Source: an uncultured bacterium (GTDB lineage: Bacteria; Cyanobacteriota; Vampirovibrionia; Gastranaerophilales; Gastranaerophilaceae). Taken from it: DNA of 47,554 nucleotides. The stretch spans positions 1 to 47,554 of the forward strand of contig CADAYD010000011.1 in assembly GCA_902791985.1 (NCBI GenBank), read 5' to 3'. Position numbers and translations under genes: made by a program. Positions 1 to 47,554 of the stretch are shown piece after piece. Position 1 is the stretch's first letter, and each line of letters starts with the position of its first letter. Under the pieces are notes generated by a model. The model was not told the origin of the DNA, did not search any database, and worked only from the letters and a program-made list of their open reading frames with translations.

Positions 1-32
1 TGAGCAATAAATGTTATGCGAGAGAGCATCAA

Positions 33-163
33 AGGCGGATTTGTTTGAGCGTTAGCGAGTTATCCGCCTCAGACTCGAGCATATACAATTTATTAGCGAA
101 CGGAGTGCAGGTCGCGGGTTTCTTTCTGACGGCTTTCTTTGCCCGAACAAAGAAAGCCGTCTT
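33..163. repeat. Intergenic palindromic element with two hairpins
   Basis: The first 232 bases hold no gene I can support. Positions 33-40 and 62-69 are inverted copies (aggcggat / atccgcct) around a 21-nt loop. Positions 130-143 and 150-163 form a perfect 14-bp stem (gacggctttctttg) with loop cccgaa. The stretch is richer in G+C than its surroundings. A comparable hairpin sits at the other end of the window (47474-47514). An open frame crosses the element (45-236), but it has no ribosome binding site and looks like a by-product. It is probably a dispersed palindromic repeat; copy number in the genome is unknown. Confidence 0.5.
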
Positions 164-232
164 TAAAGAAAGTAATCTTGCGATATGTACTTATAAGAAG
201 TATTATGTGCAAGTTTATGTTATGATTATCCT

Positions 233-829
233 ATGAAATTATGTGTTTTTCAAGGTACTTTTAATCCTATCCATAATGCGCATTTGAGAGTCGCAGATTA
301 TGTGTTGAAGAAATATGATTTTGATAAATTATTATTTATTCCGGCATATAAGCCGCCACACAAAAATTATGACGATAGTATTTGTGTCCATCGTCTTAAT
401 ATGGCAAAACTTGCATTGGAAGAAATAAATAATCCAAAAGTTGAAGTTTCGGACATTGAGTATAAAAGAGAAGGTAAATCATATACTTACCTGACAATTT
501 GTGAATTGTATAAAAAATACGATATTGAAGGTAAAATTAATTTTATTATAGGTTCAGATGCATTTAAAGATATAGAAAGCTGGTATCAAGCAGATAAACT
601 TAAAAAACTTGTAAAATTCATTGTTTTTCAAAGAGAAAATAATTTTTCACCTTTAAGTTATAATTATTTAAGAGAAAAAAGTTATGATTTTGTTTTTGAA
701 GATTTAAAATTTGAAGACGTTTCATCAACTCAATTAAGAGATATGATTAAGGCTAATCAAAATGTCTCAGGCTTATTAAATGAAAAAGTAGAGGAATACA
801 TCAAAAAAAATGGATTATATGAAGCTTAG
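233..829 (+). CDS. nadD: Nicotinate-nucleotide adenylyltransferase
   Basis: It adenylylates nicotinate mononucleotide to deamido-NAD in the cytoplasm, the penultimate step of NAD synthesis. The nucleotidyltransferase signature is at the N-terminus (GTFNPIHNAHL, residues 8-18; the family usually has GGTFDPxHxGH). The C-terminal SSTQLRDMI matches the ISSTxIR nucleotide-binding motif. The length of 198 aa is normal for the family. There is no clear Shine-Dalgarno sequence before the ATG, but the family N-terminus (MKLCVFQGTFNP) fixes the start. It overlaps yqeK by 20 nt, the common nadD-yqeK pairing. Family assignment is firm; the QGTF and NAH variants are mild deviations. Confidence 0.95.
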   Translation: MKLCVFQGTFNPIHNAHLRVADYVLKKYDFDKLLFIPAYKPPHKNYDDSICVHRLNMAKLALEEINNPKVEVSDIEYKREGKSYTYLTICELYKKYDIEGKINFIIGSDAFKDIESWYQADKLKKLVKFIVFQRENNFSPLSYNYLREKSYDFVFEDLKFEDVSSTQLRDMIKANQNVSGLLNEKVEEYIKKNGLYEA

Positions 830-1406
830 TTTGGAAGATGCCGATAAATGGCTAAAAGAAAATCTTAATGAAAAACGCTATCAACATTCGCTCGGAACTG
901 CAGAATATGCTCAAAAACTTGCAAGCGAGTTTGGACTTGATGAACATAGAGCGTATATCGCCGGATTGTTGCATGATTGTGCAAAATGTTTTGATGATGA
1001 AAAATTACTTGATATTATTGATAAAAATCTTTGCAATGTTGATAATGATGAGCTCTCAAATCGCAAAACTTTACATGCTCCTGCCAGTTATTATGTAGCA
1101 AAAACGGTTTTTGGTGTTACCGATGAAGAAATTCTTTCTTCTATAAGATGGCATACTCTCGGGAAAAAAGAAATGACAGATTTTGAAAAAATAATTTTCC
1201 TTGCTGATAAAATTGAACTTCGTACAAGAAGTGATGAGTACCGAAAAGAAATTACAAAAGATTTATATAAACAAAATGGTTTAAATAAGGCTATTTTGGA
1301 GTGCTATAAGGAAACAATAAAAAGTCTGGTTGACAGGAATCTCAAAATTTGTCCGATTACAGTTGAAATATATAATTATTTAGAAGAATCAATAAATGTT
1401 AATTAA
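810..1406 (+). CDS. yqeK: HD-domain phosphohydrolase YqeK (Ap4A hydrolase family)
   Basis: YqeK-family HD enzymes cleave diadenosine tetraphosphate symmetrically to two ADP. The HD metal site is visible: an early His in RYQHSLGTAEYA (near residue 26), the HD pair in GLLHDCAK, a later His in SIRWHTLGKKEM, and a final Asp in IFLADKIE. At 198 aa the size is usual. The start at 810 is preferred over the ATG at 819 because the gaggaa at 791-796 is 13 nt upstream of it. It overlaps the nadD 3' end, which suggests translational coupling. The pairing with nadD is conserved in many bacteria and supports the call. Confidence 0.9.
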   Translation: MDYMKLSLEDADKWLKENLNEKRYQHSLGTAEYAQKLASEFGLDEHRAYIAGLLHDCAKCFDDEKLLDIIDKNLCNVDNDELSNRKTLHAPASYYVAKTVFGVTDEEILSSIRWHTLGKKEMTDFEKIIFLADKIELRTRSDEYRKEITKDLYKQNGLNKAILECYKETIKSLVDRNLKICPITVEIYNYLEESINVN

Positions 1407-1435
1407 CTTAATAATTTCTGCAAGGCATGCCATTT

Positions 1436-1446
1436 TCATGGTACAA
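1436..1446 (+). promoter_or_regulatory. Possible extended -10 promoter for the HerA-like gene
   Basis: The sequence TGGTACAAT lies about 30 nt upstream of the ATG at 1474, in the only gap before that gene. The TGn TACAAT form is typical of an extended -10 element. There is no good -35, so this is a suggestion from sequence alone. Confidence 0.3.
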
Positions 1447-1473
1447 TCAGAAACAGAATTGAGGGGCTTTTAA

Positions 1474-3522
1474 ATGAAAATAATTGAAATCAGAAATAAC
1501 TTAATCAAACTATCATACAATGAAGATGAAAGACCTACGCTGGGTCAATTTATTGCTTTAACCGGAGAAGAGAAATCTTATGTTGCCCAGTTTGTTAATT
1601 TGAAAGCGGATAATATGAATAATTTTGCCGTTGCAAAATTGATGTTTTCATTCAGCAAAGATGGTGTTGTAAGTGAATACGACGGATCGACTCCGAGTAT
1701 TAATAGTAATATTGTCCCGCTTCCGGCAAACGAACTTTTATCTTTGCTTCCGGTGGAAACTCCAATAAAAATAGGTAGAATTTCAGGTTGTTCGGATGAA
1801 TTAAATTTGGATATATCTCTTTTTGAACATAATTTTACTGTATTCTGTGAAAATGATTATGAAAAAGCGACCGTTATTTCAAATTGTGTAAGACAATTAT
1901 TCCGAATGAAAGAAAAAAGTGTCATTATTGATATTGATTCCATTTTTGAAGATTATCCAAAATTGTCAGTCGGACAAGATTTTAAATTACCGCTCAATTC
2001 AGATTTTATAGATTTTATATTTGAACATGAATTAAAAGGGGTAGATACTCCGACAAAAGCTGTTATTAAGGATATATTCTATGCCGTTCAACAATATATC
2101 AAGACTCTGGATGATGAGTTTCTGTCTATAGAAAGTCTTATTGATGTTGTAACAGCACAGTACAAAGAAACACAAATGCCGGAGCTTGCTCTGTTAAAAA
2201 ATAAACTTCTAAAATATAGAGATAACGGAATTTTTGCAAATGAAGCAACAGAATTTCAATATTTGGAAAATAAACTTCAAGACAGAAACTGTGTGGTTGT
2301 AAACTTGAAAGATATTGATGCAGAATTACAAAAAGATGTAATAACTTTTATTCATAAAATTATAGAAAAATTTGATAAATATGTTTACTATTTTGTGCCC
2401 TTAACGGATGATAATTCTGATAAAAAATTGATAAAAAGACTTATAAATCATAATCATGTATTTACAACAATGTTTGTAAGTCACAGTTATAAATACGCTT
2501 CAGAATTGAAATCACATGCACAAGAAGTTATGTTCTTTGCTCCGCAGACAATGCAGAATGATTTTGCCGCATATAATACATTTTTGAATAAGCTAAATCC
2601 GGCTGAAGGTGTAATTTATGGTAAATTAACTCAAGGTATTCCTATAATTATTAATCTTGAAGATTTAGAACTCGATTTAACAAAAGAAGATGTATTTGGC
2701 GACAGACAAAGATTTGTTCCCGCGATAGAAGAAGATGTTCTTACAAGTAATGACATCTATGCAATAAACAATTTACAAGAGGCTCCAGTACTTGAACAGG
2801 ATACGCTTAAAACTTCGCAAACTCAGGACTTTGTTGATTATCAGTATGAACAGGATACTGCTCCGCAACAATCTGAAGCGCTTGAAAATTATACAGAAAC
2901 AGAAAATGAGAATGAAGAGAACTATGATGAGGATTCTAAAACGATTGAGCCTGTAGAAAATGTTCTTGCAGATGATTATGATAATGTATCAAATGAAGTT
3001 GAAACTGCTACAGCAGAAGAAGTTGAAGAAATGGACGAAGTTGAAGAGGTCGGGAACTTGGAAGAAGTTAGCGAAATTGGTGAAGTTGAAACTTCAGATG
3101 AAAAAGATGATTTATCTTTTATGGATGATTTCGCATCTCAAAGTGAAGAAGAAGCTCAACCGGTTCAAGATTTTCCTGAATCTGATGCTGCAGACCAGCT
3201 CACTGAGGATGATTTGGATTTTATCGAAAATAATCAAGAAACTCAGAATGATGAGAGTGATTCATCAAATGAAAGTTTATCGGAGTCAGAAGCTGACGAT
3301 AATCCTCCGGTTGTTCCTGTATATAATACAGATGAAGGGAAAGAAGTTTCCGGTGTGAATATTGGGATTAAGGCCGGAGATCAGATATCTCACCCAAGAT
3401 ACGGAAATGGTGTTGTTGAAAAAATCATTAAATACGGGAATAAAACTTTGTGCTCAATAGATTTTGAAAACGTTGGCAGAAGATTATTAGACCCGTCTGT
3501 CTCTGATTTTGAAAAGATTTAA
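1474..3522 (+). CDS. HerA-like ATPase-derived protein lacking Walker A, with acidic linker and C-terminal Tudor-like domain
   Basis: Product of unknown function, 682 aa. Residues 1-105 resemble the HAS-barrel of HerA/VirB4-type ATPases. Residues 118-155 follow the HerA core pattern: FEHNFTVFCENDYEKATVI sits where HerA has HfaVlGxTGSGKST, and SVIIDIDSIFEDY sits where HerA has the Walker B/DpHGEY strand. The GxxGxGK[ST] loop is gone. Later strands (CVVVNLKDID, VFTTMFVSHS) also match the HerA order. Residues 440-630 are a highly acidic, low-complexity linker rich in Glu and Asp. Residues 631-682 (GDQISHPRYGNGVVEKI...IDFENVGRRLL) match the small barrel at the C-terminus of UvrD/PcrA helicases. 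The RBS is gaggggc before the ATG. The HerA relationship is my inference from motif order. No catalysis is expected without Walker A. Confidence 0.6.
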   Translation: MKIIEIRNNLIKLSYNEDERPTLGQFIALTGEEKSYVAQFVNLKADNMNNFAVAKLMFSFSKDGVVSEYDGSTPSINSNIVPLPANELLSLLPVETPIKIGRISGCSDELNLDISLFEHNFTVFCENDYEKATVISNCVRQLFRMKEKSVIIDIDSIFEDYPKLSVGQDFKLPLNSDFIDFIFEHELKGVDTPTKAVIKDIFYAVQQYIKTLDDEFLSIESLIDVVTAQYKETQMPELALLKNKLLKYRDNGIFANEATEFQYLENKLQDRNCVVVNLKDIDAELQKDVITFIHKIIEKFDKYVYYFVPLTDDNSDKKLIKRLINHNHVFTTMFVSHSYKYASELKSHAQEVMFFAPQTMQNDFAAYNTFLNKLNPAEGVIYGKLTQGIPIIINLEDLELDLTKEDVFGDRQRFVPAIEEDVLTSNDIYAINNLQEAPVLEQDTLKTSQTQDFVDYQYEQDTAPQQSEALENYTETENENEENYDEDSKTIEPVENVLADDYDNVSNEVETATAEEVEEMDEVEEVGNLEEVSEIGEVETSDEKDDLSFMDDFASQSEEEAQPVQDFPESDAADQLTEDDLDFIENNQETQNDESDSSNESLSESEADDNPPVVPVYNTDEGKEVSGVNIGIKAGDQISHPRYGNGVVEKIIKYGNKTLCSIDFENVGRRLLDPSVSDFEKI

Positions 3523-3627
3523 TTGTAAAATTCCTAATCTGTTTTCGTTTTTATGACGTAATCTTTCATCCCCGCATTTATTAAATAGTTTACGCAAAAT
3601 ATATTTTGTTCGGATTTTATAAACAAT

Positions 3628-4191
3628 ATGTATCCAATAAGTTTTAGTGCAAGTCTTAAATCAGATGATGTAACAATCCAATCACGAAAAGGAAGAAAGA
3701 TTGTTCCTAAACAAGCGTATATTGTTGAGCTTAAAAAGAATGGAAATGATTTGAAATCTTTGTATAATCTTTCGTTGCTTTGGGACAAAGAAGGTAAAAA
3801 TCTTGTTCCGTATTTGTTGTCCGATTTTATTAAAGATATTGATGAAAAACCTGATGTAAATGATGAACATTGTTTTGCACTTACGCTTCAAGATAGTGAC
3901 TTTGAGAATATAAAGCCTGAAAAAATATTGGGAGTTTCTCTTTTTTCGGAAGAAGATATAGAAAACGAAATAAATTGGCTTCAAGTTCAACCTAAAAATA
4001 ATTCGATTTTTGAACCCGCAAACAGAGAATACGAAGATGTAGGAACGGCAATTGTTGATTATTTGAAAGCACAATATGCAGGGAAATCTATGTATGCAAA
4101 TGTTTCGGCAGGAGCAATAGATTTTTATAGAAAGCAAGGATTTAAGTCTTATGATAAAAAATTCCCTTGTTCAATGTATTTTAAGGTTTAG
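3628..4191 (+). CDS. GNAT-family N-acetyltransferase-like protein
   Basis: 187-aa protein of unknown substrate. The C-terminal half has a GNAT layout: a strand (KILGVSLFSEED) that would be the central beta strand, an acetyl-CoA-binding helix region (EDVGTAIVDYLKAQY), then VSAGAIDFYRKQGFKSYD, the usual 'A..FY.k.GF' end of GNAT proteins. The canonical R/QxxGxG/A loop is not clear, so acetyl-CoA binding is uncertain. The N-terminus (PISFSASLKSDDVTIQ) is not part of the family. The ATG has no obvious ribosome binding site. It stands alone, converging on aroH with a 4-nt gap. Confidence 0.55.
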   Translation: MYPISFSASLKSDDVTIQSRKGRKIVPKQAYIVELKKNGNDLKSLYNLSLLWDKEGKNLVPYLLSDFIKDIDEKPDVNDEHCFALTLQDSDFENIKPEKILGVSLFSEEDIENEINWLQVQPKNNSIFEPANREYEDVGTAIVDYLKAQYAGKSMYANVSAGAIDFYRKQGFKSYDKKFPCSMYFKV

Positions 4192-4195
4192 TTAT

Positions 4196-4555
4196 TTATT
4201 TTCTTAATTTTTCAGCGCCTTTAAGATATACAAATTGGGGTTCAAAATCATCATCGCAATTATAAACAATGAGTATGCGTAAACACATTTTGAGCGAATT
4301 AGGAACATCAAGTTCGTGAAAACACATCATAGCAACATCATCCCACCCATAGACTATTCTTGGGAATTTTGCAGGGAAATCTGCGTTTAAGTCTTTTGTA
4401 GTTGTAAAAATTATATGAGATATTTTACAAATATCTCTTCCTGTTATACCGTTTTGTTCAAACATTTCCATAAGAAGTTCTAACGTCGCTTCTTCAAGTG
4501 CTATTGAGGTGTTTTCTTTAACTGTAATTGCTCCGCGTATTCCTTTTGTAATCAT
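4196..4555 (-). CDS. aroH: Chorismate mutase, AroH (monofunctional) type
   Basis: It converts chorismate to prephenate at the branch to phenylalanine and tyrosine. The protein is 119 aa, the size of Bacillus AroH, and aligns along its length: GIRGAITV at residues 5-12 (active-site Arg7), FPAKFPRIVYGWDDV matching 'FPAKAxRxxxGWxxV', then CFHELDVPNSLKMCLRILI with the active-site Glu and Arg. It overlaps the end of fmt by one base, so it is probably the last gene of a def-fmt-aroH operon. aroA lies elsewhere in the window at 37161. No feedback (ACT) domain is attached. Confidence 0.9.
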   Translation of the reverse strand: MITKGIRGAITVKENTSIALEEATLELLMEMFEQNGITGRDICKISHIIFTTTKDLNADFPAKFPRIVYGWDDVAMMCFHELDVPNSLKMCLRILIVYNCDDDFEPQFVYLKGAEKLRK

Positions 4556-5466
4556 TATTTTCTAACTCCGTTATACCAATCTGATGCCTTCATTTCTCCC
4601 TTGCCTTCGGGTTTTACCGTAATTAATCGGATAAGTCCGTCTGAGCAACCAATATCAACTCCTTCTTTTGAGTGAGAAATTATTTGCCCTTGAGTACCAT
4701 TGCCGTCAACAGGTATAGTTTCAATTACTTTTATTATTTTATCGTTGTGTACAAAATATGCACTTGGATTTCTGCAAATTCCGCGTACAAGGTTGTGAAT
4801 TTCTTTGTTCGATTTTGACCAGTCAATCAAACATTCTTCTTTCTGAAGTTTTGGTGCCATGCAAATCCCTTCTTCACATTGTTTTTGGGGTTTTAATGTC
4901 CCGTTTTTAATGGATATAAGGGTGCTTTCTATCATTTTTGGTGATTTTTGACTGATTTCGTTCCACAATTCTTCGCAGTTCATTGTGTCAGAAATCGGAA
5001 TAACAAGTCTTTGGCAGATATCACCGCAATCAAGTCCGAGTTCGGTTATCATGGTGCAAATCCCCGTTTCACTGTCCCCGTTTATTATCGCGCGCTGAAT
5101 AGGATTTGCTCCTCGATATTTGGGTAAAAGCGATGCGTGAAGATTTATTGTTTCATATTTGGGAATATCCAAAACTTCTTGTGATAGAATTTGCCCGAAC
5201 GCAAAAGTTACAAAAAAATCCGGTTCAAAATTTTTTAATTTTGCCTGAATTTCATGCTCTTTTCTGATTGATTTTGGTTGAAAAACAGGGATATTGTGTT
5301 CAAGTGCGTATTTTTTTATCGGGGAAGCCTGAAGTTTATTTCCTCTGCCGGCCGGTTTGTCCGGTTGAGTTACTACTGCGCAAACTTCTATTTTATCTGA
5401 ATTATTAAGATAATCAAGTGACTTTAAACCGATATCCGGGGTTCCGAAAAAAATAGTTTTTATCAT
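4555..5466 (-). CDS. fmt: Methionyl-tRNA formyltransferase
   Basis: It formylates initiator Met-tRNA using 10-formyltetrahydrofolate. At 303 aa it is typical. The catalytic core is present: NLHASLLPKYRG (Asn and His), preceded by FVTFAFGQIL, and the catalytic Asp in ELGLDCGDI. The usual GAAP after the YRG is GANP here. The C-terminal OB-like tRNA-binding domain is present (KIIKVIETIPV onward). The first four bases of its start overlap the def stop (ATGA), and its own end overlaps aroH by one base. def-fmt is a widely conserved pair, which fits their opposing roles on the N-formyl group. Confidence 0.95.
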   Translation of the reverse strand: MIKTIFFGTPDIGLKSLDYLNNSDKIEVCAVVTQPDKPAGRGNKLQASPIKKYALEHNIPVFQPKSIRKEHEIQAKLKNFEPDFFVTFAFGQILSQEVLDIPKYETINLHASLLPKYRGANPIQRAIINGDSETGICTMITELGLDCGDICQRLVIPISDTMNCEELWNEISQKSPKMIESTLISIKNGTLKPQKQCEEGICMAPKLQKEECLIDWSKSNKEIHNLVRGICRNPSAYFVHNDKIIKVIETIPVDGNGTQGQIISHSKEGVDIGCSDGLIRLITVKPEGKGEMKASDWYNGVRK

Positions 5467-6017
5467 AATTGAGATTTTAGCTCCTCTTCATCAAGAAGTT
5501 TATCCGGTTCAATTGCAGGCAAGTTATTCTTTTTTAAAACTTCTTCGGCTTCAAATCTGTTGAGACAATGGTCGATAAACAAAATGCCGTCAAGATGATC
5601 ATTTTCGTGTTGAATACATCTTGCAAGCAAAGTTCCGCCTTTTGCTTCCATAACAAAAGATTTTCCATGTTCATTTATTGCTTTTACCATTATATCCTTG
5701 TATCTTACAACATCTGTATATGCTTCAGGAAAACTTAAACAGCCTTCAGTGCTTTTTACTGCTCCGGATTTTTTTATGATTTTAGGGTTGATAAATACCA
5801 TCGGATCAAGCGGATTATCTTTAGTCGAAGCATCAACAACAAATACTCTGAGATTTACCCCGATTTGCGGTGCTGCAAGCCCGACACCGTTTTGTGCATA
5901 CATTGTATCAAATAAATCTCTAACCAGATCGCTGATTTTTTTTGAAACTTTGAAAACTTCTTTTGACGGTTGTCTTAGCGATTCTTCACCATAGTGCAAA
6001 ACTCTTTTTATAGCCAT
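5463..6017 (-). CDS. def: Peptide deformylase
   Basis: It removes the formyl group from the N-terminal methionine of new proteins, using Fe(II) or another divalent metal. All three deformylase motifs are visible: GVGLAAPQIG (motif I), EGCLSFPE with the metal-binding Cys (motif II) and QHENDHLDG with the HExxH metal ligands (motif III; Asn replaces the usual Ile or Tyr in the third position). At 184 aa the length is normal. First gene of def-fmt-aroH. Its upstream gap (6018-6151) is shared with the divergent TPR gene, so both are expected to have promoters there. Confidence 0.96.
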   Translation of the reverse strand: MAIKRVLHYGEESLRQPSKEVFKVSKKISDLVRDLFDTMYAQNGVGLAAPQIGVNLRVFVVDASTKDNPLDPMVFINPKIIKKSGAVKSTEGCLSFPEAYTDVVRYKDIMVKAINEHGKSFVMEAKGGTLLARCIQHENDHLDGILFIDHCLNRFEAEEVLKKNNLPAIEPDKLLDEEELKSQL

Positions 6018-6114
6018 AAATTTAAACCTTTCTCATCCTATTTAACACAATACTACAATAAATTTTTCACCTTTGCAATAAATGGAAAATATCATCGCAA
6101 AAAAATCAATAATA

Positions 6115-6123
6115 TGCTATAAT
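6115..6123 (+). promoter_or_regulatory. Extended -10 promoter (TGCTATAAT)
   Basis: TATAAT at 6118-6123 is preceded by TG at 6115-6116, an extended -10 element. It lies 28 nt upstream of the ATG of the TPR gene, in the def/TPR divergent gap. The -35 region is weak, as is common with extended -10 promoters. Inferred from sequence only. Confidence 0.45.
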
Positions 6124-6151
6124 ATTTGCGTTAGTTTAAGGAGTATAAATT

Positions 6152-6646
6152 ATGAAAAAGCATGCTCTAATTTTGGCTTTGACGTTGGGTTTGTGTGTAG
6201 TTCCGATTGGAATTTCTATTGCGGCGGATGTGGATGCAAACAAGACTATTACAGAAATAGGTATACTTGTAAATGCGCAAAAATATCACATTGCAATGAC
6301 CAAATGTAATGCCGCTATTCAAAAATACCCAAATGAATCTTTTCTATATTATTGGAGAGGATCTATAAACAATTCAATTGGGGAGAAGCAATTAGCAATA
6401 GAGGATTTAAATAAAGCTATAGAACTTGATTCGACAAATGCAAAGGCTTATGTATTAAGAGGAATTTGTAAAGCGGATTTAGAAGATAAAGAGGCCGCAT
6501 TGGATGACTATAACAAAGCTATAGAGCTCAATCCTGAAGACAGCAGTGCCTATTCGATGCGAGCAATGGTTAAGCTGGATTTGGGCGATATGGATGGCGC
6601 GAATAAGGATTTAGATACTTCTAATAAGCTAATGAATAGTAAATAG
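6152..6646 (+). CDS. Exported tetratricopeptide-repeat protein
   Basis: 164-aa protein with a signal peptide (MKKHALILALTLGLCVVP..., likely cut after SIAA near residue 25), so it acts outside the inner membrane. The rest is about three TPR units. Two are near-canonical: SFLYYWRGSINNSIGEKQ through ELDS, and KAYVLRGICKADLEDKEA through ELNP, each with the A/G-x-Y pattern and the terminal 'A(I/L)xLNP'. A third runs to the C-terminus. TPRs mediate protein contacts; the partner is unknown. It has its own promoter candidate and the RBS aaggag, and is followed 15 nt later by another orphan on the same strand. Confidence 0.75.
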   Translation: MKKHALILALTLGLCVVPIGISIAADVDANKTITEIGILVNAQKYHIAMTKCNAAIQKYPNESFLYYWRGSINNSIGEKQLAIEDLNKAIELDSTNAKAYVLRGICKADLEDKEAALDDYNKAIELNPEDSSAYSMRAMVKLDLGDMDGANKDLDTSNKLMNSK

Positions 6647-6661
6647 TAAATCGAAACAGAT

Positions 6662-7099
6662 ATGAGAATACAAATAATTGAAAATGTGCAATTCGGCGCA
6701 CTTGTAAGGTTAAAAAGTCCTGAAGAAGTAATGGCTCAGGCCAATCAAATGCTTACGCATATGGATCCTAAATATCGACCGTATTCTGCAGCCGCATCAA
6801 GTACATCTTCCGGATTACTTGGAGCGGGTGCTTCTACCAGTGGAAGTGGTGTTTGCAGTTCGGCTACTGGTTTTGATGTTTTAGGTACTGCATTTAGTGC
6901 AGATGCTGTCGGTATTGATTCGTTTGGGATTGTTCCGAGTGCTATGGCAAAAATTACACCCTACGTTACACCTGCAAGTGCCGAATCGTCTGCACAGCAC
7001 CCTGCAATTTTGGGAACAATGTTTTCCGGTTTCGGGGCATGGTTGCACAAACACTTCAGAGTTATTGATGCAAGAACAAGTAAGAAAATTCCATCTTAG
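6662..7099 (+). CDS. Hypothetical protein, Ser/Ala/Gly-rich
   Basis: 145 aa with no recognisable domain. The N-terminus (MRIQIIENVQFGALVRL) looks structured. Residues 40-80 are low-complexity Ser/Ala/Thr/Gly. The C-terminus ends in a short hydrophobic-basic stretch (FSGFGAWLHKHFRV). There is no signal peptide or clear membrane segment. It lies 15 nt after the TPR gene on the same strand and may share its transcript. It converges on the dCMP deaminase with a one-base gap. Coding status rests on length, position and absence of an alternative; function is unknown. Confidence 0.55.
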   Translation: MRIQIIENVQFGALVRLKSPEEVMAQANQMLTHMDPKYRPYSAAASSTSSGLLGAGASTSGSGVCSSATGFDVLGTAFSADAVGIDSFGIVPSAMAKITPYVTPASAESSAQHPAILGTMFSGFGAWLHKHFRVIDARTSKKIPS

Positions 7100-7100
7100 G

Positions 7101-7553
7101 TTATTTTACGGCTTCAAGTTCACGGCGTAAATCTTCGACAGATACCCTGACAATGGGGCTGTTTTCGTCTTTTTGCAGTACACAGTGAGTTATTCCAGAT
7201 TGAACAATAAATCTTTTGCATAATATACAAATCATATTATGCCCCCAAATATAGATTGTTGCATCTTTACATCTGTCTTGACCGGCCTGAATAATGGCGT
7301 TTTGCTCTGCGTGAATTGACCGGCAGGTTTCATATTGAGTGCCGGATTTAATGTTATGGTCTATTCGGTAGCATGAGCCGCGTTCAACACAAGATTCTAC
7401 TTTTGACGGAGTACCATTGTATCCTGTTGCTTTTATTTTTTTATCCTGCCCTACAATAACCGCTCCCACTTGCGCTCTTATACAATTTGAACGGCTCGCG
7501 CATGTCTTTGCTAAATCTAAAAAATATTCATCCCATGGTTTTATTTGTGTCAT
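7101..7553 (-). CDS. Deoxycytidylate deaminase (ComEB-type)
   Basis: It deaminates dCMP to dUMP, feeding dTMP synthesis. Zinc-site motifs are clear: HAEQNAI (zinc His and catalytic Glu) and CILC (PCxxC position, with Ile replacing the usual Pro context). The N-terminal WDEYFLDLAKTCASRSNC with VGAVIV and GYNGTP is typical of ComEB/dCMP deaminases and supplies the substrate loop. Length 150 aa is usual. The RBS agagga lies 5-6 nt before the ATG. The 122-nt gap upstream to the AICARFT-like gene carries weak GTGAGTAG-like repeats. tdk at 34650 belongs to the same pyrimidine-salvage theme but is distant. Confidence 0.9.
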   Translation of the reverse strand: MTQIKPWDEYFLDLAKTCASRSNCIRAQVGAVIVGQDKKIKATGYNGTPSKVESCVERGSCYRIDHNIKSGTQYETCRSIHAEQNAIIQAGQDRCKDATIYIWGHNMICILCKRFIVQSGITHCVLQKDENSPIVRVSVEDLRRELEAVK

Positions 7554-7675
7554 TTTTTGTTCCTCTTTTTTTAGTGAGTAGTTAATAGCGGGTAGTCCCT
7601 TACCGGATTGATTATTTGAATTGTGCGTAAAAAAAAATCGACAATTTTCTGTTCACAACTAACTATTATCTCCGG

Positions 7676-8608
7676 TTAATACCTCTTATTCCTTATTTTA
7701 GTAAATATCATTGATATTCCGTATTTATCTGCTTGTTTTAAAATCTCAGAGGATTTATTGCTGTCGCCTGATTCGACTATCAGTCCTATTCTTCCTTGAA
7801 TTGCGGTATTTAGTACCTGAGACGTTTCTATAGGACAATCAATAGCCATAACAGCATCTTTTGATTTTTCACATGCTAAGTCCATTGCACTTTCTACCGC
7901 AACCACCATATTTGAACGGCTGTTTACTATGGCTTCAGCATTCAAATCTTTTGCAATAACCACAGAAGATGATTTCAGATGCTTAGAAATTTTCCATGCA
8001 AAAACTGCATCTTCAATCTGCTCTTTTGTAGGTTTTGTTTGGGATACAACATTAAAATTTTCTTTTGAAAGTTTGCTTGTGTTCTGTTCCTGTACCAGTA
8101 TGCCAAACGGTGTTACTTTAATATCTTTTGTACAAAAGCCTTGTATTTCGTGCAGCGGAGTTTTAACAACTACCATGTTTATATCGGTATCTAAAAGATA
8201 CGAAAACGCTTCTTTTGAATAGCCGGTAGAGATAACATTTTTTATTTTGAGTGTTTTTAATAATTTTGCAACTTCTATACCAATCTCTTTTGAAAATCCT
8301 GCAGTTGAGCCGGTAATTGAAATAGGGTCGGTTTCCATGACTTTTGTAAATGCGTCTTCTGTTGTTGTTCCAAGCGCAACAGCGCAAATAAAACCTTCTT
8401 TTGAAATAACAGAAGAATTAACATCAAAAAATTCGGCTAATAACTTTACATTTTCAGACAAATTAATGTAATCTATATACTCCAAATTCTTGTTTCTGCT
8501 TAAAATTTCGTATTCTATCCCATCTGAAATTTTGGAAATCCCTGCACATTGGTGTGGATTTTCACCATAAGACAGGGCTTCTATATTATTTATTTCAATC
8601 GCATCCAT
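7676..8608 (-). CDS. Degenerate AICAR-transformylase-like protein (PurH C-terminal domain homologue)
   Basis: 310 aa resembling only the transformylase domain of PurH, which is normally about 510 aa with an IMP cyclohydrolase domain in front. Retained: YGENPHQ (residues 14-20), the block around TEDAFTKVMETDPIS (residues 82-97), and FAWKISKHLKSSSVVIAKD (residues 203-221), which matches WKvvKHvKSNAIvyAKD. Lost: the catalytic KHxNPCG, replaced by ICAVALG (residues 74-80), the SAFGG loop (now SITGS), the GAGQxSR motif (now NSRSNM) and the terminal RHFxH (now IRNKRY). It is open throughout with a good RBS (gagg), so it is a maintained protein rather than a decaying gene. Formyl transfer is not expected. 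A regulatory or binding role is inference. Confidence 0.75.
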   Translation of the reverse strand: MDAIEINNIEALSYGENPHQCAGISKISDGIEYEILSRNKNLEYIDYINLSENVKLLAEFFDVNSSVISKEGFICAVALGTTTEDAFTKVMETDPISITGSTAGFSKEIGIEVAKLLKTLKIKNVISTGYSKEAFSYLLDTDINMVVVKTPLHEIQGFCTKDIKVTPFGILVQEQNTSKLSKENFNVVSQTKPTKEQIEDAVFAWKISKHLKSSSVVIAKDLNAEAIVNSRSNMVVAVESAMDLACEKSKDAVMAIDCPIETSQVLNTAIQGRIGLIVESGDSNKSSEILKQADKYGISMIFTKIRNKRY

Positions 8609-8679
8609 TTAATAACCTCGTTTGACTAAATGCTATCATAAATACTCTATGCTTACAAGTTTAACAAATTGCAATTTTC

Positions 8680-8708
8680 TTGCAAAAATTGTATGTCTTT
8701 TATATAAT
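8680..8708 (+). promoter_or_regulatory. Sigma-70-type promoter TTGCAA-N17-TATAAT
   Basis: TTGCAA at 8680-8685 and TATAAT at 8703-8708 are 17 nt apart. The -10 box is 35 nt before the ATG at 8744. The spacing and a perfect -10 make this one of the better promoter candidates in the window. Confidence 0.55.
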
Positions 8709-8743
8709 CGATATGAGAATAGAGTTTTTTCAAAGAGGTTAAC

Positions 8744-9376
8744 ATGACTGATAAGATTAGTGATAATGTTGGGAAAAAGATTGTTGAAGCTTTAAAAATG
8801 CACAATCAACCTGTTGAAGCTGAGCCTGTAGAAATTGAGGATAGTATTAGTGATGATGTTGAAGTGCAGGAAACTGTTGCCAATGAATATCCTCAAGAAG
8901 AGGATTTTGCTGAAGAAACATTTCAGGAAGTGCAATCTCCAAAACCTTCTATTGATGTGAGTTCTATATTGAATGACAAATCCGGACATAAAGATGTTGA
9001 TGTAATTTTTCAAAATACTATAAGTCAAAATTTAGGCAGTGCTAATTTTGCCGAAAATCAGTCAGATTATGAGTATCCGAATAATGTTGCTATTCTTAAT
9101 CGTTTGATTGCTAAGCTCCCTGCCGGAGTATCAAAACAAACCGGTGCTATTATCATTCGACAAACTATTGAGGCTCTCGGAATTCCAATGAAATCTGTTA
9201 TACAAGAAGCGCAGCATGTTCAAGAAGACTTAGCTTCTCGAGCAAGAAATTGTCAAAAAGATATTATTGATTTCAGAAAACAAATAGCATCACTTGAGCT
9301 TAAAGGTCAACAATATCAAAAACAAGCAATTGCTATGAATGATATAATCAACTTATTCATGAGCACAGGAATTTAG
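8744..9376 (+). CDS. Hypothetical protein: acidic disordered N-terminus, helical C-terminus
   Basis: 210 aa, family not recognised. Residues 1-85 are acidic and probably disordered (many Glu, Asp, Val and Pro). Residues 105-210 look like a folded helical domain: AILNRLIAKLPAGVSKQTGA, a segment with IRQTIEALGIPM, then a long heptad-like helix from EAQHVQEDLASRARN to the end. This layout suggests an adaptor that oligomerises through a coiled coil. The RBS is agaggt. It converges with two small coiled-coil genes (9378, 9716) with a one-base gap, hinting at a shared complex; that is inference. Confidence 0.6.
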   Translation: MTDKISDNVGKKIVEALKMHNQPVEAEPVEIEDSISDDVEVQETVANEYPQEEDFAEETFQEVQSPKPSIDVSSILNDKSGHKDVDVIFQNTISQNLGSANFAENQSDYEYPNNVAILNRLIAKLPAGVSKQTGAIIIRQTIEALGIPMKSVIQEAQHVQEDLASRARNCQKDIIDFRKQIASLELKGQQYQKQAIAMNDIINLFMSTGI

Positions 9377-9377
9377 T

Positions 9378-9710
9378 TTACTTGCTTCCATAAGAGAATA
9401 AGTCTTGAATTTCGCCCTTAATCATTTCTTCTACGGATTTCAATTCGGTATCTATTTCCTGTAATCGTGTTTGAATTTCTTCTTTTTGAAGGCTTAAAGA
9501 CTCTTCTAAAAGTTTAAATTTATATTGTCTTTCTTGTAATCTTTTTGCAATTATTGAATCTGATTCATAATCGGTGCCGACCTGCATCAATTCGTTTGTT
9601 GATTTTTGTGCGGCTGCAATTCCTTTGGTAATCAACAATAACTGAAATTGCAAATTGGACCTTTCCATTTTTAATTGACGTCTTTGTATTGTTGCTACCA
9701 ATAATCCCAT
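9378..9710 (-). CDS. Small coiled-coil protein
   Basis: 110 aa, no recognised family. Residues 50-100 form a long amphipathic helix rich in Glu, Lys, Leu and Gln (ERQYKFKLLEESLSLQKEEI), a probable coiled coil. The N-terminus (MGLLVATIQRRQLKMERSNL) is also helical. No signal peptide. It follows the 90-aa gene at 9716 by 5 nt, so the two are very likely co-transcribed. Its stop is one base from that of the convergent 210-aa gene. Confidence 0.6.
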   Translation of the reverse strand: MGLLVATIQRRQLKMERSNLQFQLLLITKGIAAAQKSTNELMQVGTDYESDSIIAKRLQERQYKFKLLEESLSLQKEEIQTRLQEIDTELKSVEEMIKGEIQDLFSYGSK

Positions 9711-9715
9711 TTTTT

Positions 9716-9988
9716 CTACCTTTTCTGATCCAGATTGGAACCCTTTAAGAAATTGTGGTCAGAGTTTTCGGCTATTAGCTGTTCCATTTTTTGTAACTGG
9801 TGCTGATGATAATTTAGCCTGTACTGAGCCATTTTTAATTTCTTTTTTATTGTCAGAAAATCTTTTATTCCTTCTACAATTGAAACAGACATTGCTTTTA
9901 GCGGATTAGTCCTGATTATATAGTTTTTTGTGTATTGCAGAAAGTCTATAAGTCTTCTGATGTATAGTTCTAAAGATTCTTGAAACAT
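9716..9988 (-). CDS. Small helical / coiled-coil protein
   Basis: 90 aa, no recognised family. It is almost wholly helical: an N-terminal amphipathic segment (MFQESLELYIRRLIDFLQYT) and a basic helix (KKKLKMAQYRLNYHQHQLQK). First of a two-gene unit with the gene at 9378. Its upstream 160-nt gap (9989-10148) is AT-rich and holds no gene I can see, only possible promoter and terminator sequence between this unit and the glycan cluster. Confidence 0.55.
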   Translation of the reverse strand: MFQESLELYIRRLIDFLQYTKNYIIRTNPLKAMSVSIVEGIKDFLTIKKKLKMAQYRLNYHQHQLQKMEQLIAENSDHNFLKGSNLDQKR

Positions 9989-10148
9989 TATTGTCCTTAC
10001 ACTTTAGACCTACATGTATTTAAAAACATAATTTGCTAATAAATTGCTATTTTTCATTTTATCGCTTTACATTTCTTTACATGTTAAGTCTTAATATTCA
10101 CTACTTTATATTATACGGACAAAACCAAAAAAATCTTTAATAAAAATA

Positions 10149-11161
10149 TTATTTTTTGTATAAGATTGATTCTATATATTCGGAACAGTTAAAGAAGAAT
10201 ATATTAGGGCATTTTATAATTTTTTTAAACGTTTTATAATTTATTTGATTTTTTATCTCGAGTACGTTAAAGTCTTTTTTAACTGTTTTAAAATAATTTC
10301 TAATCTTTTTATACAGTTTAATTTTTTGTTTCAGAGGGAGTTGAGGGTAATATAATTTGTACAATTTAATGATTTTGTTTATATAGTATATGATAAAAGT
10401 TCTTTTGTATGAGCCGGAATTTTTATAATTAACCACATAATTATATACGTTGTGGCGAATATCAATATTTTCTTCATAGAGCTCCAGCCTTTTTTTAATT
10501 ACTTCCTGTCTGTTTTCGTCATTTTCATTGTATCGCCTGTAATAGTATAGATGCTTATTCAAAAAAGAAATTTTATCTGCTTTTAGGGTAACTTCTGCTG
10601 AAAACGGCACATCTTCGCATGTATAAATTTCCCCAAATCGTATGTTATTCTCTTTTATAAAACTTGTTAAATATAAAAGAAACCTATATATGGGATATAA
10701 GAATTCCTAACATTTACATTCCCTTTGTTTTCAAGATTTTTTAGTGCATTTGTGTATGCTTTATTGATGCCGGTTAGTTTTTTGTCATTATTGTAATTAT
10801 AAAAGTTGAAATATAAAACTTGGCTTTGATTTTGCTTAATTTTGTTATAAAGAATTTCACAAGCATCCGCTTCAAGAAAGTCATCGGCATCAAGTCCCAT
10901 AATGAATTCTCCTGATACTGCATCAAGTCCGATATTTCTTGTAAGTCCTAATCCCATATTTTGTTCATTATGAATAACAATAAATCGACTATCGTTTTGT
11001 GCGTATTCTTCCAATATTTTGAAAGTATTATCCGTCGAACAATCGTCTACACAAATTACTTCAATATCTTTTAGAGTTTGGTTAGCGACACTATCAAGTG
11101 TTTCTTTCAGATATAATTCCATATTGTATATGGGGATTATTATTGATATTTTCGGTTTCAA
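10149..11161 (-). pseudogene. Family 2 glycosyltransferase, frameshifted at a TA repeat
   Basis: The 5' part (11161 down to 10667) has a full GT-A nucleotide-binding fold: SIIIPIYNMELYLKETLDS, VDDCSTDN and the DxD metal motif LDADDF. It stops shortly after RNSYIPYIGFFYI. The 3' part (to 10149) continues in another frame as the rest of a GT2 protein: FLLYLTSFIKENNIRF, CEDVPFSAE (the usual ED region), then LYYYRRYNEN. Reading the coding strand across 10680-10690, removing one TA unit from tatata restores a continuous protein (SYIPYRFLLYLTSF). The break is therefore a 2-nt expansion, or a 1-nt loss, in a short repeat. It could be a real null, a slippage switch or an assembly error. It is the last gene of the glycan cluster. 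Confidence 0.8.
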
Positions 11162-11191
11162 CTTTAATTCCTTTAAATTTGTTTAATTATA

Positions 11192-12079
11192 TTACAATAA
11201 CATATTAAAAATTTTTTCGATAGATTGTTCCAGTGTTGTTTCGGGTTCCCAATTTGCGGTTTTATAAAATTTACTCGAGTCAAGAAGACATAGTTTGTCA
11301 GCTTTTTGTGCATTTGTAATATCAAGATCTACGCTAATATTGTGTTTTTCAAATAATTTTTGAATACATCTTGCAATATATTCAAAATCTTTTTGTTCTT
11401 CATATTTAGCACCCAGATTATAAATTGTTTCCCAATTGTCCGGAGATGAGTTTGTCACAAATTTGTAAATTCCTTTTGCGGCATCATTGACATCAAAATA
11501 CCCAAATACATTTTTATCATTATTAATTGAAATTTTATGTGATGTATGTGCATTTTTAATTATCTTATTTATAACCCTTTCAGGGTATTCTATTCCTATA
11601 AGACTTGCCAGTCTGATATTTGTAAGTCTTGTTGTGTTTGAATTTTGGACTGTCGCAAGTCCCAAGAGTTCTTGTACATATTTAGTCAATCCGTAATTAT
11701 CAAATGGCTTAGGAGTAGTATGTTCGGTTGCCGGCATTTGTCTGTAACTGTCGTATACCGATTGGCTGGAAATATTCACAATTCCTTTAACATTCATTTC
11801 AACTGCTCGCAAAACAAGGCAATCATAAAATTGTATTGCTTCTGTCAAAATTTGCGGTTCTTGCTTTCTCGGGAATGCACAATTGATAATAATATCTACA
11901 TTTTTCAGGATGTCAGTGCTTATAATATCATCATTATTTATGTATTTTACTCCGTTAATTCTGTTTATATTGTCAATATTTCTTGACGAAGCAATAACAT
12001 TGTAAGAGTTATCATTAAATAAATTTATTATTTTTTGTGCAAAAATCCCGCTTGCGCCTGTTATAAAAACTGTTTTCAT
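11192..12079 (-). CDS. NAD-dependent epimerase/dehydratase (extended SDR)
   Basis: 295-aa nucleotide-sugar-modifying enzyme of the extended SDR family. The Rossmann NAD site is at the N-terminus (FITGASGIFAQKII, GxxGxxx at residues 7-13). The catalytic Tyr and Lys are in DNYGLTKYVQE (YxxxK), with an upstream Ser in NISSQSVYD. The C-terminal part is substrate-binding. It overlaps the CMP-sugar synthetase upstream by 4 nt (ATGA), so the two are translationally coupled. This suggests it processes a precursor of the CMP-activated sugar or the sugar itself. The exact reaction cannot be read from sequence. Confidence 0.8.
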   Translation of the reverse strand: MKTVFITGASGIFAQKIINLFNDNSYNVIASSRNIDNINRINGVKYINNDDIISTDILKNVDIIINCAFPRKQEPQILTEAIQFYDCLVLRAVEMNVKGIVNISSQSVYDSYRQMPATEHTTPKPFDNYGLTKYVQELLGLATVQNSNTTRLTNIRLASLIGIEYPERVINKIIKNAHTSHKISINNDKNVFGYFDVNDAAKGIYKFVTNSSPDNWETIYNLGAKYEEQKDFEYIARCIQKLFEKHNISVDLDITNAQKADKLCLLDSSKFYKTANWEPETTLEQSIEKIFNMLL

Positions 12080-12768
12080 AATTTATTTACTCCTAATTTA
12101 TATATTTGGCTAAAAACAAGTGCTTTTCTATAATCACATTCTGTATTAATATCTAAAAATTCATTTTCAGGGATTTCAAACAGATATGGCTTTTGACCGA
12201 AGAAATAATTGTTACTTTTCATTTGGTCATATGGCTGAATAAAAATGCCGCCATCTTGGAAATGATATACGGGTAATTCTCTTGATGGTGTATGTCTTGG
12301 AGCATACGGGTCATAATTTAATGGCTGCATTTTATCATCCCACAAATGTTCTTGAAAACGAACAACAGAAAGCAAAGAATCATATTTCCCTTGATTTTGG
12401 AAGAATGTTTCTATCGCCTTATCGTATGTTTCAGGAGAAATAAACGGATTTGTGCAATGTGTCCATGCTACAACATCTGTTTTTACAAGTTCCATCATAT
12501 TTTTAATCATTTCATTTGCAGAAGCCAATTCTTCATCACAGTAATAATCCGGACGTCTAACGATTTCTGCTCCTGCTTTTTCCCCAATCTCAAGCATTTG
12601 ATCTGAATCAGAGCCCAAAACAATTCTATCTATATGTTTGCATTGTTTTAGTTGCAGAATCTTTCGTTCAATTAATGAAACTCCGTTAATTTTAAGCAAC
12701 GACTTTCCCGGAACTCTTACTGAGCCTTTTCTTGCAACAATTATTGCTGTAACTTCTTTATTGTTCAT
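12076..12768 (-). CDS. Acylneuraminate cytidylyltransferase family (CMP-sugar synthetase)
   Basis: 230 aa. It transfers CMP from CTP to a 2-keto-3-deoxy acid sugar. The nucleotide-binding loop IIVARKGSVRVPGKSLLKI (residues 9-27) is the NeuA/KdsB/PseF pattern. Further motifs are VLGSDSD, IVRRP, THCTNPF (the metal and sugar site region) and FLDINTECDYRKA near the end, which matches the 'IDtxxDlxxA' end of NeuA-like proteins. The 'GGSKxIxxKN' form typical of sialic-acid NeuA is changed to KGSVRVPGKS, so the substrate may be another nonulosonate. It sits between a GT29-like transferase (10 nt upstream) and an SDR. No neuB or neuC is in the window. Confidence 0.8.
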   Translation of the reverse strand: MNNKEVTAIIVARKGSVRVPGKSLLKINGVSLIERKILQLKQCKHIDRIVLGSDSDQMLEIGEKAGAEIVRRPDYYCDEELASANEMIKNMMELVKTDVVAWTHCTNPFISPETYDKAIETFFQNQGKYDSLLSVVRFQEHLWDDKMQPLNYDPYAPRHTPSRELPVYHFQDGGIFIQPYDQMKSNNYFFGQKPYLFEIPENEFLDINTECDYRKALVFSQIYKLGVNKL

Positions 12769-12778
12769 GTTTTATTTC

Positions 12779-14047
12779 CTATGTTTTATTTATAAAATGT
12801 TTTAAAAATTCAGCTTCTGCATCAAAATTATGCCAAGGATGTGCTTCGAATGAATCATCACCTGCAAAATAATGCAATTGCGAACTATTATCGGTTTCTA
12901 AAAACTTAAACCCGTAAAAATCAATGTTTTCAAATGTTTTTCGCAGATTGTACAGATGCATTATTAAATAAAATCCTGTTGTCGGAGAATGGTAAAATTG
13001 ATATTTATTCCAAATTTCTTTGGCTGTATCTATTCCATAGATATCCCATTCTTTATCAATAACTGAAAACATATTTTCTAAGGCTATATCTCTGCGGAAA
13101 TATAAAGAATCGAAAATCCATAAGAACAACTTGCAATCAATATTCTTGTCAAAATTGCAAAAATCCTGATTGGCCGAATAATTTACCCAAACATCTGTTT
13201 TTGAGCCGTAATCTTTTGCATAATCTCCCTCCGTATGGAATTCATTGAAACGTATTACAATATCATGATTATCAATCTCTTGCCCGTGACCTTTGCCGAC
13301 TTCAACAGGACCGTTCCCTACAACTGCTATTGATTTGCCTTTTATTAATTCGGCGAATTTGCCCTCAGATGCTTTTAGTTTTTCAAATATCTTTGAGGAT
13401 TTCTCTATTCGCTCATTCGTATAGCCCTGTTTATAAAAATGATTTGCAACTACTGGGAAATTTTCGACACCTTTGAGATTATGAAAATGCATGTACTTTT
13501 TGATGGTACACTCAAGTTCATCAGTACAATCATTTTCTATCATCACTTGCATATACAAAAGCCAGAGATTGTTATTTTCGACCAACCAGCAGTATTTTGA
13601 GCGTGCGAGAGTTTCAAATTCTTTTAATAATTCTTGAGAAAAGCCGCAGAGTTTGTAATCTGCAAGCAATCTTTCATAATTATTTTCTCTTAATTTTTTT
13701 ATTAAATATTCATTAGTTGTTTTGTTTGTTGATTTTATCAGTTTTTCTGCATTTTCGGCATTATTTTGCAGCTTGGTTTCAAAATCATTTTCTAATTTTT
13801 TTGTTTTTGAATTTAAGTCATTGTCAAATTTGTTTTCAAATTCTTTAGTTTCAATTTCTAAATTTTTTAATTTGTTTTCAAATTTTTTAGTTTCAATTTC
13901 TAAATTTTTTAATTTATTTTCCAATTCTTTGTTTTGAAGTTGAAGAATTTTGTATTTGTTTTTGAACTTAATTTTTATCCCCAAAATGGTGATAACTTTT
14001 TTAGTATCTATATTTTTTATGCTAAAAATTTTTTCCAATAATTTCAT
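12779..14047 (-). CDS. GT29 (sialyltransferase-like) protein with N-terminal coiled coil
   Basis: 422 aa. Residues 231-285 carry a sialylmotif L-like block (GKSIAVVGNGPVEV, EIDNHDIVIRFNEF, DYGSKTDVWV). Residues 350-382 match motif S (HSPTTGFYLI ... IDFYGFKF). The end has HPWHNFDAEAEFL, matching the His/Glu VS region. GT29 enzymes use CMP-sialic acid and are best known from animals. Bacterial GT29-like proteins occur, and the adjacent CMP-sugar synthetase fits. Residues 35-105 are a coiled coil built from a 14-residue repeat (KLKNLEIETKKFEN). Residues 15-30 (KKVITILGIKIKFKN) are a short module shared with other cluster proteins. There is no signal peptide. The start abuts the ATP-grasp stop. 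Confidence 0.8.
   Translation of the reverse strand: MKLLEKIFSIKNIDTKKVITILGIKIKFKNKYKILQLQNKELENKLKNLEIETKKFENKLKNLEIETKEFENKFDNDLNSKTKKLENDFETKLQNNAENAEKLIKSTNKTTNEYLIKKLRENNYERLLADYKLCGFSQELLKEFETLARSKYCWLVENNNLWLLYMQVMIENDCTDELECTIKKYMHFHNLKGVENFPVVANHFYKQGYTNERIEKSSKIFEKLKASEGKFAELIKGKSIAVVGNGPVEVGKGHGQEIDNHDIVIRFNEFHTEGDYAKDYGSKTDVWVNYSANQDFCNFDKNIDCKLFLWIFDSLYFRRDIALENMFSVIDKEWDIYGIDTAKEIWNKYQFYHSPTTGFYLIMHLYNLRKTFENIDFYGFKFLETDNSSQLHYFAGDDSFEAHPWHNFDAEAEFLKHFINKT
13832..13915 (-). repeat. Two 42-bp tandem repeats inside the GT29 gene
   Basis: Codons 45-58 and 59-72 encode the same 14-residue heptad unit (KLKNLEIETK[K/E]FEN), nearly identical at DNA level, with a third degenerate copy after it. 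In-frame gain or loss would change only coiled-coil length. This is a plausible site of length variation between strains. Confidence 0.7.
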
Positions 14048-15285
14048 TATATTATTATATCCTCTCCATCATTTGAAATGATTTTTATCTGTTCTCTTAT
14101 GTAATCTACTATACTATACAAATTTTCTTTTGAATTTTCTTTTACAAATATTCTCAAAGCGACTTGATTTAAAGTTCCAAGTGCACTTGTCGGAATTATT
14201 TCGCCCTCTTGCTTATTTTTGATTATTCGAATAACTTGAGGCATTTTTTCAACATTTTCAAGCCCAACAAATTGAGATATGGTTGCAGGTTTAACCAAAA
14301 AAGTTATTTGAGTTGCTACACCTTTAAAATGCGGATTAATTTTTGAAATAAGGCTTTCGTCACCGAATTTACCGTTTATTGCATAATCCGTTAAAAGCTT
14401 TAGTGGATTATAACCACACATTTCTTCCAAAATGATGTGCTCCTGTGTTCCGGACAACCTAAAACCTATATCATACGGCATTATTATATCGTCTTTAACA
14501 ATAGATTGAATAAACAACATTCCGTTTTGTAGACCCATATATTGAATTGCTTTTTTCATTTTGTCATCTACCGTTTTTTCCCACAAATCAAGATATTTAG
14601 AATGCCAAATATACTGAACAGGGAGCGGAATAAGAGCATTAGCAAAATGCTTAACAATCCTATCAGCTACAGAGGCAAGATAAGGGATGCCGTCTTTAAT
14701 AATATAAACTGTTGTAATTTCTTCTTTATCTTCTATGTATTTTTCAATTAAAACTTCTTTTTTATTTGAATATTCCAGTGCTTTAGGAAGATTCTCTTTG
14801 AATTCTTCTTCTGAATAACAAATTTTTAATCCATATGCGCCGGAGCCATCCACAGGTTTCAAAAGAACCGGAAACATTTTTTTATCTTCAATTTTATATT
14901 GAGGAATTAATGAAATATCAAAATGCGCAAATACATTTTTATAATATTGTTTATTAGATGCATTTATCATTGTTGTTTTATCAACATAAAATGGTAAATT
15001 TAATTTTTCACAGACTTCTTGACATCGTGCAATATTAAAGTCGTGAACTCCTGTGAATACTGCATTTATGCCTTCTCGTTTGGCACGCTCAACAATTTTA
15101 TCAACATCAGCAGTTGAATAATCCCAGCACTCATCTGCAAATTGTTTCGCAGGAGACTGCTCTTTTGGAAGATAATCACAAACTATAACATAACAACCTA
15201 ATGATTTTGCATATTTTACAATATCAATAGAGCCAATTGGCTTACCTCCTAGTATCAGTAATTTTTTATTTTTATATAAGTTCAT
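14047..15285 (-). CDS. ATP-grasp ligase of the glycan cluster
   Basis: 412 aa. The layout is that of an ATP-grasp carboxylate ligase: N-terminal Rossmann-like domain (KKLLILGGKPIGSIDI, YVIVCDY), middle part with VFTGVHDFNIARCQEVCE, then the ATP-grasp lobes (FPVLLKPVDGSGAYGLKI is the Gly-rich loop; EVLIEKYIEDKEEITTV follows). The acidic metal site is near MPYDIGFRLSGTQEH. Such enzymes join a carboxylate to an amine through an acyl-phosphate. In a sugar cluster it may add an amino acid or other acyl group to an aminosugar; this is inference. Its start overlaps the WbqC-chimera gene by 14 nt. Confidence 0.8.
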   Translation of the reverse strand: MNLYKNKKLLILGGKPIGSIDIVKYAKSLGCYVIVCDYLPKEQSPAKQFADECWDYSTADVDKIVERAKREGINAVFTGVHDFNIARCQEVCEKLNLPFYVDKTTMINASNKQYYKNVFAHFDISLIPQYKIEDKKMFPVLLKPVDGSGAYGLKICYSEEEFKENLPKALEYSNKKEVLIEKYIEDKEEITTVYIIKDGIPYLASVADRIVKHFANALIPLPVQYIWHSKYLDLWEKTVDDKMKKAIQYMGLQNGMLFIQSIVKDDIIMPYDIGFRLSGTQEHIILEEMCGYNPLKLLTDYAINGKFGDESLISKINPHFKGVATQITFLVKPATISQFVGLENVEKMPQVIRIIKNKQEGEIIPTSALGTLNQVALRIFVKENSKENLYSIVDYIREQIKIISNDGEDIII

Positions 15286-15700
15286 AGTTGTTTAGCATCT
15301 CCTTTATTTTTTCAACGGAATTAAACATCATAACATCAATGATTGATAAATTTGGCACAAAATCGTTTTTAAATTGCTGGTATTTAATTTCGTTCATTTT
15401 TATAAATTTTAATTCAATTCCATTTTGTGCAAATGTTTTGCGATTATACAATTCTTGACCACCAATAGCGTTGATATAAATGCCTGAACCAAGTAGTTTA
15501 TTTATATTTATAACTTTGTCTTGCGCATGAAGTGAATTATCTTTGTTAAGTTCAGATGAAAGAATAATTTTTGTATTGATTCCTAAATAATTACAAATTT
15601 TTATTATTGCATTGTAATTTAATTGCGCAATATTAGTATTATTTTGTAGTAAGTCTCCAATCATTTTTGTAGCACCTAAAACAAGCAATTTATCAGCCAT
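15272..15700 (-). CDS. Truncated WbqC-family protein with an ATP-grasp-like N-terminal stub
   Basis: 142 aa. From about residue 13 it aligns with the C-terminal half of the WbqC protein at 17541 (both contain NNTNIAQLNYN, DNSLHAQDKV, YINAIGGQELY, NLSIIDVMMFNS). It lacks the family's N-terminal half with the MQPYFFPYxxY signature. Its first 12 residues (MADKLLVLGATK) instead resemble the beginning of an ATP-grasp protein like its downstream neighbour (KKLLILGG). It has a good RBS (ggaggt) and overlaps both neighbours, so it is probably still translated. It reads as a recombination product; whether it still works is doubtful. Confidence 0.75.
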   Translation of the reverse strand: MADKLLVLGATKMIGDLLQNNTNIAQLNYNAIIKICNYLGINTKIILSSELNKDNSLHAQDKVININKLLGSGIYINAIGGQELYNRKTFAQNGIELKFIKMNEIKYQQFKNDFVPNLSIIDVMMFNSVEKIKEMLNNYELI

Positions 15701-16622
15701 TTATAACCTCCAAAATTCGTTCCATATCGTCTTTTGAATACCTCTGATCTATTGGGAGTGGCAAGATATATTTTTGAAAAATGCCTTCTTCGTACTCTTG
15801 AGGCATTGATGACCAGTATTGTGCAACATAGATTTTATTTTTAATAAGTTTTTGTCGTAATTTTTCATCCCTGAATAAGAACGGATAAACCATAGGAACG
15901 TCGTCTTTATCAAGCTCAATTTCCAGTTCATTTTTTGATGATAAGACGCTTAAAAAATTGAAATTTTCAAGTCGTTTTTTCTTTGCATAATCAGTATCAA
16001 AACTTTTGTACAGGGTCAGCGTTAAATTTGACATTTTTTTTATCGGTTCATTTTCGAGAGCGATTTCATTCTCTTGGAAATCTCCGTACCCAAAATTGGC
16101 GCTCACGTCTGCTCGCTTTAATAAGTGCGAAAATCTTTGATATGAAGTATCTTGTTCAAATTCTTCATCAAGTTTTTTGTCACTTTCTAAAAATGCACCA
16201 TCTGAGACGGCAAAGAATTTTCTGATTGAATTGAATGATGCGATGCCGTATTTTGGCATATAAAATGCTTGGGCATTATCAATGATTAGGTTTTTATATT
16301 TAAGTGCAAGTTCTTTAACATTTTTTGCGCAAATCCCAAAATAATTTGTGTATAAAATAAATGCGTCTTGTGGCAAATCATCAATGGGCATAAAATTTTT
16401 ATCGATATGATAAAAATGTATTTTACAATTTTCTTTCTGAACTGCTTGCCAAACAACAGGGCAGGTATAATACGGCAGATATATTTCTTTAATCTCAAAT
16501 GCTTTAATGATGTATCTTAGGCAGTTTCTGGCATCGTTTAGTGCAACAACATCTGTTGAAACTGTTGCTTTTTTTTCAAGCGCTAAGCCAAAATATCCGC
16601 CGATTTCTTTAGTATTTACCAT
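15693..16622 (-). CDS. DegT/DnrJ-like PLP-dependent protein
   Basis: 309 aa, shorter than typical DegT aminotransferases (about 370). The fold markers are present: EIYLPYYTCPVVWQA, the PLP-ring Asp/Gln in LIIDNAQAFY (residues 112-121), and FNSIRKFFAVSDGAFLES (residues 130-147), where Lys135 fits the Schiff-base lysine. The usual 'SFHxxKxxxxGEGG' is thus altered. A second DegT protein with the normal motif is at 20840. It may aminate a keto-sugar for the WbqC/ATP-grasp branch; a non-catalytic role cannot be excluded. It overlaps the next gene by 8 nt. Confidence 0.7.
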   Translation of the reverse strand: MVNTKEIGGYFGLALEKKATVSTDVVALNDARNCLRYIIKAFEIKEIYLPYYTCPVVWQAVQKENCKIHFYHIDKNFMPIDDLPQDAFILYTNYFGICAKNVKELALKYKNLIIDNAQAFYMPKYGIASFNSIRKFFAVSDGAFLESDKKLDEEFEQDTSYQRFSHLLKRADVSANFGYGDFQENEIALENEPIKKMSNLTLTLYKSFDTDYAKKKRLENFNFLSVLSSKNELEIELDKDDVPMVYPFLFRDEKLRQKLIKNKIYVAQYWSSMPQEYEEGIFQKYILPLPIDQRYSKDDMERILEVING

Positions 16623-16646
16623 ATGATTATTTTAACATAAAATTAT

Positions 16647-17414
16647 TTATAATAACTCATAATCATCAAGCATTCGGTGAATTTGTTCCGGTGAATTGAA
16701 CATCATAACGTCGATGATTGACAACCCCGTTTCTATATTTTCAGGACCTCGTCTTTGTGGATAAGGTGTTATATTAACTTGTTGGAATTTTAAATCAATC
16801 CCTGCTTTTTCATATTTTGAACGATCAAAAAATTCAATTCCTCCCGGAGGATTCCAATATTCTTTATAGCCAATAGCCTTACAAATATTTAGAGCCCATT
16901 CATCAGGTGCATTTACGGTATCGACTTCCACATTCATTTCTGAAAAGATTTCACAATCAAAAGGTATTTCAAGATATTCACAAACTGATTTTAATGTCGA
17001 ATAATTCATTTTAACAATGCTATCAGTATCAGTATCTAAACCTTTTTGTATAACATTAATTGTTTGTTTATAAAAAGGAGATTTTTTCTTGTAATGTTGA
17101 AGTTGTGCTAATAATTTATCTTTCCAATTTTGTGAATTGTCAATTTTAATATCTTTAATTAATGTACTTTGTTCATGTTTTGCTAGTGGAACGCCTACAT
17201 ATTGCCACCCTAATTCTGGTTTTAAAACTCTATTTCTTTCTATCCAACCATGACGTATAAATTGAACTGTATCAAACAAAATAAATTTGTCTGTATTTTT
17301 TATCAGACTTATATACCCAATATATGGGAAAAAATACGGTTGCATTATAGCTAAAGTTTTTTGTGGTGTTTTTGTTTTAATCAAATTTGTGTTGTTTAGT
17401 GAATTATTTAACAT
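16647..17414 (-). CDS. WbqC-family protein (copy 2)
   Basis: WbqC proteins occur in O-antigen and flagellin-glycan clusters. Their exact reaction is not settled as far as I know; some are proposed to act on aminosugars. The signature is present (KTLAIMQPYFFPYIGYISLI, HGWIERNRVL) and the conserved C-terminus (GLSIIDVMMFNSPEQIHRML). I start at the ATG at 17414 because aaggag lies 7 nt upstream; an in-frame TTG at 17436-17438 has no ribosome binding site. The product is 255 aa. It contains NPPGGIEFFDRSKYEK, absent from the other two copies. Its last 49 coding bases near 16676-16724 are identical to the copy at 17541. Confidence 0.8.
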   Translation of the reverse strand: MLNNSLNNTNLIKTKTPQKTLAIMQPYFFPYIGYISLIKNTDKFILFDTVQFIRHGWIERNRVLKPELGWQYVGVPLAKHEQSTLIKDIKIDNSQNWKDKLLAQLQHYKKKSPFYKQTINVIQKGLDTDTDSIVKMNYSTLKSVCEYLEIPFDCEIFSEMNVEVDTVNAPDEWALNICKAIGYKEYWNPPGGIEFFDRSKYEKAGIDLKFQQVNITPYPQRRGPENIETGLSIIDVMMFNSPEQIHRMLDDYELL

Positions 17415-17464
17415 AATATTCTCCTTATAGTTTTGCAATTGTTTTCTTATTTATGTCATTACGC

Positions 17465-17504
17465 AGCAAGACGACATTCAGGTAAAACTGAATGTCGTCT
17501 TGCT
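17465..17504. other. Perfect 17-bp inverted repeat between two WbqC genes
   Basis: Arms 17465-17481 and 17488-17504 (agcaagacgacattcag / ctgaatgtcgtcttgct) pair without mismatch around a 6-nt loop. It lies in the 126-nt gap between the WbqC genes, after the G-tract repeat and 51 nt before the next start. There is no U-run on the minus-strand side, so it is not a standard terminator for the cluster. It could pause transcription or protect an mRNA end. Confidence 0.7.
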
Positions 17505-17531
17505 TTAATATTTTTATATAATAATAGGCTG

Positions 17532-17565
17532 AAAGCCTTACTATGAGAGGGTTTTACCCCCCCCC
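17532..17565 (-). repeat. G-tract repeat, copy 1 (stop codon of upstream WbqC)
   Basis: Read on the minus strand: nine G, then a TAAAACCC segment (GGGT/ACCC mini-hairpin), CTCATAG and TAAGGCTTT. It matches copy 2 at 19618-19650 over about 30 of 33 positions. The element overlaps the 3' end of the WbqC gene at 17541. It encodes the last residues (GGGKTLS) and its TAG is the stop. Confidence 0.7.
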
Positions 17566-18272
17566 ACCACATGCATTACAAGAGTATAATCCTCAAGCAT
17601 TTGGTGAATTTGTTCCGGTGAATTGAACATCATAACGTCGATGATTGACAAATTCGGTACAAATTCGTTTTTAAATTGAGGATATTTTATATCGCCCATT
17701 TTTATAAATTTTAAATCTATGCCGTTTTGTTTAAATGATTCACTTTCATATAACTCTTGACCGCCGATTGCGTTGATATAAACATCGGAATCAAGCAGTT
17801 TGTTGATATGAATAACTTTATCCTGTGCATGAAGCGAATTATCTTTCTCAAGTTGTGATGACAGTATTATGTTTGTTTTGATATCCAGATAAGCGCATAT
17901 TTTTAAGATTGAATTGTAATTGAGTTGTGCGATATTTGTGTTATTTAAAATTAAATCTTCAATCATCGGCATAACATCTTTAAAATAAGGCGCCTTAGAA
18001 TAAGCCATTTGAATAGTTTTTAAAAGTTTTGATAAAATTTTTTGATTATCAATAATTTCAATTTCATTAATATTTTTGAACGAAGAAGATTGTTTTAAAG
18101 GTAGCGTAATAAGGCAAGCCTTGCCGTTAACAAGAATATTATTCCTGTTAATCCAACCGCCTTTTATGTATGTGACATCGTCGTAAACGACATAATTATC
18201 AACAGCATTAATAGCTTGCCAATATGCAAGATACGGGAAAAAATATGGCTGCATTATTGCTGTTTTTTTCAT
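17541..18272 (-). CDS. WbqC-family protein (copy 1)
   Basis: 243 aa. Full-length family member with MKKTAIMQPYFFPYLAYWQAI at the start and NLSIIDVMMFNSPEQIHQML near the end. The middle has KGGWINRNNILVNGK, MAYSKAPYFKD, and a block almost identical in order to the truncated copy at 15272 (NNTNIAQLNYN ... IGGQELY). The final 11 residues (MHVVGGGKTLS) are not family sequence. They come from the G-tract repeat that overlaps the gene's end, so the original stop appears to have been replaced. Change of the nine-base G run would alter only this tail. The gene is separated from the GT2 at 18365 by 92 nt. Confidence 0.8.
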   Translation of the reverse strand: MKKTAIMQPYFFPYLAYWQAINAVDNYVVYDDVTYIKGGWINRNNILVNGKACLITLPLKQSSSFKNINEIEIIDNQKILSKLLKTIQMAYSKAPYFKDVMPMIEDLILNNTNIAQLNYNSILKICAYLDIKTNIILSSQLEKDNSLHAQDKVIHINKLLDSDVYINAIGGQELYESESFKQNGIDLKFIKMGDIKYPQFKNEFVPNLSIIDVMMFNSPEQIHQMLEDYTLVMHVVGGGKTLS

Positions 18273-18364
18273 CTGAACCCCTTGCTAAATTACAATCTTT
18301 CTAATATTGCTCTCATTCTAATACTAAAAGCATAACAAAAAGGAACTTATTTATCAATTATATG

Positions 18365-19525
18365 TTATTGTTGGTTCGCAATCTCAGCAACTTGTTTGTA
18401 TTCGTCATAAGAAAATAATTGGTGCCCATGTTCAATTCTATCAAGAGATGCCCTTTTTTCATCAAGAATTTTTTTTAGAATTTTATTGCGGCAGCGAATC
18501 ATAAAAATTGCCCAGCCAAGTTTTTTCCCAAATATTTTTTTATACAATTTTATATTACTGCCTGCTGCTGCTGAAAAATAGTTGTCGTGCCGGTAGGACA
18601 AATATTTATTTATTGTGTAGTATGAATAAAAATTAGAATATCTGCTTTCTAAATGACTTAGTTTAGAAAATACTCCATTTTTACTAAATGTGTAAATAGA
18701 CATTATTTCATCTTGATAGTACATCAATCCTTTATCAAGTGTGGCATGGTAAATAAAAATATCTCTTTTCCTGTTACGTAAATATTCTGTTTCCCAATCA
18801 ATAACGTTTCGGTGTATTCTTGCCGACAAATGTAAATAAACAAAATTATCATAAGTTACGGGGTTATTAATTTCTTTAAACCCCAAATGAGCATGAACGT
18901 ATGAATATTCATTGCCTGTTATTTCATTTTTAAATAGTGTATCATGAGCCCATATCACATAATCCGGATGATTTTCCAAAAAGTTTATGCCCATTTCAAG
19001 TTTATTTTCATTACACCAATAATCATCCCCATCAATACAAGTATAATATTTTGTTTTTATATTTCTGAAAAATGCAGAAGCCTGTTTTGCTTTCGTATTA
19101 ACCGGTTGCAGTACGTATTCAATTTTGTCCGGATATTTTCTTGCGTATTCACTGCAAATTTCAACAGTATCGTCAGTTGAACAATCATCAAATATTTTGA
19201 TAATGTATTTGTATTGAGTTTTTTGCGCTAATATACTTTCAATACATTTTGCGATGGTTGCTTCGTGGTTATATGTTGTGATGCAGCAAGTTATTATATA
19301 ATCATCGTCGTTATGAAATTTTTTGAGGCTATTCATTTCCTCAATAATCGGCTCATATTTTTTTCTGCGAATTTCTTCTTTTTTTCTTTTATAAAATTCA
19401 ATCTTTTCTTTATTTTTTACGGTAAATTTAATCCCGCAAAAACTATATTGTCTTTTATATCTGTTATTGAACGAGTTGTTTATATTTTTAATTTTTATAT
19501 TTTTATTTTGCTTGTATATTTTCAT
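18365..19525 (-). CDS. Family 2 glycosyltransferase
   Basis: 386 aa. The GT-A domain starts near residue 76: IITCCITTYNHEATIAKCIE, FDDCSTDD and the metal-binding GDDYW (in TCIDGDDYW). Downstream are typical acceptor-domain features (HDTLFKN, SARIHRNVI, YQDEIMSIYTFSKNGVF). It is closely related in layout to the gene at 23786, with the same DDYWC and the same MSxYxxxxxGxxS end of domain. Residues 20-36 (NRYKRQYSFCGIKFTVK) carry the GxK module found in several neighbours. No signal peptide. The donor sugar is unknown. It is the first gene after the second G-tract repeat, so it may start a separate transcript. Confidence 0.85.
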   Translation of the reverse strand: MKIYKQNKNIKIKNINNSFNNRYKRQYSFCGIKFTVKNKEKIEFYKRKKEEIRRKKYEPIIEEMNSLKKFHNDDDYIITCCITTYNHEATIAKCIESILAQKTQYKYIIKIFDDCSTDDTVEICSEYARKYPDKIEYVLQPVNTKAKQASAFFRNIKTKYYTCIDGDDYWCNENKLEMGINFLENHPDYVIWAHDTLFKNEITGNEYSYVHAHLGFKEINNPVTYDNFVYLHLSARIHRNVIDWETEYLRNRKRDIFIYHATLDKGLMYYQDEIMSIYTFSKNGVFSKLSHLESRYSNFYSYYTINKYLSYRHDNYFSAAAGSNIKLYKKIFGKKLGWAIFMIRCRNKILKKILDEKRASLDRIEHGHQLFSYDEYKQVAEIANQQ

Positions 19526-19550
19526 TTTTATTTCCCTTTTTTATGCAAAA

Positions 19551-19586
19551 TTAAGCGGCATCTTTTTTGTCAAAGATGTCGCTTAA
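19551..19586 (-). terminator. Hairpin, possible terminator after the GT56 gene
   Basis: Arms 19551-19565 and 19572-19586 form a 15-bp stem with one G-U pair. On the minus strand it is followed by a short ttttg run. It lies between copy 2 of the G-tract repeat and the GT2 start at 19525, at a position matching the 17465-17504 hairpin. It may split the cluster into transcripts. Confidence 0.45.
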
Positions 19587-19617
19587 ATATATAATATTTT
19601 GGTTTGCTAAACTGTCA

Positions 19618-19650
19618 AAAGCCTTGCTATGAGCGGGTTCTACCCCCCCC
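19618..19650 (-). repeat. G-tract repeat, copy 2 (stop codon of GT56 gene)
   Basis: On the minus strand: eight G, then TAGAACCC (GGGT/ACCC mini-hairpin with loop AGA, where copy 1 has AAA), GCTCATAGCAAGGCTTTT. Its TAG ends the GT56 gene; the last residues EWGG are encoded by the G run. It is read in a different frame from copy 1. Confidence 0.7.
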
Positions 19651-20821
19651 ACTCACCATTCAAGGCGTGTATATCACTATTTGTAGTGCATTTTGTTCTT
19701 ATGTCTGATTCGAAGAAATTTTTCCATTGGTTTACTTTTGTTTCATCTTTCATTCTTTCTTTTAAAATAGAAATGCTTTTTTGTTTTTCATCTTCGTCAA
19801 AAGCGCAAAATTCTTCGAAATTCAGATTAGGAATTTCATAAGTGTCAAATATCTTCATCCCTATTGAATTATACTTTTTATAAACGCTTGTATCATGTTT
19901 TAAAAATACTTTGCCGCCAAGACTGTGAATAAGTGTGGCATTCCCGTTTCCTTGCTGGCGATTTTGGTTTGAAATATAGATATCAACAGATGCAAGGTGT
20001 TCTGCATATTCTTCTTCCGGCAAAAATTCAATCAACGGATTAAACTTTTCTTTGAATATTTCATAGCCTTTTTTCATAATTTGCATCTGTATGTTCTGAT
20101 GACCTACGGTTTTGTAAGAAAGAATTGTTGAAATTTTGATTTTTTCATCTTTGAATTTAGACAAAATATCAAGCATTTCAAGAGTTGTTTCATCTGCGGA
20201 ATTATTTATTTGTATATGAATATAATCTTTTGATTTATTGCTTTTTATCATAGAAATATCTATCCCGTGTGGATATGTTACATCAAAATAACTTTTAGGT
20301 TTCCCGTATTTTTCTTCATAAACATCTTTGTCAAATGAGGTCAGAATACCTGATACATGGCTTTTTACATATATTTCTTTGTTATCAATTGGTTCATTAT
20401 ATAAATCTCCACCCCAAATGAACCAATATGTTTTAGGTAAATATTTTTTGTGTTTATACAGTTGCTTGATTAAGTTATAATCAAATAGACCGTGAATAAT
20501 AATTTTGTCAGTAACTTTTAGGTCAATATTGTTTATAGGACAATAAAAAACATTTTCAACTCCGTCAAGAATTTGTTTTGTTTTTTCAAACATTACACAC
20601 GGAAAAACAAAACAATGTTCATTATTGTCAAAATATTTATTTATAAAATTTAAAATATTAATAGAATGTATGCCGTTGTTCATTAAGTGTACGTACTTAT
20701 ATTTCTTTATTCGCTTTTCTTTTCGTTTGTATGGGAATATTGAATCGTTATCATACCTGATTTTTAATTTTACTCCTAAAAAATTAAATACTAAATGATT
20801 ATTTATTTTTTTGACAAACAT
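19640..20821 (-). CDS. GT56-like (WecF-type) 4-acetamido-fucosyltransferase
   Basis: 393 aa. It resembles TDP-Fuc4NAc:lipid II transferases, which add Fuc4NAc to an undecaprenyl-linked disaccharide on the cytoplasmic side. Visible motifs: KYVHLMNNGIHSINILNFIN near residue 40, IIHGLFDYNLI, WFIWGGDLYNEP (the family's WGxDLY) and ISNQNRQQGNGNATLIHSLGG (matches 'RQQGxGT...L..G'). The first 25 residues (HLVFNFLGVKLKI) hold the GxK module. The C-terminal EWGG comes from the G-tract repeat. The donor fits the neighbouring rfbA-rfbB-DegT genes; exact sugar specificity is inferred. Confidence 0.75.
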   Translation of the reverse strand: MFVKKINNHLVFNFLGVKLKIRYDNDSIFPYKRKEKRIKKYKYVHLMNNGIHSINILNFINKYFDNNEHCFVFPCVMFEKTKQILDGVENVFYCPINNIDLKVTDKIIIHGLFDYNLIKQLYKHKKYLPKTYWFIWGGDLYNEPIDNKEIYVKSHVSGILTSFDKDVYEEKYGKPKSYFDVTYPHGIDISMIKSNKSKDYIHIQINNSADETTLEMLDILSKFKDEKIKISTILSYKTVGHQNIQMQIMKKGYEIFKEKFNPLIEFLPEEEYAEHLASVDIYISNQNRQQGNGNATLIHSLGGKVFLKHDTSVYKKYNSIGMKIFDTYEIPNLNFEEFCAFDEDEKQKSISILKERMKDETKVNQWKNFFESDIRTKCTTNSDIHALNGEWGG

Positions 20822-20839
20822 TATAATATCCTCTTATTT

Positions 20840-21940
20840 TTAATTACTTATTGTTGCTTTTATAATTTTGCAAATTTTTTCAACTACACTCAATTCCAAA
20901 GTCGGATAGAGCGGCAAACATGCTATCCTTGAACAAATATTTTCTGAAATCGGGCACGAGTCATATGTGTCTAAATATGATAATTTATTTAAACTCGGGT
21001 AAAAATATCTTCTCGGATAAATCCCTTCTTCATGCAATGCTTCAAAAACTTTTAAGAGTTCTGTCTCATTTTTAAATAGCACAGGATAATATGCGTAGTT
21101 ATAATCTAAATCTTCTTGCGCTTTTGGTCTTTGAACTATACCTTCAAGTTCATTGTCATATAATTGTGAAATCTTTTGTCTTTTCTCAATGATTTCTTTA
21201 ATATACGGCAAGTTCGCAAGACCCATCGCAGCATTAAATTCCGATTGTTTTGCATTTATACCCAAACAATAGTGCTCTTCTCCAATATTGCCAAAACGCT
21301 TGATTAAATCTAATTTCTCAGAGATGTTGTTATCTTTAACCACACAAGCGCCGCCTTCAATTGTATGGTAAAGTTTTGTAGCATGAAAACTGCAAGTAGA
21401 TATGTCGCCGTAACTTAAAAGTGATTTTCCTTTAAATTTTGAACCGAAGGCATGCGCAGCATCATAAATGACTTTTAAATTATATTTATTCGCAATTTCT
21501 TGAATTTTTTCAACATTACATGCATAACCAAACACATGAACAGGCATGATTGCTCGTGTTTGAGGTGTAATTTTTGCTTCTATTTTGTCAACATCAATTG
21601 TAAAATTCTCCGGCTCAATATCGACAAAAACCGGCTTACATTTTTCCCATAAAATAGATGATGTTGTTGCGACGTAAGAAAATGGTGTTGTAATAATTTC
21701 GCCGTCTTCTATTCCTAAAGCCTTTAATGCGATTTGTAATGCAATTGTCCCATTTGTAACATATTGGAAGTTCTCAACGTGCAAAAATTCACTTAATTTT
21801 TGTTCCAACTCTTTTAATAACGGACCTTGATTTGTTAATTGTCCGTTTTCATATATTCTGTTTACAAAGCTAAAATATTCTTCTTTGGGCGGCATAAAAG
21901 ATTTTGTCACAAATATTTTTTCTTTTAATTGAGTGCTCAT
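20840..21940 (-). CDS. DegT/DnrJ/EryC1/StrS sugar aminotransferase
   Basis: 366 aa, PLP-dependent, aminating a dTDP-keto-deoxyhexose. Motifs: [15 protein letters not shown] (cofactor phosphate region), [37 protein letters not shown] (Asp of the PLP pyridine) and [18 protein letters not shown] with the Schiff-base Lys189. Length is typical. It lies directly after rfbA with a 4-nt overlap, so its substrate should be dTDP-4-keto-6-deoxyglucose made by RfbA-RfbB. Products of such enzymes are dTDP-viosamine or dTDP-4-amino-fucose (VioA/WecE). The choice between them cannot be read directly; the GT56 neighbour favours the WecE type. Confidence 0.88.
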
Positions 21941-22809
21941 TTAACCAACTTCCTAACATAATCATAGTATTCATTATTTTTTACATTTTTAATATTTTCA
22001 AGAATTTTCTTCTTGGATAAAAATCTCATTCTAAATGCAATTTCCTCTATGCAGGCAATTTTGATTCCTTGATTTTCTTCAATCGTTTGAACGTATTGTC
22101 CTGCTTGAAGTAAAGAAGAATGTGTCCCAGTATCAAGCCATGCAAAACCTCTGCCGAGTTTTTCCATCTTAAGTTCCTTATTGCGTAGGTAGATTTTATT
22201 GATATCTGTTATTTCAAGTTCTCCTCTGTCGGATGGTTTAAGATTTTTTGCATATTCAATAACTTTATTGTCATAAATATAAAGTCCTGTAACTGCATAA
22301 TTAGATTTTGGATTTTGAGGCTTTTCTTCCAGAGATAAAATTTTATCATTTTTATCAAATTGAACAATTCCAAATCTCTCAGGTTGTTTAACAGGGTATG
22401 AAAAAATGCAAGCTCCACCTTCGTTTTCTATAGTTTTTGAACGATATTTTAAAGTCCCGGAAAATCTCGGTCCAAAGAAAATATTATCCCCAAGAATAAG
22501 CATCACGCTATCTTTGCCGATAAATTCTTCCCCGATAATGAATGCTTCTGCTAAGCCGTTAGGAGCATCTTGTTTTTTGTAAGTTAAATTAATTCCGAAA
22601 TGTTCACCATCCCCTAATAATTTTTTGAAGTCCGGCATATCTTTTTCTGTTGTAATGATTAAGATATCTTTTATTCCTGCAAGCATAAGAACAGATAACG
22701 GATAATAAATCATCGGTTTATCATAAACAGGTAATAATTGTTTTGAAGTTACCATTGTTGTGGGATATAATCTTGTCCCGCTACCTCCGGCTAAAATAAT
22801 TCCCTTCAT
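21937..22809 (-). CDS. rfbA: Glucose-1-phosphate thymidylyltransferase
   Basis: It makes dTDP-glucose from glucose-1-phosphate and dTTP, the entry step to dTDP-deoxysugars. 290 aa, the standard RmlA length. Motifs: [16 protein letters not shown] (nucleotide loop), [24 protein letters not shown] (metal Asp), [20 protein letters not shown] and [16 protein letters not shown]. It overlaps both neighbours by 4 nt (ATGA), showing a tightly coupled rfbB-rfbA-aminotransferase unit. Confidence 0.97.
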
Positions 22810-23789
22810 ACGGTTGCTGCCTCTCGTTTATTTTCAATATGTTTAATCCAATCTTGGTTAGATAAATACCAATCAATTGTAAGCTTAATACCTTTTTCAA
22901 AAGTGATTGAAGGAGACCATCCTAATTCGTTTGAAATTTTATCGTTAGAAATTGCATAACGTCTGTCATGACCTAATCTGTCTGCGACATAAATTATTGA
23001 TGATTCATCTTTACCCATTGCGTCGAGTATTAAATGCGTAATCTCCAAATTAGTTTTTTCATTATGACCGCCAATATTGTATACTTCCCCAATTTTTCCT
23101 TTATGTAAAACTGTATCTATTGCCTCGCAGTGGTCATATACATACAACCAATCTCTAACATTTAAACCATCGCCGTAAACAGGCACTTTTTCCCCTTTTA
23201 AAAGTTTTGAGATAAAGAAAGGAATCAATTTTTCCGGATATTGGTACGGTCCGTAATTATTTGAACATCTTGTATTTAGAACAGGTAATTTATATGTTTC
23301 ATAATATGCTCTAACAAGCAAATCCGCGCTGGCTTTTGAAGCCGAGTAAGGGCTGTTTGGTGCTAATGGTGTCGTTTCATAAAAATACCCTGTTTTCCCT
23401 AAAGTTCCGTATACTTCATCTGTTGAAACCTGTAAAAATCTGTCTACCCCAAGTTCTTTGCTTGCCTGTAAAAGATTTAATGTCCCTTGAACATTTGTTT
23501 CTATAAATATCTCAGGTCTTTTAATTGAGTTATCAACATGTGATTCTGCTGCAAAATTTACAACACAATCAACATTTTCAATTAGTTCTCTTACCAATTT
23601 TTTATCGCAAATATTACCTTGAACAAATTCATAGTTTGGATTATTTTCGATATCTTTGAGGTTTTCTATATTCCCGCAATAAGTAAGGGCATCCAAATTT
23701 ATAATTTTATAATCGGAGTATTTATTCAAAATATGCCTTACAAAACAACTCCCGATAAATCCGGCGCCTCCGGTAACTAGTAATTTCAT
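22806..23789 (-). CDS. rfbB: dTDP-glucose 4,6-dehydratase
   Basis: NAD-dependent extended SDR that converts dTDP-glucose to dTDP-4-keto-6-deoxyglucose. 327 aa. Motifs: [42 protein letters not shown] (with Thr, Asp and Glu of the active site) and [15 protein letters not shown] (Tyr/Lys). The [17 protein letters not shown] segment is diagnostic for RmlB. It has ATGA overlaps on both sides. No rfbC or rfbD is in the window, so the pathway does not go to rhamnose here; it is diverted to the aminotransferase at 20840. Confidence 0.96.
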
Positions 23790-24754
23790 GCTCTGTTTTT
23801 CTCCCTCCTTAGTTCAAAAACAATACGTTTTCTTTTCCCTAAAGGAATATTAATTTTTGCAATTGGTTTTTGTTCCCAATTTCCTAAATAATTCTTCTTA
23901 TAAGATTCTAGAATTTTATTGTAAAATTTAGATAAAAACTTCTTATTTTTAGATAATTTTAAAATAAAATATGTAACAAAATCTAAATTTAATCTTGTCG
24001 AAAAATATCTTGCCAATAAATAGTTATATTTATAATCAAATTCTTCATTTATTATTTGTATTATTGATGCACTTTTATAACGTTGTTGATATGAAGAAAT
24101 CCCGGTGTAAATTCCTTTTGAATTGTAATTATACACAGACATGACTTTGTCTATATAGTATAAATTCCCTTTTGTGAGAAAATAAAAATTGTTTGCAATA
24201 TCATAAGTGGCAATAAGATAGTTTTTAATTTCATCTAAATTTAAACATTCTGTTCGATATAATCTGGATGACGTATGCGGCTCAATATAATGTCTCGGGG
24301 TCATTCTTTTTGGCGGAAACGTATATTTTTTTGTTTCGCTATAAATATAATTTCGAGTTTGTTTTGTATTTGCATAGTTAATTAGTGTGTTATGAGCGCA
24401 AAATGAGCAATCCGGATTATTCTCCAATGCATCAACCTGCATTTGTAATTTATTTTCATCGCACCAGTAATCGTCTGTTTCTAATATTGCGTAATATTTT
24501 GTATTAATTTCCTTTAAAGCCATGTATGTATTTTTGCCGTGAGAATTTTTTTCCCTTATTACAATTTTTACATTCGGGATATTTGCATATTTTTTTACAA
24601 GTTCTGATGTCCCATCAGTGGATGCATCGTCTAAGACAATAATTTGAAATGGGAAATTGGTCTTTTGTACCAACACGCTTTGTATTGCTTTTTCAAAACT
24701 GTCAATGTGGTTATAAGTTACAAGAAAAACTGTTACTAAAGGAGTATCATTCAT
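23786..24754 (-). CDS. Family 2 glycosyltransferase
   Basis: 322 aa from the start I chose. The ATG at 24754 has aaaggaga ending 6 nt upstream, while the ATG two codons earlier (24760) would be too close to it. GT-A motifs: VTVFLVTYNHIDSFEKAI, VLDDASTDGT and ETDDYWCDENKLQMQVD. The acceptor part resembles the gene at 18365 (SSRLYRTECLN, IDKVMSVYNYNSKGIYTGIS). The two are probably paralogues. The C-terminus is basic. It overlaps rfbB by 4 nt and the upstream GT2 by 8 nt. Confidence 0.85.
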   Translation of the reverse strand: MNDTPLVTVFLVTYNHIDSFEKAIQSVLVQKTNFPFQIIVLDDASTDGTSELVKKYANIPNVKIVIREKNSHGKNTYMALKEINTKYYAILETDDYWCDENKLQMQVDALENNPDCSFCAHNTLINYANTKQTRNYIYSETKKYTFPPKRMTPRHYIEPHTSSRLYRTECLNLDEIKNYLIATYDIANNFYFLTKGNLYYIDKVMSVYNYNSKGIYTGISSYQQRYKSASIIQIINEEFDYKYNYLLARYFSTRLNLDFVTYFILKLSKNKKFLSKFYNKILESYKKNYLGNWEQKPIAKINIPLGKRKRIVFELRREKNRA

Positions 24755-25667
24755 TATCATTCTCCTTTAAACTATATTGAAACAGCTTTAACCCGAATAT
24801 TGAAATTCTTGCGGTGCGGAAGCTTTCTTCCTGTTTAAAAATCGGAATTTTACAACATTTAACTTCTTTTTTTGTTGCCCAAAAATCACCATCCCTTAAT
24901 TCTGCTTTCTGAGATTTTAAAAATTCCAAAACTTCCCTTCTTGCGGTATCTCGGTCATTTCTTCTGGGTTTATTGCGTTTCCCTTTTCTTGAATTAACAG
25001 TTGAATCAGGATTTCTGAAATAATAGTAATATATGCCAGGTACGGTAACTATTCCGTTTGCGTAATAAACGGATTTTGTTGTAAAAATCTTGTCCTCACA
25101 ATAAACTCCTTCGGGGTATAAAATATTGTATTTTCTCAGTAAATTTGTTCTGTATATTTTATTGGTAGGGCAGCCGTCTTTCCAGAGACGGCAAGCATCC
25201 ATTTTGCCTTGCATATTTGTAATAAATTCTTCTTTAAGGATGCTTATTCGTTTTTTTGTTTTTCCGTTGCCTGTTCTAACATTTGTTGCAAGTGCAATAT
25301 CGGAATCGTATTTCTTTGCGGCGCAATACAGTTTTTCAAAATAATCCGAATCAACCCAATCATCGGAATCTACAAACCCTATATATTCACCGGATGCAAT
25401 TTTTATCCCGTTATTCCGTGCTGCCCCTTGCTTTAAGTTATCTTGATTAATTATTTTTATATTATTATTTTCGTTGGCAAATGAAGAAATTATATCTTTT
25501 GTATTATCTGTAGAGCCGTCGTTTACAATGATTATTTCGATGTCTTTAATTGTCTGATTTACCAATGATGATAAGCATTTGGAGATATATTTTTCTGTAT
25601 TATATGCCGGAACAATTATAGAAACTTTTGTAGATGAATTATTTATATTTTCTGCATTATCTATCAT
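24747..25667 (-). CDS. Family 2 glycosyltransferase, first gene of the glycan cluster
   Basis: 306 aa. N-terminal GT-A fold: KVSIIVPAYNTEKYISKCLS, VNDGSTDNT, ARNNGIKIASGEYIGFVDSD and the DxD at VDSDDW; the acceptor part has CEDKIFTTKSVYYANG and YYYYFRNPDSTVNSR. The last ~80 residues are very basic and end with ARISIFGLKLFQYSLKEN, the GxK module placed here at the C-terminus. It is the most 5' gene of the minus-strand cluster, so the promoter should be in the 120 nt upstream (25668-25787). It overlaps the next gene by 8 nt. Confidence 0.85.
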   Translation of the reverse strand: MIDNAENINNSSTKVSIIVPAYNTEKYISKCLSSLVNQTIKDIEIIIVNDGSTDNTKDIISSFANENNNIKIINQDNLKQGAARNNGIKIASGEYIGFVDSDDWVDSDYFEKLYCAAKKYDSDIALATNVRTGNGKTKKRISILKEEFITNMQGKMDACRLWKDGCPTNKIYRTNLLRKYNILYPEGVYCEDKIFTTKSVYYANGIVTVPGIYYYYFRNPDSTVNSRKGKRNKPRRNDRDTARREVLEFLKSQKAELRDGDFWATKKEVKCCKIPIFKQEESFRTARISIFGLKLFQYSLKENDNE

Positions 25668-25787
25668 ACCCGCAATTTTCTTCCTATTTTACAGAACAAA
25701 TCCTTAAAATAATTGTAACACAAATAAATTTTTGATTAAAAAACAGTATACTTTTTGTTAATTTTCGATACAATGTTTGCGATAGTT

Positions 25788-26012
25788 TTACAACTCTAAA
25801 ATCATGAACTTTTCATCTTTGTATATGCCATCTTGATAGTGCATAGCTTTGGGAATAGTTCCTGTTGTTTTAAAACCAAAGCTTTCATACATAGCTATTG
25901 CAGATTTATTATCCTCAACGACACTTAATTCAATTTGTGTAATATTTTTATTTTTGCACCAATTAATACATTCTTGCCATTTTTTAATTTGTATTCCACT
26001 TATATAAAACTC
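25788..26012 (-). pseudogene. C-terminal remnant of a GNAT acetyltransferase
   Basis: The minus-strand frame from 26012 to the stop at 25788 encodes the end of a GNAT protein: WQECINWCKNKN, IELSVVEDNKSAIAMYESFG (the acetyl-CoA-binding C-terminal pattern), FKTTGTIPKAM, DGIYKDEKFMILEL. It has about 74 codons and no start codon; a TAG at 26013-26015 blocks extension. The N-terminal half including the main acetyl-CoA loop is missing, so it is a deletion remnant. It lies just outside the glycan cluster and could derive from a sugar N-acetyltransferase, but its sequence is nearer to RimJ/RimL-type enzymes. Confidence 0.75.
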
Positions 26013-26064
26013 CTAATTTTTATATTGAAAAAGTGATACAGAAAACTGTATCACTCTTTTAAAC

Positions 26065-26143
26065 TGGGCATGAAGAGACTCGAACTCCCACGCTTGCGCA
26101 CTAGTTCCTAAGACTAGCGTGTCTACCATTCCACCACATGCCC
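26065..26143 (-). tRNA. tRNA-Leu (anticodon UAG)
   Basis: The minus strand folds as a class II tRNA: acceptor GGGCATG (26143-26137) pairs with CATGCCC, then discriminator A at 26065. The D arm has GTG/CAC, the anticodon stem CTAGT/ACTAG holds the loop CTTAGGA (anticodon TAG), the variable arm is short and paired (TGCGCAAGCGT), and the T arm has GGGAG TTCGAGT CTCTT. CCA is not encoded. Anticodon UAG reads CUA-type leucine codons. A long variable arm supports leucine. Confidence 0.93.
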
Positions 26144-26334
26144 ATATTTAGTTGTCATTTAACGGTTGTGTGCTGAGCCTCGCATTAAACGCCACCGCCT
26201 CCAATTAGTCAGAATATTCATTACTGACATAATTGTCGGACTCTCGCCCTCTCACAAAACGATACTTAATCGTTTTGTGAGGCAGAGTGCTCGTGGCTCT
26301 GCTCGGCATGCCACATGCCCATATTTAGTTGTCA
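26134..26334. repeat. 24-bp direct repeats flanking a ~153-bp insert at the tRNA 5' end
   Basis: Positions 26134-26157 and 26311-26334 are identical 24-mers (ccacatgcccatatttagtt plus gtca). The first copy covers the first ten bases of the tRNA and its immediate upstream. The second lies 177 nt further upstream. Between them is sequence richer in G+C, with a 13-bp perfect hairpin (26251-26263 / 26269-26281, ctcacaaaacgat) and no credible gene. The whole gap 26144-26408 holds no gene. It looks like an insertion or a tandem duplication next to the tRNA. Confidence 0.6.
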
Positions 26335-26408
26335 ATCAGTGCTTCGCACTGAGACGTGCCTGACACTTTCAATATCTAAATTATTATAACCGAACGATTA
26401 TGTCAAGA

Positions 26409-27428
26409 TTATTCAATAGATTTCATATAAATTTCTTCCAGTAAAACAACTGCAAGTGCAGCTATTGCCGGAGCAAATATGACTCCTATTATCCCCCAGA
26501 ATTTTGCTGCTAAAAGGATAAATAAAAGTACTAATAGCGGGTGAATATTTAGTAATTTACTGAATACATACGGACGTACGAAATTGTTTTCAATAAGTTG
26601 GGCAGCCCCAAATATTAATGCAGTCAGTATCATCACAATTGGTCCAAATTTGTATACTGCAATCAGACATACAAAAAATGCAATTGTTGGACCAACTACA
26701 GGCACAATGTCAAATAATGCTGATATAAGTCCTAAAAGCAAAGCATAATCGACTTTCATAATCAATAAACCTATTGTTATTACAACTCCAATGCTTGCCA
26801 TGGTTGCAATTTGTGCAACAACATAGCCGCCAATTTTTATTGATAATGAATCGTATATTTCAGATGCCCTTTTTCTCATAGGTGTCGGAAAAAGTTTTAA
26901 AAAAGCGCCTTTTATTGTATCTTTATCTGCCATAAAGTAGTAAACAATTAAAATTGATATTAGTGTATATACAAATGCTGAGCCGATATTTTTACCAAAA
27001 TTTATTATTTGAGTTGAGAACCCTGATGCTGTAGTTATAAATCCGCCTAAATCCATATTTGCAAGGTTTGTTTTATTCAAAAACGGTATATTTAAAATAA
27101 AATTTTTCAAAATTTCTACATGTTGAGGAAGAGAATCTACAAAAGATTTTACTTCATTCCCGCCTAAAATGATTATAGGAACAAACAACAAAACAACGGC
27201 TGCAATTCCACCAATTAGAACTATTGCACTTGCACTGCTTCGTTTCATTTTTGCAGAAAGCCTTTGAATCAATGGTTCCATAGAGCAAGCAATAACAAAT
27301 GCCGCAAAAAATATTAATGCAATATCAGGAATTTTTGATATTAAAACAATCAATAAGATTGTGGCGATTATAAACAAAATATTTTTTGGAGTTAAGTATT
27401 TTTGAGTAAAAGCACTAAACATATTCAT
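26409..27428 (-). CDS. AI-2E family transporter (PerM/TqsA-like membrane protein)
   Basis: 339 aa, inner-membrane protein. Two hydrophobic segments open the protein (NILFIIATILLIVLIS, IALIFFAAFVIACSM), followed by a third (ASAIVLIGGIAAVVLLFVPI), a soluble stretch, and five or so more to the end. The conserved family region LLGLISALFDIVPVVGPTIA and the LIENNFVRPYVFSKLLNIHP segment are present. AI-2E is only one proposed substrate; many members are exporters or ion transporters of unknown cargo. The RBS is aaggagatgaat before the ATG. It stands alone, diverging from the gene at 27529. Confidence 0.88.
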   Translation of the reverse strand: MNMFSAFTQKYLTPKNILFIIATILLIVLISKIPDIALIFFAAFVIACSMEPLIQRLSAKMKRSSASAIVLIGGIAAVVLLFVPIIILGGNEVKSFVDSLPQHVEILKNFILNIPFLNKTNLANMDLGGFITTASGFSTQIINFGKNIGSAFVYTLISILIVYYFMADKDTIKGAFLKLFPTPMRKRASEIYDSLSIKIGGYVVAQIATMASIGVVITIGLLIMKVDYALLLGLISALFDIVPVVGPTIAFFVCLIAVYKFGPIVMILTALIFGAAQLIENNFVRPYVFSKLLNIHPLLVLLFILLAAKFWGIIGVIFAPAIAALAVVLLEEIYMKSIE

Positions 27429-27499
27429 CTCCTTAAATTTTATTTGATTTTATCATAAAATTTATTAACTTAACAAGTTATAAAACGAGTAATATTGTG

Positions 27500-27506
27500 G
27501 TATAAT
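27500..27506 (+). promoter_or_regulatory. Extended -10 (TGGTATAAT) for the 27529-yidD pair
   Basis: TATAAT at 27501-27506 is preceded by TG one base before. It is 22 nt from the ATG at 27529, with the RBS aaaaggag in between. Good fit to an extended -10; the -35 is weak. Confidence 0.5.
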
Positions 27507-27528
27507 CTTCTGTTAAAAGGAGATAGTT

Positions 27529-28041
27529 ATGAAATATTCAACTGTTGCGGTTGTATGTATTGTGCTGGCAGGGATATTGGTTATTATTCATTTTAGTTCG
27601 GCAAAAACTAATACTGCATTTATATCAAGGAAATTAGAACCGGAAAAAGCACAAAATATTATTCATCCGATACCGTTGAAGGATAATAATTTTGGCGTGA
27701 TTCAAATCCAAAAAGAACAGAAAAAAAATATTCAAAAAAATGATGAATATAATTTAAGTTCGGCTGTAAATTCGGATGTTGAAGAATTTGCAAAAAAATT
27801 GAGAACGACATATGTTCCGGGAGTATATTGCCAACAGGTAGCAGATGATGGAACATATAGACATCAGAAACATTATTTTTATAATCAGGTAAAAGAAAAA
27901 TTTATAGAAATTCCAGAAGTTTATTATATAGAAAATACAGACAAGCTTGGGAATTTAAAACCTGAATACGAAAAATATGGCTCAAAAACTGATGAAATAA
28001 GCTATAAAGGTAAGATTATAAAAATTTGGACAATGAGATAA
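27529..28041 (+). CDS. Membrane-anchored hypothetical protein
   Basis: 170 aa of unknown function. One N-terminal hydrophobic segment ([19 protein letters not shown], residues 3-21) should anchor it with the rest outside the cytoplasm. The mid-part is basic and Gln/Asn-rich. Near the C-terminus is a small likely domain from [15 protein letters not shown] to IKIWTMR, ending in a repeated Tyr/Lys pattern. The RBS is aaaggag. The stop TAA overlaps the ATG of yidD by one base (TAATG), so the two are coupled. Confidence 0.6.
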
Positions 28042-28247
28042 TGAAGAAGATATTACTATTTTTTATAAAAATTTATCAGTGGTTTTCTCAATTTACACCG
28101 GCAGTGTGCAGGTTTACCCCTACTTGTTCCGAATACATGAAGCAAGCGATAATAAAATACGGGGTTCTAAAAGGTCTATGGCTTGGGATTAAACGTATTT
28201 GCCGCTGTCATCCGGGGAATCCCGGAGGGTATGATCCGGTGCCTTAA
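28041..28247 (+). CDS. yidD: YidD membrane-protein insertion efficiency factor
   Basis: 68 aa. YidD is a small membrane-associated protein that assists YidC-dependent insertion. The family signature is complete: [29 protein letters not shown] and NPGGYDPVP at the end. I start at the ATG at 28041 (MKKILLFF), overlapping the stop of the preceding gene by one base; an in-frame TTG at 28026 adds only five residues and lies inside that gene. No rnpA, rpmH or yidC are in the window, so it has left its usual neighbourhood. Confidence 0.93.
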
Positions 28248-29380
28248 GGGAAAATCTCAAGAAGTTTTTTGTGAATTTTTACGTTATGTACCCTTATATA
28301 ATCAATATTTTCATTGATTAAAATGCTGTTTAATGCAAGTGTGTACAAGTCTTTTTCTTCGTTCGAGGCATCGGGCATGTTTAATAAACTTTTTCTGGAA
28401 ATTCCCAACATAATTGGGCAATTAAGACTTTGAAGTTCTTTCCAACGCTTTAAAATTTCAAAATTTTGTTCTCGTGATTTTCCGAATCCAATTCCTGCAT
28501 CTACAATTATATTCTCTTTTTTTATTCCTTTTGATATTGCATAATAAATTTTATTTTTAAGAGATTTAAAAATATCGTCCATCAAATTATTATATTGCGG
28601 ATTATTTTGCATGGTTTCAGGAGTACCTTTGCTGTGCTGAATAATAACTTCTAGTCCATGTTTTGAGACTATATTTGCCATATTTTTATCATAATCAAGT
28701 CCTGAAACATCATTTATAATGGATGCGCCTAAAGGTGCACAAACATCTGCAACTTCGCTGTTTCTGGTATCAATGCTGATAGGGATAGATATTTTGTTTT
28801 TGTTGATATAATTTAGAACCGGAATAATTCTTTTCAATTGTTCGTCTGCGCTTACTTCTTTTGCTCCGGGTTTTGTTGATTCTGCACCGATATCAATAAT
28901 ATCAGCCCCGTCGTTTATAAGTTCTTCCAAATGATGTATCGCATTCTCGACACTATAATATTTACCCCCGTCTGAAAAAGAATCCGGAGTAATATTTAAA
29001 ATTCCCATTATTTTTGTTTTTGTCGGCTCTTTTTCTATTATTTTTTCTTCAATGACTTGCCCTAAATCTTTCAGACTAAAAGGTTGAAGCTGAAGCTTTT
29101 TTGCAATAGTACGCAGTTGCGAAATATTTCCACCCAAAATGCAATCTGAATTTTGAATTTCTCCTGTTATAACTTGTTTATGAGTTGCACAATCAGCACC
29201 TACTGATAGTGCAAGTTGTTTTAAAATATTTCCTTGTGCTGATGTTATATTAAAAATTTTGAAATTCAAATATTCAAATTTTTCTTTTCCTTTAAACGAA
29301 TAAGACTTATCATAACCTATATTTAAAAGCTCTGTTTCAAGGCTGTTTGTATTTAGTTTTTTAATTAAAAAATCGTGCAT
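28244..29380 (-). CDS. folP: Dihydropteroate synthase, long form
   Basis: It condenses 4-aminobenzoate with dihydropterin pyrophosphate in folate synthesis. The catalytic domain starts at [14 protein letters not shown] (residues 126-139) and includes [33 protein letters not shown] and [14 protein letters not shown], all standard. The first 120 residues are an extra domain; some other DHPS proteins carry a similar extension of uncertain role. No Shine-Dalgarno precedes the ATG, and the ATG lies inside a strong hairpin (29367-29405). Initiation may therefore be regulated or may differ from the annotation. It is the third gene after 29884 and 29423 on the same strand. Confidence 0.93.
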
Positions 29381-29405
29381 AAGATTAACTTAGCACGATT
29401 TTTTT
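29367..29405 (-). terminator. Terminator-like hairpin that includes the folP start codon
   Basis: On the minus strand AAAAAAATCGTGC and GCACGATTTTTT (arms 29393-29405 and 29367-29378) pair, with an inner TAAG/CTTA stem. The following U-run is the first codons of folP. The ATG at 29380-29378 sits at the base of the 3' arm. It ends the transcript of the 29423 gene (18 nt after its stop) and could also act as an attenuator for folP. Confidence 0.7.
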
Positions 29406-29422
29406 ATTATTTCAATTTTTTA

Positions 29423-29884
29423 TTATGCTGCGATATCAAGTTTTTCTTTTATATCTGAAATGGTAATTTTACCGTTTTTAGAAGCTTCTCCCAAACTTGA
29501 AATCAAGACAAATACAGCCGTTACAGCTCCAAATGCCCCTGTAAGTTTTTTGGTAATAGGACTTTTAATAATAGGTCCTATAAATTTTGTATTTTCAAAC
29601 CCTTTTAACCAGTTCATTGCGTGGTTGCTGAAACGTTTTGTATTTTTAACAAGCTTTGCCCAAATACCTGTTGCTATTTCATTATTTTGTGCGGTTAATT
29701 TAGAGGTTTTAATAACTTTTTCGTACATATTACGAAGCATTGTGCCTTTTGAAGCCCCAACATGTGCCGTAACCCCTGCGGCTCCTACGCCAACTGCAAC
29801 TTCTTGTGTCTCATGGCGACGTTGTGCTCTTTGTTCAGGAGTTAAATTGCTATTAAATGTTATGGTATTTACATTAGGCATCAT
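29423..29884 (-). CDS. Hypothetical protein with a C-terminal hydrophobic segment
   Basis: 153 aa, no recognised family. The N-terminus is short and polar (NTITFNSNLTPEQRAQRRHE), followed by an Ala/Gly-rich stretch (VAVGVGAAGVTAHVGA), a basic middle (AKLVKNTKRFSNHAMNWLKG) and one strong hydrophobic span near the end (LTGAFGAVTAVFVLISSLGE). Organisation resembles its upstream neighbour at 29884, whose stop overlaps its ATG by one base. The two probably form one lineage-specific unit of similar membrane-interacting proteins. Function unknown. Confidence 0.6.
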   Translation of the reverse strand: MMPNVNTITFNSNLTPEQRAQRRHETQEVAVGVGAAGVTAHVGASKGTMLRNMYEKVIKTSKLTAQNNEIATGIWAKLVKNTKRFSNHAMNWLKGFENTKFIGPIIKSPITKKLTGAFGAVTAVFVLISSLGEASKNGKITISDIKEKLDIAA

Positions 29885-30483
29885 TATACTTTGGCATCCT
29901 CTTCTGATCTTTCAACTGTTTTTGCATAAGCACTTGCTACTCCTGCCCCGACTCCAAGACCGGTTGCTGTTTTTGCAGTTGCCTTATCAAATTTATCCGT
30001 ACTTTCAAACGGATTTAATTTATTGAAGAACTTTTCAACTTTAGTAATTGTATTTTTAGCAAAATTAACAACTTTTTGACCTTTTTCGTCGCCCAATAAC
30101 TTTCTTACAATTTTTCCCGCATAACTTTTTATTAATTTTATTCCTTTTGCGGCATATTGTTTTATTGGTTCAAAGCCTTTTAATACTGTATTGAAAAATT
30201 TATTTGATTTTATTTTTGTAAATGTATTTTTCCCGCAATTTGCACTGGCTATAGTTGCACATGCTACCGTAAAACCGGAGATTAAACCGTCAGTGATAAC
30301 ATTTGCTCCTTTAAGGAATTTTTTCATTCCTTTTGGAAGTCTGTCATCATCAATCAATCCTTCTATTTCACGTTTTTGTTGTTCAAAAAATTCTTTATCA
30401 TCTTCAAAATCTGCTCTTTCATGTCTTTGGAAGGAAACCTTTTGAGGATAAGTATTCATTGATACCGGTTGAATTGCTAACAT
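29884..30483 (-). CDS. Hypothetical basic protein
   Basis: 199 aa. I start at ATG 30483 (MLAIQPVSMNTYPQKVSFQR) because ggag lies 7 nt upstream; the longer frame to 30498 starts with GTG inside that site. N-terminal third acidic-polar (DFEDDKEFFEQQKREIEGLI), then a hydrophobic stretch (LISGFTVACATIASANCG), then a Lys-rich helical region (FEPIKQYAAKGIKLIKSY), ending with an Ala/Gly segment (TATGLGVGAGVASAYAK). No family recognised. Coupled to the 29423 gene by a TAATG overlap. Confidence 0.6.
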   Translation of the reverse strand: MLAIQPVSMNTYPQKVSFQRHERADFEDDKEFFEQQKREIEGLIDDDRLPKGMKKFLKGANVITDGLISGFTVACATIASANCGKNTFTKIKSNKFFNTVLKGFEPIKQYAAKGIKLIKSYAGKIVRKLLGDEKGQKVVNFAKNTITKVEKFFNKLNPFESTDKFDKATAKTATGLGVGAGVASAYAKTVERSEEDAKV

Positions 30484-30644
30484 ATTATTTCTCCACACTA
30501 TTTAAAAATGCTTTCAAATTTAATAAAAACGCAGAAAATAATTTTTGCTATCTTGCTTCACAAATTGTTACATTCCTACTTCTACATTATTTCACATGAT
30601 AATTCGTTTGTAAAGTGTTTACGGGTAAAAATAATACAATTTTA

Positions 30645-31565
30645 TTAATTAAATTTATAGCCTTGATAAGAATTTCGTTTTAAAAATTCTCTATCGATTT
30701 TATTTAAGCAATCGAGTTTAGCACCAAGCCAACGAGGAGCAATCAATGTCTTACGAAACCCGTTCCCTGCAAGTCTGTGAATTGTTGTCGACGGAGGTAA
30801 AATCTCCAAAAAATCACATACCAAATTTACATACTCATCTTCGCTCATAAAATCGATTTCTTTGTTTTGGTACATCTGAGCAAGTTTTGTGCCTTCAAGA
30901 GCACAAAGCATATGTATTTTTATCCCGTCAATTTTTAAATCAGCAAGCTTTTGTGCGGTTTGCAAAATTTCATCTCCGGTTTCCCAAAGTCCAAAAATGA
31001 CGTGTACGCAAACATTTATCCCTTTTTCTTTTGTTTTTTCATATGCTCGTAAAAAACAATTGTAATCGTGTCCCCTGTTTATTTTTAATAATGTTTTATC
31101 GTGACTGGATTGTAACCCGTATTCTAGCCAAGTATAGTAATCTTTTGATATGTCGGAAATCAAATTGAGTTTATCATTATCAACACAGTCAGGACGTGTG
31201 CCGATTGAAATTCCGACAACATCCGGATTACATAATGAAGCTCTATAAATTTTTTCAAGTTCGCAAACGGGCTTATAGGTGTTTGTATATGCTTGAAAAT
31301 AGGACATAAATTTTTGCGCTTTAAAGCGTGCGGAAAGTGTTTTTATTCCTTCATTAACCTGATCTTCTACTGACAGTAAATTGGAATGTGCTTGCGAAAA
31401 GCTTCCGGAATCGTCACAAAAAATACAACCACCTTTAGAGATTGTACCGTCACGATTTGGACAGGAAAAACCCGCATCAATGGTTATTTTATAAACCTTT
31501 GCGCCGAAACGATTTTTTAAATATGCACTAAACTGGTTGTATCTTTTGTCGGTATTGTTAAACAT
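30645..31565 (-). CDS. Radical SAM protein, YhcC type
   Basis: 306 aa. The radical SAM cluster is FSCPNRDGTISKGGCIFC (Cys spacing of the YhcC/TIGR01212 family, with the wide first gap). The next blocks match that family: SYFQAYTNTYKPVCELEKIY, VVGISIGTRPDCVDNDKLNL, WLEYGLQSSHDKTLLKINRG, HVIFGLWETGDE and HMLCALEGTKLAQMY. The reaction is not established for most members. There is no clear Shine-Dalgarno. The 110 nt upstream (31566-31676) is a small repeat element that reaches to 10 nt from the start, so expression may have changed. Confidence 0.85.
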   Translation of the reverse strand: MFNNTDKRYNQFSAYLKNRFGAKVYKITIDAGFSCPNRDGTISKGGCIFCDDSGSFSQAHSNLLSVEDQVNEGIKTLSARFKAQKFMSYFQAYTNTYKPVCELEKIYRASLCNPDVVGISIGTRPDCVDNDKLNLISDISKDYYTWLEYGLQSSHDKTLLKINRGHDYNCFLRAYEKTKEKGINVCVHVIFGLWETGDEILQTAQKLADLKIDGIKIHMLCALEGTKLAQMYQNKEIDFMSEDEYVNLVCDFLEILPPSTTIHRLAGNGFRKTLIAPRWLGAKLDCLNKIDREFLKRNSYQGYKFN

Positions 31566-31574
31566 GATTTTAAT

Positions 31575-31675
31575 GTGAATAGTGAATTGTGAGTAGTGAA
31601 TAGCCGTTATTGGCGCGGACGCATATTTTAGAAATCAAATAAACCGAAAAGAACTCTTCGCAATTCACTTTTCAC
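31575..31675. repeat. Short element with imperfect terminal inverted repeats
   Basis: 31575-31592 (gtgaatagtgaattgtga) and 31658-31675, read in reverse complement (gtgaaaagtgaattgcga), match at about 15 of 18 positions. The left end continues with further gtgaat-like units (gagtagtgaatag). The 65-nt middle is richer in G+C. Size and ends look like a small non-autonomous repeat. A weaker similar pattern (gtgagtagttaatag ... ctaactatta) lies at 7574-7672. Confidence 0.45.
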
Positions 31676-31676
31676 T

Positions 31677-31841
31677 TTATTTATTTTCTTCGTCATAAAT
31701 CGGATAAACATAGTGTTCGCCACACTGTGGACAAACAACTTCCTGTTGTTTTCCGTCTTCAACCTGTGCTACTTCAAATAAACATTTGCATCCTGATTGA
31801 ACGCATCTTATAGCCAAAGTAGGTCTGATTAATCTTGCCAT
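31677..31841 (-). CDS. 54-aa zinc-ribbon protein
   Basis: Small ORF with the strong RBS ggagg 6-7 nt before the ATG. MARLIRPTLAIRCVQSGCKC is followed by a hydrophilic linker and VVCPQCGEHYVYPIYDEENK at the end. Cysteines at 13, 18, 20, 37 and 40 make a likely zinc ribbon (C...CxC / CPxC). No known function. It is followed by the small repeat element on its 3' side. Upstream is the obgE stop, 71 nt away. Coding is supported by RBS, Cys pattern and an intact frame. Confidence 0.75.
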   Translation of the reverse strand: MARLIRPTLAIRCVQSGCKCLFEVAQVEDGKQQEVVCPQCGEHYVYPIYDEENK

Positions 31842-31912
31842 AATTTTCCTCCTGTTTGAGTAAATAATAGCACATTTTTTGTTTTTAGTCTATAAATTTA
31901 CTCCTGTAGGAA

Positions 31913-33208
31913 TTAAAACTCTTGTTTGTACATTTCATCATCCCAGTACTCAAGTTCTATTTTACCTACAACAACTGTGTCTCCGTTCTGAATTCCTATT
32001 CGTTTTAATTCGTCAATAATTCCCATTGCTCGCATAGTGTTTTGTATCCTTATTACCTGTTCTGTGTTACGGGTATTAATTACTTGGGATATTCTTATTA
32101 TTTTGCCGCCGTCAACAACATAAGTATTTTTGTCGGCTTTGTAGACCTCCCAATAGCTGTCATCATTGTTTGTAGCCTCTAAGTCTTCTTCAACAACATA
32201 ATCGCTTACAGGCTTTGGAATTGTATCAACTCGGTGTTCAAGTTCGTTTTTAATTTCGTCCAATCCTTCACCGGTTACTGCCGAAATCAGGTAAACATCA
32301 TCAACACCAATGTTCTTAAATTCTGTTTTTAATTCTTCAAGTCTTTTTTGCTCAATTGCATCAATTTTATTTATTGCAGTAATCTGGAACAAGTCAGCAA
32401 GTTTTTGTGAATATTTTGCCAGTTCGTTGTTTATAATTTTGTAATTTTCAATCGGATTTTCTTCTGTTCCATCAACGATATGTAATAAGAAACGGCATCT
32501 TTCAACGTGGCGCAAAAAGTCGTGCCCGAGTCCGACACCCTCAGACGCACCTTCAATCAGTCCCGGGATATCTGCAATAACATAGCCGTCGTTGTTGTGT
32601 TTTTTTACTACCCCAAGGTTAGGGATGATTGTAGTAAATGGGTAGTCGGCAATTTTTGGCTTTGCAGAAGATACTCTGCTTATAAATGTTGATTTTCCGG
32701 CATTAGGCATCCCTAAGAGGCCGACATCAGCAATAAGTTTAAGCTCAAGTTGCAAATTCCTTTCAATTCCGGGTTCTCCGGGCTCGCAGTATTGGGGTGC
32801 GCGGTTTTGCGGGGTGCAGAAATGAATATTCCCTCTGCCGCCCTTGCCGCCTTTTGCTACAAGAACTTGTTGCTCGTGCTGTGTCAAGTCAGCAATTATA
32901 TTATCTGTTTTTAAATCTTTTACAACAGTACCTACAGGAACTTTTATAAACAAATCTTTTGCACTCTTGCCGTGCATACTTTTTTTGAACCCGTTTTCGC
33001 CTGCTTCGGCTTTAAAAACTGTTTTATAAGTGAAATCCATTAGTGTTGACATATTTTCATCTGCGATTAAATAAACGCTTCCGCCATTGCCTCCGTCGCC
33101 GCCGGCCGGACCGCCCTTGTCAACATATTTTTCACGACGCCAAGCCACAATGCCGTTGCCGCCTTTGCCGGAAACTATTCTTATTTTTACTTTGTCCATA
33201 AATTGCAT
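31913..33208 (-). CDS. obgE: Obg-family GTPase
   Basis: 431 aa. Essential GTPase tied to ribosome assembly and stress response. The Gly-rich Obg fold is intact in residues 1-158 (GKGGNGIVAWRREKYV, GGPAGGDGGNGGSVYL, KGGKGGRGNIHF). The GTPase domain has GMPNAGKS (166-173), DIPGLIEGA (switch II) and NKID. The C-terminal OCT domain is present (YWEVYKADKNTYVVDGGKII onward), ending with IELEYWDDEMYKQEF. It stands alone with ctpA 86 nt upstream on the same strand. The start is the ATG at 33208; a second at 33199 has no better RBS. Confidence 0.96.
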   Translation of the reverse strand: MQFMDKVKIRIVSGKGGNGIVAWRREKYVDKGGPAGGDGGNGGSVYLIADENMSTLMDFTYKTVFKAEAGENGFKKSMHGKSAKDLFIKVPVGTVVKDLKTDNIIADLTQHEQQVLVAKGGKGGRGNIHFCTPQNRAPQYCEPGEPGIERNLQLELKLIADVGLLGMPNAGKSTFISRVSSAKPKIADYPFTTIIPNLGVVKKHNNDGYVIADIPGLIEGASEGVGLGHDFLRHVERCRFLLHIVDGTEENPIENYKIINNELAKYSQKLADLFQITAINKIDAIEQKRLEELKTEFKNIGVDDVYLISAVTGEGLDEIKNELEHRVDTIPKPVSDYVVEEDLEATNNDDSYWEVYKADKNTYVVDGGKIIRISQVINTRNTEQVIRIQNTMRAMGIIDELKRIGIQNGDTVVVGKIELEYWDDEMYKQEF

Positions 33209-33294
33209 AGCAGAATTATTTTACTATGAACAAAAAACGCGTGCAAGAAGACAAAAAGCGACTTTAAATTGTCGCTTTTATTGTTAAAAACTAT

Positions 33295-34518
33295 CTATTT
33301 TGAAACAACGTAAGAACCTGTTTGAAGTTCGTGTGCAATTTCTATTGCTTTTTTGAGTTGTACGTCGTCTTTATTTTTTATTTGTTCGTCTGTTAGTTCA
33401 ATAATGACATCCGGTGTAATACCTTTTTTATGTATGTCGGTGCCGTTTGGAGTTAAATATTTTTGAATCGTTATATTAATTCCCGATTCATTTGGAAGTT
33501 TGTTAATTTCTTGAACCAATCCTTTCCCAAATGATTGAGTCCCAACCAGTACCGCACGTTTATTATCTTTCATCGCACCGGAGAATATTTCACTCGCTGA
33601 AGCAGAACCTTTATTTAACAATACAACAAGAGGTTTTGTTGTTAAGAGGGAGTTGGATGCTTTTTGAGTTTCTTTATATCCGTCTCTGTCTACTGTTGAA
33701 ACTATATCCCCACCGTTTAAGAACATATCGGATATATAAATGGCATTACTCAAAAGTCCGCCCGGATTTGAACGTAAATCTAATATGAATGATTTTTTAT
33801 TGGGGTTGTTTAAAATAATTTCGCGGACTTCTTTAGAGGCATTCCGACTGATAAAAGAGCTTAATCTGATGTAACATATGTCATCGGGCATTTTGATATC
33901 CGTCAGAATTTTTTGTGAAACTGATTTGATTTCAATTTCGGCCCTTGTAATTGTGTAAGATTTGAGTTCTTCTACCCCTTTTCTTTTTATTAAAAGAGTA
34001 ACTTGTGTTCCTTCTTCACCTCTTATTTGATCTGCGGCTTTATCTACAGTAATTCCCTTTGTGCTTTTTCCGTCAATTGCGAGAATTTCATCGTCCGCAA
34101 GTAAACCGGCTTTTTCTGCGGGAGTATCTTCAATCGGGGCTATTACCATAAGTTTTCCGTCTTTCATCCCGATTTGAATTCCGATACCTTTTAAAGAACC
34201 TTTAATGGAACTTGTTTCTTCTTTAAATTCTTTAGGATTTAAAAATTTTGTATATGGATCGTTTAAACTCGCAACCATGGTGTCGATGGCAACATAAGCA
34301 TCCTGGTCTGTTTGAATAACTTTGTCATATTTGTGGCGCCATTTTTTCCAATCCTGCTCGTTATTCGTTTGATCTACATATTTTGTATTTATTAATCGCC
34401 AAACATTATCATACATTTCAATAGGCGTAGCCGCTTGAACATTTGCACTGATTGTCCAACCAAAAGCTGCAACGAACAAACCCAAAAATACCATACTTTT
34501 CTTTATTGAATTTTTCAT
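33295..34518 (-). CDS. Carboxy-terminal processing protease (S41, CtpA type)
   Basis: 407 aa, exported serine protease. Signal peptide at residues 1-29 (SMVFLGLFVAAFGWTISANVQA). A PDZ domain spans about 100-200 (SSIKGSLKGIGIQIGM, IEDTPAEKAGLLADDEILAI). The S41 core has FILDLRSNPGG, LNKGSASASEIF with the Ser, and VGTQSFGKGLVQE with the catalytic Lys. It matches the CtpA group, which trims proteins in the periplasm. The RBS is ggaggt. It is the first gene before obgE on the minus strand, with tdk 131 nt upstream. Confidence 0.94.
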   Translation of the reverse strand: MKNSIKKSMVFLGLFVAAFGWTISANVQAATPIEMYDNVWRLINTKYVDQTNNEQDWKKWRHKYDKVIQTDQDAYVAIDTMVASLNDPYTKFLNPKEFKEETSSIKGSLKGIGIQIGMKDGKLMVIAPIEDTPAEKAGLLADDEILAIDGKSTKGITVDKAADQIRGEEGTQVTLLIKRKGVEELKSYTITRAEIEIKSVSQKILTDIKMPDDICYIRLSSFISRNASKEVREIILNNPNKKSFILDLRSNPGGLLSNAIYISDMFLNGGDIVSTVDRDGYKETQKASNSLLTTKPLVVLLNKGSASASEIFSGAMKDNKRAVLVGTQSFGKGLVQEINKLPNESGINITIQKYLTPNGTDIHKKGITPDVIIELTDEQIKNKDDVQLKKAIEIAHELQTGSYVVSK

Positions 34519-34649
34519 TCTTATAAACCTCCAATAATTCCATCTATATATATTAATGACGAAATTATTTTATAAAAGTTTCATTCCATTGTGTCCATAA
34601 TAACACATTAAGGTAAAATGTAAAATAGTCAAGGGTAAAAAGTATGATT

Positions 34650-35267
34650 TTATTGCTTGTCAAATTGCAGAACTTTCAACCCTAAAAAATTTGCTTTCTT
34701 TTTAACGTCAGGCAACTCGTAACACTTAATACATCTTGCTTCATAAGTTTCATCTCCCCCTATCATAATCAGAGGTGAATTTTTATCCGCAGGTTTACCA
34801 TCAATAAGCCGCTGAGTTCTTGTTGCTTCTTCGCATCCGCATTTCATGCAAACCGCATGCAATTTATCAACTTTTGTAGCAATGCACATTAATTCAGGCA
34901 TAGAACCAAACGGTTCTGCTTTAAAATCAAGCTCCAAACCGGTTCCTATAACCTTTTTGCCTTCACTCATGAGTTTTGAAATAACTTGAACTATGTTGCT
35001 GTCAAAAAATTGTAATTCGTCTATTGCAACAATTTGGGCATCTTTAACTGCGCTCATAATTTGGATTGAATGTTTAACCTTAACTGCATCAAGCCAAAGT
35101 CCGTTTCTTGATTCAATATAATCTCCTCCGGCTCTTGTATCCACATCAGGCGATATAACTACAACTTTCTTCTTTGCTATAATACATCTTCTTATCCTGC
35201 GCAAAAGCTCTTCTGTTTTACCGCAGCTCATTGGTCCTGTAATCAGTTCAAAACAATAACCTTCCAT
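34650..35267 (-). CDS. tdk: Thymidine kinase, type II
   Basis: It phosphorylates thymidine to dTMP in salvage. 205 aa. Motifs: TGPMSCGKTEELLRRIRRC (P-loop at residues 11-18), the DELQFF motif (Walker B and catalytic acid) in VAIDELQFFDSNIV, and a zinc ribbon formed by CMKCG and CIKCYE. The lasso region GGDETYEARC is present. RBS aaggga. Its 3' side is ctpA, its 5' side the ribosomal-protein terminator at 35362-35410. Confidence 0.96.
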   Translation of the reverse strand: MEGYCFELITGPMSCGKTEELLRRIRRCIIAKKKVVVISPDVDTRAGGDYIESRNGLWLDAVKVKHSIQIMSAVKDAQIVAIDELQFFDSNIVQVISKLMSEGKKVIGTGLELDFKAEPFGSMPELMCIATKVDKLHAVCMKCGCEEATRTQRLIDGKPADKNSPLIMIGGDETYEARCIKCYELPDVKKKANFLGLKVLQFDKQ

Positions 35268-35361
35268 TATCCCTTAATTTTCTCCCATATAAAGCATGTT
35301 CAACAGCATTAATTATATAGCGTTATAAAAAAAAATAAAAGTTAATTAATGTAAAATATTA

Positions 35362-35410
35362 AATAAAACGAATAGATTTTGAAATAAATTCAAAATCTAT
35401 TCGTTTTATT
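35362..35410 (-). terminator. Strong terminator after rplR
   Basis: Arms 35362-35383 and 35389-35410 are a perfect 22-bp inverted repeat (aataaaacgaatagatttt...) with a 5-nt loop. It lies 57 nt after the rplR stop and before tdk. T-rich sequence follows on the minus strand. It closes the ribosomal-protein unit, and could work from either side. Confidence 0.75.
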
Positions 35411-35467
35411 TTCTGTTGTCTTGTTATTTAATAAGCTAAGCCTTGGTTTTACATCGGCTAGCGTAAA

Positions 35468-35836
35468 CTAAAACATAAGACCTGCTTCTCTTGCAGCATC
35501 AGCTAAAGCAGCAACTCTGCCGTGATACAAGAATCCGCCTCTGTCAAATACGACACATTCGATTCCTGCTTTTTTTGCCTTTTGAGCGATTGCTTCGCCA
35601 ACAACTTTTGCAGCCTCAATATTTCCGCCGTTTGAAAGTTTTTCTTTCAAATCTTTGTCGTTTGAAGATGCAGATGCCAATGTTACATGGTTTTCATCAT
35701 CAATCAACTGTGCGTAAATATGTTTTGTACTTCTGTAAACTGCAAGTCTTGGGAATTCAGCCGTCCCTGAAACTTTCAGTCTGATACTTCTGTGTCTTTT
35801 TTGTACGATTGGTTTTCTTTCTTTTTGTTTAATCAT
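35468..35836 (-). CDS. rplR: 50S ribosomal protein L18
   Basis: 122 aa, binds 5S rRNA with L5 and L25. Diagnostic sequence includes [19 protein letters not shown] at the N-terminus, [19 protein letters not shown], and [19 protein letters not shown] at the C-terminus, ending in [11 protein letters not shown] aaggat. It is 140 nt after rplF, longer than usual. In most bacteria rpsE follows; here a terminator and then tdk follow instead. Confidence 0.97.
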
Positions 35837-35976
35837 TTTATTTTATCCTTTCTGCCCAAACCTGCTTGAAAAACCACTTCAAGAGTTTATATGGGCTTTC
35901 AAATGTTTGTATAAAAATCTGAAACAAGTTCGGGATAAAGTATTTGTACGGCTCGTTACACTCGCCTACAACTACC

Positions 35977-36516
35977 TTATTTCTTCCCGGCTTTACCGAC
36001 TTTACGTCTGATGTATTCGCCTTCGTATTTAACACCTTTTCCTTTATATACTTCAGGCGGACGTTTAGATCTGATTAAAGCGGCAATGTCGCCTACCATC
36101 TGTTTATTTGCACCCTTTACAGTGATAAGAGTGTTGTTTTCAACAGTGATGGTAATTCCTTCCGGAGGAACAATATCAACAGGATGAGAATATCCAAGAG
36201 CCATATTCAAAGTTTTACCTTGCATTTGTGCTCTGTAACCTACACCGTTGATTTCTAATTTTTTAACAAAACCGTCTTTAACACCTGTAACTGCGTTTGC
36301 TACCAAAGTTCTTGACAAACCATAGAAAGCATCAGTTTCTCTTGATGTCCCGACTTTTGTTAATGTAATTACGTTGCCGTCTAATTTTACGGCTATTTCC
36401 GGACGAACCGTAACGACTTCAGTACCCAAAGGTCCTTTTGCTGTAACTGTTTGTCCTTCTACTTTTACCTCAACACCTTGAGGTACTTCAATGGGTTTTT
36501 TACCTATTCTTGACAT
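35977..36516 (-). CDS. rplF: 50S ribosomal protein L6
   Basis: 179 aa. The family start is MSRIGKKPIEVPQGVEVKVE, so I use the ATG at 36516 (preceded by aaaggag); a longer frame upstream to 36558 is not L6 sequence. It has the typical duplicated fold (QTVTAKGPLGTEVVTVRP; GITITVENNTLITVKG) and the C-terminal IRSKRPPEVYKGKGVKY signature with EYIRRKVGKAGKK. It is 74 nt after rpsH and before rplR. Confidence 0.97.
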   Translation of the reverse strand: MSRIGKKPIEVPQGVEVKVEGQTVTAKGPLGTEVVTVRPEIAVKLDGNVITLTKVGTSRETDAFYGLSRTLVANAVTGVKDGFVKKLEINGVGYRAQMQGKTLNMALGYSHPVDIVPPEGITITVENNTLITVKGANKQMVGDIAALIRSKRPPEVYKGKGVKYEGEYIRRKVGKAGKK

Positions 36517-36590
36517 TTTAATTTTTCTCCTTTTGGTATACGTAATAAATATTGCCAAATTTTTCTACCAATTACATTTGGCTTTCGCGA

Positions 36591-36989
36591 CTAGTATACA
36601 TAGCACAATACTTCGCCGCCGATGTTTTCTTTTCTTGCTTTTCTATCGGTCATTAAACCTTTGCTGGTTGATACAACAGCGATACCCAAACCGCCCAAAA
36701 CTTTTTCCAAGTTTTTAGCTTTTGAGTAAGTTTTTAAACCCGGTTTTGAAACTCTGACTAATTTTGTAATAACAGGTTTATTCTTTGAATCATATTTCAA
36801 AGTAATAGTAAGTACATTAAATTTCCCAACCTGTTTTACTTCATAATCTTCAATGTAACCTTCTTCTTTCAAAACTTTAGCCAAAGCAACTTTAAGTTTT
36901 GATGACGGAACATCAACACTCGAATGAGATGCTTGAGCACCGTTTCTGATTCTTGTTAGCATATCTGCTATCGGATCTGTCATTGACAT
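36591..36989 (-). CDS. rpsH: 30S ribosomal protein S8
   Basis: 132 aa. Binds 16S rRNA; known in E. coli to regulate its own operon. Motifs: [15 protein letters not shown] at residues 3-17, [20 protein letters not shown], and the C-terminal [20 protein letters not shown] with GGEVLCYVY. It has the good RBS aaggagac. It is the first gene of a three-gene unit, with no rpsN, rplE, rplX or rplN upstream as in the common spc order. Confidence 0.97.
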
Positions 36990-37014
36990 ATTTTGTCTCC
37001 TTTTTCTGAAACTT

Positions 37015-37110
37015 ACCCGCAGTTCATCGGGCAGTATTTCTGACTATTACACCGCTTACGGATTTAATTTTGCTCAATTTTTTGTGAACTTTTATCCGCA
37101 GTTCGGAACT
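37015..37110 (-). promoter_or_regulatory. rpsH leader with two related hairpins
   Basis: Within the 171-nt gap before rpsH, the minus strand carries CCGaactgCGGATAA (near 37095-37109) and CCCGatgaactgCGGGTAA (near 37015-37033). Both share GAACTGCGG[A/G]TAA and can form a short hairpin. They might be a ribosomal-protein leader or the remains of an excised or recombined spacer. Resemblance to a known S8-binding site was not verified. Confidence 0.3.
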
Positions 37111-37160
37111 GTATATTCAAATTACCATAAACAAATTCTATTTGCAATAATAATGTTAAA

Positions 37161-38435
37161 TTATTTTAATTTTTCAACCAATTCCAAAAATTCGGGGAAG
37201 GAAATGTTTACCCATTCAAAATCTTTTATTGAAATTTCTTTTTTACAAATAAGACCAGCAACATAAAGTGTCATTGCAAGCCGGTGATCTTTGTATGAGT
37301 CTGTTTCAACTCCGCCGTTTAAAGGTGTTTTACCGTTAATTATCATTCCGTCAGGTGTTTCTTCAATATTTGCGCCGAGTTTTTGAAGTTCGCAAACAGT
37401 TGTTTTTATCCGGTCAGACTCTTTGTTACGTAAATCTTGTGCATCTTTTACAACTGTTTGACCGTCGCATTGTGTTGCAAGAAGTGTGATAACAGGCAAT
37501 TCATCAATCAAAGCCGGAATAATTTCTCCGCTGATTTCAATTCCTCTCATTTCAGGCGAATATTCAATTTTTACATCGCCGACAACCTCTCCGCAAACAT
37601 CTCTTTGGTCAAGAATTTCAATGTCCCCGCCCATTTGTTTTACAACTTCAATAATTCCTGAACGTGTCGGGTTTAATCCGATATTTTTCAAAATTATTCT
37701 TGAATTTGGGACTATAAGTCCCGCAACGATGAAATATGCGGCGGATGAAATATCCCCGCAGATATTGATTTCAAACGGTTTTAATTCAGATTTTTCTATG
37801 CAAATGTAATCGTTATCATTATAGATATTTGCGCCCATATTTTTGAGCATAATTTCGGTGTGGTTTCTTGAAGGGTAAATTTCTTTGTATTTTGTTACTC
37901 CGTCAGTAAACAGGCCGGCAAGCAAAATACACGATTTGACTTGTGCTGATGCGATTTTTGCATCGTAAATGATGCCTTTTAATTGTCTTCCTTTTATATT
38001 TAGCGGTGCGTGAAAATTGTCAGCGCAAATATTTGCGCCCATCAAAGATAACGGTTCAATAATTCTTTTCATAGGTCGTTTAGACAGGCTTTCATCACCT
38101 GTTAAAACGGAATCAAAGTTTTGACCCGATAAAACTCCTGCCATAAGTCGCATTGTCGTACCGGAATTTCCGCAGTATAAAGCCCAATTCGGCTTTTTCA
38201 AAATTCCTGTTGAATTTACAATAACCGTTTGATTATCCTGTATAATATCGGCACCGAGTTGTTTGCATATTGCAAGAGAAGAATGAGGGTCTTGCCCTCT
38301 TGAAAAATTCTTTATGACCGACTTGCCGTTCGCAAGGACAGAAAAAATAATCGCTCTGTGAGAAAGTGATTTATCCGGCGGAATTTCAATTTCTCCGCTT
38401 AAAATTTTAAAATTTTTTTTGACTGCCAAATCCAT
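37161..38435 (-). CDS. aroA: 3-phosphoshikimate 1-carboxyvinyltransferase (EPSP synthase)
   Basis: It adds enolpyruvyl from PEP to shikimate-3-phosphate. 424 aa. Motifs: PPDKSLSHRAIIFSVLANGKS (shikimate-3-P and PEP binding), LYCGNSGTTMRLMAGVLSGQ (the LxxGNaGtxxR motif), DESLSKRPMKRI, and LRNKESDRIKTT with DHRLAMTLYVAGL near the end. The fold duplication is intact. It lies just upstream of the ribosomal-protein fragment on the same strand, an unusual neighbour. Upstream is a divergent gap shared with 38554. Confidence 0.96.
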   Translation of the reverse strand: MDLAVKKNFKILSGEIEIPPDKSLSHRAIIFSVLANGKSVIKNFSRGQDPHSSLAICKQLGADIIQDNQTVIVNSTGILKKPNWALYCGNSGTTMRLMAGVLSGQNFDSVLTGDESLSKRPMKRIIEPLSLMGANICADNFHAPLNIKGRQLKGIIYDAKIASAQVKSCILLAGLFTDGVTKYKEIYPSRNHTEIMLKNMGANIYNDNDYICIEKSELKPFEINICGDISSAAYFIVAGLIVPNSRIILKNIGLNPTRSGIIEVVKQMGGDIEILDQRDVCGEVVGDVKIEYSPEMRGIEISGEIIPALIDELPVITLLATQCDGQTVVKDAQDLRNKESDRIKTTVCELQKLGANIEETPDGMIINGKTPLNGGVETDSYKDHRLAMTLYVAGLICKKEISIKDFEWVNISFPEFLELVEKLK

Positions 38436-38553
38436 ACAGTTATTTTATCACAAATTAATCCTACAAATAATCTATGCAAATATATTGTAAACAAATTATA
38501 ATATAGTTGTATAGTGTAAAAAATATCATTATAATAAATAAAAAGAGGTGCTT

Positions 38554-38877
38554 ATGAAAATAAAACTATTACTCATTGCAATAATTGTTTTGTCTTTGCA
38601 AATACAGGTAAATGCTGCTATTTCTGTGGATAAGACATTGTCGCAAGAATATTTGCAAAATAACGGATATTCGAAGCAAATTTATGATACGGTAAATGTT
38701 GGCCGTGCAAGAGCTTTGGGTCAAGAGTTCTATAGCAGCGAAGAATTGGAATATCAAAGAGCAAAGGCTCCTGTTAAATTGTTCAAAAGATTTCATGCCT
38801 ATTTAGACCCTGCAATAGACGATTATTCATTCTATCATCATGACAATACTCCGGAACCGACATCAAGAGATTTATAA
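38554..38877 (+). CDS. Small exported hypothetical protein
   Basis: 107 aa. I start at the ATG at 38554, with agaggt 5 nt upstream; a GTG two codons earlier would overlap that site. A signal peptide is clear (MKIKLLLIAIIVLSLQIQVNAA, cut near residue 22). The mature part is polar and Tyr-rich, with SKQIYDTVNVGRARALGQEF and YHHDNTPEPTSRDL at the end. No domain recognised. It overlaps the TPR gene by 38 nt and probably shares its transcript through to the glycosidase. Confidence 0.65.
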   Translation: MKIKLLLIAIIVLSLQIQVNAAISVDKTLSQEYLQNNGYSKQIYDTVNVGRARALGQEFYSSEELEYQRAKAPVKLFKRFHAYLDPAIDDYSFYHHDNTPEPTSRDL

Positions 38878-39526
38878 TTTAGGATTGCTGTTTTTGATAA
38901 TCGCATCGGTTTTCATTGTAATGGAAAGATGTGGAGCAGAGGTCTTATCAAAAGAAGATATTAATCAAAATCCGATTATAAATTATTCAAAATTTAATTT
39001 AGATGAAACTAAGCAAACTGCAGATGCTTTTTTTGAAAAGGCACTTGAAACTCAAGATGAGAGTGAAAAATCTGAATTTTTAAAAAATGCTGTTGCGAGT
39101 TATTATATTTTATCTAATATTGATAAATCAAATTCTTATCCTTGTATTCAACTTGCAAGAATTTATGATTTACAAAATAATGATTTATATGCGAAGGCTT
39201 ATTTCTCGAGAGTATTAGGCTTGAACAGTAAAGATGCGGATGGTAATTTTTATTTTGCGGAGTATTATTACAGGCGAAATCAATACGAAAAAGCATTAGA
39301 GTTTTATCAAAAGGCACTTTTATATGGAAAAGAAGCAGATTCTCAAACTTTGAAAAATATAGCAAGTATATACGAAAGATTTGGTGATATTCCGAGAGCA
39401 AATTTTTATTACCGAACAAGTCTTGAAAAAAATCCTGAAGATAAAACGCTAAAAGACAAAATCGATGAAAATATTGTTAACGAATATAAAGATGCAGGAT
39501 ACTTTAAAAGGAGATTGCGCAATTAA
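38840..39526 (+). CDS. TPR protein with N-terminal membrane segment
   Basis: 228 aa. A hydrophobic segment (NLGLLFLIIASVFIVM, residues 13-28) should export or anchor it, with a Cys close behind (MERCGAEV). The rest is TPR: SNSYPCIQLARIYDLQNNDL, NFYFAEYYYRRNQYEKALEF (canonical) and LKNIASIYERFGDIPRANFY through 'LEKNPED'. The start at 38840 is uncertain: it overlaps the upstream gene by 38 nt with no RBS, and an internal start near residue 15-28 is possible. The stop is immediately followed by the next gene's ATG. Confidence 0.65.
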   Translation: MTILRNRHQEIYNLGLLFLIIASVFIVMERCGAEVLSKEDINQNPIINYSKFNLDETKQTADAFFEKALETQDESEKSEFLKNAVASYYILSNIDKSNSYPCIQLARIYDLQNNDLYAKAYFSRVLGLNSKDADGNFYFAEYYYRRNQYEKALEFYQKALLYGKEADSQTLKNIASIYERFGDIPRANFYYRTSLEKNPEDKTLKDKIDENIVNEYKDAGYFKRRLRN

Positions 39527-41485
39527 ATGAAACCCAACAATGCCATAACATTAATATTTGCAATGTCGTTATTATCTTGTCCGGTATTTGCGCAAGAAGA
39601 TATTAACGAAGTAATTTTGCCTGATACAAGTATGGAATTTGTTCAGGAAGAAGAGAAAAGCCCTGCTCTAAAAGCTTTTGAACCTATATTGTTAAATCAG
39701 GGCGATATGATTTTTAGGCAAGTTACGCGCAAAGTAGATTTGATTGACCCTGCATTTTCAACGAGCTATTTCCCCGGAGGCAGAGGAACAAATAAACTTG
39801 TTATTTATACTGCAAACTACGGAGAACATACACAAACAAACGAATTTGGGACTGAAGCAATTGTAACGGATAATGTAGTAACATCATTATCAGGGGCTGA
39901 CAGTGCAATTCCCAAAAACGGAATAGTTATTAGCGGTCATGGCAGTGCAAAAAATTGGATTAATCAAAATATTGCAATCGGTTCAAAAGTATATGTAGAT
40001 GCTGTAAATCGTACAATAACGGTATATACAACATCAGATAGTTATACTTATGAAGCAAAGTCAAAGATTAGTGAAGCGCAGGCAATTATAGATTATTATA
40101 AACAAAATTTAAACAATTATAATCCTGAGGTTGCACAAGGATATATTAAGACTGCAAATAATTATCTTTTGTTGGCTCAAAATTCAAAAAATAATCTGCA
40201 ATTATTAAAACAATATTCTCAAGAGGCAATAAATGCGGGTAATATGGCGATAAAAACTTCGCTGCCATTCATAAAAAATGAGGTCCGCGGGGTATGGATT
40301 CGTCCGACAGAAACCAATGAACAACAAATCATTGCAACTTTGAATAAATTAAAAGACAATGGGTTTAATAATATATTTTTAGAAACCTACTATCATGGCA
40401 AAACTATTTTCCCCAGCAAAACAATGAATAAATACGGCTTTACTCTGCAAAATGAGTTATTTGAAGGGTTTAATCCGTTAAAAATATGGGTAGATGAGGC
40501 TCATAAAAGAGATATGAAGGTTCATACATGGTTTCAGTCATTTTATGTAGGAAATCAGAACCCAAACCTCAATCCAACAAGTATTTTGGCTCAACATCCA
40601 AGTTGGGGTAATAAAACAAAAAAATGTGCTGATTGTGAAGGACCTACAATGTCCGAATCCGAACATAACGGATATTTTTTAGACCCCGCAAATCCTGATG
40701 TTCAAGAATTTTTGCTTGAATTGATTTCGGAAATTATAACTGATTACAAACCTGACGGAATTAATCTTGACTATATAAGATATCCTAATTCAAATCCCCG
40801 TAATGATATGAATTCATGGGGTTTCAGTGAATATGCTCGCAATGAGTTCCAATCAATATATGGAAAAGATCCGGTAGAACTAAATATTTCGGATTCAATG
40901 TGGTATGATTGGAATTCATACCGACGTTCAAATATAACAAATTTTGTAAGAAAAGCCGGATTACTTGCAAGAGAAAATAATACATATGTAAGTACGGTTA
41001 TTTTCCCTGATATTGCTTCAGCGCTTGCAACAAAGCAGCAAGATTGGAGAAGCTGGTCTTATAATGATTATATTGATGGTTTTACCCCATTATTCCTGAC
41101 TTATGATTCAAAAATGCTCGCATCAATGATGAATGACGTCATGAATGTAAAAGGTAATAAAACAGAATTATATGCTGGTTTATTTGTTACGTTCATGGGA
41201 GGAACCAGTGAGGATTTGGTAAAACAAATTTTTGAAACAAGAAAAATGAATGTTAATGGGGTAATCTTATTTGATTATGCTCATACCACTTCGATTTATA
41301 CCAATACCCTTATGGCAAGTGCTTTTAATAGTGCAAGCTCGACTAACAATATTAAACTTGCGCAAAAAAAAAAGTTCGCAAAGAAGAAAAAGAACAAGAA
41401 TTCGTCATTAGATACAAAGACAGCACAAAAATCCAAAGCCCCCAAAAACAAAACACACAAAAGCAAGGCTCAAAAGCCGTCGTGA
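39527..41485 (+). CDS. Exported GHL10-type glycosidase-like protein with Lys-rich tail
   Basis: 652 aa. Signal peptide (NAITLIFAMSLLSCPVFAQ, cut near residue 22). Residues 50-190 are an N-terminal domain (NKLVIYTANYGEHTQTNEFG, PKNGIVISGHGSAKNWINQ). The glycosidase domain starts near 253 with EVRGVWIRPTETN, then DNGFNNIFLETYYHGKTIFP, DMKVHTWFQSFYV and DGINLDYIRYPN (Asp/Glu region of the TIM barrel), as in the YngK/GHL10 family. The C-terminal ~45 residues are Lys-rich (KKKFAKKKKNKNSSLDTKT), suggesting binding to an anionic surface or polymer. Substrate unknown. First bases follow the TPR stop directly. Confidence 0.75.
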   Translation: MKPNNAITLIFAMSLLSCPVFAQEDINEVILPDTSMEFVQEEEKSPALKAFEPILLNQGDMIFRQVTRKVDLIDPAFSTSYFPGGRGTNKLVIYTANYGEHTQTNEFGTEAIVTDNVVTSLSGADSAIPKNGIVISGHGSAKNWINQNIAIGSKVYVDAVNRTITVYTTSDSYTYEAKSKISEAQAIIDYYKQNLNNYNPEVAQGYIKTANNYLLLAQNSKNNLQLLKQYSQEAINAGNMAIKTSLPFIKNEVRGVWIRPTETNEQQIIATLNKLKDNGFNNIFLETYYHGKTIFPSKTMNKYGFTLQNELFEGFNPLKIWVDEAHKRDMKVHTWFQSFYVGNQNPNLNPTSILAQHPSWGNKTKKCADCEGPTMSESEHNGYFLDPANPDVQEFLLELISEIITDYKPDGINLDYIRYPNSNPRNDMNSWGFSEYARNEFQSIYGKDPVELNISDSMWYDWNSYRRSNITNFVRKAGLLARENNTYVSTVIFPDIASALATKQQDWRSWSYNDYIDGFTPLFLTYDSKMLASMMNDVMNVKGNKTELYAGLFVTFMGGTSEDLVKQIFETRKMNVNGVILFDYAHTTSIYTNTLMASAFNSASSTNNIKLAQKKKFAKKKKNKNSSLDTKTAQKSKAPKNKTHKSKAQKPS

Positions 41486-41562
41486 AAACAACCCCTAAAG
41501 GAACTTGGGTATTTACAAAGTAAAAAGTAAAAAGATTTGGAAGAATATTTGAAGATGTAATT

Positions 41563-42957
41563 TTACAACTGACTTCCGACTGCTTTATATAGCCCGATAT
41601 AATCTATAAGACAATTAATTTTCTGGTCTGCAACAAGTTTATCTGTCGAAAGAACATTCTCTCTCAATTGTGTTAAATCTAATTTTGAGATTATCCCTTG
41701 TTCATATTTTAAATTGCTTAAAGCAAAATCTTTTCTTTCTAATTCCGATTGCAATTTATTGTCTTGGTATTTTTTATTATCGTGCTCAATTGTTATGAGA
41801 GCATTGTTTATTTCTTGTATAGCAGTTAAATTAGTCTGGTAATAATTGTTTAAAAGTCTTTCGTAGGCATCTTTTTTAAGTCTTAAATTTGCAATTCTTT
41901 TACCGCCCGTAAATAAGGGTAAATTTACTGCTCCCGCAAGTGCGGCCAGAGATCCTTTTGTATTGAAAAGACTCCCGAATTCGTTATTGAAAAATAGTGC
42001 TAAGCCTGTGATATTTATTGTCGGTAAAAATTCTTTTTTTGCTACTCGTACATCAATTCCGGCTTTCTCTATCATTTTTTCTGCTGTTATATAATCAGGT
42101 CTCTGCGCAATTATTTCAGATGAAATTTCTGTTGGTATGGTTCCGATAAAATTCAAATTGTCAAAAGAAATTCTCTGAATTTCGGAAGATTTTTCAGGCG
42201 ATATTCCGATTAAAACGCATAATTGATTTAACAAAACATCTCGCTGTTTTTTATATTCTGTTAAAGTTGTTTGTCCTCCGATAAAAGATTTATTTGCTTT
42301 AACAGTATCAGAAGTTGAAGTTAAACCTTCTTTATTTCTCAAAAGCATCAAATCATAAATAATTTTTCTGTCTGAAACAATTTTTTCTTGAAGTTCAATC
42401 ATTTTATCAAGTTTTACAATATTAAGATAAGTTGTTCCGACTGCGGATGCAATGGAAATATACGCACTTCTTTCGTCTTGAAGTGCTTTTTCGTAGTCCT
42501 TTTTGGCCATCTTTGTTTTATCATGATTTTTCAAAAAGATATCTGCTTCATAATTAACAAGGGCAGGAACAGCAAAACTCCAATCAGCATTGGTTTTACC
42601 CGGCATTTTTGCTAAAGCGGGGGAAAAACCGATTCCTGCCATTGGAAGTTCGCTTCCAAAATTTATTTTTATAACTTGATAATATTCATCCACTGCAATG
42701 GTTGCCATCTTCAAAGAATAATTATTCTTAATGGCATCATTAATATATCCTGTTAATATTTCATCGTTAAAATTTGTCCACCAATCGTAGTTTACATAAT
42801 CATATTTAAATTGGTCACTTTTCTTTCTCATTTTATGTGTCTTTGAGATTGAAACCTTTTTAGGTCCTGATGTATTAGTGTTTCCGATACAAAATGCCGG
42901 AGAAATATCTGTTAATATAAAACCTGCCAAAAGTAGTGTGATAATTATTTTTTTCAA
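41563..42957 (-). CDS. TolC/NodT-family outer-membrane efflux protein
   Basis: 464 aa. Signal peptide MKKIIITLLLAGFILTDISPAF. Two OEP repeats are visible: DWWTNFNDEILTGYINDAIK with a long helical region (ALQDERSAYISIASAVGTTY), and DYITAEKMIEKAGIDVRVAK, FLPTINITGLALFFNNEFGS, LFTGGKRIANLRLKKDAYER. The start is TTG at 42957, with aaggaatg upstream; no nearby ATG is in frame. It diverges from marR-hlyD-MFS across a palindrome and should supply the outer-membrane duct for that pump. A lipoprotein Cys typical of NodT is not evident. Confidence 0.88.
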   Translation of the reverse strand: MKKIIITLLLAGFILTDISPAFCIGNTNTSGPKKVSISKTHKMRKKSDQFKYDYVNYDWWTNFNDEILTGYINDAIKNNYSLKMATIAVDEYYQVIKINFGSELPMAGIGFSPALAKMPGKTNADWSFAVPALVNYEADIFLKNHDKTKMAKKDYEKALQDERSAYISIASAVGTTYLNIVKLDKMIELQEKIVSDRKIIYDLMLLRNKEGLTSTSDTVKANKSFIGGQTTLTEYKKQRDVLLNQLCVLIGISPEKSSEIQRISFDNLNFIGTIPTEISSEIIAQRPDYITAEKMIEKAGIDVRVAKKEFLPTINITGLALFFNNEFGSLFNTKGSLAALAGAVNLPLFTGGKRIANLRLKKDAYERLLNNYYQTNLTAIQEINNALITIEHDNKKYQDNKLQSELERKDFALSNLKYEQGIISKLDLTQLRENVLSTDKLVADQKINCLIDYIGLYKAVGSQL

Positions 42958-42983
42958 TGCTTCATTCCTTATAAAATATTTAC

Positions 42984-43031
42984 TTGCATTTACAGCAACA
43001 ATATGATAGCATATTATTGTTGCAAATGCAA
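42984..43031. promoter_or_regulatory. Long imperfect palindrome, likely MarR operator
   Basis: TTGCATTT at 42984-42991 is mirrored by AAATGCAA at 43024-43031. Inside, GCAACAATAT (42995-43004) is mirrored by ATTATTGTTGC (43013-43023). The arms differ by a 3-nt insertion. The palindrome lies between the divergent tolC and marR starts, where a MarR dimer could control both. Inferred from position and symmetry. Confidence 0.6.
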
Positions 43032-43064
43032 CAAATTAATTTTGTAACAATAAAGAATGGTAGA

Positions 43065-43526
43065 ATGAAAAAAGAAAAGCACTACATTGATTCGATATAT
43101 TATCAACTTGAATTGACTGCAAGATACTGCAAGTATCTCGGTTCTCAACTTATAGAAAAAATAGGGATGCCATTGTCTTTGGATGAAGTTGTTACGCTTG
43201 ATACTTTGGCAAGTAACGGACAGATGTGTCAAAGGGATTTAGCAAAATTAATATTGAAAGACAGACCTTCAACAGGAAGGATTTTAAATTCTCTTGAATC
43301 TAAAGGTTATGTAAAAAGGGTTGCAGCGACAAAAAACAATCGTCTTATAAGAAATATAATTTTAACGGATGCTGGCAGTAATATTTTATTGTTAACTACA
43401 TCTAAGTTAAAAGCATATATTGAGAAAATTCCTCAAGTATTTAGTTATGACAAAATTGATGAAATAAAAAAATCGTTGGCTGAATTTAGAGAAATTTTGA
43501 AAAAAGAAGTAGAGATTAATATATAA
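43065..43526 (+). CDS. MarR-family transcriptional regulator
   Basis: 153 aa from the ATG at 43065 (MKKEKHYIDSIYYQLELTAR). The open frame extends 27 codons upstream to 42984, but those overlap the operator and would make an unusual N-terminus. Winged-helix motifs: SLDEVVTLDTLASNGQMCQR, KLILKDRPSTGRILNSLESK (recognition helix), GYVKRVAATKNNRLIRNIIL (wing). It probably represses itself and the pump, releasing on drug binding. The hlyD gene follows 11 nt after its stop. Confidence 0.85.
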   Translation: MKKEKHYIDSIYYQLELTARYCKYLGSQLIEKIGMPLSLDEVVTLDTLASNGQMCQRDLAKLILKDRPSTGRILNSLESKGYVKRVAATKNNRLIRNIILTDAGSNILLLTTSKLKAYIEKIPQVFSYDKIDEIKKSLAEFREILKKEVEINI

Positions 43527-43537
43527 GAGGTATAAAA

Positions 43538-44545
43538 ATGGAAGAACAAAGACAAGATGAACAAATAACATCACAAGAACAATTTCCGCATAAATCGAAA
43601 GGAATTAAAAGAAAGATTACGCTCGTTTTTCTTACGGTATTGCTTATTTGTGCAGGATTTTACATTTTTAATGAGATGAAATATGAATCAACGGATGATG
43701 CTTATGTTGAAAATATTTCAGTTAGTGTTGCTCCAAAAGTTTCAGGGCAAATTGATAATGTATTTGTCAAAGATAATCAGTATGTCAAAGCCGGTGAGCT
43801 TGTTGCAACTATTGACAGTGCAGACTATAAAGTTAAGTTGACTCAGGCGGATGCAAATTATCAAAGAATTAAATTCGATCAGTCAAATGCACAAGCAAAC
43901 CTAATTGCAGCAGAATCAAATATTGAACTTGCCAAAAAAGATTTGGACAGATATCAAAATTTGTATAAGCAAGGTGCGGTTTCTAAACAAACACTTGATT
44001 CGGCAGAAGTAAAATATAACAGTGCAAAAGCCGGTTTGACTCAAGCGGAGCAGGCTTTATTATCGAATGATAATAAAACTGTCGCAGATGCGAATTTGGC
44101 AAATGCCAAGGCTGCAAAAGAAAAGGCTGAATTAGAATTATCTTATACAAAAATATATGCTCCTCAGTCTGGCACAGTTGCATCAAGACGAGTTGAAAAG
44201 GGTATGTATGTTAATGTCGGTTCTCCGCTATTTACGTTGGTACCTGAGGATGTTTGGGTTGTTGCAAACTTTAAAGAAAATCAATTAAGATACATGAAGC
44301 CGGGACAGGCTGTAGATATTAAAATTGACACCTATCCAGACCATGTATTTAAAGGTGAAATTGACAGTATTCAAAGAGCATCCGGTGCAAAATCGAGTCT
44401 TTTCCCTCCGGAAAATGCGGTAGGTTCGTTTGTTAAAATTGTACAAAGGATTCCTGTAAAAATTGTATTCACGGAAGAAATAGATAAAGAAAAATATAAT
44501 GTAGTTCCGGGGATGTCTGTTGTACCAAGAGTAAAGGTAAAGTAA
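43538..44545 (+). CDS. HlyD/EmrA-type membrane fusion protein
   Basis: 335 aa. One N-terminal transmembrane helix (ITLVFLTVLLICAGFYIF, residues 27-44), then the MFP pattern: YESTDDAYVENISVSVAPKV, GQIDNVFVKDNQYVKAGELV (lipoyl half), a helical hairpin (NYQRIKFDQSNAQANLIAAE to AKEKAELELS), the second lipoyl half (APQSGTVASRRVEKGMYVN) and beta barrel. It links an inner-membrane MFS pump to the TolC channel. RBS agaggt. The MFS gene follows 14 nt after its stop. Confidence 0.93.
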   Translation: MEEQRQDEQITSQEQFPHKSKGIKRKITLVFLTVLLICAGFYIFNEMKYESTDDAYVENISVSVAPKVSGQIDNVFVKDNQYVKAGELVATIDSADYKVKLTQADANYQRIKFDQSNAQANLIAAESNIELAKKDLDRYQNLYKQGAVSKQTLDSAEVKYNSAKAGLTQAEQALLSNDNKTVADANLANAKAAKEKAELELSYTKIYAPQSGTVASRRVEKGMYVNVGSPLFTLVPEDVWVVANFKENQLRYMKPGQAVDIKIDTYPDHVFKGEIDSIQRASGAKSSLFPPENAVGSFVKIVQRIPVKIVFTEEIDKEKYNVVPGMSVVPRVKVK

Positions 44546-44559
44546 TTAAAAGGTAAACG

Positions 44560-46128
44560 ATGTCCGTACAAACAACACAAGTTGAAGATGATGAAAATAA
44601 ATATTTACCGGAAAATCCGTGGCTGTCATGTGCTCCGGTGCTTCTTGCCGTCTTTGTTTTCGTTATGGATGGTACTATCGCAAATGTTGCTTTGCCTCAT
44701 ATGGCAGGGAGTTTTTCGGCAACAAGAGATGAGAGCATTTGGATTTTAACAAGTTATCTTATTGCTTCAGGGATAATAATTCCGTCGGTAGATTTCTTTT
44801 CAAAATATTTTGGACGTAAAAATTTCTACGTAATAAGTATTTTATTGTTCACTTTGGCTTCTTTTTTATGCGGAACTGCAAAAAGTCTTGGACAAATGGT
44901 ATTATATCGTATATTGCAAGGCGCAGGCGGTGGCGGGCTGGTTCCGTTATCTCAGGCTATAATGATGGAAAGTTTTCCGAAAGAACGACGCGGTTCGGCG
45001 ATGGCACTTTTTGGGATGGGGGTTATCATTGCACCGATTGTAGGCCCGATGCTTGGGGGTTGGATAACAGATAATTGGACATGGCCATGGGTATTTTTTA
45101 TAAATGTGCCTTTAGGTTGTGTTGCTGCATATATGGCGAAAAATTTGCTTTTTAACCCTCCTTATGCTCAACGTCAAAAAGGGGTCAAAATGGATTGGCT
45201 CGGATTTGGGCTTTTGACTTTGTGGCTCATTTGTTTGCAAATATTTTTTGATAAAGGTAATAACGCTGATTGGTTCAATGCTCCTTGGATTTGCTGGATA
45301 TTTACAATTTCTTGTCTTGCGGCAATAGGATTTTTTGTTACACAAATATTTAGAAAAAATACACTTGTAGATATTTCGGTATTCAAAAACAAAGAATTTG
45401 TTATTGGTACGTTAATTCAGGTTGTTATGATGGCCGTTTTGTATTCATCCGTTGCAATTTTGCCTCAATTTTTACAAAGTATGATGGGATATAGTGCATT
45501 TTTAAGCGGATTATCAATGATGCCGCGAGGGCTGGGTAGTTTAACCGCAATGATAGTATGTGCATTTATTGCAGATATTGTTGATAAAAGAAAAATGGTT
45601 ATTATCGGGTTAGCTCTTATAGGAACATCCGGATTATTCTTCGGATTTTTGAACTTGCAAATTGCAACAATAAACATTATGATTCCTAATTATCTTATGG
45701 GAATGGGAATGGGCTTATCAATGATTCCGATACTTAATTTATCTATGGAGACCTTATCAAATCAGCAAATGACAAACGCTTCCGGATTACAAAATCTATT
45801 CAAAAATATTGGCGGTGCTATAGGCACATCGCTAGTGGCAACGTTTTTGACAAGATTTGCGCAGGTGCATCAGTTTATGATGGTTGGGAAACTTAGTGAG
45901 CTCAATCCGATATTTGTCCAAAAAGTTCAGGTAACTGCCGGTGCTTTGTCGCAATACACAAGTATTGATATGGCAAAATATATGGCTATGTACGCTCAAT
46001 ACGGTGCGCTTATTAAACAATCGACTTTATGGGCATTTATGGATACCTTTAGAATATTCGGTCTCGCTTCTTTTGTTCTTATTCCATTATTGTTTTTATT
46101 TAAAAAGAGCAAAAGCAGGGTTAGGTAA
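44560..46128 (+). CDS. DHA2-family MFS drug exporter (EmrB-like)
   Basis: 522 aa, 14 predicted transmembrane helices as in DHA2. Motif A-like KYFGRKNFYVISIL, and motif C-like GVIIAPIVGPMLGGWITDNW are present. The first helix (LLAVFVFVMDGTIANVALPH) has the acidic VxMDxTIxNVALP motif of the family. The best match is the EmrAB-TolC type drug or fatty-acid exporter. Proton-driven. Follows hlyD with 14 nt, and the orphan at 46134 starts 5 nt after its stop, so the operon is marR-hlyD-MFS-orphan. Confidence 0.94.
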   Translation: MSVQTTQVEDDENKYLPENPWLSCAPVLLAVFVFVMDGTIANVALPHMAGSFSATRDESIWILTSYLIASGIIIPSVDFFSKYFGRKNFYVISILLFTLASFLCGTAKSLGQMVLYRILQGAGGGGLVPLSQAIMMESFPKERRGSAMALFGMGVIIAPIVGPMLGGWITDNWTWPWVFFINVPLGCVAAYMAKNLLFNPPYAQRQKGVKMDWLGFGLLTLWLICLQIFFDKGNNADWFNAPWICWIFTISCLAAIGFFVTQIFRKNTLVDISVFKNKEFVIGTLIQVVMMAVLYSSVAILPQFLQSMMGYSAFLSGLSMMPRGLGSLTAMIVCAFIADIVDKRKMVIIGLALIGTSGLFFGFLNLQIATINIMIPNYLMGMGMGLSMIPILNLSMETLSNQQMTNASGLQNLFKNIGGAIGTSLVATFLTRFAQVHQFMMVGKLSELNPIFVQKVQVTAGALSQYTSIDMAKYMAMYAQYGALIKQSTLWAFMDTFRIFGLASFVLIPLLFLFKKSKSRVR

Positions 46129-46133
46129 ATTTT

Positions 46134-46673
46134 ATGACCGTAGATTTTAAACTTGTTACATATCATGAACCGATTACTTCGGAAGAACAAGAATATGCTT
46201 TAATAAAGAGCAGAAACTACGCCGCGTACTATCCTACTAAATCCGGATTTATCTATGATATGAACACAAAAATTATCTATGATGCCATTTTTTGTAAAGA
46301 GTACAGATGGGTTACGCATGAAAAACTTTTAAATCTTAACGGGTTTTATTTTAAAAATAATGAAGAATCAGACAATTTTATACGTTTAATCTATATTACT
46401 GAAGGTTGTTATGATTTAAAAGGAAATTTTTTAGACAAATACAGGTATAATGAATTTGGAATCGGTGGTCTTGCGTACTCATTGATTTATTATGATCATA
46501 AAAATTTACAACAGCGGGCAGAAAATCTAAAATCATACGATTTAGATATATTAGAAAGTTATGTCGACACCCTAAAAAAAGAACAAGCTGAGATTAGACG
46601 CACTGAAATTAATTTGAATTTGCCTAAGAAACCTGATCAAAGAAAAAAAAGAAAATTTATAATAGGCAAGTAA
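46134..46673 (+). CDS. Hypothetical protein at the end of the efflux operon
   Basis: 179 aa, no recognised family. Soluble, with many aromatic residues in the N-terminal two thirds (NYAAYYPTKSGFIYDMNTKI, GFYFKNNEESDNFIRLIYIT). The C-terminus is a charged helix ending in a basic tail (KKPDQRKKRKFIIGK). There is no signal peptide. It starts 5 nt after the MFS gene with aggt-like RBS, so it is co-transcribed. A link to the pump is position-based only. Confidence 0.6.
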   Translation: MTVDFKLVTYHEPITSEEQEYALIKSRNYAAYYPTKSGFIYDMNTKIIYDAIFCKEYRWVTHEKLLNLNGFYFKNNEESDNFIRLIYITEGCYDLKGNFLDKYRYNEFGIGGLAYSLIYYDHKNLQQRAENLKSYDLDILESYVDTLKKEQAEIRRTEINLNLPKKPDQRKKRKFIIGK

Positions 46674-46725
46674 TAATAATGATATTTGTGTTAAAATAAA
46701 GCCGTAAAGAAAAGGAGAATATTAT

Positions 46726-47229
46726 ATGTTGGATTTTTTTAAAAGACAATTAAGCGAATTTAAAGCATTTGCTGTTCGCGGAAATGTAATTGACATGGCT
46801 GTAGGTATCATTATAGGTGCCGCTTTCGGGAAAATAGTTGATTCAATGGTCAATGATGTCATTATGCCTCCGTTAGGTTGGTTAATGGGTAAAGTTGATT
46901 TTACAAACTTGTATTTAACTATGCCGACTAAGTTGGATGATTTAGGTAATATGCCTCATTATGATTCTTTGGCTGCGGCAAAGGCTGCAGGTGCGGTTAC
47001 CATAAATTATGGGGTATTCATAAATACTTTAATCAGTTTTCTGTTAGTTGCGTTTGCAGTATTTTTACTTATCAAAGGTATCAACAAATTGCAGGCAGCA
47101 GCAAAAAAAGAGGAAGCAACAGAATCTGCGGCAACTCAAAAGGCGTGTCCGCATTGCTTCTCTCAGATTGACATTCGTGCGACAAGATGCCCGCATTGTA
47201 CATCTGAAATTCCTGCAGAGGTGCAATAG
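46726..47229 (+). CDS. mscL: Large-conductance mechanosensitive channel with zinc-ribbon tail
   Basis: 167 aa; MscL is usually about 130-150. TM1 is standard ([20 protein letters not shown], residues 20-39, followed by [12 protein letters not shown]). TM2 is [20 protein letters not shown]. The periplasmic loop ([20 protein letters not shown]) is normal. In place of the usual short C-terminal helix, residues 139-161 carry CPHC ... CPHC ([18 protein letters not shown]), a zinc ribbon. It opens under membrane tension to release osmolytes. RBS aaggaga. A terminator follows at 47245-47275. Confidence 0.95.
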
Positions 47230-47244
47230 TAAAGATATAAATAA

Positions 47245-47275
47245 TAAAGCGCTCGCCGTTTCGGCGCGCGCTTTA
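47245..47275. terminator. Terminator between mscL and a convergent peptide gene
   Basis: Outer arms TAAAGCGC (47245-47252) and GCGCTTTA (47268-47275) enclose an inner CGCCG/CGGCG stem with a TTT loop. It lies 16 nt after the mscL stop and 6 nt before the end of the convergent ORF, so it can serve both strands. U-runs are short on both sides. Confidence 0.65.
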
Positions 47276-47280
47276 TATTG

Positions 47281-47409
47281 TCAATTTCTTATAAAATGGG
47301 ATATTATAGCCATTAAAATTGTGGCTATAATGCCAAACATTAGCGGGAATATTACATCATTCCCTTCTGATGTACGGATTTCTTTTTTATTTTTATTATT
47401 TTTACTCAT
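47281..47409 (-). CDS. 42-aa membrane peptide
   Basis: MSKNNKNKKEIRTSEGNDVI followed by a single hydrophobic helix (FPLMFGIIATILMAIISHFI) and RN. The RBS aaaggag lies 6-7 nt before the ATG at 47409. The basic N-terminus and one helix suggest a small inner-membrane protein. No family known to me. Converges on mscL; nothing connects the two functionally. Confidence 0.55.
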   Translation of the reverse strand: MSKNNKNKKEIRTSEGNDVIFPLMFGIIATILMAIISHFIRN

Positions 47410-47473
47410 AATTTTCTCCTTTATTAATAATTTGTTATTGGTTGATATTTATACATAAAACATATTATTTGAA

Positions 47474-47514
47474 TGTTCATTTCTTTTCTTTTGTTTGCGA
47501 GGCAAAAGAAAAGA
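47474..47514. repeat. Intergenic hairpin element at the right edge
   Basis: A 15-bp inverted repeat (catttcttttctttt / aaaagaaaagaaatg) with an 11-nt loop (gtttgcgaggc), followed by another A-rich run with aaagaaaag. No gene is supported between 47410 and the end of the window. The design is like the hairpin at 130-163 and probably belongs to the same kind of dispersed palindrome. Confidence 0.45.
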
Positions 47515-47554
47515 AATGAACCAAAGAAAAGAAAACTTCGCTGATTACAATACC

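Follow-up and report, generated by a model that had tools for sequence, protein, structure and literature searches.

An order-wide HerA-like protein with a degenerate ATPase site and a PcrA/UvrD-type Tudor tail in non-photosynthetic cyanobacteria

The window, that is, the whole 47,554-nucleotide stretch of DNA analyzed here, contains at 1474-3522 (+ strand) an open reading frame of 682 codons with an ATG start, as the initial annotation had stated, whose product we term pseudo-HerA. We are highly confident that it is an ATPase-dead protein derived from HerA, with good support both for the fold and for the destruction of the motor site. Given the HerA shape and a destroyed ATP site, pseudo-HerA is probably a scaffold rather than a motor, and on balance we favor a scaffold/adaptor protein with a Tudor-docked partner, leaving that partner open. 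Four further points are inferred from the evidence below: that ATPase activity is absent, how the protein oligomerizes, that it binds UvrB, and what it does in the cell. The gene and its segments are as follows.

1474-3522, + strand: pseudo-HerA gene, 682 aa, comprising a HerA-like, very probably dead ATPase, an acidic linker, and a Tudor tail (order-wide orthologues)
1474-1743, + strand: HAS-barrel-like N-terminal beta domain, residues 1-90, boundary approximate (beta strands in the model; HerA alignment from residue 1)
1849-1869, + strand: degenerate P-loop ENDYEKA, residues 126-132, at the Walker A position (paired with GTGSGKS by hhalign)
1921-1947, + strand: VIIDIDSIF, residues 150-158, strand end equivalent to DxHGEY (hhalign)
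1999-2283, + strand: helix bundle inside the RecA-like core, residues 176-270 (helices 176-186, 192-211, 219-233, 236-250, and 258-270 in the model)
2290-2400, + strand: RecA-like strands, residues 273-309, including VVVNLKD and the Walker B strand VYYFVP (Pfam, model, alignment)
2668-3375, + strand: acidic linker, residues 399-634, 236 aa (D+E 32%, K+R 3%)
3376-3519, + strand: PcrA/UvrD-type Tudor domain, residues 635-682 (PF21196, PDB 9dqs, PMC5397179)

The AlphaFold (AF2) model of residues 1-398, a single-chain prediction, had a pLDDT of 89.3 and a pTM of 0.86. VIA-align superposed it on Sulfolobus solfataricus HerA (4d2i) with Z 27.5 and rmsd 4.0 over 378 residues, and the HAS barrel, the RecA-like core, and the inserted helix bundle were all found, in the order seen in HerA, the archaeal and bacterial HerA–NurA DNA-end resection translocase (DUF87). 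The match to VirB4 (4ag6) reached Z 21.9 over 293 residues, with the HAS barrel region outside it, and the top Foldseek matches of the model were HerA chains (E 7e-17, with many more behind). By itself the window protein scored no HerA model in a Pfam-type profile search; the profile of its relatives recovered HerA in a PDB profile search (E 1e-6), 10 of 22 relatives matched DUF87 (best 2e-9), and hhalign aligned the pseudo-HerA family with canonical HerAs from sister orders of the class (L129-L144) over 393 columns (E 1e-8). The initial annotation had read a HerA-type protein with a HAS-barrel-like N-terminus from the order of segments, and the structure prediction that it proposed as a check upheld this reading: the model matches HerA over its full length, helix bundle included, and the relatives' profiles gave the same fold rather than an unrelated one. 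Searched directly against Pfam, the window protein matched SepF best (PF04472, E 1.6e-5, residues 259-299), which would suggest a SepF-like or cell-division protein. However, this match covers just 41 residues, scores 25.5 bits against a cut-off of 27, comes from the VVVNLKD strand within a strand-helix of the HerA RecA core ("VIDLSGL"), and recurs in 3 of the 22 relatives versus the 10 that match HerA. Because the score is below the cut-off and the overall fold is that of HerA, we rejected SepF membership and find this explanation scarcely credible.

The nucleotide site of this fold is degenerate. HNFTVFCEN (residues 119-127) had been placed at the P-loop position and VIIDIDSIF at the DxHGEY position, and hhalign, which pairs ENDYEKA with the GTGSGKS of canonical HerA, agreed with both placements. 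The reported lack of GxxGxGKS extends to the sampled members of the order: Walker A (GxxGxGK[ST]) occurred at the P-loop position in none of 70 distinct sequences, so that no orthologue retaining it was found, and the lone regex match (L041), at residue 28, is unrelated to that position. In the same 70 relatives, glycine was never seen at P-loop positions 126, 128, and 130, and 64 carry an acid at 126, the first P-loop glycine. The Walker B acids are mostly lost (P/K/D/N then L at 309-310, with an acid at 309 in 12/70, the register being taken from the strand end), as is the GRK arginine of HerA. These losses set pseudo-HerA apart from HerA. In the S. solfataricus enzyme, replacing the equivalent lysine (K154A) is by itself enough to abolish nucleotide binding, and it also perturbs the binding of dsDNA (PMC5715905); the ATPase activity of Deinococcus radiodurans HerA requires K175, the corresponding lysine, and D487/E488 (PMC9960219). 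Taken together with those single-lysine mutants, the P-loop and Walker B losses make it likely that ATPase activity has been lost from pseudo-HerA. The site is not featureless, and a strongly diverged HerA that is still an ATPase, relying on K131, D153, and an atypical phosphate-binding loop, would account for the K/R kept at 131, the Walker A lysine, in 51/70 relatives and for the strand-2 aspartate D153, which is invariant (70/70) and whose equivalent in D. radiodurans HerA, D220, is named as the catalytic residue (PMC9960219). Against an active enzyme stand the missing glycines, the acid at the first of them, and the loss of most Walker B acids and GRK arginines, and we consider it very improbable. 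Some nucleotide contact through K/R131 and D153 may nevertheless persist, which counts against reading the protein as a dead scaffold.

Retention of the full HerA protomer fold, HAS barrel and helix bundle too, would also suit an ATP-independent DNA ring, a hexamer at forks or chromosome ends that would encircle or cap the DNA, acting as a clamp or roadblock, while its tail recruits helicase partners. HerA can oligomerize without nucleotide (PMC5715905), and the D. radiodurans protein is a stable hexamer (PMC9960219), yet in S. solfataricus HerA the P-loop change K154A disturbs the binding of dsDNA (PMC5715905) and the DNA-loop lysine of HerA, K363, is seemingly absent at the aligned position in the PDB profile alignment. 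We regard such a ring as doubtful. In the scaffold/adaptor reading that we favor, pseudo-HerA would be a pseudo-translocase, having the HAS barrel, core, and bundle of HerA without HerA-style ATP binding and hydrolysis, and would serve as a structural platform in which the ring is possibly retained.

What pseudo-HerA has gained relative to HerA is the acidic linker and the Tudor tail. The linker, which the initial annotation correctly described as acidic, is 236 residues long rather than the 190 it gave; across the order (69 proteins), linkers range from 11 to 628 aa (median 243) with 26-38% D+E and 0-7% K+R, and the linker is probably disordered. An ORF of 132 aa, rich in lysine and methionine, overlies it in another frame (2960-3358, + strand) and seems to be a by-product of the linker's richness in GAA/GAT codons. 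The tail of the window protein scored 21.5 bits against PcrA_UvrD_tudor (PF21196), under the Pfam cut-off of 23.9; several orthologues exceed that cut-off (25.3-34.1 bits, best E 7.6e-8), and the tail also matches PDB 9dqs. Comparing the tail with PcrA thus bore out its earlier assignment as PcrA/UvrD-like. It is the best conserved part of pseudo-HerA and, as in PcrA/UvrD, forms a barrel of about 50 aa behind a long linker; it shares 47% identity with its counterpart in a class-level UvrD (L062), although here it is carried by a pseudo-HerA and not by an SF1 helicase. PcrA requires each of H681, W684, K712, and L714 for RNAP binding (PMC5397179), and these correspond by spacing to H640, Y643, R670, and L672, with conservative W-to-Y and K-to-R changes, all four being nearly invariant across the order. 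The host retains its own UvrD with a separate, more diverged tail (L170). In the order's UvrD the tail reads GKKAMDAS/GKKAVDAN (L170:894-2543 in G000, L167, and L168), the pseudo-HerA tail keeps the form GRRLLDP, and sister-order UvrDs have GKRLLDP. A division of roles between the order's UvrD tail and the pseudo-HerA tail is possible.

We considered which partner such a tail might bind. In PcrA, the Tudor recognizes a TGE hairpin that is present in SI1 of RpoB and in UvrB (PMC8318588). The host UvrB has IDQVSGEII at residue 227, with the glutamate at 233 as in Bacillus subtilis; its beta-hairpin helicase interaction motif (HIM) reads SGE and not TGE, which counts against UvrB docking. In RpoB (1109 aa in the host genome, about 1108 aa in the order) no HIM match was found in SI1, and the TGE/SGE elements sit near residue 100 and near the C terminus. 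With the binding motif present in UvrB and absent from RpoB SI1, UvrB is the better candidate, and the kept Tudor residues, taken with this UvrB motif, suggest repair partners more than the replisome. The Tudor might instead dock to RNAP in the manner of PcrA, CarD, or Mfd, placing pseudo-HerA at the transcribing enzyme; the kept PcrA RNAP-binding positions and a weak match of the tail to CarD_TRCF_RID fit this, but the RpoB of the order lacks the HIM in SI1 (a comparison covering the PcrA-type HIM mode, as distinct from the beta1-lobe mode of Mfd/CarD), and we judge it unlikely. We think it fairly probable that pseudo-HerA tethers something through its Tudor domain, and we propose UvrB as the main partner tentatively. 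Tudor domains of the same fold have many partners, which counts against the Tudor-docked reading. The long acidic tether would present the Tudor flexibly for docking on the HIM of UvrD/PcrA partners and, with UvrB as the likeliest of these, pseudo-HerA could take part in nucleotide excision repair, or in another process linked to UvrD, either as an adaptor or as a competitor. The initially proposed scaffolding role at DNA or the replisome is likewise something we infer.

Orthologues were present in all 59 sampled genomes of the order, a sixtieth match (G059) being left out of this count as a UvrD tail, and in 143 of 240 genomes of a class-wide sample; outside the order, no orthologue was among the matches listed for the phylum sample. 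The recurrence of all segments order-wide excludes chance. Phage and plasmid searches returned no match, on which ground we rejected a phage or plasmid origin, and for want of a PADLOC match we also rejected a defence system. Pseudo-HerA is under purifying selection, with dN/dS of about 0.1 (N domain 0.04-0.11, tail 0.06-0.20, linker 0.16-0.28; these values are rough, with dS close to saturation in most pairs), on which basis we rejected a decaying gene.

Canonical HerA appears to be absent from the sampled genomes of the order. We detected no canonical DUF87 protein in the genome of the window, whereas all 14 control genomes were positive. Strong HerA matches in the class sample fell in families f8, f10, f11, and f12 (two further same-family matches were weak), and canonical HerA occurs in sister orders, usually accompanied by NurA: NurA was above the cut-off in 6/8 sister genomes with canonical HerA versus 0/8 genomes of the order. 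A search for homologues that keep Walker A, as proposed in the initial annotation, yielded only these canonical HerAs of sister orders and no orthologue in the order. DUF87 ORFs of 400-440 aa in families f9, f14, and f15 were rejected as Walker A orthologues, lacking the HAS barrel and reaching an hhalign probability of 2% against the pseudo-HerA family. These ORFs (L145-L160) encode a conserved, Walker A-positive HerA-like ATPase whose C-terminal part includes a stretch resembling a coiled coil; it may represent a separate HerA-like family.

The host genome is 1.9 Mb, the GC content of the window is 28-38%, and close relatives are rumen assemblies. The photosystem reaction-centre family PF00124 was found in 0/6 tested genomes of the class versus 6/8 same-phylum genomes outside it, indicating that the class consists of non-photosynthetic cyanobacteria. 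The order, one of gut bacteria, is probably Gastranaerophilales (Melainabacteria). Two genes precede that of pseudo-HerA in the arrangement nadD-yqeK-X, where X is pseudo-HerA and the gap after yqeK is 67 bases.

233-829, + strand: nadD, upstream neighbour (TIGR00482, E 1e-47)
810-1406, + strand: yqeK, an HD-domain Ap4A hydrolase gene, upstream neighbour (TIGR00488, E 1e-38)

The nadD-yqeK order is kept at six family f1 pseudo-HerA loci; nadD does not adjoin canonical HerA loci, so synteny with them was rejected. Downstream, a 187-aa GNAT-like protein (3628-4191, + strand; weak Pfam match) is a neighbour in just one other sampled locus (L065). In families f2-f5 the neighbours are a gene that we take, from its own sequence, to be comM/yifB, divergent from pseudo-HerA in 12 loci, and that of a 153-aa protein, which lies directly upstream of pseudo-HerA in 10/10 sampled genomes having it (L047:1030-1488, L043:4889-5374, and 8 more loci) and is missing from the genus of the window. 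The model of the 153-aa protein (pLDDT 86) shows a long N-terminal helix and a beta sheet, with no Pfam match above cut-off and no PDB fold match at E 0.001. No repair gene was in an operon with pseudo-HerA among the loci examined, which counts against the scaffold/adaptor reading.

Dead NTPase copies are common, and pseudo-HerA is a variant of HerA that we did not find described: our literature search returned no account of a stand-alone, motor-less HerA conserved throughout an order and joined to the docking domain of a helicase. The dead domains of EccC/EssC are extras beside active ones in a membrane motor, whereas that of pseudo-HerA stands alone. The likeness is that the degenerate FtsK/HerA-type ATPase domains of EccC/EssC in type VII secretion are reported to be inactive members of the same superfamily maintained by selection (PMC11154593).

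Pseudo-HerA offers a naturally occurring test of HerA-ring functions other than DNA pumping, and of the PcrA/UvrD Tudor as a portable recruitment module. A more speculative view, which we advance only tentatively, is that the order lost the HerA–NurA resection motor while the HerA ring became an ATP-independent DNA-repair hub, recruiting UvrD partners or competing for them through a captured helicase Tudor. If this were true, the pseudo-translocase would be a core, conserved component of these cells.
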